From Rhodobiaceae bacterium (GTDB lineage: Bacteria > Pseudomonadota > Alphaproteobacteria > Parvibaculales > Parvibaculaceae), in contig JAAWWE010000003.1 in NCBI GenBank assembly GCA_021404525.1, forward strand, positions 1-64,000: a DNA stretch of 64,000 nucleotides, in the 5' to 3' direction. Each line of letters begins with the position of its first letter. Position 1 is the first letter of the stretch. Of the stretch, positions 1-64,000 are shown one piece after another. The position numbers and the translations under genes are program-made. The notes beneath the pieces were generated by a model. The model made no database searches and was not told the DNA's origin. It saw only the letters and a program-made list of their open reading frames with translations.

Positions 1-2215
<2,215 letters not shown>

Positions 2216-2336
2216 TCTCATTTACCAATGCCCATCCCGGGCTAGCGCAAGCTGGCCCAATTGGATGGCGGTGAATGTGGTTCAGATCAGAATAGATTGT
2301 CGTTACTTCAGAACTTCTGAAGGTTTTTGCCTTTTG

Positions 2337-2455
2337 CCGACCTGGTGGTTATTGCGAGGGGCCTGCACCCGATCCCATCTCGAACTCGGCCGTGAAAACC
2401 CTCAGCGCCGATGGTACTGCATCTTAAGGTGTGGGAGAGTAGGTCGCTGCCAGGT
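2337..2455 (+). rRNA. rrf: 5S ribosomal RNA
   Basis: Located about 120 bp after the 23S 3' end, the usual place in an rrn operon. It shows typical 5S signatures: cctggtggttat at the 5' side, cccgatcccatctcgaact in the middle, and gtgggagagtaggtcgctgccagg at the 3' side. Terminal segments can pair. Ends are good to a few bases. Confidence 0.95.
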
Positions 2456-2530
2456 CTGCTAAATGCAAAAACAAACGATGATCACTAGCTTACAAGCAAT
2501 TGTCTTAGGTCCCTTCTTTACCTGACTTCC

Positions 2531-2569
2531 AAAACGCCGCTTGAGCCTCATCGCTCAGGCGGCGTTTTT
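2531..2569 (+). terminator. rrn operon terminator
   Basis: A strong hairpin (acgccgc-t-tgagc against gctca-ggcggcgt) followed by a run of T, about 75 bp after the 5S gene. No tRNA lies between the 5S gene and this terminator. Confidence 0.85.
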
Positions 2570-2603
2570 GCGCTTGGTCGTGCGGTCCAGGAGGAGGATG
2601 CGG

Positions 2604-3050
2604 CTACAGTTTCGCTGACCGCTTGTATGTCGTCATTGCGCGGCCATCGCGGATGTTCAGGCCCATGAGCGTGAGGTTGGTCGCGCCAGCGATGAGTTCA
2701 ATCGTCTGGACCGTGTAGAACATGGTGTCAAAGCTGCCACTGGTGGCTTTTGATTGCAGGTAAATTGCTGCGGGCACAAGGATGAGAAGACCGTTTGCGG
2801 CGATGAAGGGCATTCTCTTTTTCTTTGCAGCGATCAAAGGATCGTTGCGCTTCTGGCCCAGGTTCATGCCCGAGGCTCCCGCGATGATCATCGCGGGGAT
2901 CAGAACGCACATGCCCCAGAGCACCAGGGTCTTTACGCTGGCGATGGTTTCATAAGAGGTGAACAGTTCACTGATGACCGTCGACGACCAGAAGGTCAAT
3001 ATGGTCAGGAATCCAATGACGCCAGCAGTTGCATGTATTTTCGTCTTCAT
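2604..3050 (-). CDS. small integral membrane protein of unknown function
   Basis: About 148 residues with four hydrophobic segments: near residues 8-28, 43-60, 78-96 and 105-125, counted from the start chosen. The start at 3050 (MKTKIHATAG) is preferred because it sits 20 bp after the upstream gene's stop and has a purine-rich stretch (gggagacc) before it; an upstream frame extension would overlap that gene. I do not recognise a named family. It is probably co-transcribed with the antibiotic-biosynthesis-monooxygenase-like gene and hence under the divergent MarR regulator. A role in handling a small hydrophobic compound would be speculation. Confidence 0.7.
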   Translation of the reverse strand: MKTKIHATAGVIGFLTILTFWSSTVISELFTSYETIASVKTLVLWGMCVLIPAMIIAGASGMNLGQKRNDPLIAAKKKRMPFIAANGLLILVPAAIYLQSKATSGSFDTMFYTVQTIELIAGATNLTLMGLNIRDGRAMTTYKRSAKL

Positions 3051-3070
3051 CTTTTGGTCTCCCTGGCTGG

Positions 3071-3439
3071 TTACGCCACACAATGGTCGTCGACCGCGAG
3101 CTTCTTGAAGAGGTGAGGCTTTGCGATTGCGGTGCTCGGATATTTCGAGATGCGATGCTGAAACTCTGGATGGGTGAAGGCGTTTCTGAAGCTCTCAACG
3201 TCTTTCCAGACAGCGTAGTTCAGAAAAGTTGAGCTGCCTGCGATGCCTCTATGAAGCTGCGTTGAGATATAGCCTGGCTGTGCTTCCATGAAAGCTGCGT
3301 CGTGACTCCAGGCCTTTACAAGTTCTTCTTCTTCGCTGGCGTCGACGGTGAAGAGGTTGATCAAAACAACCGGTCCCTCTTCAGTCTTAAACTGGTCCGC
3401 CAAAGTGACTTTTGGGTCGAGTTCCTCAAATCCGGGCAT
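3071..3439 (-). CDS. antibiotic biosynthesis monooxygenase (ABM)-domain protein
   Basis: A 122-residue protein resembling ABM/heme-degradation-like ferredoxin-fold proteins, which are dimeric alpha-beta proteins of about 100 residues. Typical features are the VVLINLFTVD strand, the helix with EELVKAWSHDAAFM, and the PGYISTQLHRG strand. The start at 3439 (MPGFEEL) is chosen because aaggaaag lies just upstream; longer in-frame extensions run through the operator region. Divergently transcribed from the MarR gene and followed 20 bp later by a small membrane protein. Expression is probably controlled by MarR through two palindromes in the shared promoter. The substrate cannot be read from the sequence. 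Confidence 0.75.
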   Translation of the reverse strand: MPGFEELDPKVTLADQFKTEEGPVVLINLFTVDASEEEELVKAWSHDAAFMEAQPGYISTQLHRGIAGSSTFLNYAVWKDVESFRNAFTHPEFQHRISKYPSTAIAKPHLFKKLAVDDHCVA

Positions 3440-3462
3440 TTTCTTTCCTTTCGCGTTAAAGC

Positions 3463-3496
3463 ATAGCATGCTATATATAAGTGCATAGCAAGCTAT
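3463..3496. promoter_or_regulatory. twin palindromic operator for MarR regulator
   Basis: Two 12-bp sites, atagcatgctat (3463-3474, perfect palindrome) and atagcaagctat (3485-3496, one centre mismatch), start 22 bp apart, about two helical turns. They lie between the divergent ABM and MarR genes. This is the expected arrangement for autoregulation by a MarR dimer; binding itself is inferred. Confidence 0.7.
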
Positions 3497-3514
3497 ACAA
3501 GTGTAAAATGCGGC

Positions 3515-3946
3515 ATGAAATTCGAAAAAGAAGATTCGGCCGGCTATCTGATCAACCATATGGCCCGCTTGTTTGCCAAAGAGCTGCAACAGCGGATCCA
3601 ACCATTGGGTATCGTGACCGGGCAATTCCCTATCCTTTTGGAATTATGGGAAGGCGACGGCCTCACCCAGCGGGAGCTGTTGGAGAAGCTCGATATCGAG
3701 CAGGCGACGCTCGCCAATACACTGACCCGCATGCAGCGCGACGGATTGATCAAAAGAACCAAGCACCCGACCGATGCGAGGGCCCAGCAAATTTGGCTGA
3801 CCAAAAAGGCGGCTGACATCAAGGAGACCGCCTATCAATTTGCCTGGCAGATTAATATGGAGTCGCTGTCTGCCCTGGATGCAGAGGAGCAGGCAAAGTT
3901 CATGGATTACATGCGGCGTGTTATTGGGAAGATGCGGTCAGACTGA
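3515..3946 (+). CDS. MarR family transcriptional regulator
   Basis: A 143-residue protein of normal MarR length. The N-terminal dimerisation helices are followed by a winged helix-turn-helix: LTQRELLEKLDIEQATLANTLTRMQRDGLI at about residues 50-79, then the wing KRTKHPTDARAQQIWLT. The protein is expected to bind the two palindromes directly upstream and repress both itself and the divergent ABM/membrane-protein pair until a small phenolic-type ligand releases it; this role follows from family and position. Start ATG at 3515 is the first in frame after the operator pair. Confidence 0.9.
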   Translation: MKFEKEDSAGYLINHMARLFAKELQQRIQPLGIVTGQFPILLELWEGDGLTQRELLEKLDIEQATLANTLTRMQRDGLIKRTKHPTDARAQQIWLTKKAADIKETAYQFAWQINMESLSALDAEEQAKFMDYMRRVIGKMRSD

Positions 3947-4099
3947 CGCCGCGCTGGGCTTGCTCATGACCGTTAAGCGCGCTTGAGTCGGGTACTCGAA
4001 GAGTGGGAACTGAAAAACCGCTTGCGGTGGTGCATCACCCCCTATATATCTCCGCGCCCTGATTAGCATGACATCAAAAGACGAACTGGACGGTGAGCG

Positions 4100-5344
4100 G
4101 TGAGTAACTGGCTCGGGGTGGATTTCGGCACTTCAAATTCGGCCGCGGCCTACATGGCAGGCGGGCAGGTTGTGCATGTGGAACTTGAGGAAGGCCGGGA
4201 GACGATCCCGACCGCACTCTTTTTCGATCTCTATGAAAAACAAGTGCTGTCTGGGAGGCCTGCAAACCAGGCGCTTCTCGACGGTGTTGAGGGACGCTAC
4301 ATGCGCTCGCTCAAAAGCGTTCTCGGGACGCCTTTGATGAAGGAGCAGCGGGTGTTGCTCGGGCAGCGCACCGATTTTTCCGAAGTGATTACAGAGTTCT
4401 TGCGTCAGTTGAAGGCGCGGGCTGAGCATTTTGCGGGCAAGGCATTCGACCATGTGGTGGCGGGGCGGCCCGTTTTTTTTCATCGTGTGGATGCTGACCG
4501 GAACAGACGCGCGGAGCAGGACCTGGAAGCCTGCTATCACAAGGCGGGTTTCACGCAAGTGCACTTCATGTATGAGCCGGAAGCTGCGGCGCTTGAAAGT
4601 GCGCGGGACTATCAGAAAGGCAGTGTCGGCCTGGTGGTGGATATTGGTGGTGGTACGTCAGACTTCACCCTGTTTGAGGCGAAAGAGCAGGGTGTGCGGA
4701 TCATTGCATCCAATGGTGTGCGTGTCGGCGGGACCGACTTCGACCGGCAGATTTCCTATGATCATTTCATGCCGCTTCTGGGACGCGGGGGACAGCTCAC
4801 ACGGCGATTTGCTGAGGGAACAATCCAGGCACCGGCGCATATTTTTTCAGAGCTAGCGACCTGGGAGAAGATCCCTTTCCTCTATGACGAGAAGACACTG
4901 CAATTGGCGAAGGGCATGGAGCGGGATGCGGTCGAGCGGCCCCTATTTGCGCGTCTGGTCAAGGTTCTGGAGAGACGACTTGGGCATGACCTTGCCTTTG
5001 ACGCGGAGCGCACCAAGATTGCGCATAATGAGGGCAGCAATCACTCACTGGTGGACCTCAGTCTGATTGAAGCTGGCCTGAAAACTGAGCTCACAGAGGA
5101 GGGCCTCCAAAACAGTCTGGTGCGTTATGGCGAACAGATAGCGGAGGCAATTCAGGAAACCTTGGATGCGGGAGGCATTGCTCCGCAACAGGTTGAAGCT
5201 GTCGTCAGTGTTGGCGGGTCAAGCTCTATGAAGATTGTGACAGATGCCATCCAGGGATGTCTTCCCAATGTAGCGGTGCAGCAGGGTGATATGTTCACAT
5301 CCATTGTCGACGGACTGGCGATTGCAACGCAAAACCGAGCCTGA
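4100..5344 (+). CDS. Hsp70-family chaperone-like ATPase, YegD type
   Basis: A 414-residue protein covering only the actin-like ATPase fold of Hsp70. The phosphate-1 loop is DFGTSNSAAA (residues 8-17), the connecting segment MYEPEAAAL (158-165) and phosphate-2 DIGGGTSDFT (181-190). A C-terminal VSVGGSSSM matches the adenosine motif. There is no substrate-binding domain or lid, as in E. coli YegD. Start is GTG at 4100; no in-frame ATG fits the N-terminal beta strand. It is a single gene with short flanking spacers and no obvious partner. The biochemical role of YegD proteins is poorly defined. Confidence 0.88.
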   Translation: MSNWLGVDFGTSNSAAAYMAGGQVVHVELEEGRETIPTALFFDLYEKQVLSGRPANQALLDGVEGRYMRSLKSVLGTPLMKEQRVLLGQRTDFSEVITEFLRQLKARAEHFAGKAFDHVVAGRPVFFHRVDADRNRRAEQDLEACYHKAGFTQVHFMYEPEAAALESARDYQKGSVGLVVDIGGGTSDFTLFEAKEQGVRIIASNGVRVGGTDFDRQISYDHFMPLLGRGGQLTRRFAEGTIQAPAHIFSELATWEKIPFLYDEKTLQLAKGMERDAVERPLFARLVKVLERRLGHDLAFDAERTKIAHNEGSNHSLVDLSLIEAGLKTELTEEGLQNSLVRYGEQIAEAIQETLDAGGIAPQQVEAVVSVGGSSSMKIVTDAIQGCLPNVAVQQGDMFTSIVDGLAIATQNRA

Positions 5345-5669
5345 TCTCTTGGATGGCCGCGTGCAATATCGGCCGATCTAAATCTATCGGTGGTCACAGA
5401 TGCACCATTGTCGCACCTAAATATCCCTATAAAATAAATGGTTTAGTATTTAAATATAGAAGCCCTTGTTCTTTCTTTCTGTAACTACGATTTCACCAGA
5501 AAATGGTATTATTTGAATTAGTACAGATTTTATAAATGAACAGTACTTTTGACTTGGGTGGTCTTCAAATTGATGCGCTTGGCTCAACGCAACTGATTGG
5601 CTTGTCTTCTTCGCGGTGGCGAATGGGAGAAAACCTGGGGCGTTAGGTCTGCATCAAAAGGGGGATGAG
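5345..5669. other. AT-rich intergenic region before the PAS/MCP pair
   Basis: About 325 bp with clearly higher A+T than the neighbours, especially 5400-5580. It presumably holds the promoter of the sensory pair downstream. I see no tRNA, repeat or convincing terminator, and no credible ORF beyond an N-terminal extension of the next gene. Confidence 0.5.
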
Positions 5670-6194
5670 ATGGAGACCACCAGTAAGGAAGTTTTCTTCG
5701 ATAAAGACAGTCTGATTGTCAGTAAGACCAACCTCAAAGGTCATCTTACATACATGAACGATGTGTTCTTGGATGTCGCGGGATACCGCGAACAGGAGCT
5801 TGTCGGGAAACCTCACAATGTCATTCGGCACCCAGACATGCCGCGATGTGTCTTCAAACTTCTTTGGGATCAGCTACAGCAGGGCAAAGAGGTGTTTGCC
5901 TATGTGGTCAATCTGACAAAAAGCGGTGACTATTACTGGGTCGTTGCCCATGTCACCCCGAGCTTTAATGCGGATGGCGCCATCATTGGCTACCACTCCA
6001 CTCGCCGTGTGCCCAATGCGGATGTGGTGAAACAAACGATCATCCCGCTCTACAAAGACCTGATTGAAATTGAGCAAAGCCGCGAAAGTCGCAAGGCTGG
6101 GCTTGAAGCATCCTATCAAAAACTTCTGGATGTTCTGGAAGAAAAAGAACTCGGTTATGACGAATTTGTAGCCCACCTGATGCTAGCGGCTTGA
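5670..6194 (+). CDS. PAS-domain sensory protein, Aer-like
   Basis: A 174-residue single PAS-domain protein. The pattern GHLTYMNDVFLDVAGYREQE (24-43), followed by GKPHNVIRHPDMP (46-58) and SGDYYWVVAHVTP (85-97), is that of the FAD-binding PAS of the aerotaxis receptor Aer. The start at 5670 is preferred over an upstream in-frame ATG because aaaaggggg lies at 5657-5664. There is no transmembrane segment or signalling domain. The next gene, 6 bp downstream, encodes a soluble chemoreceptor, so the pair probably works as a two-piece redox or energy-taxis receptor. Confidence 0.85.
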   Translation: METTSKEVFFDKDSLIVSKTNLKGHLTYMNDVFLDVAGYREQELVGKPHNVIRHPDMPRCVFKLLWDQLQQGKEVFAYVVNLTKSGDYYWVVAHVTPSFNADGAIIGYHSTRRVPNADVVKQTIIPLYKDLIEIEQSRESRKAGLEASYQKLLDVLEEKELGYDEFVAHLMLAA

Positions 6195-6200
6195 GGGGAA

Positions 6201-7355
6201 ATGATGATGAAACTGTTTTCAAAACTGACAAAAGACCATGCGCCGATTGTTTCTCGGCCTACAGATCAGAGTGAGAAAATCGAGGAAGTGATCGCCGTAT
6301 GTAAGCAGGTCAGCCTGGGGGACTTTGAAGCTCGGGTCAGCGATGTCCCCGAAGAAGCGGGACCTTCCCGAGACCTTTGTGTGCATCTAAATGAGCTAAT
6401 CGACAGGACTGACGCCTATATAAGAGAATCGACAGCGTGTCTTGGTTATATGGAGCGCAATCAATACTTCCGGAGGATTTCGGAAGTGGGTATGTTGGGT
6501 GCCTTCCTTGTTGCCTCCAAGACGATCAACGCCGCTGCAGATGGTATTGAACAGAAGATGGAGAATTTCGAAGCGCTGGCCCTGTCTCTGGAAAAGGCAG
6601 CGACCACTCTCAATGCCTGTGCTGGTGAAATGCGTCGCTCCAGTGGGACCTCCGAAGAGCAGGCCACGACTGTGGCTGCAGGCGCCGAAGAAGCGTTGAC
6701 CAATGTCCAAACTGTGGCAGCTACTGCGGAGGAATTGAATTCCTCGGTTGTTGAAATCAATCGACAGATCAGTCAATCCACTGAAATGACAGCAAACGTA
6801 GAAGTCGAGAGCCGCACAGTAGGTGAGGCCATTGGCGAGCTGTCGCAAACCTCGGAACAGATCGGAGTGATTGTTGAGCTGATCAGCGGTATTGCAGCCC
6901 AGACAAACCTGCTTGCCCTCAACGCAACGATTGAAGCGGCCCGTGCTGGGGAGGCGGGCAAAGGTTTTGCTGTGGTTGCAAGTGAGGTGAAGGCGCTGGC
7001 GTCACAGACGGCGAAAGCAACCGAGGAAATTGAAACCCAGGTGGGCGCTGTTCAGGAGGGTACTGGAAGGGCGGTTTCTTCCATTGAGAGGGTGTCTGAA
7101 ACTGTTGCGACGCTCAATGAAGTGTCGAGTGCCATCGCGGCAGCTGTTGAAGAGCAAGGCACAGCAACCACCGAGATTGCGCGGAGCATGTCGGAAGCTT
7201 CAAAAGGCGTCGGTGATATCTCTGAAGGGATAGCTACCGTTTCGCAGAAGGTTCAAGAGGTGAACCAGGGCTCCAACGACGTTCTACAGATTTCTGAGGA
7301 ACTCTCCTCGCATGCGCAGCAGCTTAAGGAGAGTCTTGAAAGAAAATCAGCATGA
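6201..7355 (+). CDS. soluble methyl-accepting chemotaxis protein
   Basis: A 384-residue chemoreceptor without transmembrane segments or a periplasmic domain. The first 120 residues are an uncharacterised input region. From about residue 125 a long coiled coil leads to the highly conserved hairpin tip near 229-251 ([20 protein letters not shown]), which binds CheA and CheW. Three consecutive ATG codons (6201, 6204, 6207) follow gaggggaa; the first is used here. It is very likely co-transcribed with the PAS gene just upstream. No che genes are in the window. It is predicted to be cytoplasmic. Confidence 0.9.
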
Positions 7356-7432
7356 GGGTGACAAATAGACTTTGACGGTCATGTGTGTCGGGTATGGTGC
7401 CTTTGTCACCACCTGACACCGGATCCAACGAG

Positions 7433-7966
7433 ATGGCCGCCTATTCTTTGCAATCTGATTGTACAAACTGTGCAGCGCTCTGCTGCATGACCTTTGAGTT
7501 TGAAGTGTCAGACGACTTTGCGATCAGCAAACCAGCGGAAGCCGGCTGTCCCAACCTAGACGCGTGTGGTCAATGCAGGGTGCATGAAAAGCTAGAGGAT
7601 CTCGGGTTTCGTGGCTGCGCGGTGTTTGAGTGCTATGGCGCCGGGCAGCGTGTGACACAGGAGCTGTTTGGAGGACGAACTTGGCAGGAAGATGAATCGC
7701 TGATGCGGCCTATGGCGCGGCGCTTTCGGCAAGTACGGCGTCTTCATGAGTTGCTGATGCTGCTTGAGGCGGCTGCCGTTCTTCCTCTTTCGCCTCCGGA
7801 TGAGGCTCGTCGCAAATCCCTCGCGCAGGCGGTTGATGTTATCGCCGCGCAATCCTCAGAAGACATTGCTGTCGATGAGGTATACGCCCAGGTGCATGAC
7901 TTTCTGCAATCGTTGAAGCCATATGCTGCGGCTGCGCCTGCCTCAGCGCCTAGGCGTAAATTCTAG
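7433..7966 (+). CDS. cysteine-rich protein resembling the N-terminal module of pentapeptide-repeat proteins
   Basis: About 177 residues. Cysteines at 10, 13, 17, 18, 39, 45, 48, 62 and 67 form a likely metal or redox site (CxxCxxxCC, then CxxxxxCxxC). The segments CPNL, GFRGCAVFECYGAGQRVTQ and a following FGG-W recall the cysteine-rich domain that precedes pentapeptide repeats in some bacterial proteins, but no pentapeptides follow here. The C-terminal half is helical with an Ala/Pro tail. In-frame alternatives at 7385 (GTG) and 7394 (ATG) exist; none has a strong ribosome site. Function unknown. Confidence 0.65.
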   Translation: MAAYSLQSDCTNCAALCCMTFEFEVSDDFAISKPAEAGCPNLDACGQCRVHEKLEDLGFRGCAVFECYGAGQRVTQELFGGRTWQEDESLMRPMARRFRQVRRLHELLMLLEAAAVLPLSPPDEARRKSLAQAVDVIAAQSSEDIAVDEVYAQVHDFLQSLKPYAAAAPASAPRRKF

Positions 7967-8110
7967 AAACGGCTTCGCTTTGAAAGCTGATGCCCGCCGA
8001 CCGGGTACGTCCTTCAACATAGTGCTGACGGCCGGGGGTTGTGGTCGACGGGCATCATACGGCTGGTTTGCCGCATTGGGTGTGCATCCGGGAAGATCAG
8101 GATGCTTGAG

Positions 8111-9508
8111 TTAGAACGCATAGCTACCAGACATGTTGAGGGGGTATGCCCGGGTTAGGCTGGTGTCTGCGTGAATGATGAGGCTGATGTCTGATTTCAC
8201 GGGTTTCAGGAGTAAGAGGGAGAAGCACCCGGTTGCTATCGCCAGATAGGTAGTTGTCCCCACATTGTCCGTCAGAACCAGCGTTACAAGCACAAGGGCG
8301 GCAAGTAGGAAGGCACTTGTTGTTACAATCATCGATCCGCCAAACCAGAGCAGAAAGTCTTTGGAAGAGGAGAAGCGTGCGATCAATGTGTCATTGGCAA
8401 CATTCAGGAAGCCGAGACATGTGCTGCCGAGCAAGGTGAGAGCAGTAATCCACACAGTTGTTTCCCACACGTTTTTCGTGGCCGCGAGCTGAGTTTCACC
8501 TGGGAGCACTGAGTTGAGGCCAAGAAGGAGCAAGATGCCGAGAAAGGTGCCAAACCCTAGGGCGGCGCGGGCTCCAGTCCTTGAGTCTGCATAACCTGCG
8601 CATGCTGCGCCCACGGCCCAGCTCGCTCCAACGCCAAGCGCCAGGCATGCGATCTGAAAATAGGTCCAGCCAAGGACGTCAATGACGATGTTAAGAACAA
8701 GAAAGCCCGTTAGAGAAAAGGCGAACGAACAGAAAAGGCGAGAGAGAAGCAAATATCTCAGGGAGAGGGTTTTGCGCAGCTCCCGTCCTGCATGGGTCAA
8801 ATTTTTCCAGAGAGCCTGTGTTTTACCTTCATCGCTGGTTGGCGTTTCGTTGTTTCTGCTTAGATGACAGGCTGCCAACGCAATCAATACCGTCACAGCG
8901 CCCGTGCTCAGCGGCACAATGTGGCATAGGGTATTGAACAGATTTTGGTTGGTCTCTGGCGACCATGCCTGGGTGGATATGTAGAGAAGGGCAATGATTG
9001 CTGCGACAATCGACGCTCCGCAGTGCACCCCCAAAAACAAGCCGACATTCTGCTGTGTTGTGAAGTGATGCAGGTAGCTTTTGATTACGGCTGAGACCAG
9101 ACGTGCCCCCGCCATAAGCAGCGCACCGCCGATGACGAACCACAGAGTTTGAGGGCCGCTCAGCGCAGGGGTTTCGCTCAGCCAGAGGGCCAGAATGCCG
9201 ATCAGCGTGATGCCTGCCCCTGTGAATAAGCTTTGTTGTTTGTAATGGCGGGTAGGAATGCGTCCGGTCGCATAGGTCGTGACGAGAACATATGTCGTGA
9301 GGCCAAGGATCAGAGTCACCGGCCAGGTAAGGTCGAACGTTAACCAGTTCAGCCGAGTGGACAGTGTGAGAAATGGAAGAAGAACAAAAAAGCCGGCGCT
9401 GAAAAATGCCAATTCCAACAAGACGCTTGCAGTAATCCACAACCGTTTAGGGGTTATCAGCATGTTTTCGTGAATGCTGATTTCACCAACTTGTTCTCTG
9501 TTCACCAT
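8111..9508 (-). CDS. MFS-like multi-pass membrane protein
   Basis: 465 residues with about twelve hydrophobic segments in two groups separated by a charged central loop (around residues 215-245, with HLSRNNETPTSDEGKTQ). This layout fits a major facilitator superfamily transporter. I do not see a recognisable substrate motif. Transcribed alone on the minus strand, divergent from the AraC-type gene 230 bp away. The start at 9508 has only a weak ribosome site; an in-frame ATG 15 codons later is possible. Confidence 0.6.
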   Translation of the reverse strand: MVNREQVGEISIHENMLITPKRLWITASVLLELAFFSAGFFVLLPFLTLSTRLNWLTFDLTWPVTLILGLTTYVLVTTYATGRIPTRHYKQQSLFTGAGITLIGILALWLSETPALSGPQTLWFVIGGALLMAGARLVSAVIKSYLHHFTTQQNVGLFLGVHCGASIVAAIIALLYISTQAWSPETNQNLFNTLCHIVPLSTGAVTVLIALAACHLSRNNETPTSDEGKTQALWKNLTHAGRELRKTLSLRYLLLSRLFCSFAFSLTGFLVLNIVIDVLGWTYFQIACLALGVGASWAVGAACAGYADSRTGARAALGFGTFLGILLLLGLNSVLPGETQLAATKNVWETTVWITALTLLGSTCLGFLNVANDTLIARFSSSKDFLLWFGGSMIVTTSAFLLAALVLVTLVLTDNVGTTTYLAIATGCFSLLLLKPVKSDISLIIHADTSLTRAYPLNMSGSYAF

Positions 9509-9741
9509 AACACTCAGCAGTACTTACAATTCTACGTCTTTGTGTTTAGATGTTGCTGTTGTTTCGGAGAGGGGTCTTCTTCTAACTGGAATAACGAAGA
9601 GAATTTTCGGTAGCGCGAAGGTTATTTTCGTTAGGAATAAGTGATGGTGCTTGGAATCGGCTCGCGAACCATTCCGTTCTTTTCAATCCAGCACTTGAAG
9701 AAGTAAACGGTGTAGCCCGAGGCTGGGGCGCGGGGGGCTTC

Positions 9742-10833
9742 ATGGACGGTGTTGGTGTCACAGACGAATTTCTGCGCCAGCTCGACTTGTGTTTTCGGGC
9801 GGGACTTTCGGCCCTGACCCTGCTTGTTTGCCTCGCCTTTTTGAAAGGGCCAAGCACTGCGAGCCGCACTTTCCTCATTCTTACTGTTGCGGCCCTCTTG
9901 CCGATCTTTGCCTTGCAACAACACTTTTTTGATGGGGGTGTCCCTTACGCGGCAATTTTCGCAGAGGCGGTTCTGCCGGGCGCCATCTGGTTGCTGGTTC
10001 GTTCAGACCTTCGCCAGAATATTCCGCTTGATGTCATTTCCTGGGGATTGTTGCTCGGTTTTGTGCCGGCCATGCGGCTCATTTGGGTTTTATCTGACTA
10101 TTATGGCCTTCCCCTGGTGGGTGAGGTGAGCTGGTGGGCGGGGTACATCTTCCTCATCGGCTTGATCGGTGTTGTCGTTAAAGTCGCCGCTTTTGGTCTC
10201 AAGAATGAGCTGGTAGATGGTCAGCGTCTTGTTAAGCGGAAATTTCTTTTTGTTCTTGCGGCGGGTTTCTTTGCTGGGCTCGTGAACCAGGCAGCAGTTG
10301 GCATCCCTCCCTATGAGCCTGTTGATGATTTTTTCTGGAGCCTCTTATTCTCCGCGCCCCTGTTTGTTCTGGTCCTTGGGGCTGCCAACCTATTGCTGAA
10401 CATCAATGTCGACGGCTTCACCGTCTTTCAAAGAACGACGTTCCGCCATCCTGAAAGAAAGATTGTCCAGGCGGATGACAGGCGGGATGTCGACAGGCTG
10501 AATGCGGTAATGCTGGAAGATCAGGCGTTTCTTACCGCAGGGCTCTCTGTGCCCAGTTTGGCAAAACTTGTTGGTGTTCCTGAACACCGGTTGAGGAAGT
10601 TGATCAATCGGGAGCTGGGCTATCGTAATTTTTACGATTACCTGAATTTCTACCGCATTGCGGAAGCTGAGAAGCGATTGTCAGACCCCGAGCTCAGGCG
10701 GACTTCTGTGCTGAGCATCGCTATGGATGTCGGCTATCGCTCTATCGCGCCTTTCAACAAAGCTTTTAAGGAACGCACGGGACAGACGCCAACGGAATAT
10801 CGCCGAGCTGTGTTTGAAGAATCGGCTGCCTGA
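9742..10833 (+). CDS. AraC-type regulator with N-terminal multi-pass membrane domain
   Basis: 363 residues. The first ~220 contain about seven hydrophobic helices, then a linker, then an AraC/XylS double helix-turn-helix (about residues 260-357) ending in the classic IAMDVGYRSIAPFNKAFKERTGQTPTEYRR pattern described here in parts: VGYRSIAPFNKAF and GQTPTEYRR. Membrane-anchored AraC proteins of this design sense a membrane-associated or external signal. No target is evident; neighbours are an MFS-like gene upstream on the other strand and an FAD oxidoreductase downstream. Confidence 0.85.
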   Translation: MDGVGVTDEFLRQLDLCFRAGLSALTLLVCLAFLKGPSTASRTFLILTVAALLPIFALQQHFFDGGVPYAAIFAEAVLPGAIWLLVRSDLRQNIPLDVISWGLLLGFVPAMRLIWVLSDYYGLPLVGEVSWWAGYIFLIGLIGVVVKVAAFGLKNELVDGQRLVKRKFLFVLAAGFFAGLVNQAAVGIPPYEPVDDFFWSLLFSAPLFVLVLGAANLLLNINVDGFTVFQRTTFRHPERKIVQADDRRDVDRLNAVMLEDQAFLTAGLSVPSLAKLVGVPEHRLRKLINRELGYRNFYDYLNFYRIAEAEKRLSDPELRRTSVLSIAMDVGYRSIAPFNKAFKERTGQTPTEYRRAVFEESAA

Positions 10834-10848
10834 GTTGGTTTCGGGCGG

Positions 10849-12213
10849 CTAATGTACCCGCACATCCTGACGGCTGAGCTCCTGTTGTATCGCGCTCACA
10901 TTCACATCCTTTAGCGCGGTGTCCTGCTTAACAGACAGAGCTGCTGCAATGCCGGCTCCCTGACCCGTTACCGCACAGCAGGACATGTTGCGGGTGGCTG
11001 CATGCGAGATTTTGTCGCCGCCGATTGCCCGTCCAGCGACAAGCAGATTGTCCACCTTTTTCGGCAAGAGGGAGCGATAGGGGATGTGCATATAGCGTCC
11101 CGTCGTGGGCAGGATCAGGATCCCATAACCGTCGATGAATTCCGGGTAGATGCCAATCGAGTCTTCAAAGCGTCCTTCGTAGCGTACGTCTTCCTCGGTC
11201 ATGTTGTAGACGGCGTCGATCTTGCGTGTGTCACGAATGCCAATGCTCATGCCGAAATTGCGCAGGCGGGCTTGTTCGCAGCCCGGCGTGTATGTCCGCA
11301 AGACGTCGATGGCCGTTTGTGTCTGTCGCCGTCCTTCAATTTCAAATTTCGTGAGGCTATCGGGGTCTGTGCCGTCACATGCGTTGAGATGAATGAGGTT
11401 CATATAGGTGAGCTCGCCACTGTCATGGACGGCGCCCCATGTGCCCCCGATGGTTTTAAGCTCGGCTGGTATCGCGCCATCTTTGATGGCCTGATCGAAA
11501 GGTTTGCCGAGGAAGGGTGAGAACATCTCATCCTCTTTGCCGTCGGTCTCCATGTGCCAGGTGCTGTTTTCCCAGTCTTTGTAAGTTTGAGGGTCGTCGC
11601 GGACGCCCTTCAAGAAAGCCTGTTTGTCCACGCCTGCAAGGTGGAACATGACAGACGCCGCCTGCATCTCTTCAAGGGGTGTCTTGATTGTCGGCGCGCC
11701 TGCGCGATGCGCCACGTCGGCATCTCCAGTTGCATCGATCACACGTTTTGCAAGGATCGCCTCGCGGCCTGCTTTTGATTCCACAATCACGCCTTCGATG
11801 GCGCTTCCGTTCATGATGGGCGCGACGAACTGGCGGTGCAGCATGGGGTGAATGCCCGCCTCTTCGACCAATCGGTCAGCGACAAGTTTGAATCCTTCCG
11901 AGTCGAGTTCGTAGCTGAGGGATTGGCTTTCTGGTACAGCGGCGCCCATTTCCTTTGCGCGGTCTTCGAACTCTCTACCGATACCGCCTGCTTCCACGGT
12001 TTGTTCGTGGCGGTACCAGGCGAAACCTTCCACGCCGACAACGGTGATGTTGCCGCCAAAGCACCCAAATCGCTCCAATAGCGCCACACGCACACCGCTT
12101 CTTGCGGCTGACAGAGCTGCGGCGAGGCCGCCAGGTCCAGACCCCACGACAAGCACGTCTGTCTCATGCACGACAGGAGTTTCGCGTGCCGGTTCGTTGA
12201 TGGTTTTGCTCAT
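10849..12213 (-). CDS. FAD-dependent oxidoreductase
   Basis: A 454-residue flavoprotein of the FAD_oxidored type. The dinucleotide-binding motif is VLVVGSGPGGLAAALSAARSG near the N terminus, with the acidic end in ALLERFGCFGGN. A second conserved segment, VIDATGDADVAHRAG, and a C-terminal LLVAGRAIGGD binding motif support the fold. The start at 12213 (MSKTINEP) avoids overlap with the divergent cupin gene and follows a gag-rich stretch. Substrate unknown. No signal peptide, so cytoplasmic. Confidence 0.8.
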   Translation of the reverse strand: MSKTINEPARETPVVHETDVLVVGSGPGGLAAALSAARSGVRVALLERFGCFGGNITVVGVEGFAWYRHEQTVEAGGIGREFEDRAKEMGAAVPESQSLSYELDSEGFKLVADRLVEEAGIHPMLHRQFVAPIMNGSAIEGVIVESKAGREAILAKRVIDATGDADVAHRAGAPTIKTPLEEMQAASVMFHLAGVDKQAFLKGVRDDPQTYKDWENSTWHMETDGKEDEMFSPFLGKPFDQAIKDGAIPAELKTIGGTWGAVHDSGELTYMNLIHLNACDGTDPDSLTKFEIEGRRQTQTAIDVLRTYTPGCEQARLRNFGMSIGIRDTRKIDAVYNMTEEDVRYEGRFEDSIGIYPEFIDGYGILILPTTGRYMHIPYRSLLPKKVDNLLVAGRAIGGDKISHAATRNMSCCAVTGQGAGIAAALSVKQDTALKDVNVSAIQQELSRQDVRVH

Positions 12214-12299
12214 GATGTCGCCCTCACTTTGACTGCCAGTCTGCGCTGAACCATGATCCATGTGAAGAAAGATCTGGTGGATCAGGAGTGGGGTCGGCG

Positions 12300-12788
12300 A
12301 TGAAGCCTGCAATGGATGGGATGTCGGTAGATGCTGTCAGCGGGGGCAAAACACTGCCGCCGGAACAGGAGCGCATGGCGTTAGGCCCGCATGAACAGAA
12401 TGGGCCGTTTAAAAGTCGTGATCTCGGAGCGCCTTTTGGCCTTACACAATTTGGGGTGATGATGGAGACGCTTCCCCCCGGATCCCGCTCTTCCATTCGG
12501 CATTGGCATACAAAGTCAGATGAATTTGTCATGGTGTTGGAGGGGGCGTTGACGCTTGTCACCGATGAGGGTGAAACAGAAATGAGCAGCGGCATGGTGG
12601 CAGGTTTCTCTGCAGGTCTGGAGAATGCCCACCACCTCATCAACCGATCAAACGTTGATGCCCGCTTTCTCGTGGTCGGTACGCGGGTGCCGGGCGATGA
12701 AGTTCACTATCCTCATGATGACTTCAAATGGGCTGTCGCTGGCGATGGTACCTGGTTCGCTGCTCATAAAGATGGCACGCCGTACTGA
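12300..12788 (+). CDS. cupin-domain protein
   Basis: About 162 residues with one cupin barrel. Motif 1 is around RHWHTKSDEFVMVLEG and motif 2 around GMVAGFSAGLENAHHLINRS, giving candidate metal ligands HxH, E and H. ATG at 12300 follows aggag at 12284-12288; a GTG at 12288 in the same frame lies inside that site and is unlikely. Divergent from the FAD oxidoreductase with about 85 bp between, so a shared promoter region is likely. Enzyme or binding role cannot be decided from sequence. Confidence 0.8.
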   Translation: MKPAMDGMSVDAVSGGKTLPPEQERMALGPHEQNGPFKSRDLGAPFGLTQFGVMMETLPPGSRSSIRHWHTKSDEFVMVLEGALTLVTDEGETEMSSGMVAGFSAGLENAHHLINRSNVDARFLVVGTRVPGDEVHYPHDDFKWAVAGDGTWFAAHKDGTPY

Positions 12789-12814
12789 AGTTGGAGGGCG
12801 AGTCTGTTGAGGAC

Positions 12815-13324
12815 CTACAGCACCCGTCGCGCACGCATTGTCCGCCCAAGGTGCCAGGTCTCTCCATCATCCAGGCTGCTCTCCAGTTTCCATTCAAAAC
12901 TGTTTTTCTCCACGTTCGTGAAAATCACTTTTCCGAGGGCTGTTCTGTCTGGTGATATCTCAGCCCTCACTTTGAATATGCCTTCGCCATTCTCAAACCG
13001 GCCATTGAACTCCTGAACATTCTGACGTTGCTGTGAGAACAGAAATACCATCTCCCATTGATCCGTCTCTGGGCAGAACGTTCTAAGCGTGGCGGAATAA
13101 GAAACCTCTTCCTTGTCCGGGGAGAGCCGCGTGAACTCATCAAAAAGCACTCTGCCAGCGTTTTTGTATTCAGCACGCCATACACCATCATACTCAAGGC
13201 CGATGCCGCCATCTGACCTGTAGCTGGTCAAGTGTACATCCCATATGCCGATAAGAAAGGCGAACTCCTGCATCTCAGGTGGGGCCGCCGCGAGAAGTGG
13301 GGTGGTGGTTTGTGTGTCAGTCAT
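12815..13324 (-). CDS. conserved hypothetical protein (DUF1579-like)
   Basis: About 169 residues, soluble, beta-rich. Phrases such as LIGIWDVHLTSYRSDGG, YDGVWRAEY and ENGEGIFKV resemble DUF1579-type lipocalin-like proteins. ATG at 13324 is chosen because ggagaac lies 9 bases before it; a TTG further upstream is in frame. Convergent with the cupin gene and divergent from the XRE-family regulator, which may control it. No catalytic motif seen. Confidence 0.6.
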   Translation of the reverse strand: MTDTQTTTPLLAAAPPEMQEFAFLIGIWDVHLTSYRSDGGIGLEYDGVWRAEYKNAGRVLFDEFTRLSPDKEEVSYSATLRTFCPETDQWEMVFLFSQQRQNVQEFNGRFENGEGIFKVRAEISPDRTALGKVIFTNVEKNSFEWKLESSLDDGETWHLGRTMRARRVL

Positions 13325-13428
13325 TGAAATGTTCTCCAAGTTTTCTCAAAGCTTGGTGGTGTCTGTGCTGACAAGCAATTCCCGAATAGGGAGTTGTGTT
13401 TGGGGCTGTCTCCTTCAATAGTTTGCTC

Positions 13429-14211
13429 ATGGAAGATTATCTGCCAGTGAGCGGCCCTCCCTTCGGGCGTCTTCTGAAAAGATGGCGAACGGAAAAAGGG
13501 TTTAGCCAGCTCACCCTTGCGACGGCGGCAGGAACAACCGCGCGTCATGTCTCATTTGTCGAAACGGGTAGATCGCGCCCGGGCGCTGATCTGATTGCCC
13601 GGTTGGCCGGTGCGTTGGAGCTTTCCTTGCGACGTCAGAATGCCTTGTTTTCAGCCGCCGGGCTCGAGCCGCCTTTCCCGGAGACAGCGATCGACGAAAA
13701 GGAGATGCAGGATTTTCTCGCGCCGTTGGAACGATTGTTGGCGGCGCATAACCCATTTCCTGGCTGTCTGATAGATGTCTGCGGAAAGATCCATATTGCA
13801 AACCGGGCGCACGGGCTTCTGATGCCGGGTGCTAAAGAGAGGGATCCGCTGGACGGGGCGGAGATTTTCTACCGCGAGACCGGTCCCAAGCGGATTGAGA
13901 ATTGGGCGGAAGTTGGACCGGTTATGGCGCGGCGTTGGACAGATAGTGCGTCGCGCTACGACAATCCGCGAGTGCGGGAAATTGCAGACCGTGTGAGGGA
14001 GCTGGTAGATGTTTCATCTCACGCGCCGCGATATGACGCGCCGGCACTCTGTATTCGCTTTCGAGCACGCCAACAGATCGTGAGTGTTTATTCCGCGACC
14101 ACGCTGCTCGTCGATGCCCGGGATGTGTCGCTGGAGGAAATGCGGCTGGAAATGCTGTTTCCTGCAGACGATGCATCGCGTCAGTTTTTTGAGAAACTCT
14201 CGTCAGCGTGA
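13429..14211 (+). CDS. XRE-family regulator with MmyB-like ligand-binding domain
   Basis: About 260 residues. The N-terminal helix-turn-helix (FGRLLKRWRTEKGFSQLTLA followed by RHVSFVETGRSRP) is XRE type; the rest (AHNPFPGCLIDVCGKI, ENWAEVGPVMARR, LLVDARDVSLEEMRLEMLFP) is the MmyB-like domain found in fatty-acid-binding regulators. Such regulators normally control the divergent gene, here the DUF1579-like protein. A GTG at 13396 is in frame; ATG at 13429 is used but lacks a clear ribosome site. Confidence 0.85.
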   Translation: MEDYLPVSGPPFGRLLKRWRTEKGFSQLTLATAAGTTARHVSFVETGRSRPGADLIARLAGALELSLRRQNALFSAAGLEPPFPETAIDEKEMQDFLAPLERLLAAHNPFPGCLIDVCGKIHIANRAHGLLMPGAKERDPLDGAEIFYRETGPKRIENWAEVGPVMARRWTDSASRYDNPRVREIADRVRELVDVSSHAPRYDAPALCIRFRARQQIVSVYSATTLLVDARDVSLEEMRLEMLFPADDASRQFFEKLSSA

Positions 14212-14216
14212 GCTTT

Positions 14217-15671
14217 TCACTCCGCGGCATCCTCTAGAAGCGCGTCGAGAGCTTCCCGGTCAAAAACAGTCCCGCGGGTGACAACAGTGTCGATAGTGCG
14301 TGTGTTGGTGATCTCGTCGAGGGGGTTGGCGGTAAGGAGTACCAGTTCACTGCTTTTGCCGATGTCGATGGTGCCCATTTCATCCTCCAGTCCAAAGAAC
14401 TCGGCCGGGCGCAGCGTTGCGCTGGCTAAGGCTTCCTGAGGTGACAGGCCTGCCTTGACCAACATTTCCATTTCCAGGTGCAGGCTAAAGCCAGGTGTGA
14501 GCAAGCCGATAGGGGTATCGGTACCAGCCATGATGGGGACACCTGCCTCATGAAGCTGGCTCACCATACCAAGTGACCAATCGGCAAAGGCGATGTAGGC
14601 CGGGTCAATGGGTGTGTCGGCTGCCCCATCTGCGAAGGCGTCCCAGCGGTCTCGCACAGCTTTCGGCAGGTGCTGGAATGGTTCACGCTGCCGCAATTCG
14701 AGGAACTGTCTCAAGGCGCCACGTGTATTCAGGGCGAGCGTTGGTGTCTGAAAGACCTTGGCTGCCCCAAGCGCGGCGATCACGGCAGTGCAGCGCTCCG
14801 CATCCTGCGACCCAAAGGCGATCGGGCGTTGGGCTGCGTGGATTGATGAGCGAAGCGTGCTTCCTTCTTCATTTGCACCGTCGCGCAGCATTGCTTGCCT
14901 CTCTGCGAGAAGTATTTCTGATTTGTTGGAGCAGGCGAGACCGATATTGCGGAGATGTTCCATGCCTTTGACGCCTGCCGAGATGACGGCTTCAGCGTCC
15001 ATGCTGAGCGGGATGTGAGAGGTGACGGGCAGTCCCCGTTCTGCAGCGCGGGCGACCAGCGCCCGGAAGACGTCTGGTTGCAGCATCTCGTAGGATTTGA
15101 TCAGGCTTGCGCCAGCAGCCGCAAGTTCATCGACAATGCGCTCCGCATCCTCCGGAGACGAGGCGCCGTCGGAAATATTCGGGAAGCGGGCAGGTGTGCC
15201 GTCATAGACCCTTGGCATGCCGTCAATGAGCGGGCCTGCAAAGTAGATGGCGGGAGCTTCCGAGCCTCTCTCTTTTGCAACTTCTTGGACCAAGAGTATT
15301 TCGGAGAGAAGGCCACCGGTATCGCGCACGCGGGTGATGCCATTTGCAACAAAGAGGGGAAGGGCGGCATTGCCGATTTCTTTATCAAAGGTGAGGTGGA
15401 CATGGGCGTCCCACAAGGCGGGGATGAGAAACTTGCCGGTTCCATCTAACGTGTCGACGGGTACAAATGTTGCGATGCTGCCATGGTCGCCTATAGCAGC
15501 GATGGTGCCATTGCCAATCAGGATATCCTGGTTCTGGGTTTCGCCGGCGACCGGGTCGATTATGGTCACATTCTGGATCATCAAGTCGGCGCTGGCTGGC
15601 TGGGTTAGCGTCACAAGGCTGATGGCCGCAAATACCACACCCACGACTCGATTGATGATCTTGATGCCCAT
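14217..15671 (-). CDS. exported amidohydrolase family protein
   Basis: 484 residues with a Sec signal peptide (hydrophobic VVGVVFAAISLVTL, cleavage after QPASA). The metal-binding HxH of the amidohydrolase TIM barrel is in LWDAHVHLTFD, with later conserved segments VTSHIPL (metal His) and GTDTPIGLLTPG (metal Asp). The C-terminal composite sandwich ends with SSELVLLTANPL, typical for imidazolonepropionase/prolidase-like members. Expected periplasmic. A strong ggagg site precedes ATG 15671. Substrate not determinable. Confidence 0.85.
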   Translation of the reverse strand: MGIKIINRVVGVVFAAISLVTLTQPASADLMIQNVTIIDPVAGETQNQDILIGNGTIAAIGDHGSIATFVPVDTLDGTGKFLIPALWDAHVHLTFDKEIGNAALPLFVANGITRVRDTGGLLSEILLVQEVAKERGSEAPAIYFAGPLIDGMPRVYDGTPARFPNISDGASSPEDAERIVDELAAAGASLIKSYEMLQPDVFRALVARAAERGLPVTSHIPLSMDAEAVISAGVKGMEHLRNIGLACSNKSEILLAERQAMLRDGANEEGSTLRSSIHAAQRPIAFGSQDAERCTAVIAALGAAKVFQTPTLALNTRGALRQFLELRQREPFQHLPKAVRDRWDAFADGAADTPIDPAYIAFADWSLGMVSQLHEAGVPIMAGTDTPIGLLTPGFSLHLEMEMLVKAGLSPQEALASATLRPAEFFGLEDEMGTIDIGKSSELVLLTANPLDEITNTRTIDTVVTRGTVFDREALDALLEDAAE

Positions 15672-15738
15672 GACGCCCTCCCTGCTGCTGTATCAGCATA
15701 GTGAGAGGGAATGATATTCGGCGCAATGGGCAGTGCGG

Positions 15739-16176
15739 TTAGATCCAGCGGCGGGTCCGCTTTTTGTATTCGAGATAGTCCGACCCGAACGTTTCCTCCA
15801 TGTTCTTCTCTTCGAATGGGATGTACCAGAAGTTGGCAGCTACAAAAAACAGGGTGACCATCAAGAAGGGGGCGAGAGAGCCCAATCCAATCGCTACACC
15901 GAGCAGAAGCAAAAAAAATCCCAGATAGATCGGGTTTCTTGAAAAGCGGAAGAGGCCGCTTGTGACCAGCTTACGTGGCTTCTGGAATGTATGAATTTCA
16001 GTGTCGATTTTTGAAAACAAACGCGCGCTGGAAAGAATGAAAAATAGCCCCGTCAATCCGACCGCCCCGGCGAGCAGCGGCTGATCAACAATGGACGTAA
16101 TCGGGAAGATGATATGGAGCGCGACCATCATGAGGATGCAGATGGCGACAAGGATGGGGGGGATGATTTTCTGCAT
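15739..16176 (-). CDS. isoprenylcysteine carboxyl methyltransferase-like membrane protein
   Basis: 145 residues with about four membrane helices. The segment LVTSGLFRFSRNPIYLGF is the SAM-binding signature of the ICMT/phospholipid methyltransferase family, and the C-terminal EEKNMEETFGSDYLEYKKRTRRWI matches the family's closing E-x-x-L...Y-x-x-Y-x-x-x-V-x-R-(W/F) pattern. Ribosome site ggag lies 8 bases before the start. The acceptor is unknown. Transcribed in the same direction as the amidohydrolase 68 bp away. Confidence 0.8.
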   Translation of the reverse strand: MQKIIPPILVAICILMMVALHIIFPITSIVDQPLLAGAVGLTGLFFILSSARLFSKIDTEIHTFQKPRKLVTSGLFRFSRNPIYLGFFLLLLGVAIGLGSLAPFLMVTLFFVAANFWYIPFEEKNMEETFGSDYLEYKKRTRRWI

Positions 16177-16445
16177 GGCGAATTCTCCGGTGATCGTTCA
16201 AGTATGCCCCACTCTCGTGTCTGGTTCTTTGCCCATCTGTTGCGGTCTGTAACAGCCTGTTTCGCCCAAATGCGTTTCATTGAGAGCGTTGCGTTGACGC
16301 CGCCGAACCCGGTGCATAGCGCGTGTTCGTTATCTCTTTTGGTCACCATTATGAATGAAAGGAAATCATGCTGGGTGAATATTGACCATTTGCCCGGCAG
16401 GGGCTGATGAGGTTCAGTCGCCGCTAATCATCAAACAGAGAACCC

Positions 16446-16871
16446 ATGTCGCAGATTCCAGATGGCTTCGAGCCGCATTATCGTAAAAGCCCCCTCACTG
16501 ATCCGTGGGAGCCGCTCTACTCCAAAACAACCGAAAAGGCGGTCCTGTTAGGGTTCTTCGCTGCGGATCAGCACACGAATTCCCGTGGCTTCGTGCATGG
16601 CGGGTTGTTGAGTGCGCTGGCGGATAATGCCATGGGGCTCTCCTGCGCAGTGCAGCATGATGCGGTTGGTGGCCTCGTGACCGTCAATCTTAATGTCGAT
16701 TTTCTAGGAACGGCGCGGCTTGGCCAGTGGATCGAAATCAACTCGCCATTCACCAAGACCGGCCGCACGCTTGATTTTGCCCAAGCGTTTGTGACCGCCG
16801 ATGGTACGGTGTGCGCTCGGGCGAATGCGACCTTCCGCGTGTTGCCCTCGAGCGATAGCCGGAAGAGCTAG
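16446..16871 (+). CDS. PaaI-type hotdog-fold thioesterase
   Basis: 141 residues. The hotdog signature is NSRGFVHGGLLSALADNAMG at about 48-67: the HGG turn and a downstream Asp form the acyl-CoA thioesterase active site. VTVNLNVDFLGTARLG is the central strand. Probably hydrolyses an acyl-CoA. Its stop codon overlaps the convergent end of the wax-ester synthase gene, so a link with acyl-CoA/wax metabolism is plausible but only positional. Confidence 0.85.
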   Translation: MSQIPDGFEPHYRKSPLTDPWEPLYSKTTEKAVLLGFFAADQHTNSRGFVHGGLLSALADNAMGLSCAVQHDAVGGLVTVNLNVDFLGTARLGQWIEINSPFTKTGRTLDFAQAFVTADGTVCARANATFRVLPSSDSRKS

Positions 16872-18415
16872 GTCACCTTTTTGCGTTTTGCCTTCGCGGG
16901 CGCTTTGCTGGTTTTCTTTTTGGCAGCCGGTTTCTTGCGGGGTGTGGTGGCTGCCGCTTTTGTCGCCTTTTTCTTTTTCCGCGCTTTGACCTTCGCGCTT
17001 ACACGGGCGACTTCTTCCTCCAGAAGGGCCGTCGAGGCTGCATCCAGCTCTGCGAAGGCTTCCTGCATATAGGTCGAGATTTTTCCCAGGTTATCAATTG
17101 ACTCGTGCGCTGCAATGAGACCGAAATCGAGACTGTCTTCGCGCGAGAGAACCGTGATGTTGAAAGCCTGATAATCGATCAGGACAGAAACCGGGAAGAT
17201 GGCGGAAAGTTTTGCATCACCGAGATATAGCGGGTGCCGCCAGCCGGGAACGTTTGAGATCACTACATTGGTCGGGGGCATAGAGAAGTCACCCGCACCC
17301 ACCAGCTGCGGGATCAAGGCAGACAGCCCGAAGATGGTGGCGTAGTTCTGCGCCGCGGTTGAGGTCAGGCCGCTGATCTTCTTTTTCTGCGTCGCCGACC
17401 AGACGGATACGGCTTTCAAGCGCTGTATCGGGTCTTCGATGTTGGAGCCGGTAGTTGCGGCAAATATGGAAACGTTGTTGCCTTCCTGCTCTGCGCCTTC
17501 TGGACGTACCGATACGGGTACACCCGCGAGCACAGGCTTGTCAGGAAGCTCGCCAATTTCTTCCAGGTAGCGCCTGATGCCCGCACCGCTGATGGCGATG
17601 ACAACGTCATTGACGGTTGCGCCGAAGTCTTTCGCAATTTCCTTAGTGCGAGAGAGTGGCAAGGAAAAGACATCCAGATGCCGGTGCCGGGTGATGGCCA
17701 CATTGAACGGAGTTTTGGGCGCCTGGGAGCGTCCAAGCGATGGCATGTTGCCGTGGGTGAGTTTGTCCAGTTCTCCGCGCAAAAAATTGCCGGTGATCTG
17801 GCGCAGAGAGCTTACCTGTTCAAAAGCATCCTCCATTGTGTGGCGGAGCGCGGCGACGAAGGATTCCTTGTCCGGCGCTGGACGCTTCTTTTTCGGGATC
17901 TGCCAGATAGGGTGCAGTGGGCCTGATGCGCTCTTTTCTTTTGAGAGGGCGCTTTGCACAAGCGCCATGCCCGCAACGCCGTCGATCAGGGCATGATGGG
18001 TTTTGAAGTAGATGGCGATGCGATTGTCTTCCAGGCCATCAATAAAATAGAGCTCCCAGAGCGGGCGGTTGCGATCGAGAACCGGCTCGTGCAGGCGCTC
18101 GACAAGCCGCATAAGCTGGTCCTTGTCTCCGGGCGCTGGCAGGGCGACAAAACGTATGTGGTAATCGAGATCGACCTTGTCGTCCTCAACCCAGCTCGGC
18201 CATACATCCAGCTTGCTCCAATCCGAATGAAGTTTTTGATTGAAGGGGGGCGAGACGGACATGTCGCCAAACCGTTTCATCAGGTTGGGTACGAAGTCGC
18301 GGCGTTTTGCGTATTTCTTCGGAAGGTCAAATATCTGCACACTGGCAATGTGCATGGGGCATTCGATGCTCTCTGCCTGCAAAAAGGCGGCGTCCTGAAC
18401 ACTTAGTCGTTTCAT
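16868..18415 (-). CDS. wax-ester synthase / diacylglycerol acyltransferase (WS/DGAT)
   Basis: 515 residues. The catalytic HHxxxDG motif is HHALIDG at 140-146; the N terminus (LSVQDAAFLQAES) and PLWELYFIDGL are typical. The last ~45 residues are an unusual Lys/Ala-rich tail (KARKKKKATKAAATT and repeats), which may bind nucleic acid or lipid droplets. The enzyme esterifies fatty alcohol or diacylglycerol with acyl-CoA for storage. It is divergent from the ferredoxin-CYP153 operon, so alcohols produced by CYP153 may be stored here. A strong gggagg site precedes the ATG. Confidence 0.92.
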   Translation of the reverse strand: MKRLSVQDAAFLQAESIECPMHIASVQIFDLPKKYAKRRDFVPNLMKRFGDMSVSPPFNQKLHSDWSKLDVWPSWVEDDKVDLDYHIRFVALPAPGDKDQLMRLVERLHEPVLDRNRPLWELYFIDGLEDNRIAIYFKTHHALIDGVAGMALVQSALSKEKSASGPLHPIWQIPKKKRPAPDKESFVAALRHTMEDAFEQVSSLRQITGNFLRGELDKLTHGNMPSLGRSQAPKTPFNVAITRHRHLDVFSLPLSRTKEIAKDFGATVNDVVIAISGAGIRRYLEEIGELPDKPVLAGVPVSVRPEGAEQEGNNVSIFAATTGSNIEDPIQRLKAVSVWSATQKKKISGLTSTAAQNYATIFGLSALIPQLVGAGDFSMPPTNVVISNVPGWRHPLYLGDAKLSAIFPVSVLIDYQAFNITVLSREDSLDFGLIAAHESIDNLGKISTYMQEAFAELDAASTALLEEEVARVSAKVKARKKKKATKAAATTPRKKPAAKKKTSKAPAKAKRKKVT

Positions 18416-18544
18416 TTATTCCCTCCCAAAATGGAGCGGATCCGCTGACGGTCCGTCCCAGTGCTTGAAGTATGAGTGAGGAATAGGGGCCCGTCAGCTT
18501 TAAATCGGCGTTTTGCCTGACTTCCGTTTGCGATGTCAGCGCTT

Positions 18545-18560
18545 GTTGACCTCAACGTCA
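18545..18560 (+). promoter_or_regulatory. palindromic operator, CYP153 regulon copy 1
   Basis: GTTGACCTCAACGTCA. The same framework, GTTGAC-N4-RCGTCA, recurs before two CYP153 genes (21705 and 23176). Here its TTGACC also forms a plausible -35 with TAAAAT at 18570-18575 (18-bp spacer) for the ferredoxin gene. It lies between the divergent ferredoxin and wax-ester synthase genes and could control both. Confidence 0.7.
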
Positions 18561-18575
18561 GATTTGGCCTAAAAT

Positions 18576-18606
18576 CTATTTTGCGTATTAAAACTACGCA
18601 AAATAG
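18576..18606. promoter_or_regulatory. perfect 12-bp inverted repeat at ferredoxin transcription start region
   Basis: Arms ctattttgcgta and tacgcaaaatag are exact inverted copies separated by 7 bases. The repeat lies just after the candidate -10 (TAAAAT) and about 55 bp before the ferredoxin start, so it is placed for repression or mRNA stability. It has no T run and does not look like a terminator. No other copy was seen in the window. Confidence 0.75.
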
Positions 18607-18659
18607 AGGGCGCTCTTAATCAGAGCGGTCTTTGACGCAGATGGCTTTGGGAGGGGACA

Positions 18660-18980
18660 TTGGTCCAGGTTACTTATATCGAGCATGATGGGACGACCCA
18701 TGAGGTGGACGCGACTGAAGGTCATTCCTTGATGGAAGTCGCGATTGAAAAAATGATCCCTGGCATTGACGGAGATTGCGGTGGCGCGTGCGCCTGCGCG
18801 ACGTGTCATGTTTTCGTTGATGAGGCCTGGCTCGCCAAGACTGGTGAGAAGGACGACATGGAAACCAGCATGCTGGAGTTTGCAGAAGGCATAGAAGCGA
18901 ACAGTCGCCTTGCCTGTCAGATTAAGGCGTCGGTGGAGCTGGACGGCATTGTCGTCCGTCTGCCTGAATCACAGCACTAA
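18660..18980 (+). CDS. [2Fe-2S] ferredoxin, partner of CYP153
   Basis: 106 residues of the adrenodoxin/putidaredoxin type. Cluster ligands are C40, C46, C49 (C-x5-C-x2-C) and C86. Start is TTG at 18660 after gggagggg; the preceding ATG at 18641 is out of frame. Only 23 bp separate it from the first CYP153 gene, so it is the likely electron donor for the P450s. A ferredoxin reductase is not present in the window and must be encoded elsewhere. Confidence 0.93.
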
Positions 18981-19003
18981 AGGTTCCTGGGGAGGAAACT
19001 ATT

Positions 19004-20254
19004 ATGAGCCAAGCTGCCGAAACACCCAAAGCGGGTGCCATTCCTGATCCCTATTCCCTTCCGCTTGAGGAGATTGATGTGGGGAAGGCCGCGCTTTATC
19101 CGGCACAGGCGCATTGGGCCTATTTTGAACGCCTTCGGAAGGAAGACCCGGTTCACTTCTGCGAGTCAGATGAGTTTGGGCCTTATTGGTCGATCACCAA
19201 GTTTAATGACATCGTTCATGTAGATACGCACCACAACCAGTTTTCGTCTGAGCCACAGGTTCTGATTGGGGATGCGGTTGATTTTCAACCGCCCATGTTC
19301 ATTGCGATGGATCAGCCAAAGCATGATGTGCAGCGCAAGGTTGTGACGCCAGCCGTGTCACCGGTGCAGTTGTCAGAAGTTGAAGTGTTGATCCGCAAAC
19401 GTGTGGGAGAGGTCCTCGATAGCTTGCCTGTTGGAGAGACATTCAACTGGGTGGACCTTGTGTCGATTGAACTCACAACACAGATGCTTGCAACCCTGTT
19501 TGATTTCCCGTTTGAAGAGCGCCGTAAACTGACCTATTGGTCCGATGTTTCCACTGGCGGCTCTTGGACCGGTGACGATACAATGACGGATGAGTTCCGA
19601 TTGCAAGAACTCACTCAATGTCTTGAGGAGTTCAACGCGCTTTGGCAGGAGCGCAAAGCGCAGCCGCGCAAGAATGACTTCATCTCGCTCATGGCGCATC
19701 ATCCCGATATGCAGAACATGGACCCGATGGAATATCTCGGCAATCTGATGCTGTTGATTGTCGGCGGAAACGATACGACACGGAACTCCATATCCGGCGG
19801 CGTTGTTGCGCTTAATCAGAACCCAGGTGAGTATGACAAGCTGCGGGCTGACCCGTCATTGATCCCGAACATGGTGTCTGAGATTATTCGCTGGCAAACG
19901 CCGCTTGCCCACATGCGTCGCAATGCGATTGAGGATGTGGAGCTCGGGGGCAAAACGATCAAGAAGGGCGATAAGGTCGTCATGTGGTACGTTTCGGGCA
20001 ATCGGGATGATGAGGTGATTGACCGTCCGGATGAGTTCATTATCGATCGTCCGAAAGCTCGGCATCATGTGTCTTTCGGGTTTGGTATCCACCGCTGCAT
20101 GGGGAACCGCCTGGCGGAGATGCAGATCAAAATCCTGTGGGAAGAGATCCTGAAACGCTTCAGCAATGTCGAGCTGGTGGGTGAGCCCGTGCGTGTGACC
20201 TCAAACTTCGTCATGGGTTACACGGACCTGCCTGTCAGGTTGCACGCGAGGTAA
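19004..20254 (+). CDS. CYP153-type alkane hydroxylase, copy 1
   Basis: 416 residues, a soluble class-I cytochrome P450. The oxygen-binding I-helix is GGNDTTRN (254-261), the K-helix EIIR (293-296), and the heme ligand C365 lies in [12 protein letters not shown]. The [11 protein letters not shown] and GNRDD segments are typical of CYP153. It terminally hydroxylates medium-chain alkanes or fatty acids with electrons from the ferredoxin upstream. Ribosome site ggaggaaac precedes the ATG. By eye it is nearly identical to copy 2, indicating recent duplication or gene conversion. Confidence 0.93.
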
Positions 20255-20310
20255 AGGCGCCTCAGTATGTGTTCGAAACGCAATATTGTGCTTATTTGGA
20301 GGAGACCGTT

Positions 20311-21561
20311 ATGAGCCAAGCTGCTGTAAAAACAGAAGAGACTGGTATCCCTGATCCCTATTCTTTGCCTCTTGAGGAAATTGATATGGGGAAAGCCGCG
20401 CTCTATCCAGCGCAAGCGCATTGGGCCTATTTCGAGCGCCTCCGTAAGGAAGACCCTGTCCACTTCTGTGAGTCAGAGGAATTCGGTCCTTATTGGTCGA
20501 TCACCAAGTTCAATGACATTGTGCATGTGGATACGCACCACAAGCAGTTCTCCTCCGAGCCACAGATTGTGATTGGCGATGCGGTTGATTTTCAACCGCC
20601 CATGTTCATTGCGATGGACCAGCCGAAGCATGATGTGCAGCGCAAGGTGGTCACACCCGCTGTGTCTCCGGTTCAGCTTTCAGAAGTCGAGCCGATGATC
20701 CGGAAACGGGTCGGCGATGTGCTGGACAGTCTGCCGATTGGCGAGACATTCAACTGGGTGGACCTTGTGTCGATTGAGTTGACCACGCAAATGCTCGCAA
20801 CTCTGTTTGACTTCCCGTTCGAAGAGCGCCGCAAACTGACCTATTGGTCTGACATTTCTGCGTCGGGTCCTCAGGTGGGCGATGATTCCATGACGGAGGA
20901 ATTCCGCCTTCAGGAACTCACGAAGTGCCTGGAAGAGTTTAATGCGCTTTGGCAGGAGCGGAAGGCGCAGCCGCGCAAGAATGATTTCATTTCGCTTATG
21001 GCGCATCACCCCGACATGCAGAACATGGACCCGATGGAATATCTCGGGAACCTGATGCTGCTGATCGTTGGCGGCAATGACACGACTCGGAACTCCATGT
21101 CTGGCGGTGTTGTGGCGCTTAATCAGAACCCGGCTGAGTATGACAAGCTGCGGGCCGACCCTGCTTTGATCCCGAACATGGTGTCTGAGATCATTCGTTG
21201 GCAGACGCCGCTTGCCCACATGCGCCGCAATGCTCTTGAGGATGTTGAACTTGGCGGCAAGACCATCAAGAAAGGCGATAAGGTCGTGATGTGGTACATC
21301 TCGGGCAATCGGGACGATGAAGTGATTGACCGTCCGGACGAGTTCATCATCGACCGGCCGAAGGCCCGGCATCACGTTTCTTTCGGGTTTGGTATTCACC
21401 GCTGCATGGGCAACCGCCTGGCGGAGATGCAGATCAAGATCCTGTGGGAAGAGATCCTGAAACGCTTCAGCTCTGTTGAGCTGGTCGGCGAGCCGGTGCG
21501 CGTGACGTCTAACTTCGTCATGGGTTATTCAGACTTGCCGGTTCGGTTGCACGCGAAATAG
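20311..21561 (+). CDS. CYP153-type alkane hydroxylase, copy 2
   Basis: 416 residues, start ATG 20311 after ggaggagacc; an upstream in-frame ATG at 20269 lacks a ribosome site. Motifs are as in copy 1 ([29 protein letters not shown]) at the same numbering. It follows copy 1 by 56 bp with no promoter-like operator between and ends at a strong terminator (21627). The differences from copy 1 cluster near residues 180-195, a region before the I helix that often affects substrate access (inference). Confidence 0.93.
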
Positions 21562-21626
21562 CTCCCTGAGAATCCCCAGCCGGACGGCGTATTGGTCCGG
21601 TCTTGCGCCTTTTCATAGAGGCGCCG

Positions 21627-21658
21627 CCGCCGCTCATCCCCCATGAGCGGCGGTTTTT
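21627..21658 (+). terminator. terminator of ferredoxin-CYP153 operon
   Basis: Perfect 11-bp stem (ccgccgctcat / atgagcggcgg) with a C5 loop followed by five T. It separates copies 2 and 3 of the CYP153 array. Confidence 0.9.
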
Positions 21659-21672
21659 CTATGGTTTAGCGA

Positions 21673-21720
21673 TTGACCTTGCGGAAAAACTCCCAATATG
21701 GAAAGTTGACGCTAACGTCA
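21673..21720 (+). promoter_or_regulatory. promoter and palindromic operator of CYP153 copy 3
   Basis: TTGACC (21673-21678), 17 bp, ATATG (21696-21700), AAA and then the operator GTTGACGCTAACGTCA (21705-21720), which covers the expected transcription start. The same element order and spacing precede copy 4. Confidence 0.75.
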
Positions 21721-21762
21721 TTTTGGCCCCATCGCTTGTGGGGTCTGGTCTTTGGAGGAACC

Positions 21763-23040
21763 ATGTCGCAATCGGCCGTGCTTGATCGGGAAACCACTGA
21801 TTTTGATCCCAATTCCATTCCGCTTGATAAGCTGGATATGGCGAACGGGGACTATTACCAGAACCAACAGCATTGGGCGCTGTTTGATCGCCTTCGGAAA
21901 GAGGACCCTGTCCATTTCTGCGACAGCGAGATTATTGGCCGGTACTGGTCGATCACTCGCTATGAAGACATTGTTGCGGTCGACACCAACCACAAACAGT
22001 TTTCCTCTGAGCCATCCATCTTTCTGACCACATTGGAGAATGAGCTCCGGTCCGAAGAGACAAATTTCCAGCCGGAAACTTTCATCGCGATGGATCAGCC
22101 AAAACATGATGTCCAGCGCAAAGCTGTGACGCCTGCTGTTGCGCCTCCAGCGCTTGCTGAACTCGAGCCTCTCATCCGTGAGCGTGTTGGCAAAGTGCTC
22201 GACAGTCTGCCTGTCGGTGAAACATTTAACTGGGTGGAGAAGGTCTCTATTGAGATCACGACCCAGATGCTGGCGACCTTGTTTGACTTTCCGTTCGAAG
22301 ATCGCCGCAAGCTCACTTTCTGGTCCGACATCACAACTGCCGACCCAGTAACGTTGGAAGAATACGGCCTGACAGAAGACGAGCGCCGGGAACATCTTCT
22401 GGAATGCCTGGAAACGTTTGGTCGTCTCTATGCAGAGCGTGCCGAACTGCCGCCAACCAATGACTTCATTTCGCTCATGGCGCACAATCCGGCGATGAAA
22501 GATATGGACCCGATGAACCTTCTCGGGAACCTTATCCTTCTGATCGTTGGCGGCAATGACACGACACGGAATTCCATGTCCGGTGGTGTATTGGCTCTCC
22601 ATAATCATCCAGAAGAGTTTGCGAAGCTGAAAGCGGATCCATCGATCATTCCGAATATGGTCTCCGAGATCATTCGCTGGCAGACGCCGCTTGCTTACAT
22701 GCGTCGGACGGCGCTCGAAGATATCGAGTTCCGCGGCAAGACCATCAAGAAGGGCGACAAGGTCGCCATGTGGTACGTCTCAGGTAACCGCGATGACAGT
22801 GTCATTGATCGTCCGAACGAGTTTCTGATCGATCGTCCGAAAGCGCGTCAGCACCTGTCCTTCGGCTTTGGCATTCACCGCTGCATGGGCAACCGTGTTG
22901 GTGAGATGCAGGTGCGAATCCTTTGGGAAGAAATTCTGAAGCGCTTCGACCGTGTTGAAGTGGTTGGGGAGCCAAAACGGCTTCACTCAAGCTTCGTGAT
23001 GGGAATCACCGACCTTCCTGTGGTGGTGCACCCGCTCTAA
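21763..23040 (+). CDS. CYP153-type alkane hydroxylase, copy 3
   Basis: 425 residues; slightly longer than copies 1, 2 and 4 through an insert near residues 85-95 (FLTTLENELRSEETNF) and another around 185-200. Motifs: [14 protein letters not shown]-helix, [14 protein letters not shown], heme loop [17 protein letters not shown]. Start ATG 21763 follows ggaggaacc; a frame extension to 21673 runs through the promoter and is rejected. It has its own promoter, operator and terminator, so it is a separate transcription unit. Confidence 0.93.
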   Translation: MSQSAVLDRETTDFDPNSIPLDKLDMANGDYYQNQQHWALFDRLRKEDPVHFCDSEIIGRYWSITRYEDIVAVDTNHKQFSSEPSIFLTTLENELRSEETNFQPETFIAMDQPKHDVQRKAVTPAVAPPALAELEPLIRERVGKVLDSLPVGETFNWVEKVSIEITTQMLATLFDFPFEDRRKLTFWSDITTADPVTLEEYGLTEDERREHLLECLETFGRLYAERAELPPTNDFISLMAHNPAMKDMDPMNLLGNLILLIVGGNDTTRNSMSGGVLALHNHPEEFAKLKADPSIIPNMVSEIIRWQTPLAYMRRTALEDIEFRGKTIKKGDKVAMWYVSGNRDDSVIDRPNEFLIDRPKARQHLSFGFGIHRCMGNRVGEMQVRILWEEILKRFDRVEVVGEPKRLHSSFVMGITDLPVVVHPL

Positions 23041-23069
23041 GCGCTCTTTCGGAACAAAATGATTTGGTG

Positions 23070-23096
23070 AAAAGGCTCGGGTTTCCGAGCCTTTTT
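23070..23096 (+). terminator. terminator of CYP153 copy 3
   Basis: Stem aaaaggctcgg / ccgagcctttt with a GTTT loop, running into five T, 30 bp after the stop codon. Confidence 0.9.
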
Positions 23097-23143
23097 GCGT
23101 TGTTAGCGGCTGTTAAGGTGAGTTTGGTAGCATTTACGCTATC

Positions 23144-23191
23144 TTGACCCTGCGTGAAGAGAGCCTATATGTAAAGTTGACGCATGCGTCA
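23144..23191 (+). promoter_or_regulatory. promoter and palindromic operator of CYP153 copy 4
   Basis: TTGACC (23144-23149), 17 bp, ATATG (23167-23171), TAAA, then GTTGACGCATGCGTCA (23176-23191). The core GACGCATGCGTC is a perfect palindrome, the best of the three copies. Spacing is identical to that before copy 3. Confidence 0.8.
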
Positions 23192-23240
23192 TTATTGACC
23201 TAATGTAGATGAAAACAGGCGCTTTCTAATTGGAGGAAAC

Positions 23241-24491
23241 ATGTCCCAGGCTGCTGTGAAAGAAGATCAACAGGCATTTGATCCCTACGCGATTCCGATT
23301 GAGGAACTCGATATCGCGCAGCCGGAATATTTCTCTAATCAGCAACATTGGGCTTTGTTTGACCGGCTTCGGAAGGAAGACCCGGTTCACAAGGCACACT
23401 CCGAAGAGTTTGGCGAATACTGGTCGGTGACGCGCTACCAGGACATCATGCATGTGGACACAAACCATCAGATCTTCTCGTCTGAGCCGACCATCGTGCT
23501 GCCTGACCTGGAAGAAGATTTTGCCCCAGAAATGTTCATTGCGATGGATCAGCCAAAGCATGACGTTCAGCGCAAAGTGGTGTCCCCAGCTGTTGCCCCG
23601 CCTGCGCTTGCAGAGCTTGAGGGTCTGATCCGAGAGCGGGTCGGCAAAGTTCTCGACAGCCTGCCTGTTGGTGAGACGTTTAACTGGGTCGACAAGGTTT
23701 CTATTGAAATCACCACTCAGATGCTCGCCACTCTCTTTGACTTCCCCTTCGAAGAACGTCGGAAACTGACTTTCTGGTCTGATGTGACCACGGCTGGCCC
23801 CGATGGTGGTGATACGGGTCTTGATGAAGATGAGCGCCGGGCTGAGCTGCTTGTGTGCCTTGAGACATTCTCCAAGCTCCTAGCTGAGCGTGCTGCGCAA
23901 CCGCCGAAATCAGACTTCATTTCGATGATGGCCCATGATCCGCAGATGTCGAAGCAACAGCCGTTTGAGCTTCTTGGTAATCTGATGTTGTTGATTGTTG
24001 GCGGCAATGACACGACCCGGAATTCCATGTCTGGTGGTGTGCTCGCGCTTAACCAGAACCCAGCCGAATATGCCAAGCTCAAAGCTGATCCTTCGCTGAT
24101 CCCGAACATGGTTTCAGAGATTATTCGCTGGCAAACACCGCTTGCCTATATGCGCCGGACGGCGATGGAAGACACGGAACTTGGCGGTAAGACCATCAAG
24201 AAAGGCGACAAGCTCGCCATGTGGTACATCTCCGGCAACCGGGATGAGGCGGCGATTGATCGTCCAAATGAATTCCTGATTGACCGTCCGAATGCGCGGA
24301 AGCACCTCTCTTTCGGATTTGGCATTCACCGTTGCATGGGTAACCGTCTTGCTGAAATGCAAATCCGGATCCTGTGGGAAGAAATTCTGAAACGTTTCGA
24401 CAAGGTAGAAGTCGTTGGTAAGGAAACCCGGGCGAACTCTGTTTTCGTTCATGGCATTACGGATCTGCCTGTTCGGGTCCATCCGAAATAA
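23241..24491 (+). CDS. CYP153-type alkane hydroxylase, copy 4
   Basis: 416 residues. Motifs: [44 protein letters not shown]. Ribosome site ggaggaaac precedes ATG 23241. By eye it is closer to copy 3 than to copies 1 and 2 in the ELEGLIRERVGKVLDSLP and VEKVSIEI-like regions. An own promoter/operator and a downstream terminator make it an independent unit, presumably for a different chain-length range or condition. Confidence 0.93.
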   Translation: MSQAAVKEDQQAFDPYAIPIEELDIAQPEYFSNQQHWALFDRLRKEDPVHKAHSEEFGEYWSVTRYQDIMHVDTNHQIFSSEPTIVLPDLEEDFAPEMFIAMDQPKHDVQRKVVSPAVAPPALAELEGLIRERVGKVLDSLPVGETFNWVDKVSIEITTQMLATLFDFPFEERRKLTFWSDVTTAGPDGGDTGLDEDERRAELLVCLETFSKLLAERAAQPPKSDFISMMAHDPQMSKQQPFELLGNLMLLIVGGNDTTRNSMSGGVLALNQNPAEYAKLKADPSLIPNMVSEIIRWQTPLAYMRRTAMEDTELGGKTIKKGDKLAMWYISGNRDEAAIDRPNEFLIDRPNARKHLSFGFGIHRCMGNRLAEMQIRILWEEILKRFDKVEVVGKETRANSVFVHGITDLPVRVHPK

Positions 24492-24587
24492 GTTTAGTTG
24501 TCGCGTTTCCGCTGTGGGTTTTGGCGTAAAACCGCTGTACACTTTTCCTGGAAACGCTTTCAGACACCTATATCTGAGACTGACAAG

Positions 24588-24612
24588 GCCCGGCAGAAAT
24601 GCCGGGCTTTTT
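24588..24612 (+). terminator. terminator of CYP153 copy 4
   Basis: Stem gcccggca / tgccgggc with GAAA tetraloop followed by five T. Confidence 0.9.
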
Positions 24613-24624
24613 GTTTATGGGGTG

Positions 24625-25050
24625 CTAGCGCAATGCGGAGAGCGCATGCCGTGCGAGCGTTCTGGGACTCCGCGCAATCGGCCCAAAGAGAGGCGATGGG
24701 TCGAAATAGGCGATCCTCTCTTTTACGCGGCCGTCAATCAAAGTGACCTTGTCGATCACGGGCAGGCGTTGTTCTCCGCGGCCAATGGGTACGACCATCG
24801 TCCAGTCGATAAAAACAAGATCGTCGTTTCCGAGGCCCCCATGGACGTCACCCTGCAATCCGGGGAACCGCGTCAGGATTTTGCGGAAGGCCTTGCGGGC
24901 TGCTTGCTTTCCCTGGAGAGGTTTGGACAGGGGCTGGATCAGCGTTACGTCTTCACGCAGAGGTGCCATAAGGTCATCAAGCGTTGGATTGGCCCAGATC
25001 TCCCGAAATTCCTGGATAAATGGATGGTCGCGCGGTGGGGAGCTGGTCAT
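24625..25050 (-). CDS. SnoaL/NTF2-like fold protein
   Basis: About 141 residues (start ATG 25050 directly after an aggagg site). The pattern HPFIQEFREIWANPTLDDLMAPLREDVTLIQP, given here as its key parts FREIWANP and LREDVTLIQP, plus DWTMVVPIG and LIDGRVKERIAYFDP, is that of the SnoaL/limonene-epoxide-hydrolase-like cone fold. Members are isomerases, hydrolases or binding proteins; the catalytic residues are not clear enough to choose. Convergent with the CYP153 array, divergent from the micro-ORF transcript. Confidence 0.75.
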   Translation of the reverse strand: MTSSPPRDHPFIQEFREIWANPTLDDLMAPLREDVTLIQPLSKPLQGKQAARKAFRKILTRFPGLQGDVHGGLGNDDLVFIDWTMVVPIGRGEQRLPVIDKVTLIDGRVKERIAYFDPSPLFGPIARSPRTLARHALSALR

Positions 25051-25178
25051 GGTTCTATCCTCCTGTGAGAGCAGAAGGTTGGCGGCTCGGTATCTAAATG
25101 AGAGGAGCCAGCTGAATAGATGAGGGGCAGACCAATTTTTTTCAAATAGGGGCTTTACCGATTCCGCCAAATCAGTTC

Positions 25179-25214
25179 ATGCTCACGGTGTTTTCAACCA
25201 TTGAAAGGAGGTGA
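25179..25214 (+). CDS. micro-ORF of 11 codons (MLTVFSTIERR)
   Basis: ATG at 25179, TGA at 25212-25214. The last codons AGG AGG TGA are themselves a near-perfect Shine-Dalgarno sequence (aaaggaggtgatc) for the next ORF, whose ATG lies 4 bases after the stop. I recall similar short sequences in other alphaproteobacteria, but could not search. It looks like a leader peptide that couples or gates translation of the second small ORF. Confidence 0.5.
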   Translation: MLTVFSTIERR

Positions 25215-25218
25215 TCCG

Positions 25219-25299
25219 ATGTCCAGTGAGATTTCGTCGCTAGCTCGGAAGAGAAAGTGTGGCCAGGGGAAGATGGAGCAACCTTCACCTACCTCCTAA
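25219..25299 (+). CDS. 26-codon basic small ORF with exceptionally strong ribosome site
   Basis: Encodes a 26-residue peptide starting MSSEISSLARKRKCGQGK and ending PSPTS. The Shine-Dalgarno is the end of the preceding micro-ORF. The final codons contain acctcct (25291-25297), an exact complement of the aggaggt ribosome site, so the ORF's own 3' end could mask its start. Followed by a hairpin (25307-25324) and a strong terminator. Could be a peptide or the coding-like part of a regulatory RNA. Confidence 0.5.
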   Translation: MSSEISSLARKRKCGQGKMEQPSPTS

Positions 25300-25352
25300 A
25301 GCGCTAGGCCCCTTCGGGTGGGCCACTCGAGCGAGTTAGCGCGCTCACGTTT

Positions 25353-25386
25353 AGGGATCGTTCTTTAGCGAGAACGATCCCTTTTA
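25353..25386 (+). terminator. terminator of micro-ORF transcript
   Basis: Perfect 12-bp stem agggatcgttct / agaacgatccct with a 6-base loop followed by TTT-acg-TTTT on the plus strand. The minus strand after the hairpin has no T run, so it mainly ends the rightward small transcript that begins before 25179. Confidence 0.8.
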
Positions 25387-25405
25387 CGTTTTGATGGCTG
25401 CCTGG

Positions 25406-26515
25406 TCAGGCAGGCAGTAGCAATTCGCCATTGGTGACAAAGAAGCGATCAAGCATCTTATCGCCCAAGCGGCTGACATTGCCGCCCATGCGACCAATCG
25501 GGTCGCGCCCGCCTTCTTCATGTGGGAAGTCTGTAGAGAAGGCATAGACATCTTCTAAACCGTATCGGTCAATTTGGGTTGCGATGTCTTCCATGAGATA
25601 GGGGGTTACGCGCACCTGGCGGCTTAAATATTCCGATGGTTTCATGGAAAGTGCCGCGCGGGGCGTTTTGGCGAAGGACTGGTCAATGAGCATGTCCATG
25701 AGGTCCGCCATCGGACCGACCCAGTGGGAGCCCAGCTCAATGACACCCAGGTTTAGTTTTGGGTGACGCTCCAGAACGCCGCTCAGGATCAATGTCTGAA
25801 CGAAATTTTGCGGTGCCATGTGCACCGTCGACATGAGGTGCGTATCGACAGGTTCACCCGCGCCGAAACCACCTGTCTTAAAGGCCTTGGCATGGCCCCA
25901 GACTGGGGAATTGAAGAAGCCTTGTTGACCGCCAATATGCAGCAGCAGCGGAATGTCTGCTTCAGCAAGGCGCGCCCAGAATGGATCAAGCTCTGTATCG
26001 GCCGGCGATAGTCCTGCCGGTGCTCTGCCTTCATTGATGAAAACTGCCTTCGCGCCATTGGCGATGACACGGTCTGTTTCTTCCAGCATCTCTTCGAGTG
26101 TGTTGGTGCGCAGCACGGCTGCCGCGCGGATGCGGCCGCCGGATTGCTTGGTCCAGTTGCAGACATGGTCATTATAGTTGCGCATGGTCAGCTGGGCGTT
26201 TTCATCCTTGCCCCAGATCATGAAGCAGACAATGACCTGCGGGAAGACGAGTTGCCGAGAGACCCCCATCATGTCCATGACATGCAGTCTGTTTTCCAGG
26301 GTATAGGCGCCAGGAGCTAAAACGCCTTTGACTTTCCAGATGCTCTCTTCGGTCGCTTCGACTTCGCCATCGCCGGAATTGAAATAGGCAATGTCCTTGA
26401 AGTCAGCCGCAATCTTCTCTCCTGCGGGCCCCAATATGTCTGGATACAGGTCAGTTGGGATTTGCAGGTGGGCGTCGAGGTCGGTGATCCGCCCCTTGTA
26501 AGCATCAAATGTCAT
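25406..26515 (-). CDS. amidohydrolase-2 family (ACMSD-like) metal-dependent hydrolase
   Basis: 369 residues, amidohydrolase-related TIM barrel. The usual N-terminal HxH is degenerate: TDLDAHLQIP has H16 but Gln at 18. The later segments IPLLLHIGGQ (metal His), NFVQTLILSGVLERHPKLNLGVIE and YAFSTDFPHEEGG (catalytic Asp) are conserved. Members decarboxylate or hydrolyse aromatic or carboxylic compounds. Divergent from the LysR gene, its probable regulator. The His-to-Gln change is found in related subgroups but could alter metal binding. Confidence 0.82.
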   Translation of the reverse strand: MTFDAYKGRITDLDAHLQIPTDLYPDILGPAGEKIAADFKDIAYFNSGDGEVEATEESIWKVKGVLAPGAYTLENRLHVMDMMGVSRQLVFPQVIVCFMIWGKDENAQLTMRNYNDHVCNWTKQSGGRIRAAAVLRTNTLEEMLEETDRVIANGAKAVFINEGRAPAGLSPADTELDPFWARLAEADIPLLLHIGGQQGFFNSPVWGHAKAFKTGGFGAGEPVDTHLMSTVHMAPQNFVQTLILSGVLERHPKLNLGVIELGSHWVGPMADLMDMLIDQSFAKTPRAALSMKPSEYLSRQVRVTPYLMEDIATQIDRYGLEDVYAFSTDFPHEEGGRDPIGRMGGNVSRLGDKMLDRFFVTNGELLLPA

Positions 26516-26617
26516 GTGTCGCTCCTCTCTGATTGCTGCGGGAGACTAGCGCATGGTTTTTGATCGGAAAAATAGATATATTCAATCATAAGAATTGGAA
26601 ATATCGATGTATCGTTT

Positions 26618-27529
26618 ATGAACCTGCGCAACGTCAATTTGAACCACCTGGTAGTGCTGCGAGAGCTTTTACGCACTTCCAACGTCACGCGTGCGGCCAA
26701 CAATCTGGGTCTCACGCAATCGTCTGTGAGTGGCATCCTTGCTCAGCTGAGGGCGACCTTTTCTGATGATCTGCTTGTTGCCTCTGGTCGACGGTTGGTT
26801 TTGTCTGAGCGGGCCGTTGGACTGATCGGCCAGGTTGAGGCGCTTTTGGCACAAACAGAGCTGCTTTATGAACCCGACGAGTTTGATCCGCATGTCGCCA
26901 ATGGTGTGTTCACACTTGGGACCGGGCTCGCAGCCCTCGTTGTCCCCTTTATTGAGCGGCTGGCGGAGGAAGCACCCAATGTGCGTGTGCAGGCCATTAT
27001 CCCGGATGCGGCCTCGCTTCGGCGACTGCGGCAAGGGCAGATGGATGTCTTGATTGCGCCACCGGGCAATGGGGAAGGGCGTGATATCCGTCATGCCTTT
27101 CTCTTTTCCGATGAATTGGTGTGTATCGCCTCTCGAACCAATGCGCAGGTGCCTGAGCGGATAGATGCTCGGGCCTATCGGTCACTGCCGCTCGCTGCCT
27201 ATTGGCCGGGGGCGAACCACCCGGATGTGTCTGAGCGTTTGGGGGGCAACGCATTGCCGACCCATGAACCGCCGGTTGTGCGTGTGCCTTCGCTTGCCTT
27301 GCTTCCTTCTGTCGTCGCACGTTCGCCCTATATCGCTCTGGTGCCTGCGGGTGTCTTGGCAAAGGCGAGCAATGCAGCAGACATTCGTGTCGTAGAAACC
27401 GCCTTTAAGGTGCCGCGGGTGCTCATGAATATGTATTGGGCGGAACGAACACATTTAACGCCTTTCCAGATCTATGCCCGTCAGGTGCTTCAGGCAATTG
27501 GCGATGGTCTTATGGCCGAGCAGGGTTAG
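26618..27529 (+). CDS. LysR family transcriptional regulator
   Basis: 303 residues. Winged HTH at 5-65 (NLNHLVVLRELLRTSNVTRAA, then SQSSVSGILAQLR-like helix), followed by the substrate-binding-like effector domain. The 102-bp gap to the divergent amidohydrolase gene is AT-rich and contains the partial dyad aatatcgatgtat near 26599-26612, a candidate LysR site. No clear ribosome site precedes ATG 26618. It likely activates the amidohydrolase gene in response to its substrate. Confidence 0.88.
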   Translation: MNLRNVNLNHLVVLRELLRTSNVTRAANNLGLTQSSVSGILAQLRATFSDDLLVASGRRLVLSERAVGLIGQVEALLAQTELLYEPDEFDPHVANGVFTLGTGLAALVVPFIERLAEEAPNVRVQAIIPDAASLRRLRQGQMDVLIAPPGNGEGRDIRHAFLFSDELVCIASRTNAQVPERIDARAYRSLPLAAYWPGANHPDVSERLGGNALPTHEPPVVRVPSLALLPSVVARSPYIALVPAGVLAKASNAADIRVVETAFKVPRVLMNMYWAERTHLTPFQIYARQVLQAIGDGLMAEQG

Positions 27530-27532
27530 GCG

Positions 27533-28108
27533 TCAGGCGGTTATCTTCTCAATGTGAGCCTGGAGAAGCCCGCGCGCACGATCCAGATTTTCTTTCGTCG
27601 GATTGACTGCTGCGTGTAACCCCACGCCATTGATTAGACCGATCAGAAGATCTGCTTCCTGCTTTGCATTCGCCAATGGTGCGGCCTCCTTGATGAGGTC
27701 GGCAAGTTCGTCGGCCCAGGCTTTGTGGCGGGCGTCATTTTCACCGGCGAGAGTCTTGTCGACGGTTGCGGCACTCCAGAAGGCAATCCAGACTTTCCAT
27801 TCTCGCAGTCGCTCATCATCAGCCGGAAGCATTTCTTCCGCAAAGCGGAGCAGCTTTCTTTTGTTGTTGGTATCGTTTGCCATGCTCGCTCGGGCGCGAT
27901 TGCCGGTCACATCATAGGATGTTCTGAGGGAGGCGAGAATTAGCGCTTCCCGGTCTGCAAAATAGTGCGTGAGCCGCCCGGTCGTGCAGCCGGCTTCACT
28001 CGCGATTTTGCGCATAGTGACGCCCTCCAGGCCTTCGGTGGCGATTACCTGCCAGCTGGCCTCTATCAACTCCCGTCGTCGCTTATCATGGTCAACTATT
28101 TTTGGCAT
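27533..28108 (-). CDS. TetR family transcriptional regulator
   Basis: 191 residues. N-terminal HTH: VTMRKIASEAGCTTGRLTHYF (about 30-50). The C-terminal domain (EEMLPADDERLREWKVWIAFW) resembles BetI-type regulators. Divergent from the sterol-desaturase-like gene with a 90-bp gap that contains a direct repeat pair likely to be its operator. Ends 3 bp from the convergent LysR stop. Confidence 0.9.
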   Translation of the reverse strand: MPKIVDHDKRRRELIEASWQVIATEGLEGVTMRKIASEAGCTTGRLTHYFADREALILASLRTSYDVTGNRARASMANDTNNKRKLLRFAEEMLPADDERLREWKVWIAFWSAATVDKTLAGENDARHKAWADELADLIKEAAPLANAKQEADLLIGLINGVGLHAAVNPTKENLDRARGLLQAHIEKITA

Positions 28109-28141
28109 TGGCGGAAATTAGCCGATTTTTCGGGTTTACAC

Positions 28142-28185
28142 AACAAATGTTTTGTAATAGATTTTTACAGAACAGATGTTTTGCA
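28142..28185. promoter_or_regulatory. twin operator between TetR and fatty-acid-hydroxylase-like gene
   Basis: Two copies of aacaNatgttttgYa (28142-28156 and 28171-28185) start 29 bp apart. The first contains the inverted repeat acaaa-tgt-tttgt. Position between divergent genes supports control by the TetR protein of itself and the desaturase-like gene. Confidence 0.65.
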
Positions 28186-28198
28186 AAAGGAATTCGAC

Positions 28199-29098
28199 AT
28201 GTTGGACTTTCTGCAGGGATTATTGGCCATCCGCGATGTTGACCAGATCGGGATTCTTCTGGTGTTGCTTTTGGGCGAGGTCGCGTTGACATGGGTGCTG
28301 CGGCGCAAGTTCTATGAGATGACTGACACGCTATGCTCTGTTGCGATGGGTCTTTTTTACGCGGCGAGTATTGCTTTGGCGGCTGGAACCGTGCTGCTGA
28401 CCTTTTATTGGGTTCATCAGTTCGCCTTTTTCGAGATCGACTGGACGAGCAGTGTCCTGTTGATCGTTGCGGCGTACGTCTTTGTCGACTTCCTGTTCTA
28501 TTGGTATCACCGCGCGATCCATGAAGTGCGCCTGGGATGGGCGGCGCATGTGAACCATCACTCCAGTCAGCAATATAATGTGGGCACAGCACTCCGTGCG
28601 TCGTTTGCGGAAGCCTGGATTGAGCCGGTCTTCATGATTCCTGCGCTTCTCATCGGTATCAATCCGATCATGGTGATCGCGCTTTTGTCGCTCAATCACC
28701 TCTATCAATATTGGTTGCACACGCGGCATATCGGAAAGTTGGGGCCTTTGGAATATGTGATGAACACACCCTCCAACCACCGCGTGCACCATGGGTCCAA
28801 CCTGCAATATTGCGATCGAAACTATGGCGGAACTTTCATCATCTGGGATCGTCTCTTTGGGACCTACGAAGTGGAAGATGAAGAGGTTGTGTATGGCATT
28901 CGTCATCAGCTGGACACGCACAACCCAATCAAAGCAACTTTCCACGAGTGGATCGCGTTGGGCCGTGACATCCGATCATCCGGGTCCCTGAAGAATGCGC
29001 TGGGGCACCTGTTTCAACCACCCGGGTGGGCTCCCGACGGTAAAGGGGAGCTGACGCGTGATCTGCAGGCACAGATGCGTGCCACGGCTGACAAATAG
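28199..29098 (+). CDS. sterol desaturase / fatty-acid hydroxylase superfamily membrane enzyme
   Basis: 299 residues with four to six membrane helices. The di-iron histidine motifs are HRAIH (104-108), HVNHH (117-121) and HRVHH (194-198), in the family order. The start at 28199 has aaaagga 8 bases upstream; longer frames run through the TetR operator and are rejected. Members hydroxylate or desaturate lipids, sterols or alkylglycerols; the substrate here is open. Control by the divergent TetR is likely. Confidence 0.88.
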   Translation: MLDFLQGLLAIRDVDQIGILLVLLLGEVALTWVLRRKFYEMTDTLCSVAMGLFYAASIALAAGTVLLTFYWVHQFAFFEIDWTSSVLLIVAAYVFVDFLFYWYHRAIHEVRLGWAAHVNHHSSQQYNVGTALRASFAEAWIEPVFMIPALLIGINPIMVIALLSLNHLYQYWLHTRHIGKLGPLEYVMNTPSNHRVHHGSNLQYCDRNYGGTFIIWDRLFGTYEVEDEEVVYGIRHQLDTHNPIKATFHEWIALGRDIRSSGSLKNALGHLFQPPGWAPDGKGELTRDLQAQMRATADK

Positions 29099-29192
29099 AG
29101 ACAAAATGGTTCTTTAGTCTTCTTCCTAATGGCCATTTTGGTAGAGCCAAGCCCATGCATGATGAGCTTGGGATGGATGTTTAGAGGAAGAG

Positions 29193-29951
29193 ATGATGGG
29201 GACAGATGTCACTGCGGCCTATAGCAGAGAGCATGGGGTGAATGAGTTGGGGCAGCCGATAGGGCAGGCAGTCCCGGATTGGTCCGCAGCTTCATTCCCA
29301 CCGCACACCTCAATGGAAGGGCATTTTTGTCGACTCGACCCCTTGGATGAGGAGGCACACACGGGTGATTTGTATGACGCCTTTGCCCTAGACCGCGAAG
29401 GGCGCAACTGGACTTACCTTCCTCACGGACCCTTTCCGGAACGATCGGCCTTTGAGAAGTTCATGGCGGCGATCTGTCGGCAGGACGACATGCAGTTCTA
29501 TGTAATTGTTGATTGTCGTACTGAGAAAGCGGTTGGCATTGCAAGTTACCTGAGGATTGATCCAAAAGCTGGCTCGATTGAGGTGGGCCATCTGGTTTTT
29601 TCCCCCCTTCTGCAAAGGCGTCCGGCAGCGACAGAGGCGATGTATCTGATGATGCGCCGCGCCTTTGTGGAGCTTGGGTACCGGCGCTATGAGTGGAAAT
29701 GCGATGTTTTGAACGAAGCTTCGCGGCACGCTGCGCTGCGGCTGGGCTTTCGCTTCGAAGGCCTGTTTCGCCAAGCACGGATTTACAAAGGTCGTGATCG
29801 CGACACGGCCTGGTTTTCCATTCTGGACAGGGAATGGTCGCAGCTCGAACCTGCCTATAATGAATGGTTGGAAGGTGTGAGAGACTCGTCTGATGAGCAG
29901 CAGAAAGAGTCGTTGAGACAGATAATCGCCAGACACTCTAAGGAGACCTGA
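29193..29951 (+). CDS. GNAT-family N-acetyltransferase, RimJ/RimL type
   Basis: 252 residues, longer than a minimal GNAT. A substrate-side N-terminal region is followed by GIASYLRIDPKAGSIEVGHL, the acetyl-CoA segment LQRRPAATEAMYLMM and NEASRHAALRLGFRFEGLFR, typical of the RimL subgroup (YjdJ/YdaF-like). Two start codons (29193, 29196) follow gaggaagag. Probably acetylates a small molecule or protein N terminus in the cytoplasm. Confidence 0.85.
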   Translation: MMGTDVTAAYSREHGVNELGQPIGQAVPDWSAASFPPHTSMEGHFCRLDPLDEEAHTGDLYDAFALDREGRNWTYLPHGPFPERSAFEKFMAAICRQDDMQFYVIVDCRTEKAVGIASYLRIDPKAGSIEVGHLVFSPLLQRRPAATEAMYLMMRRAFVELGYRRYEWKCDVLNEASRHAALRLGFRFEGLFRQARIYKGRDRDTAWFSILDREWSQLEPAYNEWLEGVRDSSDEQQKESLRQIIARHSKET

Positions 29952-30037
29952 GCTGGACCCTGTGGGTCTTGTCCCTTGCTGAGAAGGGTGTGTGTCGGCA
30001 GACTGGGCATTCCTTTTTGTTTGGGAGTGTTCCTTTA

Positions 30038-30988
30038 GTGCGCCGCTTTTTGCTCTATTCCATCATTGGCCTGTTTGTTGGCGTCTTCCTGATAGGTCTC
30101 GCGTTTCTGCGTGGGCTCTCAGACTTTGACCTTTCTGCTTATGCGCAGCAGGAGATCACCTTCGAGACTGACCAGGGCGTCTTGTCTGGCACGCTTATTC
30201 TCCCGGAAGGCGTGCTCCGTCCGCCTGTCGCCTTGTTTGTTCATGGAGATGGACCGCAGGATAGGTTTTCAAGTGATGGCTATCTCATTCCCATGCGTCT
30301 TCTTCTGGAGGCGGGTGTCGGAGTGTTCTCCTGGGACAAACCGGGTATTGGTGCGAGCGAAGGAGACTGGCTTTCCCAATCGATGACGGACCGCGCGGCA
30401 GAAGTGGTTGCAGCGCTCCGCGCTGTCCAGCAACTCGACACTATCGACGCGAACAAATTGGGGTTTCTGGGTTTCTCGCAAGCGGGTTGGGTTGTGCCCG
30501 AAGCCGTAGGGCCTGGCTCGACCGCTGCTTTTGCCATTCTCGTTGGGGGCGCGGTGAACTGGGAAGAGCAGGGCGCTTATTATGCGCGTCAAAGACGCGC
30601 GCGGGAGATTCCGCGCGCACCAATGTCGCCGGAGCGTTTGGCCTTTGTGGAGCGAAACCGTGGATCGGATGCCAGGGCTGCGCTTCCTGAAATCAGTGTG
30701 CCTTTCCTCGCGCTCTATGGGGCGGGGGATTTGAATGTTGATCCTGACGCAGATTCAGCCACCTATCGTCAACTTGTTGCGCCTTTACGGCAAGATAATG
30801 AGGTTGTCGTCGTGCCGCACGCGACCCACGGCCTTTTGCGTGCCCCGCTCTTCAACTATCAGCTTGTGTCCCAATGGCCGGAATGGCTTCCGGCCGTCTT
30901 TGTGATGGCCGGGCGCTATGCGTTTGCGCCTGATGTCTGGCAGCAGATGGCCGACTGGATTTACTCAGTGGTTCCAACTGATCCTTGA
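30038..30988 (+). CDS. membrane-anchored alpha/beta hydrolase
   Basis: About 316 residues from GTG 30038 (ggga site upstream; a TTG at 29969 is in frame). An N-terminal hydrophobic helix (FLLYSIIGLFVGVFLIGLAF) is an uncleaved anchor or signal. Catalytic features: oxyanion-side HGDGPQ, nucleophile GFSQAG, acid in YGAGDLNVDPDAD, and final His in PHATHGLL. Fold and motifs match dienelactone-hydrolase/prolyl-oligopeptidase-like esterases; substrate unknown. Periplasmic orientation is inferred. Confidence 0.8.
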   Translation: MRRFLLYSIIGLFVGVFLIGLAFLRGLSDFDLSAYAQQEITFETDQGVLSGTLILPEGVLRPPVALFVHGDGPQDRFSSDGYLIPMRLLLEAGVGVFSWDKPGIGASEGDWLSQSMTDRAAEVVAALRAVQQLDTIDANKLGFLGFSQAGWVVPEAVGPGSTAAFAILVGGAVNWEEQGAYYARQRRAREIPRAPMSPERLAFVERNRGSDARAALPEISVPFLALYGAGDLNVDPDADSATYRQLVAPLRQDNEVVVVPHATHGLLRAPLFNYQLVSQWPEWLPAVFVMAGRYAFAPDVWQQMADWIYSVVPTDP

Positions 30989-31001
30989 TGTCTCCCTTCA
31001 G

Positions 31002-33146
31002 TCAAAGGCGAAGGGGGAGTTGAGTGACAGGTTTGCCAGTGAAGGCTGCCACTGCATTCGCTATCGCTGCGCCTGCGGCGACAATTGCGGCTTCACCGGC
31101 GCCCACTGGCGCAGCGTTTTCGGGTTCGATTAACTCGATCGAGATATCGGGCGCATCGGCGATTGTCGGGATCTGATAGTCACCCAGGTAGTCGGCGCTA
31201 AGGCGCCCGTTTTTGACGGTTAGCTCTTCACTTTTGACCATGCCAAGACCCCAAATGAGATTGCCTTCAATCTGCGCGCTTACCTGGTCTGCGTTTATCA
31301 CCCGCCCGCAATCATGGGTGCATGTCAGGCGTTTTACCTGGAAGGTTCCCGTGTCCCGATCTATGTCGACATCTGCAATGACGGCGACATAGGTCACGCC
31401 CTTGTAAATCCCGCAGGCAACGCCCCTGGCTGACCTGTCTGTCCTTGCCCGACCCTGCCAGTCGGCTTTCTGGGCGACATTCGTTAGGCAGGTCGACAGA
31501 CGTTTGTGGTCAGATTGCAGATTGGCCAAGCGGAATTCGAGAGGGTCAATACCTTTGTTCGCTGCCAGTTGATCAATGGCTGTTTCAATGGCGAAATTGT
31601 TGGGAGCCGCCCCAAGTCCCCGCCAGGGCCCGGTCTTTACTGGCATGCGGACATCAGAGAAGGCCACTTCGCTACGATCTGCAGCATAGGGCAGGTGAGC
31701 TCCCCGAGCCGTTCCAGGGTCACTTGCGAAGCTCGTGAGTGCCTGCATCCAGGGAGGCATGGCTGCAGATGTGAAAATCACATGTCCGGACTTAAACCCG
31801 TGGCTCCAGTCTGTGAGGATTCCGTCTTCGGTCGCGGTTGCTTTGATCTGGTGCCTGGATGGCGGGCGGTGAAAGCCTTCCTGAAATTCATCTGGGCGTG
31901 TCCACTGAACTTTGACAGGGCGCTGGGCCTGTTTCGCGAGCAAGGCTGCTTCGAGTTCGACTGTACATAAGGTGCGAGCGCCGAAGCCGCCACCGACGCG
32001 CTGGCTATAGACGACAACCTGGTCTTCGCCCAGCCCGAAATGTTTTGCGATATGGGAGCGCACGTAGAAGGCATCCTGTGTGCCTGTCCAGATTTCGAGA
32101 GCGGGGCCCGCGGTGTCGTTCCATCTTGCAATAGCAGACCTTGGTTCGATGGCCGCGTGTGCCGCAAAGGGGATTGAGATTGAAAGATCAAGGTCGCTGT
32201 TATCATGCGGCTTGTCTGAGGTTTCAAGCACGCTGTGCTCAAGGTCACTGACGGGTTCTGTCAATGCCAGGGAGGTGTCGATGGCCTTTTGGTCTGCAGT
32301 TGCCGTCGCATCCCAGGTAGTTTCTACGGTCTCCAAGGCGTCGGTGAGGCTCGACTGTGTCGTGGCCACCAGTCCTGCGCGCTCACCGTCAAAATAGTTC
32401 GCTAGGATCTGCTCTTGGGGAACCGCGGAGAAACTAGCCGTTGAGAGGGTTGCGCCAAGTTGAGGTGCTCGGACGAAGGCGCCGTATGCAAGGCCTGGCA
32501 ATTTGATGTCTCCGGCGAAGAGGGGGGTGCCGGTGACAATGTCTGTGATGCGGTCTGTAGGGATGCTGTTCGGCAGAGCGGTGCTGGGCTTTGGATGAGG
32601 GCTGACCGCAACCTCACTTGGGTCAAGCAGAATGGCGTTACCCGCCGCGAGTTCTTCCAGCGAAAGGCTGGCACCGCCTTGCGATAGAAACTCAGTGCCG
32701 TTGAAGGTTACCTCTGAGTGTGGCGTCTCCAATCGTTTTGCCGCACGTGCGTGCAGAGCAGATGACATGATGTGCCCAATCTTAGTGACAGGCTCTAGAA
32801 AATCCTTGATGGACTCACTTCCCACGGTGGATTTTGCTTGCGCAATCATGGAGGTGTCGGGAGCGATGACCTCTATCTGTTCCAGCGCCACACCGAGTTC
32901 ACCTGCTAGGACCAGCTTGAACGTGCTTGATATGCCCTGCCCAATTTCCTGTCTGGGGGAGCAAAAGAGAAACCTGCCATCGGGTCTGAGTTGCAGCCAG
33001 GTGAAGGCATCTGTTTCTCCCAGTTCATTTCTGGAGGGCAAAGCCGGAACGAGACTGCAGCCGGAGACAGTTGCAGCAATGGTGAGCCCTGTAGCGGTCC
33101 AGCCGGTGCGGGCCAGGAAGGCTCTGCGGGACAGTTGGCGTGTCAT
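31002..33146 (-). CDS. molybdopterin-binding subunit of xanthine-dehydrogenase-family oxidoreductase, Tat-exported
   Basis: 714 residues. N terminus MTRQLSRRAFLARTG is a twin-arginine signal followed by a hydrophobic stretch ending in a lipobox-like VSGCS. The rest is the IorB/QorB-like molybdenum hydroxylase large subunit: QLRPDGRFLFCSPRQEIGQG, RVGGGFGARTLC, GPWRGLGAAPNNFAIE, and the C-terminal VGAGEAAIVAAGAAIANAV with the catalytic Glu (PVGAGE). It accepts electrons from an aldehyde or N-heterocycle and passes them to the small subunit encoded just upstream. A partner cytochrome is not seen. Confidence 0.88.
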   Translation of the reverse strand: MTRQLSRRAFLARTGWTATGLTIAATVSGCSLVPALPSRNELGETDAFTWLQLRPDGRFLFCSPRQEIGQGISSTFKLVLAGELGVALEQIEVIAPDTSMIAQAKSTVGSESIKDFLEPVTKIGHIMSSALHARAAKRLETPHSEVTFNGTEFLSQGGASLSLEELAAGNAILLDPSEVAVSPHPKPSTALPNSIPTDRITDIVTGTPLFAGDIKLPGLAYGAFVRAPQLGATLSTASFSAVPQEQILANYFDGERAGLVATTQSSLTDALETVETTWDATATADQKAIDTSLALTEPVSDLEHSVLETSDKPHDNSDLDLSISIPFAAHAAIEPRSAIARWNDTAGPALEIWTGTQDAFYVRSHIAKHFGLGEDQVVVYSQRVGGGFGARTLCTVELEAALLAKQAQRPVKVQWTRPDEFQEGFHRPPSRHQIKATATEDGILTDWSHGFKSGHVIFTSAAMPPWMQALTSFASDPGTARGAHLPYAADRSEVAFSDVRMPVKTGPWRGLGAAPNNFAIETAIDQLAANKGIDPLEFRLANLQSDHKRLSTCLTNVAQKADWQGRARTDRSARGVACGIYKGVTYVAVIADVDIDRDTGTFQVKRLTCTHDCGRVINADQVSAQIEGNLIWGLGMVKSEELTVKNGRLSADYLGDYQIPTIADAPDISIELIEPENAAPVGAGEAAIVAAGAAIANAVAAFTGKPVTQLPLRL

Positions 33147-33149
33147 GGT

Positions 33150-33641
33150 TCAGCTCGCCTCCTGATTGATGCCTGATTGAATGTCTTTTGCCGCTTGTTT
33201 GATGGCGCTTCGAATGCGGGCATAGGTCCCGCATCTGCAGAGGTTGCCGGACATGTCGCGGTCAATGTCCGTGGCGCTGGGTGTGGGGTTTGCGGCAAGG
33301 AGGGCGGCGGCGGACATGATCTGACCAGCCTGGCAATAGCCGCATTGGGGAACCGAGTGATCGACCCAGGCCTGTTGCACGGGGTGTAGGCTGGCGCCTG
33401 GTGTTGTGTCGGCGAGACCTTCGATGGTGGTTATGTCGGTCCCTGCGACGTCTTCGGGTGTCGACTGACAAGCTCGGACTGCTTTGCCAGCAACATGGAT
33501 GGTGCAGGCACCACAGGTGCCGATGCCACACCCGAATTTCGTGCCCATGAGCCCCAATTCGTCGCGCAGAACCCAGAGCAGCGGGCTGTTGATAGAGGCC
33601 TCATCAATCTTCCGGCTGCGTCCATTGACGGTGATTTCCAT
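33150..33641 (-). CDS. [2Fe-2S] subunit of molybdenum hydroxylase (IorA-like)
   Basis: 163 residues. The plant-type cluster uses C38, C43, C46 and C58 ([14 protein letters not shown]); the second cluster uses CGYCQAGQ and NLCRCGTY. Start ATG 33641 (MEITVNG) follows gggagaaacg; a longer frame is less likely. It has no signal peptide, so it probably rides through the Tat system with the large subunit encoded 3 bp downstream. It transfers electrons from the molybdopterin site. Confidence 0.9.
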
Positions 33642-33812
33642 TTCGTTTCTCCCTTCATTTGCCTGAAGAAAGATTTGGGTCATTGGCGCGATGCTGCTTG
33701 AACAATCGCGCCACGCCGCCGTTTATTTGGGGGCCGACGCATCTGCTGGACTGACTTTGGGAAAATCCCAGAAATCTGCCAATTCTTTTCTGAGAAAAGG
33801 TCGGTTTGGAGG

Positions 33813-33840
33813 TTCACAAATCTGACAAAGCTGATATAAA
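33813..33840 (+). promoter_or_regulatory. promoter of tRNA-fMet
   Basis: TTCACA (33813-33818), 16 bp, TATAAA (33835-33840), followed by the tRNA gene 32 bp later. Fits a strong housekeeping-type promoter; no experimental start. Confidence 0.5.
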
Positions 33841-33872
33841 GCGCGCTCTCCACACGTGAGTGGAGGCTCTGA

Positions 33873-33990
<118 letters not shown>

Positions 33991-34254
33991 TTTTTGGTAT
34001 CTCCTAGCATTGGGTGAAAAACCTGATGGTCGTGTTTCTATAGGTGATCACTGCCTACCTATCTGATTGAAAACACGCTGACATTCGCGGAATGAGTTTT
34101 GAATTCCAAGGTCGTGAAGAGCTACACATTCGCTACACAAAGTGAATTCATTGCCTGGTTTGCAAGCTACGTTCTCAGTCCTTGATCTATTCCCACTCGA
34201 AATAGTCTTGACTTTCGCGGTCCACCATTCTTTTCTCCACACTACTGTGGAATA

Positions 34255-34869
34255 ATGGGGTGCGAAATGGGAAGACCGTCTAGGGCTGAGGAGCGCAGAG
34301 AGGAGATACTCAGAGCACTGCTTGTTGCGATCGAGAAAGATGGTTTGGCGAAAACGTCGATGAAGTCTGTGGCCGCTTCTATCGGGATAGACCGGACAAC
34401 CCTGCATCACTATTTCAACTCCTGGGAAGACCTGATGTTTGCCGGTCTTGACCGTGTTGTTGAAGCCTACAGCGCTGCGTTTGATCAGGAAGTCTCTGCA
34501 ACCGACCCGCGGCAGCGACTTAGGCAATTGATCGGGTCGGCTTTCGGCGCGCCCTTCACCGATCAGACACGGTCCAGAATACTGAATGAATTTCTGGTGG
34601 TTGCGCAAAAAGACGAGCGAACTCACCGAGCCATAAAAGCCGCCTACACAGAGTTCGAAGACAGGGTCATTCAGGCTGTCTGTGACGCTTTTCCCGATGT
34701 GCCCCGAAAAAGATGTGTGAGTGCGGCTTTCGTCCTCGCGCAACTGATGGAGGGGAGTTCCGTTTTTGCGGACCTGGGGTTTGACGCATCGCGGAGGACC
34801 GCGGCCCGGGCCGCTGCGGAAAACATTCTATTGGAGCTGGATAAAGGATTGAAAAATGGCCGAAATTGA
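34255..34869 (+). CDS. TetR family transcriptional regulator
   Basis: 204 residues (ATG 34255; MGRPSRAEE at 34267 is an alternative). HTH: KTSMKSVAASIGIDRTTLHHYF at about 30-51. C-terminal ligand domain without a named match. Its last 14 bp overlap the start of the FAD oxidoreductase gene, so it is the first gene of a three-gene operon and likely autoregulates it. The leader contains the gctacaca repeats at 34121-34139. Confidence 0.88.
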   Translation: MGCEMGRPSRAEERREEILRALLVAIEKDGLAKTSMKSVAASIGIDRTTLHHYFNSWEDLMFAGLDRVVEAYSAAFDQEVSATDPRQRLRQLIGSAFGAPFTDQTRSRILNEFLVVAQKDERTHRAIKAAYTEFEDRVIQAVCDAFPDVPRKRCVSAAFVLAQLMEGSSVFADLGFDASRRTAARAAAENILLELDKGLKNGRN

Positions 34870-36838
34870 TCGACGAGATTTTCTGAATGGTGCCGCCTTT
34901 TCCGTGGGTGTGGCTGCCGCAACTTCTGGTTCAGCTGCATTTGCGGCTGCACCCAGTCAGAGCGATACCACCTATCCACCTTCCCTCACGGGCATGCGCG
35001 GGTTTCATCCCGGCTCTTTTGAGGTCGCACACTCAATGGCCTGGGAGGGAGAGGTTTATGGTCGCGCGGAAACTTTGGTTGATGAACCCTACGATCTCAT
35101 CGTGGTCGGGGGTGGCCTGTCAGGCCTCTCAGCAGCTCGTTTTTTTCAGCAGAAGAAACCTGATGCGCGGATTTTGATCCTCGACAATCACGACGACTTT
35201 GGTGGTCACGCTAAACGGAATGAATTCACCGTTGATGGACACCATCTCATTGGGTATGGCGGAAGTCAGACCATCGATTCCCCCGCAAGCTATTCGGCAG
35301 AGGCGCAAAACCTGTTGAGCGATATCGGGATCGATACAGATCGGTTCTACAGGTACTTTGACCGAGATTTTTACAGAAGGAAACAAATGGGTACGGGCGT
35401 CTTTTTTGATCGCAAACATTATGGTGAGGACCAGCTGTCGCGCGCACCGTCATCTCTGTTCGGTGCAGCCGCTCTCATTCTCTTTGGAGGTGGAGATGGC
35501 CAGGATGATACCTATATCGATGCTCTGCCGCTTCTTCGCTCCGACAAGGAGATTTTTCGCCATCTCGCACTGGGTGACAAAGATTATCTGGAGGGGAAGA
35601 GCGACGAAGAGAAGACCCAACTCCTCAGCGCGATATCCTATTCTGCCTACCTCAGGGATTACACGGGTGCGAGCGAATCTGTCATCCGTCTGATCAAACG
35701 TAACCTGGCGGCGCTAGAAGCCGTTTCCTGGGACGCCGTTCCCGCGATATATGCTGCTCAGCTTCTGATGCCCGGAACACGTGGCCTTGGTCTTGAGGGG
35801 AGCACAGTTATTCCTCTCCTGACCGGCGCTCAACGTTACCTTCCGACCGGTGTGTGGCGTGGTATGAGCGACGCAGTTTTGGGCGCTGCTGGGGTTGAAC
35901 CCTATATCTTTCACTTTCCTGATGGGAATGCAGGGATTGCCCGCCTCTTGATAAGGCGACTTATGCCGCATGTGGCAAATGGCCAGACAATGGAAGACAT
36001 GATTGGGTCTGAAGTCCACTATCGGAAGCTCGATAGTGCAGTTGCCAAGGTGCGATGTCGGCTTGAGAGTACTGTTGTTGATGTTCGCCATCATGACGAT
36101 CGACAGCGCGTAGACGTCAGCTATGTGCAGAAGGGGCAGCATCTCAGGGTAACCGGAGACCATGTCATCCTTGCCTGCAATCACAAAGTCATTCCCTATG
36201 TATGTGGAGAACTGCCTGAAACGCAACGGCTCGCGCTTGATGAGGCAGAACGGGCGCCGCTTTGTTCCATCAATGTGGCACTGCGTAACTGGCAGGCTTT
36301 TCATGCAGCGGGTGTCAACCAAGTTTACGCGCCAGAGGCTGACTTCTCTACGTTGATGCTTGATTTCCCAGTTTCGATGGGCGACGTCGAGTTCTCTGCT
36401 GACCCTGACAAACCGATCTTGTTGCACATTATCTATACTCCGTCTGCTCACCTGGATGCGGAAGGCAAATCGCTCCGTGAGCTTTTCCGCGAGGGCCAGC
36501 ACGTGATTTACCGCCGTAGCTTTGAGGATTTTGAGATCGAAATCAGGGCTCAGCTGAATGCAATGTTGGGGAAGCATGGCTTCGATGCGGACCGAGATAT
36601 TGCAGCTATCACGGTTAATCGGTGGCCGCATGGTTATGCCTATTTGCCCGTGTGGCCGGATGAACCCGGTACCGACGATCCAACCTCGCCGCATTTCACT
36701 GCGCGTGCCCAACACCACAGAATTTCGATTGCAAACTCCGACGCGGAATACAAGGCCTATGTGAATGGGGCGATGGATGCCGCATGGAGAGCCGTTGAGG
36801 AACAGATCGCGATTGCAAATGGAGAGGTAAATTTATGA
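34856..36838 (+). CDS. Tat-exported FAD-dependent oxidoreductase, spermidine-dehydrogenase-like
   Basis: 660 residues. The N terminus AEIDRRDFLNGAAFS is a twin-arginine signal with cleavage near AAFAAAPSQ. The FAD motif is DLIVVGGGLSGLSAARFF with DNHDDFGGHAKRNEF closing the fold. The long middle part and ATFNRWPHGYAYLP-like C-terminal segment (TVNRWPHGYAYLPVWP) resemble the periplasmic spermidine dehydrogenase (SpdH) group; substrate assignment is tentative. Start overlaps the TetR gene; end overlaps the membrane-protein gene by ATGA. Confidence 0.7.
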   Translation: MAEIDRRDFLNGAAFSVGVAAATSGSAAFAAAPSQSDTTYPPSLTGMRGFHPGSFEVAHSMAWEGEVYGRAETLVDEPYDLIVVGGGLSGLSAARFFQQKKPDARILILDNHDDFGGHAKRNEFTVDGHHLIGYGGSQTIDSPASYSAEAQNLLSDIGIDTDRFYRYFDRDFYRRKQMGTGVFFDRKHYGEDQLSRAPSSLFGAAALILFGGGDGQDDTYIDALPLLRSDKEIFRHLALGDKDYLEGKSDEEKTQLLSAISYSAYLRDYTGASESVIRLIKRNLAALEAVSWDAVPAIYAAQLLMPGTRGLGLEGSTVIPLLTGAQRYLPTGVWRGMSDAVLGAAGVEPYIFHFPDGNAGIARLLIRRLMPHVANGQTMEDMIGSEVHYRKLDSAVAKVRCRLESTVVDVRHHDDRQRVDVSYVQKGQHLRVTGDHVILACNHKVIPYVCGELPETQRLALDEAERAPLCSINVALRNWQAFHAAGVNQVYAPEADFSTLMLDFPVSMGDVEFSADPDKPILLHIIYTPSAHLDAEGKSLRELFREGQHVIYRRSFEDFEIEIRAQLNAMLGKHGFDADRDIAAITVNRWPHGYAYLPVWPDEPGTDDPTSPHFTARAQHHRISIANSDAEYKAYVNGAMDAAWRAVEEQIAIANGEVNL

Positions 36839-37215
36839 GAAACGCAGTCATCGTTGCTTTCGTGGCGCTCAACGTCGCGATATTTGGGTCCATCGGATAT
36901 GAGGTCGCATTCGCCTCAGCTGAGGATGCTGCCAAAGAAGGCCTTGCGCTGAACATCTATCGATCATTTCTCTACATTGAGATAATTATCGTTGCCTCTT
37001 GGGTGCTCATCGGCTGGAGCGCTCTCAAGGGACGGCTCGAACTGTTTAAAGCGTCGAGCTGGTTTTATCTTGGGTTCATTATCTGTGACGGGATTATTTC
37101 GCATCAGATGTCGGTGGTTGCGGGGGACGTTTTGTTCACGCCTGCATCCCTCGTGCTCGTAGCACTACAGTGTGCCTTCCTCGTGTGGGCTTACAAAAAA
37201 GTTGACTTGCGGTGA
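36835..37215 (+). CDS. four-helix membrane protein of unknown function
   Basis: 126 residues with hydrophobic segments near 4-27, 45-65, 72-90 and 100-120. Overlaps the oxidoreductase stop by 4 bp (ATGA), showing translational coupling. It may anchor or take electrons from the exported flavoprotein, but no heme or quinone motif is obvious. Family not recognised. Confidence 0.7.
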   Translation: MRNAVIVAFVALNVAIFGSIGYEVAFASAEDAAKEGLALNIYRSFLYIEIIIVASWVLIGWSALKGRLELFKASSWFYLGFIICDGIISHQMSVVAGDVLFTPASLVLVALQCAFLVWAYKKVDLR

Positions 37216-37343
37216 TAGCAGGCGATTTTCCATGTTTCGCTGAAGTCGACAAATTTGCCCAAAACTTACACACTTTGCTACACAGTTAAATTTTTGGATC
37301 GAAATACGTTATATAAATCAATAAGATAGGGTGGGTGCCTTTC

Positions 37344-37431
37344 GGCTCATAACCTGAAGGTCATGGGTTCAAATCCTATCCCCGCAACCAAAGAAAAGCC
37401 CTTGGTGCTTAATGCATCAGGGGCTTTTTGC
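37344..37431 (+). repeat. direct repeat copy 2: tRNA-fMet 3' half plus terminator
   Basis: Differs from copy 1 at a single base (T-arm a to g). It lacks the acceptor 5' strand, D-arm and 5' anticodon strand, so it is not a tRNA gene. It forms the boundary between units 1 and 2. Confidence 0.9.
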
Positions 37432-37690
37432 GTATGAGAGATCTACAACGTTCGATTGATAGACCTGATGGGTGTAGGTTGAAACTGTCTGATACTCATC
37501 CAGTCAATAGAAGAGGAAACGATTTGCCGAGCTGGATGCTGGCAAACATCTGACCCACGCACTTCGCTCGCATCCTTGTGTGCAGAACTGCATTAGATAT
37601 GCCTGTCTCTTGCCCGTTTCTTGTGCAGTCTTGATTGCCACGAGTGGCGAAGGATCTGGTGGTCGTGGATCGCCGCTACATATTCTTTGA

Positions 37691-37706
37691 TGGCTTGAAA
37701 CTTGCT
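37691..37706 (+). promoter_or_regulatory. sigma-54 type promoter of nasT
   Basis: TGGCTTGAAACTTGCT: GG and GC separated by exactly 10 bases, with a consensus TTGCT -12 block. About 110 bp upstream lie ttgtgtgca and ttgtgca motifs resembling the palindromes before the two other nitrate promoters, possible enhancer sites for NtrC. Confidence 0.65.
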
Positions 37707-37761
37707 GTGAGTAACGACGGTTGGATGCCATTGTCTAACCATCGTCGCGCGCTGGCAATCG

Positions 37762-38367
37762 TTGGACCCCCTGTTGAGTGAACCTATCGTCCGCATTTTG
37801 ATCTTCGACGAAGATGCACTCCGTGCGTCGGTGCTTGAGGAAGGGCTGACCGCCGCAGGCGGAACGGAGGTCACGATTGTCTCAGACCCTCATGGTTTGT
37901 TGGCAGCGATCAGCAATGCAGATCCAGATGTGATTTTTATGGATCTGCAGAGCCCCAACAGAGACAGCTTTGAAAGCATGCTTGCTGTTTCAAGGGCAGT
38001 GGCGCGGCCAATCGCGGTCTTCGTTGATGATGGCGATGCGGCCCGGATTGACGCAGCGATGGACGCGGGCGTGTCGGCCTACATCGTCGATGGGTTGAAG
38101 AAGGAACGTGTTAAGTCGATCCTCGATGTCACGATTTCCCGTTTCAATGCCTTCAGCAGTCTCCGCCGTGAACTGGAAGAAACCAAGGCAGAGCTCGAAG
38201 ATCGAAAACTGGTTGATCAGGCCAAGAGATTGTTGATGAAGCGGCGGCAGCTCACAGAGGACCAAGCCTATGCGCTGATCCGCAAGACGGCCATGTCGAA
38301 GAATACCAAAATAGTTGAGATCGCGCGGAGCATGATCGCGGTCGCCGATCTTTTGGGGGAAGAATAA
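37762..38367 (+). CDS. nasT: NasT, ANTAR-domain transcription antiterminator
   Basis: 201 residues. A receiver-like N-terminal domain (candidate phosphoacceptor-position D61 in VIFMDLQSP) is joined by a coiled coil to the RNA-binding ANTAR domain (about 130-190: KRLLMKRRQLTEDQAYALIRK). NasT binds paired hairpins in leader RNAs and lets polymerase read through a terminator when NasS senses nitrate or nitrite. Start is TTG 37762; no better start with a ribosome site was found. Precedes nasS by 4 bp. Two candidate target leaders lie downstream. Confidence 0.9.
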   Translation: MDPLLSEPIVRILIFDEDALRASVLEEGLTAAGGTEVTIVSDPHGLLAAISNADPDVIFMDLQSPNRDSFESMLAVSRAVARPIAVFVDDGDAARIDAAMDAGVSAYIVDGLKKERVKSILDVTISRFNAFSSLRRELEETKAELEDRKLVDQAKRLLMKRRQLTEDQAYALIRKTAMSKNTKIVEIARSMIAVADLLGEE

Positions 38368-38371
38368 GCCT

Positions 38372-39478
38372 ATGACCGCTGATCGTATTACCGCCGGGTT
38401 CATTCCACTTATCGATGCGGCTCCCCTGATCGTTGCCCATGAGCTCGGATTTGCAGAAGATGTGGGGATAGAGCTGGCTCTTGTCCGGGAATCATCCTGG
38501 GCGACATTGAGAGACCGGGTCGCAGTCGGTCACCTGGAGATTGCGCACCTTCTGGCACCTATTGCGATTGCGGGGTGCCTCGGCTTGCCGCCGCTGCCCG
38601 TCTCCGTCATTGCCCCCCTGGCGCTCGGAACTGGCCGTAATGCCATTACCGTTAGTCTGGCGTTGGCTGAGACTCTTGGGAGATATGGCGAGCTCGAGGG
38701 AAACGCTACCGTGACTGGCGATGCTTTGAATGCGCTGACCAGAGACCGCGGCCCCAGCAATCAAGTCACGATTGCGGTCGTTCACCCTTTCTCTGCTCAT
38801 GCTTACCTTCTCAACTATTGGCTACGTGGAAGCGGCATTCGCCCGAACGAAGATGTTGTCGTGGAAGTGTTGCCTCCTTCGCTGATGGTTGACGCCCTGA
38901 AAAGCGGCCGCATTGATGCTTGTTGTGTGGGGGAACCCTGGAACACAGTTGCACAGAATGAGGGTGTTGGCCGCGCGGTGGTGGCTTGTGATGATATCTG
39001 GGGCGCGAACCCGGACAAAATCTTAGGTGTGAGAAAAGTTTGGGCTGAAGAGCATCCAGATCTCACCCGAAACATAGTGCGGTGTGTTTTTCAGGCAGCT
39101 AAATGGTGCGATCAGCCAAGGAACAGAGACAGGCTGATCGATATTTTGTCGCAAACGCAGTATCTGAATTTGCCTTCTGATCAGGTTGGCCAGAGTTTAG
39201 GCGAAGACTATTTGCACTTTGGGCAAACGGCTGTTCGGGCGAGTTTTGCACGTCGCGGCACGACCTTTCCCTCGGCACAACATGGTTTGTGGTTCTACAG
39301 TCAGATGATCGAGAATGGCCAACTCGTCCATGACGAACAACATACTCAACGTATCAAAGACATGTACCGCCCGAATATATATCGAGAGGCATTGGCGGAA
39401 TTCGACGATGCCGATGAGGCGGAAATAGGCACGTCTTCTGCTTTTTTCGACGGTCAGGATTTCGGACCTTCGTTCTGA
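38372..39478 (+). CDS. nasS: NasS, cytoplasmic nitrate/nitrite sensor
   Basis: 368 residues, CmpA/NrtA-type solute-binding fold without a signal peptide (starts MTADRITAGFIPLIDAAPL), so cytoplasmic. Diagnostic features shared with NrtA here include the VHPFSAHAYLLNYWLRGSGI and CCVGEPWNTVAQNEG segments. In the NasS-NasT system the protein holds NasT inactive until it binds nitrate or nitrite. Cotranscribed with nasT. Confidence 0.9.
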   Translation: MTADRITAGFIPLIDAAPLIVAHELGFAEDVGIELALVRESSWATLRDRVAVGHLEIAHLLAPIAIAGCLGLPPLPVSVIAPLALGTGRNAITVSLALAETLGRYGELEGNATVTGDALNALTRDRGPSNQVTIAVVHPFSAHAYLLNYWLRGSGIRPNEDVVVEVLPPSLMVDALKSGRIDACCVGEPWNTVAQNEGVGRAVVACDDIWGANPDKILGVRKVWAEEHPDLTRNIVRCVFQAAKWCDQPRNRDRLIDILSQTQYLNLPSDQVGQSLGEDYLHFGQTAVRASFARRGTTFPSAQHGLWFYSQMIENGQLVHDEQHTQRIKDMYRPNIYREALAEFDDADEAEIGTSSAFFDGQDFGPSF

Positions 39479-39506
39479 TTGCACGACAGGCGTCTGCCAC
39501 AGCTTG

Positions 39507-39519
39507 TGTGCAATGCACA
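39507..39519. promoter_or_regulatory. enhancer-like palindrome before the porin gene
   Basis: tgtgca-a-tgcaca, a perfect 13-bp palindrome, 95-110 bp upstream of the sigma-54 promoter at 39613. The matching element before nrtA is ttgtgcattgcacaa. Position fits an NtrC-type activator site, though the half-site orientation differs from the enterobacterial consensus. Confidence 0.55.
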
Positions 39520-39612
39520 AAAAGAGGACAGGTTGTCCCTTGCGACGCTTACGAGGTGAGCAGGGTGCATGTGCCATATGCTGTTTGCTTAGGATTTCTT
39601 TAGCTCGGATGT

Positions 39613-39628
39613 TGGCACACTTGCTGCA
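39613..39628 (+). promoter_or_regulatory. sigma-54 type promoter of the porin gene
   Basis: TGGCACACTTGCTGCA: perfect TGGCAC -24 block and GG-N10-GC spacing. Transcription would start near 39638, about 110 bases before the coding start, so the leader hairpins are inside the RNA. Confidence 0.75.
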
Positions 39629-39639
39629 GGTAGAGGTTA

Positions 39640-39735
39640 GCCGCATGACGGCGAAGGCGAGCCAACATGGGCTCGCCAGATGGCAACGCTGCCGAAAGAC
39701 TCTTCAGAAGGGAGTCTTCGTGCAGCGTTTTTTTT
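39640..39735 (+). promoter_or_regulatory. leader with two hairpins and an intrinsic terminator (NasT antitermination candidate)
   Basis: Hairpins gccg-catga-cggc (39640-39652) and an 8-bp stem ggcgagcc / ggctcgcc with hexaloop aacatg (39656-39677) precede a terminator (39685-39735: aacgctgc...gcagcgtt then nine T) that ends 13 bases before the ATG. Architecture matches NasT-regulated leaders; the hexaloop has A at position 1 but not the expected G at 4. Confidence 0.7.
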
Positions 39736-39747
39736 GGAGTTTTTGCG

Positions 39748-40992
39748 ATGATGAAAATCAAACTGGGGTCGCGCATTGTGTCGGGTGTCAGCCTGGTGGC
39801 TCTTTTGAGCGCTGCGCCAATGATGTCGGGGGCTCTCGCAGCTGACAGCATTCTGGAGGCTTTGGATGAGTCTAAGCCGATACTGAACACCCGCCTGCGG
39901 TATGAATTTGTGGATCAAACAGGGCCGGCAGATGATGCAAACGCTGTGACAGCACGCATCCGGGCTGGTTTGGAAACCGGCAGCTATTTGGGGTTCTCTG
40001 TTCTCGGTGAAATTGAGGTCGTGAAGGGCTTAAACAATGAGTACAACTCGACGACCAATAGCCGGACCAACTTCCCTGTCGTCGCAGATCCGGACTCACA
40101 GGAAGTAAACCGGCTGCAGATCAAATATACCGGGATTGATGGTGTGGCATTGACGGTTGGGCGGCAGCGTCTGGTCTTAGACAATGCGCGGTTTGTCGGT
40201 GATGTCGGGTGGCGGCAAAACCAGCAGACATTCGATGCTGCGGTGGCTGAAGTCAGCGCCATCGACGACCTAAAAGTCACGTATGGATACATCGACTCTG
40301 TTCAACGCATATTCGGTAGTGAGAGCGTCAACGGCTCGTTCGAGAGCGACAGCCACATTGTTAATGCAAAATATAGTGGTCTTGATTGGGTAACACTGAC
40401 GGCCTACGCCTACCTGTTAGACCTGGAAGAGGCACCGGTTCTCTCAACAGCAACCTATGGCGGCAGCATCTCTGGAAGCATTCCGGTTTCTGAGGACATT
40501 CCGCTGAACCTGTCTGCGGAATATGCAATCCAATCAGACCGCGCCAATAACACGGCGAATATTGATCTGAGCTATTACAAAATCTTTGCGGGCACGAAAC
40601 TGGGTGGTTTCACCGGCGGCGTGGCCTATGAAGTTCTCGAAGGTGATGGAACTAATGGCTTCAGCACACCTTTGGCCACTCTGCACGCATTTCAGGGTTG
40701 GGCGGACGGATTCCTCAATACGCCCGCCAATGGCATCGAAGACCTCTTCGCTGAGGTCGGATATGTTTTTAAGGATGTCGGGCCATTGCCGAAGATCGTC
40801 ACGAAGGCGGTCTACCACGACTTTAGTAGTGAGCGCACAGGCACAGATCTGGGGGACGAACTCGATCTATTGGTCAAAGCTGTGATCAATCCGCATCTCT
40901 CAGCGACCGCGAAATTCGCCACGCTTGATGGAACGTCAGCGGGTCCGGCTGATCGAGACAAATTCTGGTTCCAGATTGATTTTAATCTTTAG
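39748..40992 (+). CDS. outer-membrane beta-barrel channel, alginate-export/porin-like
   Basis: About 414 residues from ATG 39748 (ggag 8 bases upstream). Signal peptide with hydrophobic SGVSLVALLSAAPMMSGALA. The mature part is made of alternating amphipathic strands (RLRYEFVDQTG, TARIRAGLETGSYLGFSVLG, RLQIKYTGIDGVALTVGRQR) and ends in the C-terminal Phe-x-Leu-like DFNL, as expected for a barrel inserted by BAM. Own NtrC/sigma-54-type promoter and NasT-type leader place it in the nitrate regulon, so it probably supplies nitrate or another nitrogen source across the outer membrane. Confidence 0.8.
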   Translation: MMKIKLGSRIVSGVSLVALLSAAPMMSGALAADSILEALDESKPILNTRLRYEFVDQTGPADDANAVTARIRAGLETGSYLGFSVLGEIEVVKGLNNEYNSTTNSRTNFPVVADPDSQEVNRLQIKYTGIDGVALTVGRQRLVLDNARFVGDVGWRQNQQTFDAAVAEVSAIDDLKVTYGYIDSVQRIFGSESVNGSFESDSHIVNAKYSGLDWVTLTAYAYLLDLEEAPVLSTATYGGSISGSIPVSEDIPLNLSAEYAIQSDRANNTANIDLSYYKIFAGTKLGGFTGGVAYEVLEGDGTNGFSTPLATLHAFQGWADGFLNTPANGIEDLFAEVGYVFKDVGPLPKIVTKAVYHDFSSERTGTDLGDELDLLVKAVINPHLSATAKFATLDGTSAGPADRDKFWFQIDFNL

Positions 40993-41010
40993 TGACGGTG
41001 GCAGGCGCTC

Positions 41011-41025
41011 TTGTGCATTGCACAA
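41011..41025. promoter_or_regulatory. enhancer-like palindrome before nrtA
   Basis: ttgtgca-t-tgcacaa, a perfect 15-bp palindrome about 115 bp upstream of the sigma-54 promoter, the same relative position as the copy before the porin gene. Confidence 0.6.
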
Positions 41026-41129
41026 TAAATGAGCGCCTCCTGCCACGCTTGATGAAAAAGGGGGCGGCGGAGCAAGCGGGTAGATAGGTAAACCCCTGAA
41101 ATTCGCCGGAACCCAGCGAAAAGACCAAC

Positions 41130-41145
41130 TGGCACAACCTTCGCA
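41130..41145 (+). promoter_or_regulatory. sigma-54 type promoter of nrtA operon
   Basis: TGGCACAACCTTCGCA, with GG-N10-GC spacing. Predicted start near 41155, leaving a leader of about 155 bases that contains the ANTAR-type hairpin and the terminator. Confidence 0.75.
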
Positions 41146-41161
41146 AAGAAGGTTTCAAACC

Positions 41162-41269
41162 GCGCTCTCAGGAGCGCACCCATACGAAACTCCAATGGCG
41201 GGGTTTCTCGGCAGCGCTGCCAATCAGGAGGAACGCATCTTTGCCTCTTGATGAGCAGCGCTTTTTTTT
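41162..41269 (+). promoter_or_regulatory. NasT-type leader: hairpin with A1-G4 hexaloop plus terminator
   Basis: Hairpin 1: gcgctc-tcag-gagcgc (41162-41177). Hairpin 2: gaaactcc / ggggtttc with hexaloop aatggc (41186-41207), which has the A1 and G4 known for ANTAR target loops. A terminator follows (41213-41269: agcgctgc ... gcagcgct then eight T) ahead of nrtA. This fits nitrate-induced antitermination by the NasT encoded upstream. Confidence 0.8.
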
Positions 41270-41309
41270 GCCTTCACGCCGGAGCTTGATCCGGCAGCAG
41301 GAGTGAGAA

Positions 41310-42722
41310 ATGAAGATCAAACTTGCCAATACCTTCCGCGACTTTACGCGGCGACATTTCCTTCGGTCGGTGGCCGCGCCCCTGGCGGCTTTGGCCGTCG
41401 CGACCACGCCATTGGCCGCTGAGGAATTGATCCCTGAAAAAGACGAGCTGAAATTTGGCTTCATCAAGCTGACGGATATGGCGCCGTTAGCGATCGCGTA
41501 TGAAAAAGGCTTCTTCGAAGATGAGGGTCTGTTTGTTACGCTGGAGCCTCAGGCGAACTGGAAAGTTCTGCTCGACCGCGTCATTACCGGCGAACTGGAT
41601 GGGGCGCACATGCTCGCCGGGCAGCCATTAGCCGCGACCATTGGTTACGGCACCGAAGCGCACATCATCACCCCCTTCTCGATGGACTTAAACGGAAACG
41701 GTATCACTGTCTCAAACGAAGTCTGGGAGATGATGAAACCGCTCATCCCCAAAATGGAAGACGGACGACCGCAGCATCCGATTAAGGCTGACTATCTGAA
41801 GCCGGTGATTGAGCAGTTCCAGGACGAGGGACGCCCATTCAACATGGGCATGGTGTTCCCTGTTTCGACCCACAATTATGAGCTTCGTTACTGGCTCGCG
41901 GCCGGTGGTATTCACCCTGGCTACTACTCCCCGGCGGACATTTCAGGGCAGATTGCCGCCGAAGCTTTGCTCTCCGTCACGCCCCCACCACAGATGCCCG
42001 CGACCCTTGAGGCAGGCACCATCAGTGGTTATTGCGTTGGCGAACCCTGGAACCAGCAAGCTGTGTTTAAGGGCATCGGTGTGCCAGTGATCACGGATTA
42101 TGAAATCTGGAAAGACAATCCTGAAAAAGTCTTCGGAATCACAGCGGAGTTTGCCGAGCAGTACCCCAATACAACGATCGCCCTGACAAAGGCTTTGATC
42201 CGTGCAGGCCAGTGGCTCGACGAGAATGACAATGCCAACCGTGCTGAAGCGGTAGAGATCCTTGCCCGGTCCGAATATGTGGGTGCGGATGCAGAGGTCA
42301 TTGCCAACTCCATGACGGGTACGTTCGAATATGAGCGGGGTGACAAGCGCGAGATCCCCGACTTCAACGTATTCTTCCGCTACAACGCGACCTATCCCTA
42401 CTATTCCGACGCCGTCTGGTATCTGACGCAAATGCGGCGCTGGGGGCAGATTGCGGAACCGAAGTCTGACGATTGGTATGCAGACGTCGCTGCAAAGGTG
42501 TACCGGCCCGATCTCTATCTCACGGCTGCGAAAATTCTCGTGGACGAAGGGCATGTGAGTGCGGCTGACTTCCCTTGGGACACAGACGGATACCGCGAAC
42601 CTGTGTCTGAATTCATTGACGGCGTCACCTATGACGGCCGGACTCCTAATGACTATCTCAAGCAGTTCCCCATCGGTTTAAAGGGCGACGATCTGGTCGC
42701 TCAGCTTTCCGAGCTTGAGTAA
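41310..42722 (+). CDS. nrtA: NrtA-type nitrate/nitrite ABC transporter binding protein
   Basis: 470 residues. Tat-like signal ([19 protein letters not shown], cleavage near LAAEE). The CmpA/NrtA family phrases [36 protein letters not shown] and [19 protein letters not shown] are present. It captures nitrate (or nitrite) in the periplasm for NrtB and the fused ATPase. First gene after the NasT-type leader, likely start of the long nrtA-nasA transcript. Confidence 0.93.
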
Positions 42723-42801
42723 ACGTGGTTGCTGGCGGGTCCGTTCCTGCCTGCCAGCATCTCCATCCTTTTCAATTCTCTAATTTGAAAGTTTCTTCTC
42801 G

Positions 42802-43890
42802 ATGACAATGGTCTCCACACCATCGGAAGTTCCGACAAGCGCCACGAAAGAAGAAAAACGCCAAGCGCGACTCGCGAAGATCAACAAAATCTCAATCTAT
42901 ATTGAGATGATTGGCCTCGGATTTCTCGTTCCAATTCTGCTCATGGCTGCGGGTGACAGCGTGAAAGAGCAGCTCCGCAATCTCTGGCGGGCGCTGCTGG
43001 TTCCCCTGATCGGCATCAGCCTGTTTCTAGTCGCCTGGGGTTGGCTGGCGCCGCAAGTACAAACCTCCCTTGGCGCCATCCCAGGTCCTCCACAGGTCAT
43101 GGAGCAGGTAGGTGTCCTTGTGGATGACCATTTTGCCGAACGGGCAAAAGCAGATGCTTTCTATGAACGCCAGGACGCGCGCAATGCGGAGCTCTTCGCC
43201 AATGGTCAGGGAGACCGGGTTAAATGGCGCACCTATACAGGTAAGCCAACAATCATTGACCAGATATGGACCAGCCTGAAAACAGTCGCCCTCGGCTTCA
43301 TTGTGGCAACGGTGTTCGCCGTGCCACTCGGCATCGTTTGCGGCCTTTCACCTCTGGCCAACGGGGCCCTTAACCCGCTGATCCAGATATTTAAACCGGT
43401 GTCTCCCCTCGCCTGGCTGCCGATTGTGACCATGATTGTGTCAGCGGCCTATGCAGGCGGTGACGGGGCGGTCTCGAAATCCATGCTGATCTCGGCGCTT
43501 ACTGTGACGCTTTGTTCGCTTTGGCCCACCTTGATCAATACGACCTTGGGTGTGGCGTCGATCGACAAAGATCTGATCAATGTCGGTAAGGTTCTGCAGC
43601 TCTCACAGTTGACGACAATCCGGAAGGTTGTGTTGCCTTCCGCCCTGCCGCTGATCTTTACAGGCCTCCGTCTCTCCCTCGGCGTCGGATGGATGGTGCT
43701 GATCGCAGCAGAGATGCTGGCGCAGAACCCGGGTCTGGGGAAATTCGTCTGGGATGAATTCCAGAACGGCTCGTCTGACTCCCTCGCCCGCATCATGGTC
43801 GCGGTCCTAGTGATCGGCCTGATTGGTTTCTTCCTTGATCGGGTGATGTACGCGCTGCAAGCCGCATTCACCTTCAGCGCACAACGGTGA
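42802..43890 (+). CDS. nrtB: NrtB-type nitrate ABC transporter permease
   Basis: 362 residues, longer than the usual ~280 because of an N-terminal extension with an extra hydrophobic helix pair (residues ~30-90) and a soluble loop. The core permease has about six helices and the EAA-type loop near GKVLQLSQLTTIRKVVLPSALP. GC-rich inverted repeat ggctgg... in the 79-bp gap after nrtA may stabilise the upstream mRNA. 7 bp before the ATPase gene. Confidence 0.92.
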   Translation: MTMVSTPSEVPTSATKEEKRQARLAKINKISIYIEMIGLGFLVPILLMAAGDSVKEQLRNLWRALLVPLIGISLFLVAWGWLAPQVQTSLGAIPGPPQVMEQVGVLVDDHFAERAKADAFYERQDARNAELFANGQGDRVKWRTYTGKPTIIDQIWTSLKTVALGFIVATVFAVPLGIVCGLSPLANGALNPLIQIFKPVSPLAWLPIVTMIVSAAYAGGDGAVSKSMLISALTVTLCSLWPTLINTTLGVASIDKDLINVGKVLQLSQLTTIRKVVLPSALPLIFTGLRLSLGVGWMVLIAAEMLAQNPGLGKFVWDEFQNGSSDSLARIMVAVLVIGLIGFFLDRVMYALQAAFTFSAQR

Positions 43891-43897
43891 GGGCGTT

Positions 43898-45616
43898 ATG
43901 AGTTTCCTGGACCTAACAGGCGTTTCAAAACATTACGGGGAAGGCGACAAGCGGACCAGTGTCCTGACCGACATCAATCTGTCGGTTAAGGAGGGTGAGT
44001 TCGTCGCCATTGTTGGCTTCTCCGGAAGTGGCAAGACAACACTCATCTCATCAATCGCCGGTCTGATTAAGCCCGATGGCGGCGAGATTACGTTGCGCGG
44101 AGAGGCCTTGCGCGGGCCGGGGCCTGACCGCGGAGTCGTCTTTCAGTCTTACTCGCTTATGCCGTGGCTCAGTGTCTACGGGAACATACGCCTTGGCATT
44201 GACGCGGTCTTTTCCTCTGAAGGCGAAGAAGAGCGAGACGCGCGCGCGACAAAGTACATTTCCATGGTGGGTCTCGCCCATGCAAGTGACCGGAAACCCG
44301 CAGAGCTCTCCGGGGGTATGCGCCAGCGCGTTGCCGTCGCCCGCGCCCTGGCGATGGACCCGGACGTTCTTTTGCTGGATGAGCCACTTTCCGCTTTGGA
44401 TGCGCTGACGCGGGCAAATCTCCAAGACGAGATTGAGGCGATCTGGGAAGCGGACCGCAAGACCGTCATCTTGATCACGAATGATGTGGATGAAGCCATT
44501 CTGCTTGCAGACCGGATTATCCCGCTGACACCTGGTCCCTCGGCAACTTTGGGACCCTCGTTTGAAGTCAATCTTCCGCGTCCACGGGATCGGACGGCGG
44601 TAAACAGCAACCCGGTTTTCAAAGCCCTGCGTGCAGAGGTGACCGGCTATCTGCTGGAGGCAAGCAAGGCAGAACGGGAAGCGCGGAAGGCCGCCGAAAG
44701 GGCGGCCCCTGATCTGATGCCGACAGCCCGCATCGAAAAGACACCCCCGCGGGCCTATCTGGATGCCGCCCGAACCAAAAATGAAAACAGGTTCGTGGAG
44801 CTGTTTGAGCTGAAGAAAATCTATCCCACGCCGAAGGGCCCGCTGACGGTGTTGGAAGATTTCAATCTGAAAATGGACAAGGGCCAGTTCGTCTCGCTGA
44901 TCGGTCACTCCGGCTGTGGCAAATCCACGGTCTTGTCGATGGTAGCCGGCCTCAATGAAATTTCGGGCGGTGGTGTGGTTCTCGACAATCACGAGATATC
45001 GGGTGCCGGCCCTGATCGGGCAGTGGTGTTCCAGGCTCCGTCTCTGATGCCCTGGTTGACGGCTCGGGAAAACGTGGCGTTGGGGGTGGACCGGGTTTAT
45101 CCGAAAGCATCTCCCGCCGAGCGCCGTGAAGTCGTGGAGTACTATCTGGAGCGTGTGGGGCTTGGTGACTCCATGCACAAACAGGCCGCAGAACTGTCCA
45201 ATGGCATGAAGCAACGCGTTGGTATTGCCCGCGCATTTGCCTTGTCCCCAAAACTGCTTTTGCTCGATGAACCTTTCGGCATGCTTGACAGTTTGACCCG
45301 CTGGGAGCTGCAGGAAGTCCTGATGGATGTCTGGAAGCGGACCCAGGTTACCGCGATCTGTGTGACCCACGACGTTGATGAAGCAATCTTGTTGGGGGAC
45401 CGCATTGTCATGATGACCAATGGTCCGCACGCGACAATCGGAAAAATTGTCGACATTGACCTCCCACGGCCCCGCACCCGCGCGGCACTGTTGGAACATC
45501 CGGACTATTACCGGTACCGCGAAGAGGTTCTAACCTTCCTCGAGGAATATGAGCATGGCGCAAAGCCAGCAAAAAAACCTGACATCAACCCAGCTGCTGA
45601 AGCGGCAATTGCGTGA
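43898..45616 (+). CDS. fused NrtC-NrtD type tandem ATPase of nitrate ABC transporter
   Basis: 572 residues with two complete ABC domains. Domain 1: Walker A GFSGSGKTT (40-48), signature LSGGMRQR, Walker B VLLLDEPLSALD, but the switch histidine is Asn (ITNDVDEA, N195). Domain 2: Walker A GHSGCGKST (336-344), signature LSNGMKQR, VB LLLLDEPFGMLD and normal H491 (VTHDVDEA). Cyanobacterial NrtC instead carries a solute-binding domain. One active and one degenerate ATP site is predicted. No separate NrtD gene follows. Confidence 0.92.
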   Translation: MSFLDLTGVSKHYGEGDKRTSVLTDINLSVKEGEFVAIVGFSGSGKTTLISSIAGLIKPDGGEITLRGEALRGPGPDRGVVFQSYSLMPWLSVYGNIRLGIDAVFSSEGEEERDARATKYISMVGLAHASDRKPAELSGGMRQRVAVARALAMDPDVLLLDEPLSALDALTRANLQDEIEAIWEADRKTVILITNDVDEAILLADRIIPLTPGPSATLGPSFEVNLPRPRDRTAVNSNPVFKALRAEVTGYLLEASKAEREARKAAERAAPDLMPTARIEKTPPRAYLDAARTKNENRFVELFELKKIYPTPKGPLTVLEDFNLKMDKGQFVSLIGHSGCGKSTVLSMVAGLNEISGGGVVLDNHEISGAGPDRAVVFQAPSLMPWLTARENVALGVDRVYPKASPAERREVVEYYLERVGLGDSMHKQAAELSNGMKQRVGIARAFALSPKLLLLDEPFGMLDSLTRWELQEVLMDVWKRTQVTAICVTHDVDEAILLGDRIVMMTNGPHATIGKIVDIDLPRPRTRAALLEHPDYYRYREEVLTFLEEYEHGAKPAKKPDINPAAEAAIA

Positions 45617-45625
45617 GGAGGAAAA

Positions 45626-48100
45626 ATGTCACCTGATGCAATAGAAATGCCGCAGCGAGAGCGGCTTGTCATTGTCGGCAATGGCATGGCACCGGGGCGC
45701 ATGCTTGAGGAACTATTCAAGCGCGCGCCCAACATGTACGACGTGACCATCTTCAACGCCGAACCGCGTGTGAACTATGACAGGATCATGCTGTCGCCCG
45801 TCTTATCTGGTGAACGGACATTCGATGACATCATCATTCACGATGATGCCTGGTATGCCGAGAACCATGTCACCCTCCACAAGGGTCGCAAGGTAACGGC
45901 GATTGATCGACAGGCTAAGAGCGTGACAGCCGAAGATGGCACCGAGACAGTCTATGACAAGCTTGTGCTGGCGACAGGTTCTGCGCCCTTTATCATTCCT
46001 GTGCCGGGCAAAGATCTAGACGGTGTTTTGGGATATCGAGATCTCGACGATGTGAACCAGATGCTTAGTACCGCCAAACAAGCCACAAACGCTGTGGTGA
46101 TTGGCGGTGGTTTGTTGGGACTTGAAGCGGCAGCTGGTCTGCAGCTTCAGGGCATGGAGGTCACCGTGGTGCACTTGATGCCAAGTTTGATGGAGCGCCA
46201 GCTGGACGGGGCAGCCGGAAATCTGCTGCGCAGGTCTCTTGAAGAGCGAGGCATTCGGATCCTGACGGAAGCCAACACTAAGGAGATCATGGGAACTGAC
46301 GGCAAGGTCCGTGCGGTCTTGCTGGATGACGGGACAGAGCTCGCCGCCGATCTGGTCGTAATGGCTGTGGGGATCCGACCCAATACACTCCTGGCTGCAG
46401 ATTGTGACCTTGAGACAGATCGTGGGATCGTCGTAGACGATCATCTGATGACCAGTGACCCGGACATTTTTGCGCTGGGGGAGTGCGTGCAGCACCGCGG
46501 TGTGTGTTATGGCCTCGTGGCGCCTCTCTACGAAATGGCGAAAACGCTGGCGAGCGGCCTTGCCGGGGAGGAAGCGATCTATGCCGGGTCGTTGACGTCC
46601 ACAAAACTCAAAGTCACCGGAATCAATTTGTTCTCTGCGGGTGATTTTGCTGAAGCCGATGCCCGAGAGGAAGTTGTTTTGCGCGACGCGCAGGCTGGGG
46701 TCTATCGGCGCCTTGTGCTGGAAGATAACAAGCTGATCGGCGCGGTTCTCTATGGAGATGTCACGGATGGTGCCTGGTTCTTTGATCTGATCAAAAACGG
46801 TGCCGATATCAGCGAGATGAGAGACACGCTGATCTTCGGCCAGGCCTTTGCAGGGAGTGCCCCCCTGGACCCTATGGTGGCCGTTGCAGCCTTGCCGGAT
46901 AATGCAGAAATCTGCGGCTGTAACGGCGTGTGTAAAGGAACAATTCTTGAGGAAATTGGTACTCAAGGCCTGAAGGATGTTGAGGGCGTGAGAGCTCACA
47001 CCAAAGCATCTGCATCCTGTGGCTCATGCACGGGGCTGGTAGAACAGCTGCTGACACTGTCTTTGGGTGACGCGTTCAATCCGGCGGCCATTCAGCCCGT
47101 GTGCGGCTGCACGGACCTTGGCCATGGAGACGTGCGCCGGTTGATCGTTGCCAAGGAACTCAAAACACTTGAAGACGTGATGCAGGAACTGGAGTGGAAC
47201 ACCTCCTGCGGATGCGCCAAATGCCGCCCGACGCTGAATTACTATCTGCTCGCAACCTGGCCCGGTGAATATGTGGACGACGCGCAGTCGAGGTTTGTGA
47301 ATGAGCGCGTTCACGCCAACATTCAGAAAGACGGAACCTATTCTGTTGTTCCTCGAATGTGGGGCGGCATCACCAGCGCCGATGAGCTCCGCGCTATTGC
47401 GGATGTTGCCGACAAGTTTTCCGTGCCAACGGTAAAAGTCACCGGCGGCCAGCGCATTGATCTTCTTGGGATCAAAAAAGAGGACCTGCCCGAGGTCTGG
47501 GCGGATCTCAATCAGGCCGGTCTTGTCTCAGGGCATGCTTATGGGAAGGCGCTGCGCACTGTTAAAACCTGCGTCGGCACCGACTGGTGTCGTTTTGGAA
47601 CACAGGACTCGACCGGATTCGGGATCCGGATTGAACGCTTCATGTGGGGGTCCTGGACCCCGGCAAAAGTGAAGATGGCAGTCTCCGGTTGCCCGCGAAA
47701 CTGCTCGGAGGCAACCTGCAAGGATGTCGGCGTCATCTGTGTGGACTCCGGCTATGAGATCCACTTTGCAGGTGCGGCAGGCCTCGACATTAAAGGTACA
47801 GAGGTGCTCGGTCATGCCGTGACGGAAGATGATGCTCTGGAAATGATCGTGGCCCTTGTCCAACTTTACCGAGAACAGGGCTATTACCTCGAACGCATAT
47901 ATAAATGGGCGCGCCGGGTTGGCGTCGAGACCATCCAACAGGCGATTGTCGAGGACGCGGAGCAACGCGCAGCGCTGTTTAACCGGTTTGTATTCTCTCA
48001 GAAGTTCTCACAATCTGATCCCTGGGCAGAGCGCGCGCAGGGAGGAGAAGCTCACGCCTTCCGACCGATGGCAGACCTCACACTTGAGGCCGCCGAATGA
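45626..48100 (+). CDS. nirB: NAD(P)H nitrite reductase large subunit NirB
   Basis: 824 residues. N-terminal FAD/NAD(P)H pyridine nucleotide-disulfide fold (LVIVGNGMAPGRMLEEL; AVVIGGGLLGLEAAAGL), a BFD-like [2Fe-2S] domain (ICGCNGVCKG, ASCGSCTGL) and a second one (CGCAKCRPT), then the siroheme/[4Fe-4S] domain with the cluster motif VSGCPRNCSEATCKD. It reduces nitrite to ammonium in the cytoplasm. Overlaps nirD by ATGA, 9 bp after the ATPase gene. Confidence 0.96.
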   Translation: MSPDAIEMPQRERLVIVGNGMAPGRMLEELFKRAPNMYDVTIFNAEPRVNYDRIMLSPVLSGERTFDDIIIHDDAWYAENHVTLHKGRKVTAIDRQAKSVTAEDGTETVYDKLVLATGSAPFIIPVPGKDLDGVLGYRDLDDVNQMLSTAKQATNAVVIGGGLLGLEAAAGLQLQGMEVTVVHLMPSLMERQLDGAAGNLLRRSLEERGIRILTEANTKEIMGTDGKVRAVLLDDGTELAADLVVMAVGIRPNTLLAADCDLETDRGIVVDDHLMTSDPDIFALGECVQHRGVCYGLVAPLYEMAKTLASGLAGEEAIYAGSLTSTKLKVTGINLFSAGDFAEADAREEVVLRDAQAGVYRRLVLEDNKLIGAVLYGDVTDGAWFFDLIKNGADISEMRDTLIFGQAFAGSAPLDPMVAVAALPDNAEICGCNGVCKGTILEEIGTQGLKDVEGVRAHTKASASCGSCTGLVEQLLTLSLGDAFNPAAIQPVCGCTDLGHGDVRRLIVAKELKTLEDVMQELEWNTSCGCAKCRPTLNYYLLATWPGEYVDDAQSRFVNERVHANIQKDGTYSVVPRMWGGITSADELRAIADVADKFSVPTVKVTGGQRIDLLGIKKEDLPEVWADLNQAGLVSGHAYGKALRTVKTCVGTDWCRFGTQDSTGFGIRIERFMWGSWTPAKVKMAVSGCPRNCSEATCKDVGVICVDSGYEIHFAGAAGLDIKGTEVLGHAVTEDDALEMIVALVQLYREQGYYLERIYKWARRVGVETIQQAIVEDAEQRAALFNRFVFSQKFSQSDPWAERAQGGEAHAFRPMADLTLEAAE

Positions 48101-48441
48101 GTCAGACATCAAAATGGGTCGACATAGGTAAGGTCTCCGATGTGCCTGTTAGAGGCTCGCGTCTTATCCAGATTTCTGGCGGCGGGATCGCGCTCTTTCG
48201 GACAAGCGATGATCAATTCTTCGCAATTGATGATCGCTGCCCCCATCTGGGTGGTCCTTTGTCACAAGGTATTGTGCACGATCAGCGTGTGACCTGCCCT
48301 CTGCACAATCTGGTCATTGACCTCCCAAGCGGTGAAGGGCAGGGACCGGATGGCGGATGTGTGCGAACCTACCCTGTCGACGTGCAGGGAGACAGGATCC
48401 TGCTGGACATCAGCAAACTCACGCGCCAGAAGGTCGCCTGA
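48097..48441 (+). CDS. nirD: nitrite reductase small subunit NirD, Rieske type
   Basis: 114 residues. Unlike some NirD proteins that have lost cluster ligands, all four Rieske residues are present: C48, H50 (CPH) and C67, H70 (CPLH). Start overlaps nirB stop by 4 bp; ends 2 bp before nasA. It forms part of the NirBD complex. Confidence 0.93.
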   Translation: MSQTSKWVDIGKVSDVPVRGSRLIQISGGGIALFRTSDDQFFAIDDRCPHLGGPLSQGIVHDQRVTCPLHNLVIDLPSGEGQGPDGGCVRTYPVDVQGDRILLDISKLTRQKVA

Positions 48442-48443
48442 GT

Positions 48444-51104
48444 ATGCTGGCGGGCGCGACCGTGAAAACCACCTGTCCCTATTGCGGTGTTGGATGCGGT
48501 GTCATTGCTCGACAAAATGACGATGGCGGGGTGGAAATTTCCGGTGACCCGGATCACCCGGCGAATTTCGGCAGACTGTGCTCCAAAGGCTCCGCCTTAG
48601 GGGACACGTTTTCCTTAGATGATCGATTATTGACCCCGAGAATCCATGGGCAGATGTCGGACTGGAACGAAGCGTTCGATAGAGTGGCGCGAGGGTTTTC
48701 AGAAACCGTGCGCGCCCACGGTCCTGACTCGGTTGCCCTCTATGTGTCCGGACAGTTGTTGACCGAGGACTATTATGTCGCCAACAAGCTGATGAAGGGG
48801 TTTATCGGTTCGGCTAATATCGACACCAATTCCCGGCTCTGCATGGCATCGTCAGTCGCGGGCCATAAACGCGCCTTTGGCAGTGATACCGTACCCGGCG
48901 CATATAAGGATTTGGAGGAAGCGGATCTCGTTGTGCTCGTCGGGTCCAATTTTGCTTGGTGTCACCCGGTCTTGTTCCAGCGGCTGGCAGCGGCAAAGCA
49001 GGACCGCGGCACCCGGGTCATTGTGATTGACCCGAGGGAGACGGCCACGACTGAGCTGGCCGACATGCACTTGCCGCTAGACCCGGGTTCAGATGTCGCA
49101 CTGTTCAATGGTCTGCTTGGATATCTTGCGGAAACAGGTGCGATCGACCACGCCTTTGTCTCCAACCATACCGAAGGTTTTGATATTGCACTGGAGAGTG
49201 CAAAGGCTATGAGCCTCTCTGGTGTTGCTGAAGCAACGAGTCTTGATCCAATCCGCCTTACCCAATTCTATCGGGCGTTCAGTGAGACCAAGAAGGTCGT
49301 GACGGTCTATTCCCAGGGCGTCAATCAGTCGAGTGTGGGGACGGACAAGGTCAACGCGATCATCAACTGTCATCTCGCCACCGGGCGGATCGGCCGCGAA
49401 GGCATGGGACCTTTTTCCATTACCGGTCAGCCAAACGCCATGGGTGGTCGGGAAGTTGGTGGGTTGGCAAACCAACTTGCCGCTCACATGAGTTTTGAAG
49501 ACCCCGACCATCGAGACATTGTCGCACGGTTTTGGGAAGCGCCGAACCTGGCGGCGGCGCCTGGCTTGAAAGCGGTTGATCTGTTTGATCGGGTTGAAAG
49601 TGGTCAGATCAAGGCGCTGTGGGTGATGGCGACCAACCCAGCGGCAAGCATGCCTGATGCGGACCGGGTGTCCGCTGCAATTAAAGCCTGCCCCTTTGTT
49701 GTCGTCTCCGATGTGACCGATACAACGAAAACCGCATCGCTCGCCCATGTCCTACTTCCAGCAATGGGGTGGGGAGAAAAAGATGGGACCGTCACAAATT
49801 CGGAACGCCGAATATCACGGCAGCGATCCTTTGTGGCGGGCGCTGGATCATCCAAGCCGGACTGGTGGATCATCTCTCAGGTGGCGCTACGTATGGGCTT
49901 CACTGGTTTTTCCTACGAGAAACCCGCAGAGATTTTTCGCGAGCATGCGGCTTTGTCTGCGTTTGAGAATGACGGGACGCGCGACTTCGATTTGTCGGGT
50001 CTCAAGAGCCTGAGCGATATCGGGTACGAAGAGCTGACCCCTGTTCAATGGCCGGTGAGTGAGAAAGCAGAACAGGGGACACAACGTCTTTTTGATCAAG
50101 GCGGCTTTTTTACAAAAACGAAGAAAGCAAATTTTGTTTCTGTTGTGCATAAGCCACCGGCGAGCAATACCAGTACTCAATACCCGTTGGTCCTGAATTC
50201 CGGGCGCATACGAGATCAGTGGCACACCATGACGCGAACGGGGCAGTCGGCCCGCCTGTCATCGCATATTGCGGAGCCCTTTGTTGAGGTGCACCCAGAT
50301 GATGCATTGTCGTTCGGTATAGCGGTTGGCGATGTGGTGCGCGTCGCAAGTGCCCGCGGGAGCATTCTTGCAAAAGCGTCGGTTACCGCCCGTCAGTCCA
50401 GGGGCACCGTCTTCGTGCCTATTCACTGGACCGCGCCCTATGCGCCCTGTGCGGAAGTCGATGCTTTGGTGGGCTCCAACACAGATCCCATATCCGGTCA
50501 GCCGGAGCTCAAATACACTCCCGTCAGGATCGAGCGGGCGGTCATGCGGTGGCACGCCTTCCTTGTCTCTGATTGTAAGCCAGACCTGGCTTCTTTTCCT
50601 TATTGGGCGTTAGCGCGCACCAAAAGCGGCTGGCGCGCAGAGGTTGCAGGAGATGATCCTATTTCTTCGTTCCCCGAAGGTCTGAAAGGTCTTCTCAGCA
50701 ATGGTCAGTCGGCTGAGGTGGAAACATTCTTCTACGAGGATGGATTGGGTGGCGGAAGTCGCATGCAATGCAATGCTGGAAAACTCACCCATGCCGTCTT
50801 CTGGTCGCCTAAGCCTGTCGAAGTTGCTCGTGCCTGGCTGGTTGATCAGTTGGGTCGAGAGCAAGACCTGAAGTCGCGATATGCGCTTCTGGCAGGGCGC
50901 GCTGGCGCCGACCAGCCAGACAAGGGAGCCATAGTCTGTTCCTGTTTTGAAGTGGGCGCGAACCAGATCACCCGGGCGATGCGTGACGGAGCGGATTCGA
51001 TTGATGCAGTTGGTGTTGCATTGAATGCGGGGACTAATTGTGGCTCCTGCCGCTCCGAGATTGGTCGCCTTCTGGTGGTAACAGAGATGAAAGAGGCGGT
51101 GTAA
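48444..51104 (+). CDS. nasA: assimilatory nitrate reductase catalytic subunit NasA
   Basis: 886 residues. The N-terminal [4Fe-4S] cluster uses C11, C14, C18 and C46 (CPYCGVGC, RLCSKG), followed by the molybdopterin guanine dinucleotide domains (NSRLCMASSVAG, GREVGGLANQLAAHM). A BFD-like [2Fe-2S] domain is fused at the C terminus (VCSCFEVG, GTNCGSCRSEIGR), characteristic of the NasA type with direct ferredoxin-like electron entry. Start ATG 48444 avoids overlap with nirD. It reduces nitrate to nitrite, which NirBD takes on. Confidence 0.95.
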   Translation: MLAGATVKTTCPYCGVGCGVIARQNDDGGVEISGDPDHPANFGRLCSKGSALGDTFSLDDRLLTPRIHGQMSDWNEAFDRVARGFSETVRAHGPDSVALYVSGQLLTEDYYVANKLMKGFIGSANIDTNSRLCMASSVAGHKRAFGSDTVPGAYKDLEEADLVVLVGSNFAWCHPVLFQRLAAAKQDRGTRVIVIDPRETATTELADMHLPLDPGSDVALFNGLLGYLAETGAIDHAFVSNHTEGFDIALESAKAMSLSGVAEATSLDPIRLTQFYRAFSETKKVVTVYSQGVNQSSVGTDKVNAIINCHLATGRIGREGMGPFSITGQPNAMGGREVGGLANQLAAHMSFEDPDHRDIVARFWEAPNLAAAPGLKAVDLFDRVESGQIKALWVMATNPAASMPDADRVSAAIKACPFVVVSDVTDTTKTASLAHVLLPAMGWGEKDGTVTNSERRISRQRSFVAGAGSSKPDWWIISQVALRMGFTGFSYEKPAEIFREHAALSAFENDGTRDFDLSGLKSLSDIGYEELTPVQWPVSEKAEQGTQRLFDQGGFFTKTKKANFVSVVHKPPASNTSTQYPLVLNSGRIRDQWHTMTRTGQSARLSSHIAEPFVEVHPDDALSFGIAVGDVVRVASARGSILAKASVTARQSRGTVFVPIHWTAPYAPCAEVDALVGSNTDPISGQPELKYTPVRIERAVMRWHAFLVSDCKPDLASFPYWALARTKSGWRAEVAGDDPISSFPEGLKGLLSNGQSAEVETFFYEDGLGGGSRMQCNAGKLTHAVFWSPKPVEVARAWLVDQLGREQDLKSRYALLAGRAGADQPDKGAIVCSCFEVGANQITRAMRDGADSIDAVGVALNAGTNCGSCRSEIGRLLVVTEMKEAV

Positions 51105-51105
51105 G

Positions 51106-51882
51106 ATGACGAAAGTATCCCTTGTTGGCGCGGGGCCGGGCGACCCGGACCTTCTGACGATCAAAGCGCTGAAGGTGTTGAAGCAAGCAGACGTCGTTCT
51201 TTTTGATGATCTGGTGAGCGAAGAGGTTCTTGATGCGATTGGGCCAGGGCCCACATTGATTTCTGTGGGTAAGCGGGCTGGGCGCCCCAGTTGGGCGCAG
51301 GGGGATATCAATGATCTGATGGTTAGATTGGTCAGAGAGGGGCGGGCAGTCGCCCGCTTGAAGTCCGGGGACCCGTCTATATTTGGACGATCCGGCGAGG
51401 AAATTTCTGCGCTGGCTGCTGTCGGCATTGAGGTGTCAGTGGTGCCGGGCATAACCGCCGCCTCAGCAATGGCCGCTGGTCTCCAAGTGTCCCTGACCCA
51501 TCGCGCCTGCGCACAGTCCGTGCGCTTTGTCACTGCGCATGGTGCGAATGGGCAGCTTCCCGCCCATCTAGATTGGGCTGGTTTGGCGAATGATGAGACC
51601 ACTTTGATCGTCTATATGGGCGGGCGCATGGGCGGAGAGTTTGCTTCACGTCTCATCGCGCATGGCCGGTCCGGGCAGACTCCCGTTGTCGTTGTTAAAA
51701 ACGTTTCTCGCGATAGCCAGGAGGTGGTCGCGGGGAGACTGGCGGAACTCGATCAATTGCTTGCCCTGTGCCGTGCCGAAGGGCCGGTGACGATTGCGAT
51801 AGGAGAGGTGTTTATGGGCCATGCTCTTTCTGGCAGCGTTGGGTCTCAAGAGACGTTGGAAGGCAGGGCGGCGCGCCTTTAG
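51106..51882 (+). CDS. cobA: uroporphyrinogen-III C-methyltransferase (siroheme synthesis)
   Basis: 258 residues, single-domain SUMT. N terminus SLVGAGPGDPDLLTIKALKVL, with LKSGDPSIFGRSGEE and PGITAASAMAAGL, are standard motifs. It methylates uroporphyrinogen III at C2 and C7 to give precorrin-2 for siroheme, the NirB cofactor. Begins 2 bp after nasA, so it is part of the nitrate operon. The oxidase/ferrochelatase domain of CysG is absent and must be elsewhere. Confidence 0.94.
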   Translation: MTKVSLVGAGPGDPDLLTIKALKVLKQADVVLFDDLVSEEVLDAIGPGPTLISVGKRAGRPSWAQGDINDLMVRLVREGRAVARLKSGDPSIFGRSGEEISALAAVGIEVSVVPGITAASAMAAGLQVSLTHRACAQSVRFVTAHGANGQLPAHLDWAGLANDETTLIVYMGGRMGGEFASRLIAHGRSGQTPVVVVKNVSRDSQEVVAGRLAELDQLLALCRAEGPVTIAIGEVFMGHALSGSVGSQETLEGRAARL

Positions 51883-52351
51883 TCGGGCTCACCACTACCA
51901 TTGCGCTGGGTGGGTAGAATGGTAATGCGAGCGAAATCTCCTTAGCTGCTCCCATTTCTTGTTTGCGATTTTGCCTACCTGCACATGGATGAGGTAACGG
52001 CTAATGACTGTTTTGCGGCCTCATCCAAGGGTCTTCAGTCCAGCAGGAGGCGTGTTGGTTCCAAAAGCGCTTCGCGACCGGTCATCAGGGTGAGAGATGA
52101 ACTTCTAAGGGATGCTGTTGCTTACCCTGGAAGGTGGCGCTTGTGCCGTCTACCTTTATGCGCGGAAGTAACAATCGACCTGCATCGGTTTCCCCCAATG
52201 GGCTCGTGCGTAAAAAATGCAGAGCTCATTTAGCAGGCATCTCAGAAAGTTGGTGACTAAATCGCAGGCAGTGACACGCCTTGTCCGTCGGTTATTGAAC
52301 GAAATGCAGCACAAAGGAACTGGCACGCTTCTTGAGTTGTAGTGGGCATTA
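51883..52351. other. promoter-proximal spacer before the guanidine operon
   Basis: About 470 bp between the siroheme gene and the guanidine-I riboswitch. No convincing coding region; an 82-codon frame at 51985-52233 has no family match and no ribosome site. A degenerate tgcg-N6-tgca site lies near 52206-52220 and a sigma-54 type promoter at 52321-52336, about 115 bp apart. Confidence 0.5.
52321..52336 (+). promoter_or_regulatory. sigma-54 type promoter of guanidine operon
   Basis: TGGCACGCTTCTTGAG: consensus -24 block TGGCACG and TTG at -12, but the GC dinucleotide is GA. The predicted start falls near 52346, just before the riboswitch aptamer at 52352, which supports it. Weaker than the three nitrate promoters. 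Confidence 0.55.
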
Positions 52352-52470
52352 GCAGCTAGGGTTCCGGCTGGTGTCCGATCACATCGGATTAATCGGTGAC
52401 TGGTCCGAGAGCTGCGGCTCTGTCGGTTTACAGCGGCAGGGTACACGGCGGGAAAAAAGCCCGGGAGGTC
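52352..52470 (+). promoter_or_regulatory. guanidine-I riboswitch (ykkC class)
   Basis: Contains in order all conserved blocks of the ykkC aptamer: ctagggttccg (52356-52366), gactggtccgagag (52398-52411) and acacggcgggaaaaaagccc (52443-52462) followed by gggagg. These match the guanidine-I class used in B. subtilis ykkC. Downstream, the aptamer's cacggcgg can alternatively pair with ccgccgtg (52499-52506), and a later hairpin hides the ribosome site. It would switch on the guanidine importer when guanidine is present. Confidence 0.95.
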
Positions 52471-52507
52471 TAGCGCGTTTGGTAAAACAGCGTCCGTACC
52501 GCCGTGA

Positions 52508-52536
52508 CCACCAGACTCCAAGACCGACAATGGAGT
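52508..52536 (+). promoter_or_regulatory. hairpin sequestering the ribosome site of the guanidine importer gene
   Basis: accag-actcc pairs with ggagt-a-ctggt immediately before ATG 52544, burying the ggag Shine-Dalgarno. It lies after the aptamer's alternative partner ccgccgtg, giving a plausible translational expression platform rather than a terminator; no T run was found. Confidence 0.6.
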
Positions 52537-52543
52537 ACTGGTT

Positions 52544-53617
52544 ATGAAACTATTTTCCAAAACACTGGTCGCTGCGGCGACTTCACTCAGTCTTGTCTTT
52601 GCTGGCGCGACTTCTGTGAGCGCAGAAGAGAAGACAGAGTTTAAACTTGCCTGGTCAATTTATGTTGGCTGGATGCCGTGGGGATGGGCCGCGGACCAAG
52701 GGATCGTCGATAAGTGGGCGGATAAATACGGTATCGACATCGAGGTCGTGCAGTTCAATGACTATATCGAATCGATCAACCAATATACGGCTGGTGCCTT
52801 TGATGGTGTGACGGCGACAAACATGGATACGCTTGCCATTCCATCGGTCGGCGGTGTGGACACCACAGCGCTGATCGTCGGTGACTTTTCGAATGGCAAT
52901 GATGCTCTGATCTTGAAAGGCGCTGACTCGCTTGACGCGGTTCTGGGGCAAAACGTCAATCTCGTGGAGCTTTCGGTGTCGCATTATCTCCTTGCCCGCG
53001 CGCTTGAGACACTTGGTAAGGCAGAAAAAGACGTCACTGTGGTCAACACATCTGACGCAGATATGATTGCTGCTTATCAGACCGATGATGTGACAGCCGT
53101 TGTGACCTGGAACCCGCTGGTCGCGGAGATCCTTGAGATTCCTGGCGCAAACAAAGTGTTCGACTCTTCTGACATTCCAGGCGAGATCATGGACCTGACC
53201 GTGGTGAATACAGAGACGCTTGCCGACAACCCTGCCTTCGGGAAAGCGCTTGCAGGCGCCTGGTATGAAACCATGTCGATCATGCTGTCGGATACGCCTG
53301 AAGGAGCTGCGGCCCGCGCCGCCATGGGCGAAGCATCTGGGACCGATCTTGCTGGATACGATATGCAGCTTGCCTCGACGCAGATGTTTGCAAGTGCTGC
53401 TGATGCGGTGACATTCACCACCTCTGACAGTGTCACCTCCACCATGGAATCTGTCCGGACCTTCCTCTTTGAACGAGGCCTGCTGGGAGAAGGGGCATCG
53501 AGCCCTGACATTGTTGGGATTGCCTTTCCAGACGGCTCGGTTCTTGGCGACGAAGGAAATGTGAAGTTCCGCTTCAATGCCGACTATATGAGCATGGCGG
53601 CAGACGGTTCTCTGTGA
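52544..53617 (+). CDS. guanidine-operon ABC transporter binding protein
   Basis: 357 residues. Sec signal peptide (LVAAATSLSLVFAGATSVSA|EEK). The remainder has the nitrate/taurine-type (NMT1/THI5-like) two-lobe fold: FKLAWSIYVGWMPWGWAADQGI, DGVTATNMDTLAIPS and AVVTWNPLVAEI. Placement behind a guanidine-I riboswitch and before a permease and ATPase indicates a guanidine (or derived guanidinium) ligand; this is inference. The mature protein is periplasmic. Confidence 0.85.
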   Translation: MKLFSKTLVAAATSLSLVFAGATSVSAEEKTEFKLAWSIYVGWMPWGWAADQGIVDKWADKYGIDIEVVQFNDYIESINQYTAGAFDGVTATNMDTLAIPSVGGVDTTALIVGDFSNGNDALILKGADSLDAVLGQNVNLVELSVSHYLLARALETLGKAEKDVTVVNTSDADMIAAYQTDDVTAVVTWNPLVAEILEIPGANKVFDSSDIPGEIMDLTVVNTETLADNPAFGKALAGAWYETMSIMLSDTPEGAAARAAMGEASGTDLAGYDMQLASTQMFASAADAVTFTTSDSVTSTMESVRTFLFERGLLGEGASSPDIVGIAFPDGSVLGDEGNVKFRFNADYMSMAADGSL

Positions 53618-53676
53618 TCCGTCACCGGTGACCCTTCCGCAACAGATCCACACATCGAGGAAAGATAGGCACACGT

Positions 53677-54516
53677 ATGGCTCTGTCACGTAGCGGACGG
53701 CTCATCAACAAACATCCTGGACCGGCGGCTGGGCGGCTGCTCGCAATGCTTCCCTTTGCAGTTTTATTGCTCGCCTATGCTGTCGGTTCAGACATTAGGC
53801 TGTCTGAAAACCCCAACGACAAATTGCTGCCAAGTTTTGCCTCGCTGGCGGACGCTGTCGAGCGCATGGCGTTCGAGCCTGATAAGCGCACCGGCGATTA
53901 TCTTCTGTGGGTTGATACGGTCGCCAGCCTGTCGCGTCTTGGGGGTGGCGTGTTGCTGGCGACGCTTCTTGGCGCCGGCATTGGCATTACGGTTGGTCTC
54001 ATTCCCTACGCCAGATGGACCATGTCAGCCTTTATCGCCGTCTTTGCGATGATCCCGCCTTTGGCGGTGCTGCCAATCCTCTTTATTACCTTTGGCCTCG
54101 GTGAGACGTCCAAAGTTGCACTCATCGTCTTCGGGATTGCGCCTTTCATGATGCGGGATCTTGCCCTTCGGGTTGCAGAGCTTCCCTCAGAGCAGATCGT
54201 CAAGGCGCAGACACTTGGTGCTTCCACCTGGCACATTGCCTGGCGCGTCGTTCTGCCCCAGATGATGCCACGGATCATTGACGCGCTGCGTCTCTCGCTT
54301 GGCTCTGCCTGGTTGTTTTTGATCGCCGCAGAGGCCATCGCTGCCCAAAGCGGCCTCGGCTACCGAATTTTCCTGCTGCGGCGCTATCTGGCGATGGATG
54401 TGATCCTTCCTTATGTCTTCTGGATCACGCTCCTGGCCGTTGTCTTTGATTTCATCCTGCGACGCTATCAGGTCTGGGCCTATCCCTGGTTTGCCTCAGA
54501 GAGGGCGCAATCATGA
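53677..54516 (+). CDS. guanidine-operon ABC transporter permease
   Basis: 279 residues with about six helices. The EAA loop is recognisable near KAQTLGASTWHIAWRVVLPQMMP. The first helix (LAMLPFAVLLLAYAVG) follows a basic N terminus. Its stop overlaps the ATPase start by ATGA. Belongs to the nitrate/sulfonate-type ABC importer group. Confidence 0.9.
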   Translation: MALSRSGRLINKHPGPAAGRLLAMLPFAVLLLAYAVGSDIRLSENPNDKLLPSFASLADAVERMAFEPDKRTGDYLLWVDTVASLSRLGGGVLLATLLGAGIGITVGLIPYARWTMSAFIAVFAMIPPLAVLPILFITFGLGETSKVALIVFGIAPFMMRDLALRVAELPSEQIVKAQTLGASTWHIAWRVVLPQMMPRIIDALRLSLGSAWLFLIAAEAIAAQSGLGYRIFLLRRYLAMDVILPYVFWITLLAVVFDFILRRYQVWAYPWFASERAQS

Positions 54517-55274
54517 CCGCAGTCAGTGTGCGCAATCTCTGGATGGAATATGGAAACCAGATCGTGCTGGAGCGCATCGACTTTGATGTCGCCCCTCATT
54601 CTTTCGTTTCGCTGGTGGGACCATCGGGCTGTGGGAAGTCGACCTTCCTTCGCCTGTTGCTCAGTCAGGAGCACGCAACACGAGGCGAAATTCTTGTTGA
54701 TGGCGCGCCGCTGGCGCCCAACCCGGAGCCTGACCGGGGGGTTGTCTTTCAGAAATATTCGGTCTTTCCGCACCTCACCGCCTTAGACAATGTGATGCTC
54801 GGCCTTGAGTTTGAGCGTGGTGGCTTGTCTGGTCGTCTTCATGGTCGCGCCCGGCGCCGTGCCCGGGAGGAGGCCATGGAATATCTTGAAGGTGTCGGGC
54901 TTGGCGACGCGGCGTCCAAATATCCTTCGGCACTTTCTGGGGGTATGCAGCAACGGCTTGCGATTGCTCAGGCCTTGATCAAAAAACCGCGCATTCTTTT
55001 GCTTGATGAGCCCTTTGGCGCACTCGACCCCGGCATCCGTTCAGAGGTGCATGACCTCATGTTGCGTTTGTGGTGGGAGACCAAGATGACCGTGTTCATG
55101 GTGACTCATGATTTGCGGGAAGCTTTTTATCTTGGCACGCGGGTGATTGCGTTTGATCGGGTGCGCAAGAGAGAAGAAGAGCTCGAGCGGTATGGTGCGA
55201 CGATTGCGTTTGATACGCCGTCCGATCCTGCACCGTTCGTAAAGGAGTTGGCCGCGAAGGATGTGGCGGCATGA
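54513..55274 (+). CDS. guanidine-operon ABC transporter ATPase
   Basis: 253 residues. Walker A GPSGCGKST, Q-loop VFQKYSVFPHL, signature LSGGMQQR, Walker B ILLLDEPFGALD and H-loop MVTHDLREAF are all intact. It energises the importer formed with the two preceding proteins. The coding end is followed directly by the guanidine-II hairpins. Confidence 0.93.
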   Translation: MTAVSVRNLWMEYGNQIVLERIDFDVAPHSFVSLVGPSGCGKSTFLRLLLSQEHATRGEILVDGAPLAPNPEPDRGVVFQKYSVFPHLTALDNVMLGLEFERGGLSGRLHGRARRRAREEAMEYLEGVGLGDAASKYPSALSGGMQQRLAIAQALIKKPRILLLDEPFGALDPGIRSEVHDLMLRLWWETKMTVFMVTHDLREAFYLGTRVIAFDRVRKREEELERYGATIAFDTPSDPAPFVKELAAKDVAA

Positions 55275-55285
55275 TGTTTGTTTCT

Positions 55286-55348
55286 CGCCGGGACGGCCCG
55301 GCGGCTGGTTGTGAGCCAGCCCATGAGACATGGCCCAGGACGACCTGG
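55286..55348 (+). promoter_or_regulatory. guanidine-II riboswitch (mini-ykkC class)
   Basis: Two hairpins with the diagnostic ACGR tetraloops: cgccggg-ACGG-cccggcg (55286-55303) and ccagg-ACGA-cctgg (55335-55348), with a linker that folds into a small stem (ggctgg / ccagcc). In this class two hairpins bind two guanidine molecules cooperatively and free the ribosome site. It sits between the ATPase gene and the first DUF1989 gene, whose ribosome site is at 55388. Confidence 0.85.
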
Positions 55349-55397
55349 TGCGTAGAGAGGCGGCAAAAAGACCGGCCTCTGCCAGATGGAGATGTCC

Positions 55398-56135
55398 ATG
55401 AAAGTCGACAAAGAGACCCATTTTAGCGAGGTGTTGCCTGGAGGCGCGCATTGGTCAATGACCATGAAGGCGGGGCTTGCCCTACGACTGACCGACCTCG
55501 AAGGGGGCGCCAATGTGGGGATGCTGTTTTACAACCCGCTCAATCCACTTGAACGGTACAACGCGCCAGATAGCCTTAAGTGCCAACACACGTTCAAGCT
55601 GACGAAGGGCAACTGCCTCTATTCGGACATGGGGCGCATTTTTTGTTCCATTGTTGAAGATAGTCTTGGCTGGCATGACACCGTCTGCGGAAATAGTACC
55701 CGTCAGATCATCGAGGATCGATGGGGCGCGACAAGCTACCAAGCCGCCCGCAATGAGCGGACGCAAAACGGGTTAGACAGTTTTCTCGTTGAAGCTGCCA
55801 AATATGGTCTCGGGAAAAAGGATCTCGCGGCCAATGTGAATTGGTTCAGCAAGGTAGCACCGAGTGCCGAGGGAGACCTGGCGTTTTGTTCTGATGCCTC
55901 TGCGGCGGGCGCTCAGGTAACGCTCCGTTTTGAGATGGACACGCTGGTGCTTTTTCATACGTGCCCCCATCCCCTGGATCCATCGCCGACCTATGAGCCG
56001 AAGCCTGTGAAGTTCGACGTCTTTGCCGCCGACCCCGTGGGCGAAGATGACTATTGCCGCACGTTCCGACCGGAAAATGGCCGGGGCTTTGAGAACACGG
56101 AGTTTTTCCAGCAAACATCCCCTGCGACTGCGTAA
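55398..56135 (+). CDS. DUF1989 protein, carboxyguanidine-deiminase subunit
   Basis: About 245 residues. Start ATG 55398 follows ggag at 55388; ATGs at 55386 and 55392 are in frame. It contains the DUF1989 pattern ALRLTDLEGGANVGMLFYNPLNPLERYN, here cited by its key GANVGMLFYN and NPLERYN parts, and FCSIVEDSLGWHDTVCG with Cys and His likely binding a metal. In operons with a guanidine carboxylase, two DUF1989 proteins act together to convert carboxyguanidine to allophanate. Which of CgdA/CgdB it is I cannot decide. Confidence 0.85.
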   Translation: MKVDKETHFSEVLPGGAHWSMTMKAGLALRLTDLEGGANVGMLFYNPLNPLERYNAPDSLKCQHTFKLTKGNCLYSDMGRIFCSIVEDSLGWHDTVCGNSTRQIIEDRWGATSYQAARNERTQNGLDSFLVEAAKYGLGKKDLAANVNWFSKVAPSAEGDLAFCSDASAAGAQVTLRFEMDTLVLFHTCPHPLDPSPTYEPKPVKFDVFAADPVGEDDYCRTFRPENGRGFENTEFFQQTSPATA

Positions 56136-56150
56136 GGCAAGGAGAGCAAA

Positions 56151-56801
56151 ATGATCAAAGAAAGTGACCTTGATGTTGCTGCCGCTGCTTATCGTGAAAT
56201 TGTCGAGGCGGGTGCTTATTGGATGCACACCGTCAAGAAGGGTGAGGTTTTCCGCATCTTAGACCTTGAGGGAAACCAGGCGGCCGATACGCTGTTCTAC
56301 AACGCGCATGACCCGGCCGAGCGTTATAGCGCGGTCGATACCATCCGAGAGCAGGGCAATGTCTACCTGACGGCCGGGACGAAGCTCCGCTCGACGGAGG
56401 GCGCCGTTATGCTTGAGATTGTTGCCGATACGTGTGGGCGTCATGACACGTTGGGGGGTGCCTGTGCCACAGAGTCCAACACAGTGCGCTATGCCCACGA
56501 CACAAAATGCATGCATGCCTGTCGGGACAGCTGGCTGCTCGCGGTCGCGGAAAACGATCAATATGGCATGTCTAAGCGGGACATCACTCACAACATCAAT
56601 TTCTTCATGAATGTCCCTGTGACGCCGGAAGGTGGATTGACCTTCGAGGATGGCATCAGTGCGCCGGGCAAATATGTCGAAATGCGCGCTGAGATGGATG
56701 TCCTCGTGCTGATTTCCAATTGCCCGCAGCTGAACAATCCCTGCAATGCCTATAACCCGACCCCGATCGAAGTTCTGATCTGGGATGGCGTGTCTGACTG
56801 A
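56151..56801 (+). CDS. DUF1989 protein, second carboxyguanidine-deiminase subunit
   Basis: 216 residues. Similar phrases: [25 protein letters not shown] and [26 protein letters not shown], each with Cys/His residues suited to a metal site. It starts 15 bp after the first subunit and the pair overlaps in fold. Partner in the deiminase step between guanidine carboxylation and allophanate hydrolysis (established for this gene arrangement, not shown here). Confidence 0.85.
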
Positions 56802-56831
56802 CAGTTTTGCGAGTTAAAGAAGTACCTCATC

Positions 56832-59800
56832 ATGTTCAAAACAGTTCTTGTCGCCAATCGAGGCGAAATCGCATGCCGGATTATCAAATCACTCAAAGCC
56901 CTGGGCCTGAAATCCGTTGCCATCTATTCAGAAGCGGACCGGCATTCACGGCATGTGCGCGAGGCTGATGAAGCCTATTGTGTGGGCCCGGCCGCTGTCT
57001 CTGACAGCTATCTTAACATCGAGAACATTTTGGTGGCCTGCGAGAAAAGCGGCGCGGAGGCGGTGCACCCGGGCTACGGGTTCTTAAGTGAAAGCGCTGA
57101 CTTTGCTGAACGCCTTGCTGAAAAGGGCATCACCTTTATTGGGCCCAAGCCCAAACAGCTGCGTGAGTTTGGGACAAAACACACGGCGCGTGCACTTGCA
57201 GAGAAAGCGGGTGTTCCCCTCTTGCCAGGGACAGGCTTGCTGTCTGATCTTGCTGAGGCGCTCTCTGCGGCTGCAAAGATTGGCTACCCCGTCATGTTGA
57301 AGAGTACCGCTGGTGGAGGCGGTATTGGACTCCAGTTGTGTGCGTCGGATGCTGAACTGGAGAAAGCCTTCGATACGGTTCGTCGCATGGGCGAGAATAA
57401 TTTTGGCAATGCAGGCGTTTTTCTTGAGAAATTTGTCAGCGAAGCCCGTCACATTGAGGTGCAAATATTTGGTGATGGTGCGGGCAACGTTGTCACGCTT
57501 GGAGAGCGGGATTGTTCGCTTCAGCGCCGCAATCAGAAGGTTGTCGAGGAAACGCCCGCGCCCGGTCTCTCTGAAACGCAGCGTGACGCTCTTTCTGATG
57601 CGGCGCGGCGTCTGGGAGAGCTGGTTGAATATGCCTCAGCTGGCACCGTCGAATTCATCTACGGCACGCAAGAGGGCAAATTCTACTTCTTGGAGGTGAA
57701 CACCCGGCTGCAGGTGGAGCATGGTGTGACCGAAGAGGTCTTCGGCGTCGACTTGGTTGAATGGATGGTCAAGCAGGCAGGCGGCACGATGCACCCCCTC
57801 AAAGAGTTTGATCTGGTGTCGAGCGGCGCGGCCATTGAGGTGCGGATCAATGCGGAAGATCCCGCCCGCAACTTCCAACCCAGCGCTGGTCGCCTGACAG
57901 ATGTGACGTTTGACAAGAATGCCAGGGTTGATGGTTGGATTGAGACAGGGACGGTGATCACCTCCCATTATGACTCTCTGATCGCCAAGCTTATTGTCAA
58001 AGGGCGTGATAGAGAGGCGGCTTTGGCGCGCCTTCGCGGCGCACTTTCGTGCACCTCCCTTTATGGCATTGAGACCAATCTGGATTATCTCGCGACCATT
58101 GTGGACACGGACATGTTCTCAGAGGGGCGTGTGAGCACAAAGGTGCTGGCAGATTTTGACTATCAACCGCCGCGTATAGAGGTTCTATCGCCGGGTGCGC
58201 AGACAAGTGTGCAGGATTTTCCGGGTCGTATTGGATATTGGGCGGTGGGTGTGCCGCCAAGCGGGCCCATGGATGACTTCTCCTTTCAACTTGCAAACTG
58301 TCTGGTGGGGAATCCGAGCACTGCAGCAGGGCTAGAATGCGCGCTGTCCGGTCCCAGCCTGCGCTTCAATGCGCCGGCGGTGATTGCGCTTACGGGCGCT
58401 GAGATGACGGCGACACTTGATGACCGTCCGGTGCCTTATTGGGAACCTGTCCAGGTTTCGGCTGGGGAGACATTGCATTTGGGGGCGATCGACGGTGCCG
58501 GCAACCGTACCTATCTTGCGGTCCGCCATGGGCTGGATGTGCCCCTGCATCTTGGGAGCCGTTCGACTTTTATTCTTGGCGGGTTTGGCGGTCATGGAAC
58601 GGGGCCGTTGAAGACAGGTGACGTCCTGCGCATCAATCGCGATGGGGCAAGCGATGCGCCGCTGGCGACAGTGGAGCCTCAGAACCGTCCGGCGCTTACC
58701 AAGGAGTGGGAGATCGGTGTTCTTTATGGCCCGCATGGCGCGCCAGACTTTTTCACCGAAAAGGATATCGAGACTCTCTTTCAGTCCTCCTATGAAGTGC
58801 ATTTCAATAGTGCGCGAACCGGGGTGCGGTTGATTGGGCCCAAGCCGGACTGGGCCCGTGAAGATGGTGGTGAGGCGGGTCTCCACCCATCCAACATTCA
58901 TGATAATGCCTATGCGATTGGCACAATCGACTTCACCGGCGATATGCCCATCATTCTGGGCCCCGATGGTCCAAGCCTTGGCGGGTTCGTGTGTCCGGCA
59001 ACCATCGCAGATGCAGAGCGCTGGAAAATGGGGCAGCTTCGTCCCGGCGACAAGGTGCGGTTTGTTTCCCTGTCCGCCGACGAGGCCGCGTTGCTGCAGG
59101 AGGAACGGCGGCAGGTCCTTCGAGCGCCGCAGACTGGTTCAGGTACGCGCGGTGTGTCCCCGGCAAAAGCGCCAACGACAACGAGGCGCCCCTCGGCCAT
59201 TCTGGCGCGTGGCCAGACGAATGGCATCGATATTGTCTATCGACGCGCCGGCGACTCCTATTTGTTGGTCGAGATGGGCGCGCTGGTCCTGGATCTGAAG
59301 TTACGTTTGCAGGTGACGGCGTTGATGTCCTGGTTGGAAGCAGAAGCGCCCGACGGCATTGTCGACCTCACACCAGGTATTCGTTCCTTACAGGTGCATT
59401 ATGACCCGACATGCCTCTCGACGACGCGATTGCTGGATATGTTGCGCCGGGCCGAAGGTGAAATGGAGCGCGCTGAAGATCTCACCGTGCCGAGCCGTGT
59501 GGTGCATTTGCCGCTTAGCTGGAGAGATGAGCAGGCGGAACTTGCTATGCGCAAGTATCAAGAGCTTGTCCGGGAGGATGCACCTTGGTGTCCGTCTAAT
59601 GTTGAGTTTATCCGTCGCATAAACGGCCTGCCGGATGAGCAAGCGGTCAAAGACATTATCTTTGATGCAGATTACCTCGTGCTGGGTTTGGGCGATGTCT
59701 ATTTGGGGGCCCCTGTTGCCACGCCTATCGATCCTCGCCACCGGCTCGTTACGACAAAATACAACCCTGCGCGTACCTGGACGCCTGAGAATGCGGTGGG

Positions 59801-60455
59801 TATCGGCGGCGCTTATATGTGTATCTATGGCATGGAAGGACCCGGCGGGTACCAACTGTTTGGCCGTACACTACAGGTTTGGAGTACCTGGCAACAAAGA
59901 GGGAGTTTTGCAGCCGGTAAACCGTGGCTTCTCCGTTTCTTTGACCGGATCAAATTTTTCCCTGTCTCACCGGAAGAATTGACTGAAGCACGGGACGCTT
60001 TTCCGCATGGGGCCTACAAAATTGATGTCGAAGAAGACAGTTTCAACCTCGCACAGCATGACGCCATGTTGGCAGACGAACAGGAGTCCATTCTCAAATT
60101 CAAAGAAACACAGCAGTCTGCTTTTGAAGCTGAACGGCAACGATGGCGCGATCAGGGCATAAATGCAGAGGTTATTGAGGAAGCTTTTGCGCTGGAGGAG
60201 CCTGACATCAATATTCCCGATGGGGGCTCTGTGGTGGAAGCTGCTCTTCCAGGCAGCGTTTGGAAGGTTTTGGTGGAGCCGGGACAGTCCGTTGAAGCGG
60301 GCGAGGCTGTCATCATCCTGGAGAGCATGAAGATGGAGCTTGAGGTTGCCGCGCCGCAAGGCGGCGTTGTGCATGAAGTGCTCTGTAAACCAGGCCAAAC
60401 GGTTGATCCGGGACAGGCTGTGCTGGTGATGGCCGGCGTCGCGGAGGCAGGTTGA
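56832..60455 (+). CDS. urea/guanidine carboxylase, biotin-dependent
   Basis: 1207 residues: biotin carboxylase (residues 1-450: LVANRGEIACRIIKSL, ATP-grasp GGGGIGLQL), carboxyltransferase of the KipA/KipI (AHS) type (about 455-1080), and C-terminal biotinyl domain with the modified Lys near 1167 (ESMKMELEV). It carboxylates guanidine or urea with HCO3- and ATP. The riboswitch context and two DUF1989 partners point to guanidine; the substrate-deciding residue was not tested here. Confidence 0.93.
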   Translation: MFKTVLVANRGEIACRIIKSLKALGLKSVAIYSEADRHSRHVREADEAYCVGPAAVSDSYLNIENILVACEKSGAEAVHPGYGFLSESADFAERLAEKGITFIGPKPKQLREFGTKHTARALAEKAGVPLLPGTGLLSDLAEALSAAAKIGYPVMLKSTAGGGGIGLQLCASDAELEKAFDTVRRMGENNFGNAGVFLEKFVSEARHIEVQIFGDGAGNVVTLGERDCSLQRRNQKVVEETPAPGLSETQRDALSDAARRLGELVEYASAGTVEFIYGTQEGKFYFLEVNTRLQVEHGVTEEVFGVDLVEWMVKQAGGTMHPLKEFDLVSSGAAIEVRINAEDPARNFQPSAGRLTDVTFDKNARVDGWIETGTVITSHYDSLIAKLIVKGRDREAALARLRGALSCTSLYGIETNLDYLATIVDTDMFSEGRVSTKVLADFDYQPPRIEVLSPGAQTSVQDFPGRIGYWAVGVPPSGPMDDFSFQLANCLVGNPSTAAGLECALSGPSLRFNAPAVIALTGAEMTATLDDRPVPYWEPVQVSAGETLHLGAIDGAGNRTYLAVRHGLDVPLHLGSRSTFILGGFGGHGTGPLKTGDVLRINRDGASDAPLATVEPQNRPALTKEWEIGVLYGPHGAPDFFTEKDIETLFQSSYEVHFNSARTGVRLIGPKPDWAREDGGEAGLHPSNIHDNAYAIGTIDFTGDMPIILGPDGPSLGGFVCPATIADAERWKMGQLRPGDKVRFVSLSADEAALLQEERRQVLRAPQTGSGTRGVSPAKAPTTTRRPSAILARGQTNGIDIVYRRAGDSYLLVEMGALVLDLKLRLQVTALMSWLEAEAPDGIVDLTPGIRSLQVHYDPTCLSTTRLLDMLRRAEGEMERAEDLTVPSRVVHLPLSWRDEQAELAMRKYQELVREDAPWCPSNVEFIRRINGLPDEQAVKDIIFDADYLVLGLGDVYLGAPVATPIDPRHRLVTTKYNPARTWTPENAVGIGGAYMCIYGMEGPGGYQLFGRTLQVWSTWQQRGSFAAGKPWLLRFFDRIKFFPVSPEELTEARDAFPHGAYKIDVEEDSFNLAQHDAMLADEQESILKFKETQQSAFEAERQRWRDQGINAEVIEEAFALEEPDINIPDGGSVVEAALPGSVWKVLVEPGQSVEAGEAVIILESMKMELEVAAPQGGVVHEVLCKPGQTVDPGQAVLVMAGVAEAG

Positions 60456-60456
60456 T

Positions 60457-62247
60457 ATGGATGAGGTTGATCTCCAAATTGATGCTTTGCGTGAAGCCTA
60501 TGCTCAACGCGCACTAGACCCCGAACGGGTGATTGAAACGGTCTATGATCGAATTGAGGCATGCGCCGACAAAGCCGTATGGATTTCGCTGGTACCCCGC
60601 GCTGACGCGTTGGCGGCGGCTGTTGCTCTCAAGGACAGAGACGGGTCTGACAGGACACTCCCGCTTTATGGCATTCCCTTTGCCGTCAAAGACAATATTG
60701 ACTGCAAGGACCTTCCGACAACGGCGGGTTGCCCGTCTTATGCGTACTCGCCGGCACAGGACGCAACAGTCGTGGCACGGCTGCGCGCCGCAGGGGCGAT
60801 CCTGATCGGGAAAACGAATTTGGACCAATTTGCCACCGGGCTTGTTGGCACGCGGTCGCCCTATGGAGCGCCGCGCTCAGTCTTTAACGAGGACTATATT
60901 TCCGGTGGATCGAGCAGTGGCTCGGCCGTTGCCGTGGCGCGGGGTCTTGTTTCCTTTGCGCTCGGTACGGACACAGCTGGGTCCGGTCGGGTGCCGGCCG
61001 CCTTCAACAATCTGGTCGGGTATAAGCCAACGTTAGGACTGGGAAGTACCAGAGGCGTGGTGCCTGCCTGTCGCACATTGGATTGTGTGAGCGTGTTTAC
61101 GGCGTCCTGCGGTGATGCGGCGATCGTTAAGGGTGTTATCGAAGGGTTCGATGCAGGCGATCCTTTTTCCCGACGGTCCGTTGTTCGACCCCTCGCTGGA
61201 AAGACCTTTCAATTTGGCGTCCTTGATGATCAGAGCCGCGACTTTAAAGGTGATGCCGGTGTTGCGGCGCTCTATGACCAAGCTGTTGAGAATATGCGTG
61301 AGCTTGGCGGCACGCCGGTCCCGATTGATTACACGCCGTTTCGAAAGGCTGCCGAGCTCTTATATGCGGGACCGTGGGTTGCCGAACGATATGCAGCTGT
61401 CGGGACCCATATTGAAACAGGTGGCGATGACATTGATCCCACGGTCGCCGGCATTGTGCTTGGGGGAAAAGTGGCGTCGGCGAGTGATGCTTTTCGAGGA
61501 CAGTATAGACTTGCCGACTACCGGCGGGTGATTGATGAGATCTGGCGCCGAATTGATCTGCTGCTTCTGCCCACAACGCCGACGACCTATCGCATTGACG
61601 AGATAGCGACAGACCCTGTGGGTCTTAACGCCAACCTTGGGCTCTATACCAATTTCGTCAACCTCACTGATTGTGCAGCGGTCGCGGTTCCTGCCGGGTT
61701 TCGAGAGGGGTTGCCAGCGGGGGTCACGCTTATTGGCCCGGCGTTCACAGATGATGGATTGCTCTGGCTTGGCGACAGGCTGCACAAGACAATTGGAGAA
61801 GGATTGAAAGCGGGCGCGACCGACCATCTGCTCTCTTCCTACCCTGTTGAATCGGTACAGGGGGTTGAGCTTGCTGTCGTTGGTGCACATTTGTCGGACC
61901 AACCACTTAATGGGCAATTGACGGATCGCGGCGCCAAACTTGTTCAGTCTACGCAGACTGCTGCAACCTATGGCCTGTTCGCTCTTGCTGACACGGCACC
62001 GCCAAAACCTGGATTGGTGCGTCGGGTGGAAGGCGGCGGCCCGATCGACGTTGAAGTCTGGTCTTTGTCAGAAGAGGCGTTTGGTTCTTTCACCGCCGAG
62101 GTGCCTGCGCCTCTCGCGATTGGCAATGTGGAACTTAGTGACGGACGGTGGGTAAAGGGATTTGTTTGTGAGCCTGTTGGGTTGGAAGGTGCCCGTGACA
62201 TTACGGCATTTGGTGGTTGGCGTGCTTATCTGACAGCGTGTGCCTAG
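60457..62247 (+). CDS. atzF: allophanate hydrolase
   Basis: 596 residues. N-terminal amidase with the Ser-cisSer-Lys triad: K78 (GIPFAVKDN), the SGGSSSGS loop (149-156) and S176 (TDTAGSGRVP). The C-terminal ~150 residues form the second domain that completes decarboxylation in full-length AtzF. It turns allophanate into two ammonia and two CO2 overall. Begins 1 bp after the carboxylase stop, last gene of the operon and of unit 2. Confidence 0.92.
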   Translation: MDEVDLQIDALREAYAQRALDPERVIETVYDRIEACADKAVWISLVPRADALAAAVALKDRDGSDRTLPLYGIPFAVKDNIDCKDLPTTAGCPSYAYSPAQDATVVARLRAAGAILIGKTNLDQFATGLVGTRSPYGAPRSVFNEDYISGGSSSGSAVAVARGLVSFALGTDTAGSGRVPAAFNNLVGYKPTLGLGSTRGVVPACRTLDCVSVFTASCGDAAIVKGVIEGFDAGDPFSRRSVVRPLAGKTFQFGVLDDQSRDFKGDAGVAALYDQAVENMRELGGTPVPIDYTPFRKAAELLYAGPWVAERYAAVGTHIETGGDDIDPTVAGIVLGGKVASASDAFRGQYRLADYRRVIDEIWRRIDLLLLPTTPTTYRIDEIATDPVGLNANLGLYTNFVNLTDCAAVAVPAGFREGLPAGVTLIGPAFTDDGLLWLGDRLHKTIGEGLKAGATDHLLSSYPVESVQGVELAVVGAHLSDQPLNGQLTDRGAKLVQSTQTAATYGLFALADTAPPKPGLVRRVEGGGPIDVEVWSLSEEAFGSFTAEVPAPLAIGNVELSDGRWVKGFVCEPVGLEGARDITAFGGWRAYLTACA

Positions 62248-62627
62248 GAGAGGTGGTGCCGCACTTTGTCACCTAGCTGTGGTGTGCGGTGCTGAGCAGT
62301 AAGGTCAAAACCTGCATGCTTTTCTACGCACTCTCATATTTCAATCCAAATACCCTATATAAATCAATTGTGTAGCAAAGGTGCGTTTCGGCTCATAGCC
62401 TGAAGGGCCGTGATGATTGGGAAATCATCCAGTGGATCATTTCCCCGAGGGGTGATTCAAACCCACTCCCCGCAACCAAAGAAAAGCCCTTGGTGCTTCA
62501 CGCATCAGGGGTTTTTTGTTTTCGCAAGCAATTCTATTGGTGGTAGACAAAGTGACCAGTCTGGGGGGAACCACTGCTTTCCAGTGGACGTGCGGCGCGC
62601 GGGGCTGGCCAAGGAAATACGAGTAAT
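62248..62627. other. right junction of unit 2
   Basis: No protein gene. Contains the string tatataaatcaat (62355-62367) as at the right end of unit 1, a gctacaca-type motif on the minus strand (62369-62376), repeat copy 3, and the start region of the surface-protein gene. No clear terminator for the allophanate hydrolase gene was seen. Confidence 0.6.
62390..62516 (+). repeat. direct repeat copy 3: diverged tRNA-fMet 3' half with inserted hairpin
   Basis: ggctcatagcctgaagg matches copies 1 and 2, then an insertion includes the near-perfect inverted repeat gggaaatcatcc / ggatcatttccc (62419-62445) before gattcaaacccactccccgc-aacca and the same terminator with changes (cacgcatcaggggtttttt). 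Outermost copy, hence probably the oldest attR. The encoded tRNA fragment is not functional. Confidence 0.8.
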
Positions 62628-64000
62628 ATGGTCAGCCTTTCTAGGCGCTTGGGAGGTCTCCCGCAGGAGACTACAAGCGGTAATTCGACGCGTGCGCACT
62701 TACTGAGTTTTCAGAAAAAGTTGATGCTGAGTACGGCTCTCTCTGTGCCAGCCATCTTTGGGTATGGCGGCAATCGGGCTTATGCAGCTTGTGCCAATGC
62801 TGGCGGAAGTACCTATCTCTGTTCCGGCGTTGAGACGGTGACTCAGACAATCACAGCCGATAATGCGGCTGTCACCATGGCGCCCGGCGCGTCGGTGGAT
62901 ACAAGTGCAGGCATGGGCAGTGCGATCGTCATTACTGGCGACGGTGCTTTGTCGTTCACCAATACCGATGGGGACCCGGTTCGCGGTGATTTGCGAGGGC
63001 TTGATATTCAAGCTGGCAATGGATTGCCTGCAGCATCCATCGATGTGCACTCCAGGCAGGACCTGATCGGCAGGGTCGGTGGCATCTATGCCCTAAACGC
63101 GGGTATTGGCGCGACCACAATAAATGTGGCGGGCGCATCCAGCACGGCAGGCAGCGGTATCGTCTCGCGGGTGACCAATGGTGCGAATAGTGGTGATCTC
63201 CGCATTACGTCGACGGGAACGGTCAGTGGCGGCAATACAGCTGTCTTCGCTGCGCATTACGGCACGGGCGCCGTGGTGATCAATACAGCTGCTGTTGATG
63301 CCACTGCAGGCGGTAATGGCATTTTTGCGCGGAGTTATGGCACAGGTCTGAGTGTCACCGCCACAGGGCCGGTTGCGGGGGTGACCAACGGTGTTTACAC
63401 GGTGCATCATGGGTCCAGTGATACCAACATTGATGTCACGGATGTTAGCAGCAGCACCGGAAGTGCGATTAATGCGCGCCACCAGGCAACGGTTGTTGGT
63501 GGGGGCCTCAATATCACTTCAACCGGAACGCTGACGGGTAATCTAAACGGCATCTATGCTCTGCATAGCGGAACGGGTGCGATCAATATTAATGCGGTGG
63601 CGGCCACTGGCACGGTTGCGACAGGGATCGTTGCGCGCAGCACCAACGCTGCCAACATTGATGATATCAGTGTAACTACGACGGGTGCCGTTAGTGGCGA
63701 AACCGGCGGCATCTCGGTATCCCACTATGGCGGTGGGGGCGTGACCATCAATACCGCTGCGGTGTCCTCAGCCAGTGGCAATGGGGTTTTTGGACGGACA
63801 TTTGGAACTGACCTCTCCATCACAACGTCCGGTGCCGTTGTGGCTGACGGCGTTGGCGTCTATGGATTCAATGGAGGCACCGGGTCGTCCACCGTGAATG
63901 TGACGGATGTGACCAGTACGGCAACAGATGGTGTCCTTGTTGTGGCCAATGGAGGGGATCTGAACCTCACTGCGACTGGAGCGGTGAGTGGGTATACCGG
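62628..64000 (+). CDS. repetitive autotransporter/adhesin-like surface protein, 3' end outside window
   Basis: Open from ATG 62628 (aagga 12 bases upstream; ATG 62724 is an in-frame alternative) to the window end, 457 codons seen. A signal peptide lies around LMLSTALSVPAIFGYGG with cleavage near RAYA|ACANAGG. The rest consists of about six imperfect repeats of roughly 50 residues (GIYALxxGxGAxxINVxxV and SITSTGTVSG-like ends), typical of beta-helix passengers. A C-terminal barrel would lie beyond the window. It is a fresh gene outside the island, right after repeat copy 3. Confidence 0.8.
   Translation, partial: MVSLSRRLGGLPQETTSGNSTRAHLLSFQKKLMLSTALSVPAIFGYGGNRAYAACANAGGSTYLCSGVETVTQTITADNAAVTMAPGASVDTSAGMGSAIVITGDGALSFTNTDGDPVRGDLRGLDIQAGNGLPAASIDVHSRQDLIGRVGGIYALNAGIGATTINVAGASSTAGSGIVSRVTNGANSGDLRITSTGTVSGGNTAVFAAHYGTGAVVINTAAVDATAGGNGIFARSYGTGLSVTATGPVAGVTNGVYTVHHGSSDTNIDVTDVSSSTGSAINARHQATVVGGGLNITSTGTLTGNLNGIYALHSGTGAININAVAATGTVATGIVARSTNAANIDDISVTTTGAVSGETGGISVSHYGGGGVTINTAAVSSASGNGVFGRTFGTDLSITTSGAVVADGVGVYGFNGGTGSSTVNVTDVTSTATDGVLVVANGGDLNLTATGAVSGYT

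Follow-up and report, generated by a model that had tools for sequence, protein, structure and literature searches.

Guanidine-I and guanidine-II riboswitches in series in a putative guanidine nitrogen-source operon of a Rhodobiaceae bacterium

A gene run in the window (the whole 64,000-nucleotide stretch analysed here) is very probably an operon for the use of guanidine as a nitrogen source, controlled by two guanidine ON switches that belong to unrelated classes and are each most likely translational. As the preliminary description of this DNA had proposed, the two classes stand in series within one gene run, with guanidine-I before an ABC importer and guanidine-II before the breakdown genes. 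By itself, the window is a further member of a published arrangement. New are direct guanidine-I/guanidine-II tandems in relatives, and guanidine-II elements whose linker holds a hairpin; in the window's clade, RF01068 does not detect the latter.

Layout of the gene run and the guanidine-I aptamer

All genes of the run lie on one strand, and the gaps between them are at most 59 bases except for one of 123 bases (counted to the likely UAAP1 start at 55398), which contains the guanidine-II element. The whole run would form one transcript. Its two switches lie ~2.8 kb apart, each with its own start site, and three genes separate them, so the window does not carry two aptamers in one leader, as a tandem would. 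The features are as follows.

52345–52469, + strand: guanidine-I (ykkC) riboswitch aptamer (RF00442, 80.1 bits against a gathering score of 63)
52467–52542, + strand: proposed translational expression platform of guanidine-I (Shine–Dalgarno (SD) hairpin and competing helix)
52544–53617, + strand: ABC importer substrate-binding protein (TIGR03427, 534 bits, cut-off 333.9)
53677–54516, + strand: ABC importer permease (best match a TauC-type permease, below the curated cut-off)
54513–55274, + strand: ABC importer ATPase (ABC ATPase families, all those shown below their curated cut-offs)
55287–55302, + strand: guanidine-II hairpin P1, GCCGGG-ACGG-CCCGGC (stem check, covariation, model R1)
55303–55333, + strand: 31-nt linker containing an additional hairpin, GGCTGG...CCAGCC (minimum free energy, MFE, -13.6 kcal/mol)
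55334–55349, + strand: guanidine-II hairpin P2, CCAGG-ACGA-CCTGG (stem check, covariation, model R1)
55386–56135 (likely start 55398), + strand: UAAP1, likely a carboxyguanidine deiminase subunit of the CgdA/B pair (TIGR03425, 332 bits)
56151–56801, + strand: UAAP2, likely the other carboxyguanidine deiminase subunit (TIGR03424, 353 bits)
56832–60455, + strand: guanidine carboxylase, of a type annotated as urea carboxylase (TIGR02712, 1849 bits)
60457–62247, + strand: allophanate hydrolase (TIGR02713, 788 bits)

UAAP1 presumably corresponds to CgdB. Residue D700 of the carboxylase aligned with N1330 of the urea amidolyase 5i8i, where Asn is present in the alignment and which we take to be the deciding active-site residue. 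According to PMC12186494, Asp at the deciding residue denotes guanidine and Asn denotes urea, and with D700 the window's enzyme has the Asp of a guanidine carboxylase. Methylguanidine genes of the mgdH and mgdL type were not recognised among the seven window proteins scanned.

The ykkC aptamer of the preliminary description was recovered by RF00442 with a score above the gathering threshold, and this model detected guanidine-I in 25 of 40 family genomes. Directly behind the aptamer, a hairpin at 52510–52542 (ACCAGACTCCA with TGGAGTACTGGT) is proposed to mask the SD that belongs to the first importer gene; a helix of GGTCT/GTTTGG with CCAGAC/AGACC is proposed to compete with it. In an alignment of five sequences, 89.1% of the hairpin cells are paired and four of 11 pairs show a double change, of which three come from L041, where the alignment is doubtful, and one is clean (GC to AU, L121). 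The competing helix is paired in 98.2% of cells and shows no covariation, and it is kept only as a proposal. No terminator-like site was found on the + strand between the aptamer and the importer gene. Both the terminator and the promoter scans gave numbers close to shuffle expectation. Together, these data hint at an SD-hiding hairpin behind the aptamer and at a translational guanidine-I switch.

Guanidine binding and an ON direction are predicted for both elements. The importer has guanidine-I in front of it and is followed by guanidine-II and then UAAP1. Each switch would most likely govern translation of the genes immediately downstream of it: the ribosome site would be hidden in the absence of guanidine and freed once guanidine is bound. 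In the guanidine-II element, the two ACGR loops would kiss around two guanidiniums, whose binding is expected to be cooperative in this class.

The guanidine-II hairpin pair and its linker

Two GC-rich stems with ACGR tetraloops (ACGG and ACGA) are present at 55287–55349, which, judging from sequence and comparative data, is a real guanidine-II element despite its failure with RF01068. The preliminary description had named a mini-ykkC element with these two hairpins, and the hairpins themselves stood up to a homologous model and to covariation, but the RF01068 match expected there did not appear. The best score in the window was 16.6 bits against a cut-off of 32, in the wrong register (hairpin 1 taken as P2), and the element did not pass at a relaxed threshold either. 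Genome-wide, the model returned two fragments, of 16.6 and 13.6 bits. At E≤1 it also missed the pairs of the window's clade (L039, L040, L041 and L121).

Model R1 was trained on 39 guanidine-II pairs, excluding the window and those four loci of its clade. It matches 55287–55349 at 42.1 bits (E 9.2e-9 for the window and 6.0e-7 for the whole genome), and this was the only match reported in the whole genome at E≤0.1. A guanidine-II pair stands directly upstream of UAAP1 in 26 of 26 fetched family loci with UAAP1, the window included, and four of these same-place pairs exceed the RF01068 cut-off (L045, L046, L049 and L050, 33.0–37.9 bits). In the stem alignment, 97.8% of cells are paired and 34 cells show a double change; shuffles gave 9.7, and none of 500 reached the observed value. 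The measure of further pair types is weak, being reached by 38 of 500 shuffles. The rows were chosen for carrying GGACGRCC loops on stems no shorter than four pairs, which makes the invariance of the loops and inner stems a product of construction. We consider it very improbable that the pair represents chance GC-rich hairpins or an unrelated structure. Such a reading would fit the RF01068 failure, as well as the bare GGACGRCC pair pattern, which gave many unrelated matches in family genomes and no excess over a reversed control. Against it stand the R1 match, the covariation, the fixed position in all 26 loci and the absence of stem-checked pairs from 150 simulated windows (0/150); these results, along with the four pairs above the RF01068 cut-off, are why the element is counted as real.

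The window's element shares with RF01068 guanidine-II the two ACGR-loop hairpins and covarying stems, and differs in its 31-nt linker with a hairpin of its own and in scoring below the Rfam cut-off. The long linker with its hairpin is most likely the technical cause of the failure. Linker length does not fully explain it, because L042 fails too with a linker of 15 nt (25.8 bits); L043, with 14 nt, is likewise below the cut-off. Three of 200 shuffles were as stable as the window's linker hairpin. Hairpins with MFE≤-3 were found in 28 of 28 linkers of at least 27 nt and in seven of 16 shorter ones, although the shuffle control was mixed: between 3 and 163 of 200 shuffles matched the stability of the linker. 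The great majority of guanidine-II spacers have at least 13 nt for loop-loop docking, according to PMC5486947, and the 31-nt spacer is long enough by this measure. With part of a long linker folded into a hairpin, its effective length could stay normal: in the window, 12 nt lie outside the main hairpin, while the second small hairpin of the MFE fold leaves 1.

Pairing of the linker with the start-codon region was rejected as the guanidine-II switch, as its duplex energy was no better than that of shuffled linkers in four of four species (206–280 of 500 shuffles as low). The expression platform of guanidine-II is a predicted part of the model.

Two switches in related operons

The arrangement had been called unusual, which did not hold. 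It is published for Vreelandella boliviensis and three enterobacteria, and in our survey of 385 genomes, a guanidine-I element at the start with an internal guanidine-II element was present in 14 of the 28 alphaproteobacterial genomes bearing guanidine-I. The split arrangement is therefore common in Alphaproteobacteria. A further four of the 28 have UAAP1 behind guanidine-I alone, and the order guanidine-I then guanidine-II is seen at every locus showing both on one contig.

Sinn et al. 2025 (PMC12508155) describe a V. boliviensis operon that, like the window, combines guanidine-I at its start and an internal guanidine-II with an importer, cgdA/B, a carboxylase and an allophanate hydrolase. 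In that operon, cgdB and gca flank guanidine-II; in the window it precedes UAAP1, and the deiminase genes therefore fall under class II, unlike those of V. boliviensis as described. Guanidine-I is presumed transcriptional in that account, whereas the window's tentatively looks translational. As described in PMC12186494, operons of Raoultella terrigena, Erwinia rhapontici and Klebsiella michiganensis resemble the window in having class I for the importer and class II downstream, and differ in having the deiminase genes on the class I side.

Separate thresholds for uptake and breakdown, as initially suggested, are possible. In V. boliviensis, the KD values for guanidine, 44 µM for guanidine-I and 93 µM for guanidine-II, are only about twofold apart. 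The two classes are told apart more clearly by methylguanidine, which class II binds as well (KD 83 µM) and for which guanidine-I showed no binding in the tested range (PMC12508155). These values favour a reading in which the switches differ in ligand range instead of threshold: guanidine-I would answer to guanidine only and guanidine-II also to methylguanidine or another guanidino compound, giving the breakdown genes a wider ligand set. We regard this as rather doubtful; the V. boliviensis operon carries mgdH and mgdL in the same account, unlike the seven scanned window proteins. Slightly better placed, though still short of an even chance, is the idea that the double switch serves mainly for tightness, with leakage past the first ON switch stopped by the second in a pseudo-cooperative or bi-level manner. 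The constant order of the classes and the tandem leaders described below, which place both switches ahead of one start codon, speak for it, but the distance between the window's switches, their own start sites and the four genomes with UAAP1 behind guanidine-I alone speak against it.

Direct tandem leaders in relatives

In some Azospirillum and Parvibaculaceae, the importer gene between the elements is absent and guanidine-I lies 68–78 nt before guanidine-II in one leader. Such leaders, with two aptamers in one untranslated region, were found in 11 genomes ahead of the same genes as the window's guanidine-II; tandems with a shorter gap (20–50 nt) were found in 0 of 385 genomes. A 2022 survey dedicated to tandem riboswitches reported none involving any guanidine class. 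Four of 12 pattern matches, in three Streptomyces and one Kitasatospora (L073, L074, L076 and L078), lack guanidine-I and were rejected as chance matches.

These leaders are probably true tandems, guanidine-I then guanidine-II, that act on one start codon as a CCUCC-linked ON/ON device, with the window as an opened form. The CCUCC between the aptamers would have two alternative pairing partners, a copy of GGAGG immediately downstream of guanidine-I and the genuine SD that follows guanidine-II, and both aptamers would therefore converge on one ribosome site. The window would represent such a tandem opened by the importer. As the same switches form a direct tandem in relatives, the importer cassette seems to enter and leave the space between them.

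SAM-V is an OFF switch, and in SAM-II/SAM-V tandems the ligand turns the genes off. Such tandems resemble the Azospirillum and Parvibaculaceae leaders in uniting two classes of aptamer for a single ligand within the same leader; according to PMC9481103, the first aptamer works at a terminator, whereas the second works at the ribosome site. The guanidine tandem is instead expected to be ON/ON, and the window, as noted above, has no tandem leader. The tandems offer a compact natural system in which a single start codon is preceded by two unrelated aptamers for the same ligand, alongside relatives with the split form or guanidine-I alone, and why cells stack two sensors for one ligand therefore becomes directly testable. 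On a tree that left out L072 (UAAP1 cut by the locus end), L153, L155, L157 and duplicates, the tandem label forces at least three changes.

Operon genes and the proposed guanidine-I platform

The window carries a seven-gene run, established by gene order and protein-family matches, with the two riboswitches placed as follows:

48441-51882, directly upstream: molybdopterin oxidoreductase and uroporphyrinogen-III C-methyltransferase
52345-52469: guanidine-I (ykkC) aptamer
Genes 1-3, + strand: ABC importer substrate-binding protein, permease, ATPase
55287-55349: guanidine-II (mini-ykkC) hairpin pair
Genes 4-7, + strand: UAAP1, UAAP2 (likely carboxyguanidine deiminase subunits), urea carboxylase-family carboxylase, allophanate hydrolase

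Alignment places Asp 700 of the carboxylase at Asn 1330 of urea amidolyase 5i8i, a position that we take to decide the substrate. According to the available text of a review (PMC12186494), guanidine carboxylases are marked by Asp and urea carboxylases by Asn. On the basis of Asp 700 and the seven gene families, the run is read as putative guanidine import and breakdown genes. By family matches below curated cut-offs, the upstream oxidoreductase resembles an assimilatory nitrate reductase or a formate dehydrogenase; this stretch and the operon may form a nitrogen assimilation neighbourhood. The window UAAP1 is 65-67% identical to Azospirillum UAAP1 in full-length matches and less so to most of its own family, the Parvibaculaceae (36-42% for genera g2 and g5); this closer relationship to Azospirillum suggests that the operon was acquired or moved by horizontal transfer.

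The guanidine-I aptamer named in the preliminary description was confirmed by RF00442 (80.1 bits, gathering score 63), and the class is present in 25 of 40 family genomes (E<=0.001). In the window's clade (the window, L039, L040, L041 and L121), a hairpin 3' of the aptamer would hide the ribosome-binding site (SD) of the first importer gene. In the five-sequence alignment, 89.1% of its cells are paired and 4/11 pairs show a double change, three of these from L041, which is poorly aligned there, and one a clean GC to AU change in L121. A competing helix, which would free this SD, has 98.2% of cells paired and no covariation in the same-clade alignment. No terminator-like site was found on the + strand between the aptamer and the first importer gene. 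These features lend modest support to a guanidine-I switch acting on translation, whereas that of V. boliviensis is presumed transcriptional in the available text of PMC12508155.

Identity of the window guanidine-II element

The RF01068 check did not bear out the guanidine-II assignment: the element fell below the cut-off, and at a relaxed threshold the model matched at 16.6 bits by taking hairpin 1 for P2. A 31-nt, hairpin-bearing linker is the likely cause, though not the whole story, since L042, with a 15-nt linker, reaches only 25.8 bits and the clade relatives L039, L040, L041 and L121 gave no match at E<=1. A GG-ACGR-CC hairpin pair lies directly before UAAP1 in all 26 fetched family loci with UAAP1, window included (25 of 37 searched family genomes with a UAAP1 match, plus G062, reached via guanidine-I), and four of the 26 pairs pass the RF01068 cut-off. 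Two other-family loci fetched alongside (L060, L065) had no such pair.

A covariance model, R1, trained on 39 pairs, none from the window's clade, recovered the element at 42.1 bits with no second match at E<=0.1 in the genome. Across 27 aligned sequences, 97.8% of cells are paired, double changes occur in 6/12 pairs, and covariation is scored at 0.352 versus 0.142 in shuffles; 38 of 500 shuffles reach the observed value of the 'further pair types' measure. As rows were picked by a rule requiring the loop plus a stem of 4 or more pairs, the loop and inner pairs are conserved by construction; the outer pairs are not. Hairpin pairs arose by chance in none of 150 simulated windows, and the plain GG-ACGR-CC pattern without a stem check was not specific. 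Judged by its sequence and predicted pairing, the window element is guanidine-II despite the RF01068 miss.

Among 44 distinct guanidine-II pairs, the linker is at least 27 nt in 28 and shorter in 16; hairpins of -3 kcal/mol or better are predicted in 28/28 long and 7/16 shorter linkers, with a mixed shuffle control. In 19 of the 28 long linkers, 12-17 nt stay outside the hairpin in the MFE fold, similar to the spacer of 13 nt or more that the available text of PMC5486947 states for the class. The window linker has 12 nt outside its main hairpin, although a second, small hairpin also forms in its MFE fold. From these folds, the long linkers are read as a probable hairpin-bearing variant of guanidine-II.

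Frequency of the split arrangement

Placing both classes in one operon had been described as unusual, a view that does not hold. As far as the available texts go, the V. boliviensis operon is preceded by guanidine-I and carries an internal guanidine-II (KDs 44 and 93 uM), the latter also binding methylguanidine (PMC12508155), and three enterobacteria share this arrangement (PMC12186494). In these published operons guanidine-II precedes the carboxylase, whereas in the window it precedes UAAP1. Guanidine-I was found in 28 of 385 sampled alphaproteobacterial genomes. Half of these (14/28) have the split order, in which guanidine-I is followed by two or three importer genes, then guanidine-II and UAAP1: 11 of 25 genomes read in one set, plus the window, G009 and G010. 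The 11 include L128, whose pair was missed by a strict hairpin rule and scores 47.2 bits with R2, a model trained on 33 split loci. Four genomes have UAAP1 after guanidine-I without guanidine-II, six have the importer without UAAP1 in the fetched stretch, and in four a contig end blocks judgement.

Tandem leaders before UAAP1

In three of the 26 family loci (G014, G020, G027), guanidine-I and the guanidine-II pair stand in tandem before UAAP1, with importer genes absent between them. The substrate-binding gene alone separates the switches in two (G007, G011), and the remaining 21 have two or three importer genes; two of these lack guanidine-I on the importer contig, namely G035, where it ends another contig, and G036, where none was found and the contig begins shortly upstream of the importer. 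Genomes of 84,980 species were scanned with a pattern that set the spacing between motifs to 57-87 nt; there were 12 matches, of which eight have Rfam guanidine-I directly before UAAP1:

Azospirillum: TSO35-2, A. endophyticum, B506, A. lipoferum, A. canadense, 412522
Others: Parvibaculum sp. CPC32; a Hyphomicrobiales MAG

The other four, from actinomycetes, lack Rfam guanidine-I and were rejected as chance matches. A shorter gap range gave no tandem in 385 genomes. In Azospirillum sp. B510 the tandem is plasmid-borne (pAB510b), and the genes annotated behind it are UAAP1, UAAP2 and urea carboxylase (guanidine-I 79.1 bits, Rfam; guanidine-II 47.5 bits, R2); B510 and G479 were counted once because scores and position are equal. 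The distinct tandem genomes number 11: the eight scan matches, which are taken to include G014 and G027, plus B510, G020 and G486. Between the Rfam boundary of guanidine-I and P1 lie 68-78 nt.

R2 found the pair in 11/11 tandem loci at 42.5-52 bits, support that is independent of the tandems because training used split loci; its best match in 15 other loci scanned alongside, L128 aside, was 21.1 bits. None of the scanned tandem loci reached the RF01068 cut-off, and at the relaxed threshold two of six scored 24.9-25.2 bits and four were unmatched at E<=1. A tree of 52 UAAP1 proteins implies four changes of the tandem label, of which well supported branches force at least three. According to the available text of Sherlock et al. 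2022 (PMC9481103), these authors looked for tandems combining guanidine-II with another class and found no example; for all four guanidine classes they saw no tandem. No later report was among the matches listed in the open-access literature.

All tandem and split counts come from genome samples. In the Azospirillum family, 22 of 79 genomes have guanidine-I: six are tandem, nine have an importer gene next to guanidine-I (a count covering the adjoining gene only), five have UAAP1 without the pair, G497 has UAAP1 with just one hairpin remaining, and G494 has two guanidine-I copies and no pair. In L151 (G497) and L152 (G494), one hairpin remains just behind guanidine-I, with loops ACCA and ACAG, which looks like guanidine-II loss; in L151 a deletion running from one hairpin into the other may be the cause.

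In the consensus fold of eight Azospirillum tandem leaders, UUCCUCC between the aptamers pairs with the UAAP1 SD region and closes a loop around guanidine-II; covariation says little here because the leaders are nearly identical in this stretch. Single folds pair CCUCC with the SD region in six leaders and with GGAGG just behind guanidine-I in two (L072, L075). We propose that CCUCC would pair with either partner, and that its pairing with the SD may be the way the tandem works. By eye, a hairpin (GAGGAGGC / GCCTCTTC) accompanied by a matching SD is present in L124 (G361) and L133 (G282), where UAAP1 stands behind guanidine-I alone; this suggests the same anti-SD logic.

Further guanidine-II-like pairs occur in Parvibaculaceae at L189 (G018:C14), L190 (G015:C1), L191 (G036:C22) and L193 (G031:C117), before genes for small membrane proteins (MAW-YLL...), presumably SMR-type gdx/SugE guanidine exporters. 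In L193, three GGACGRCC or near-GGACGRCC motifs follow one another.
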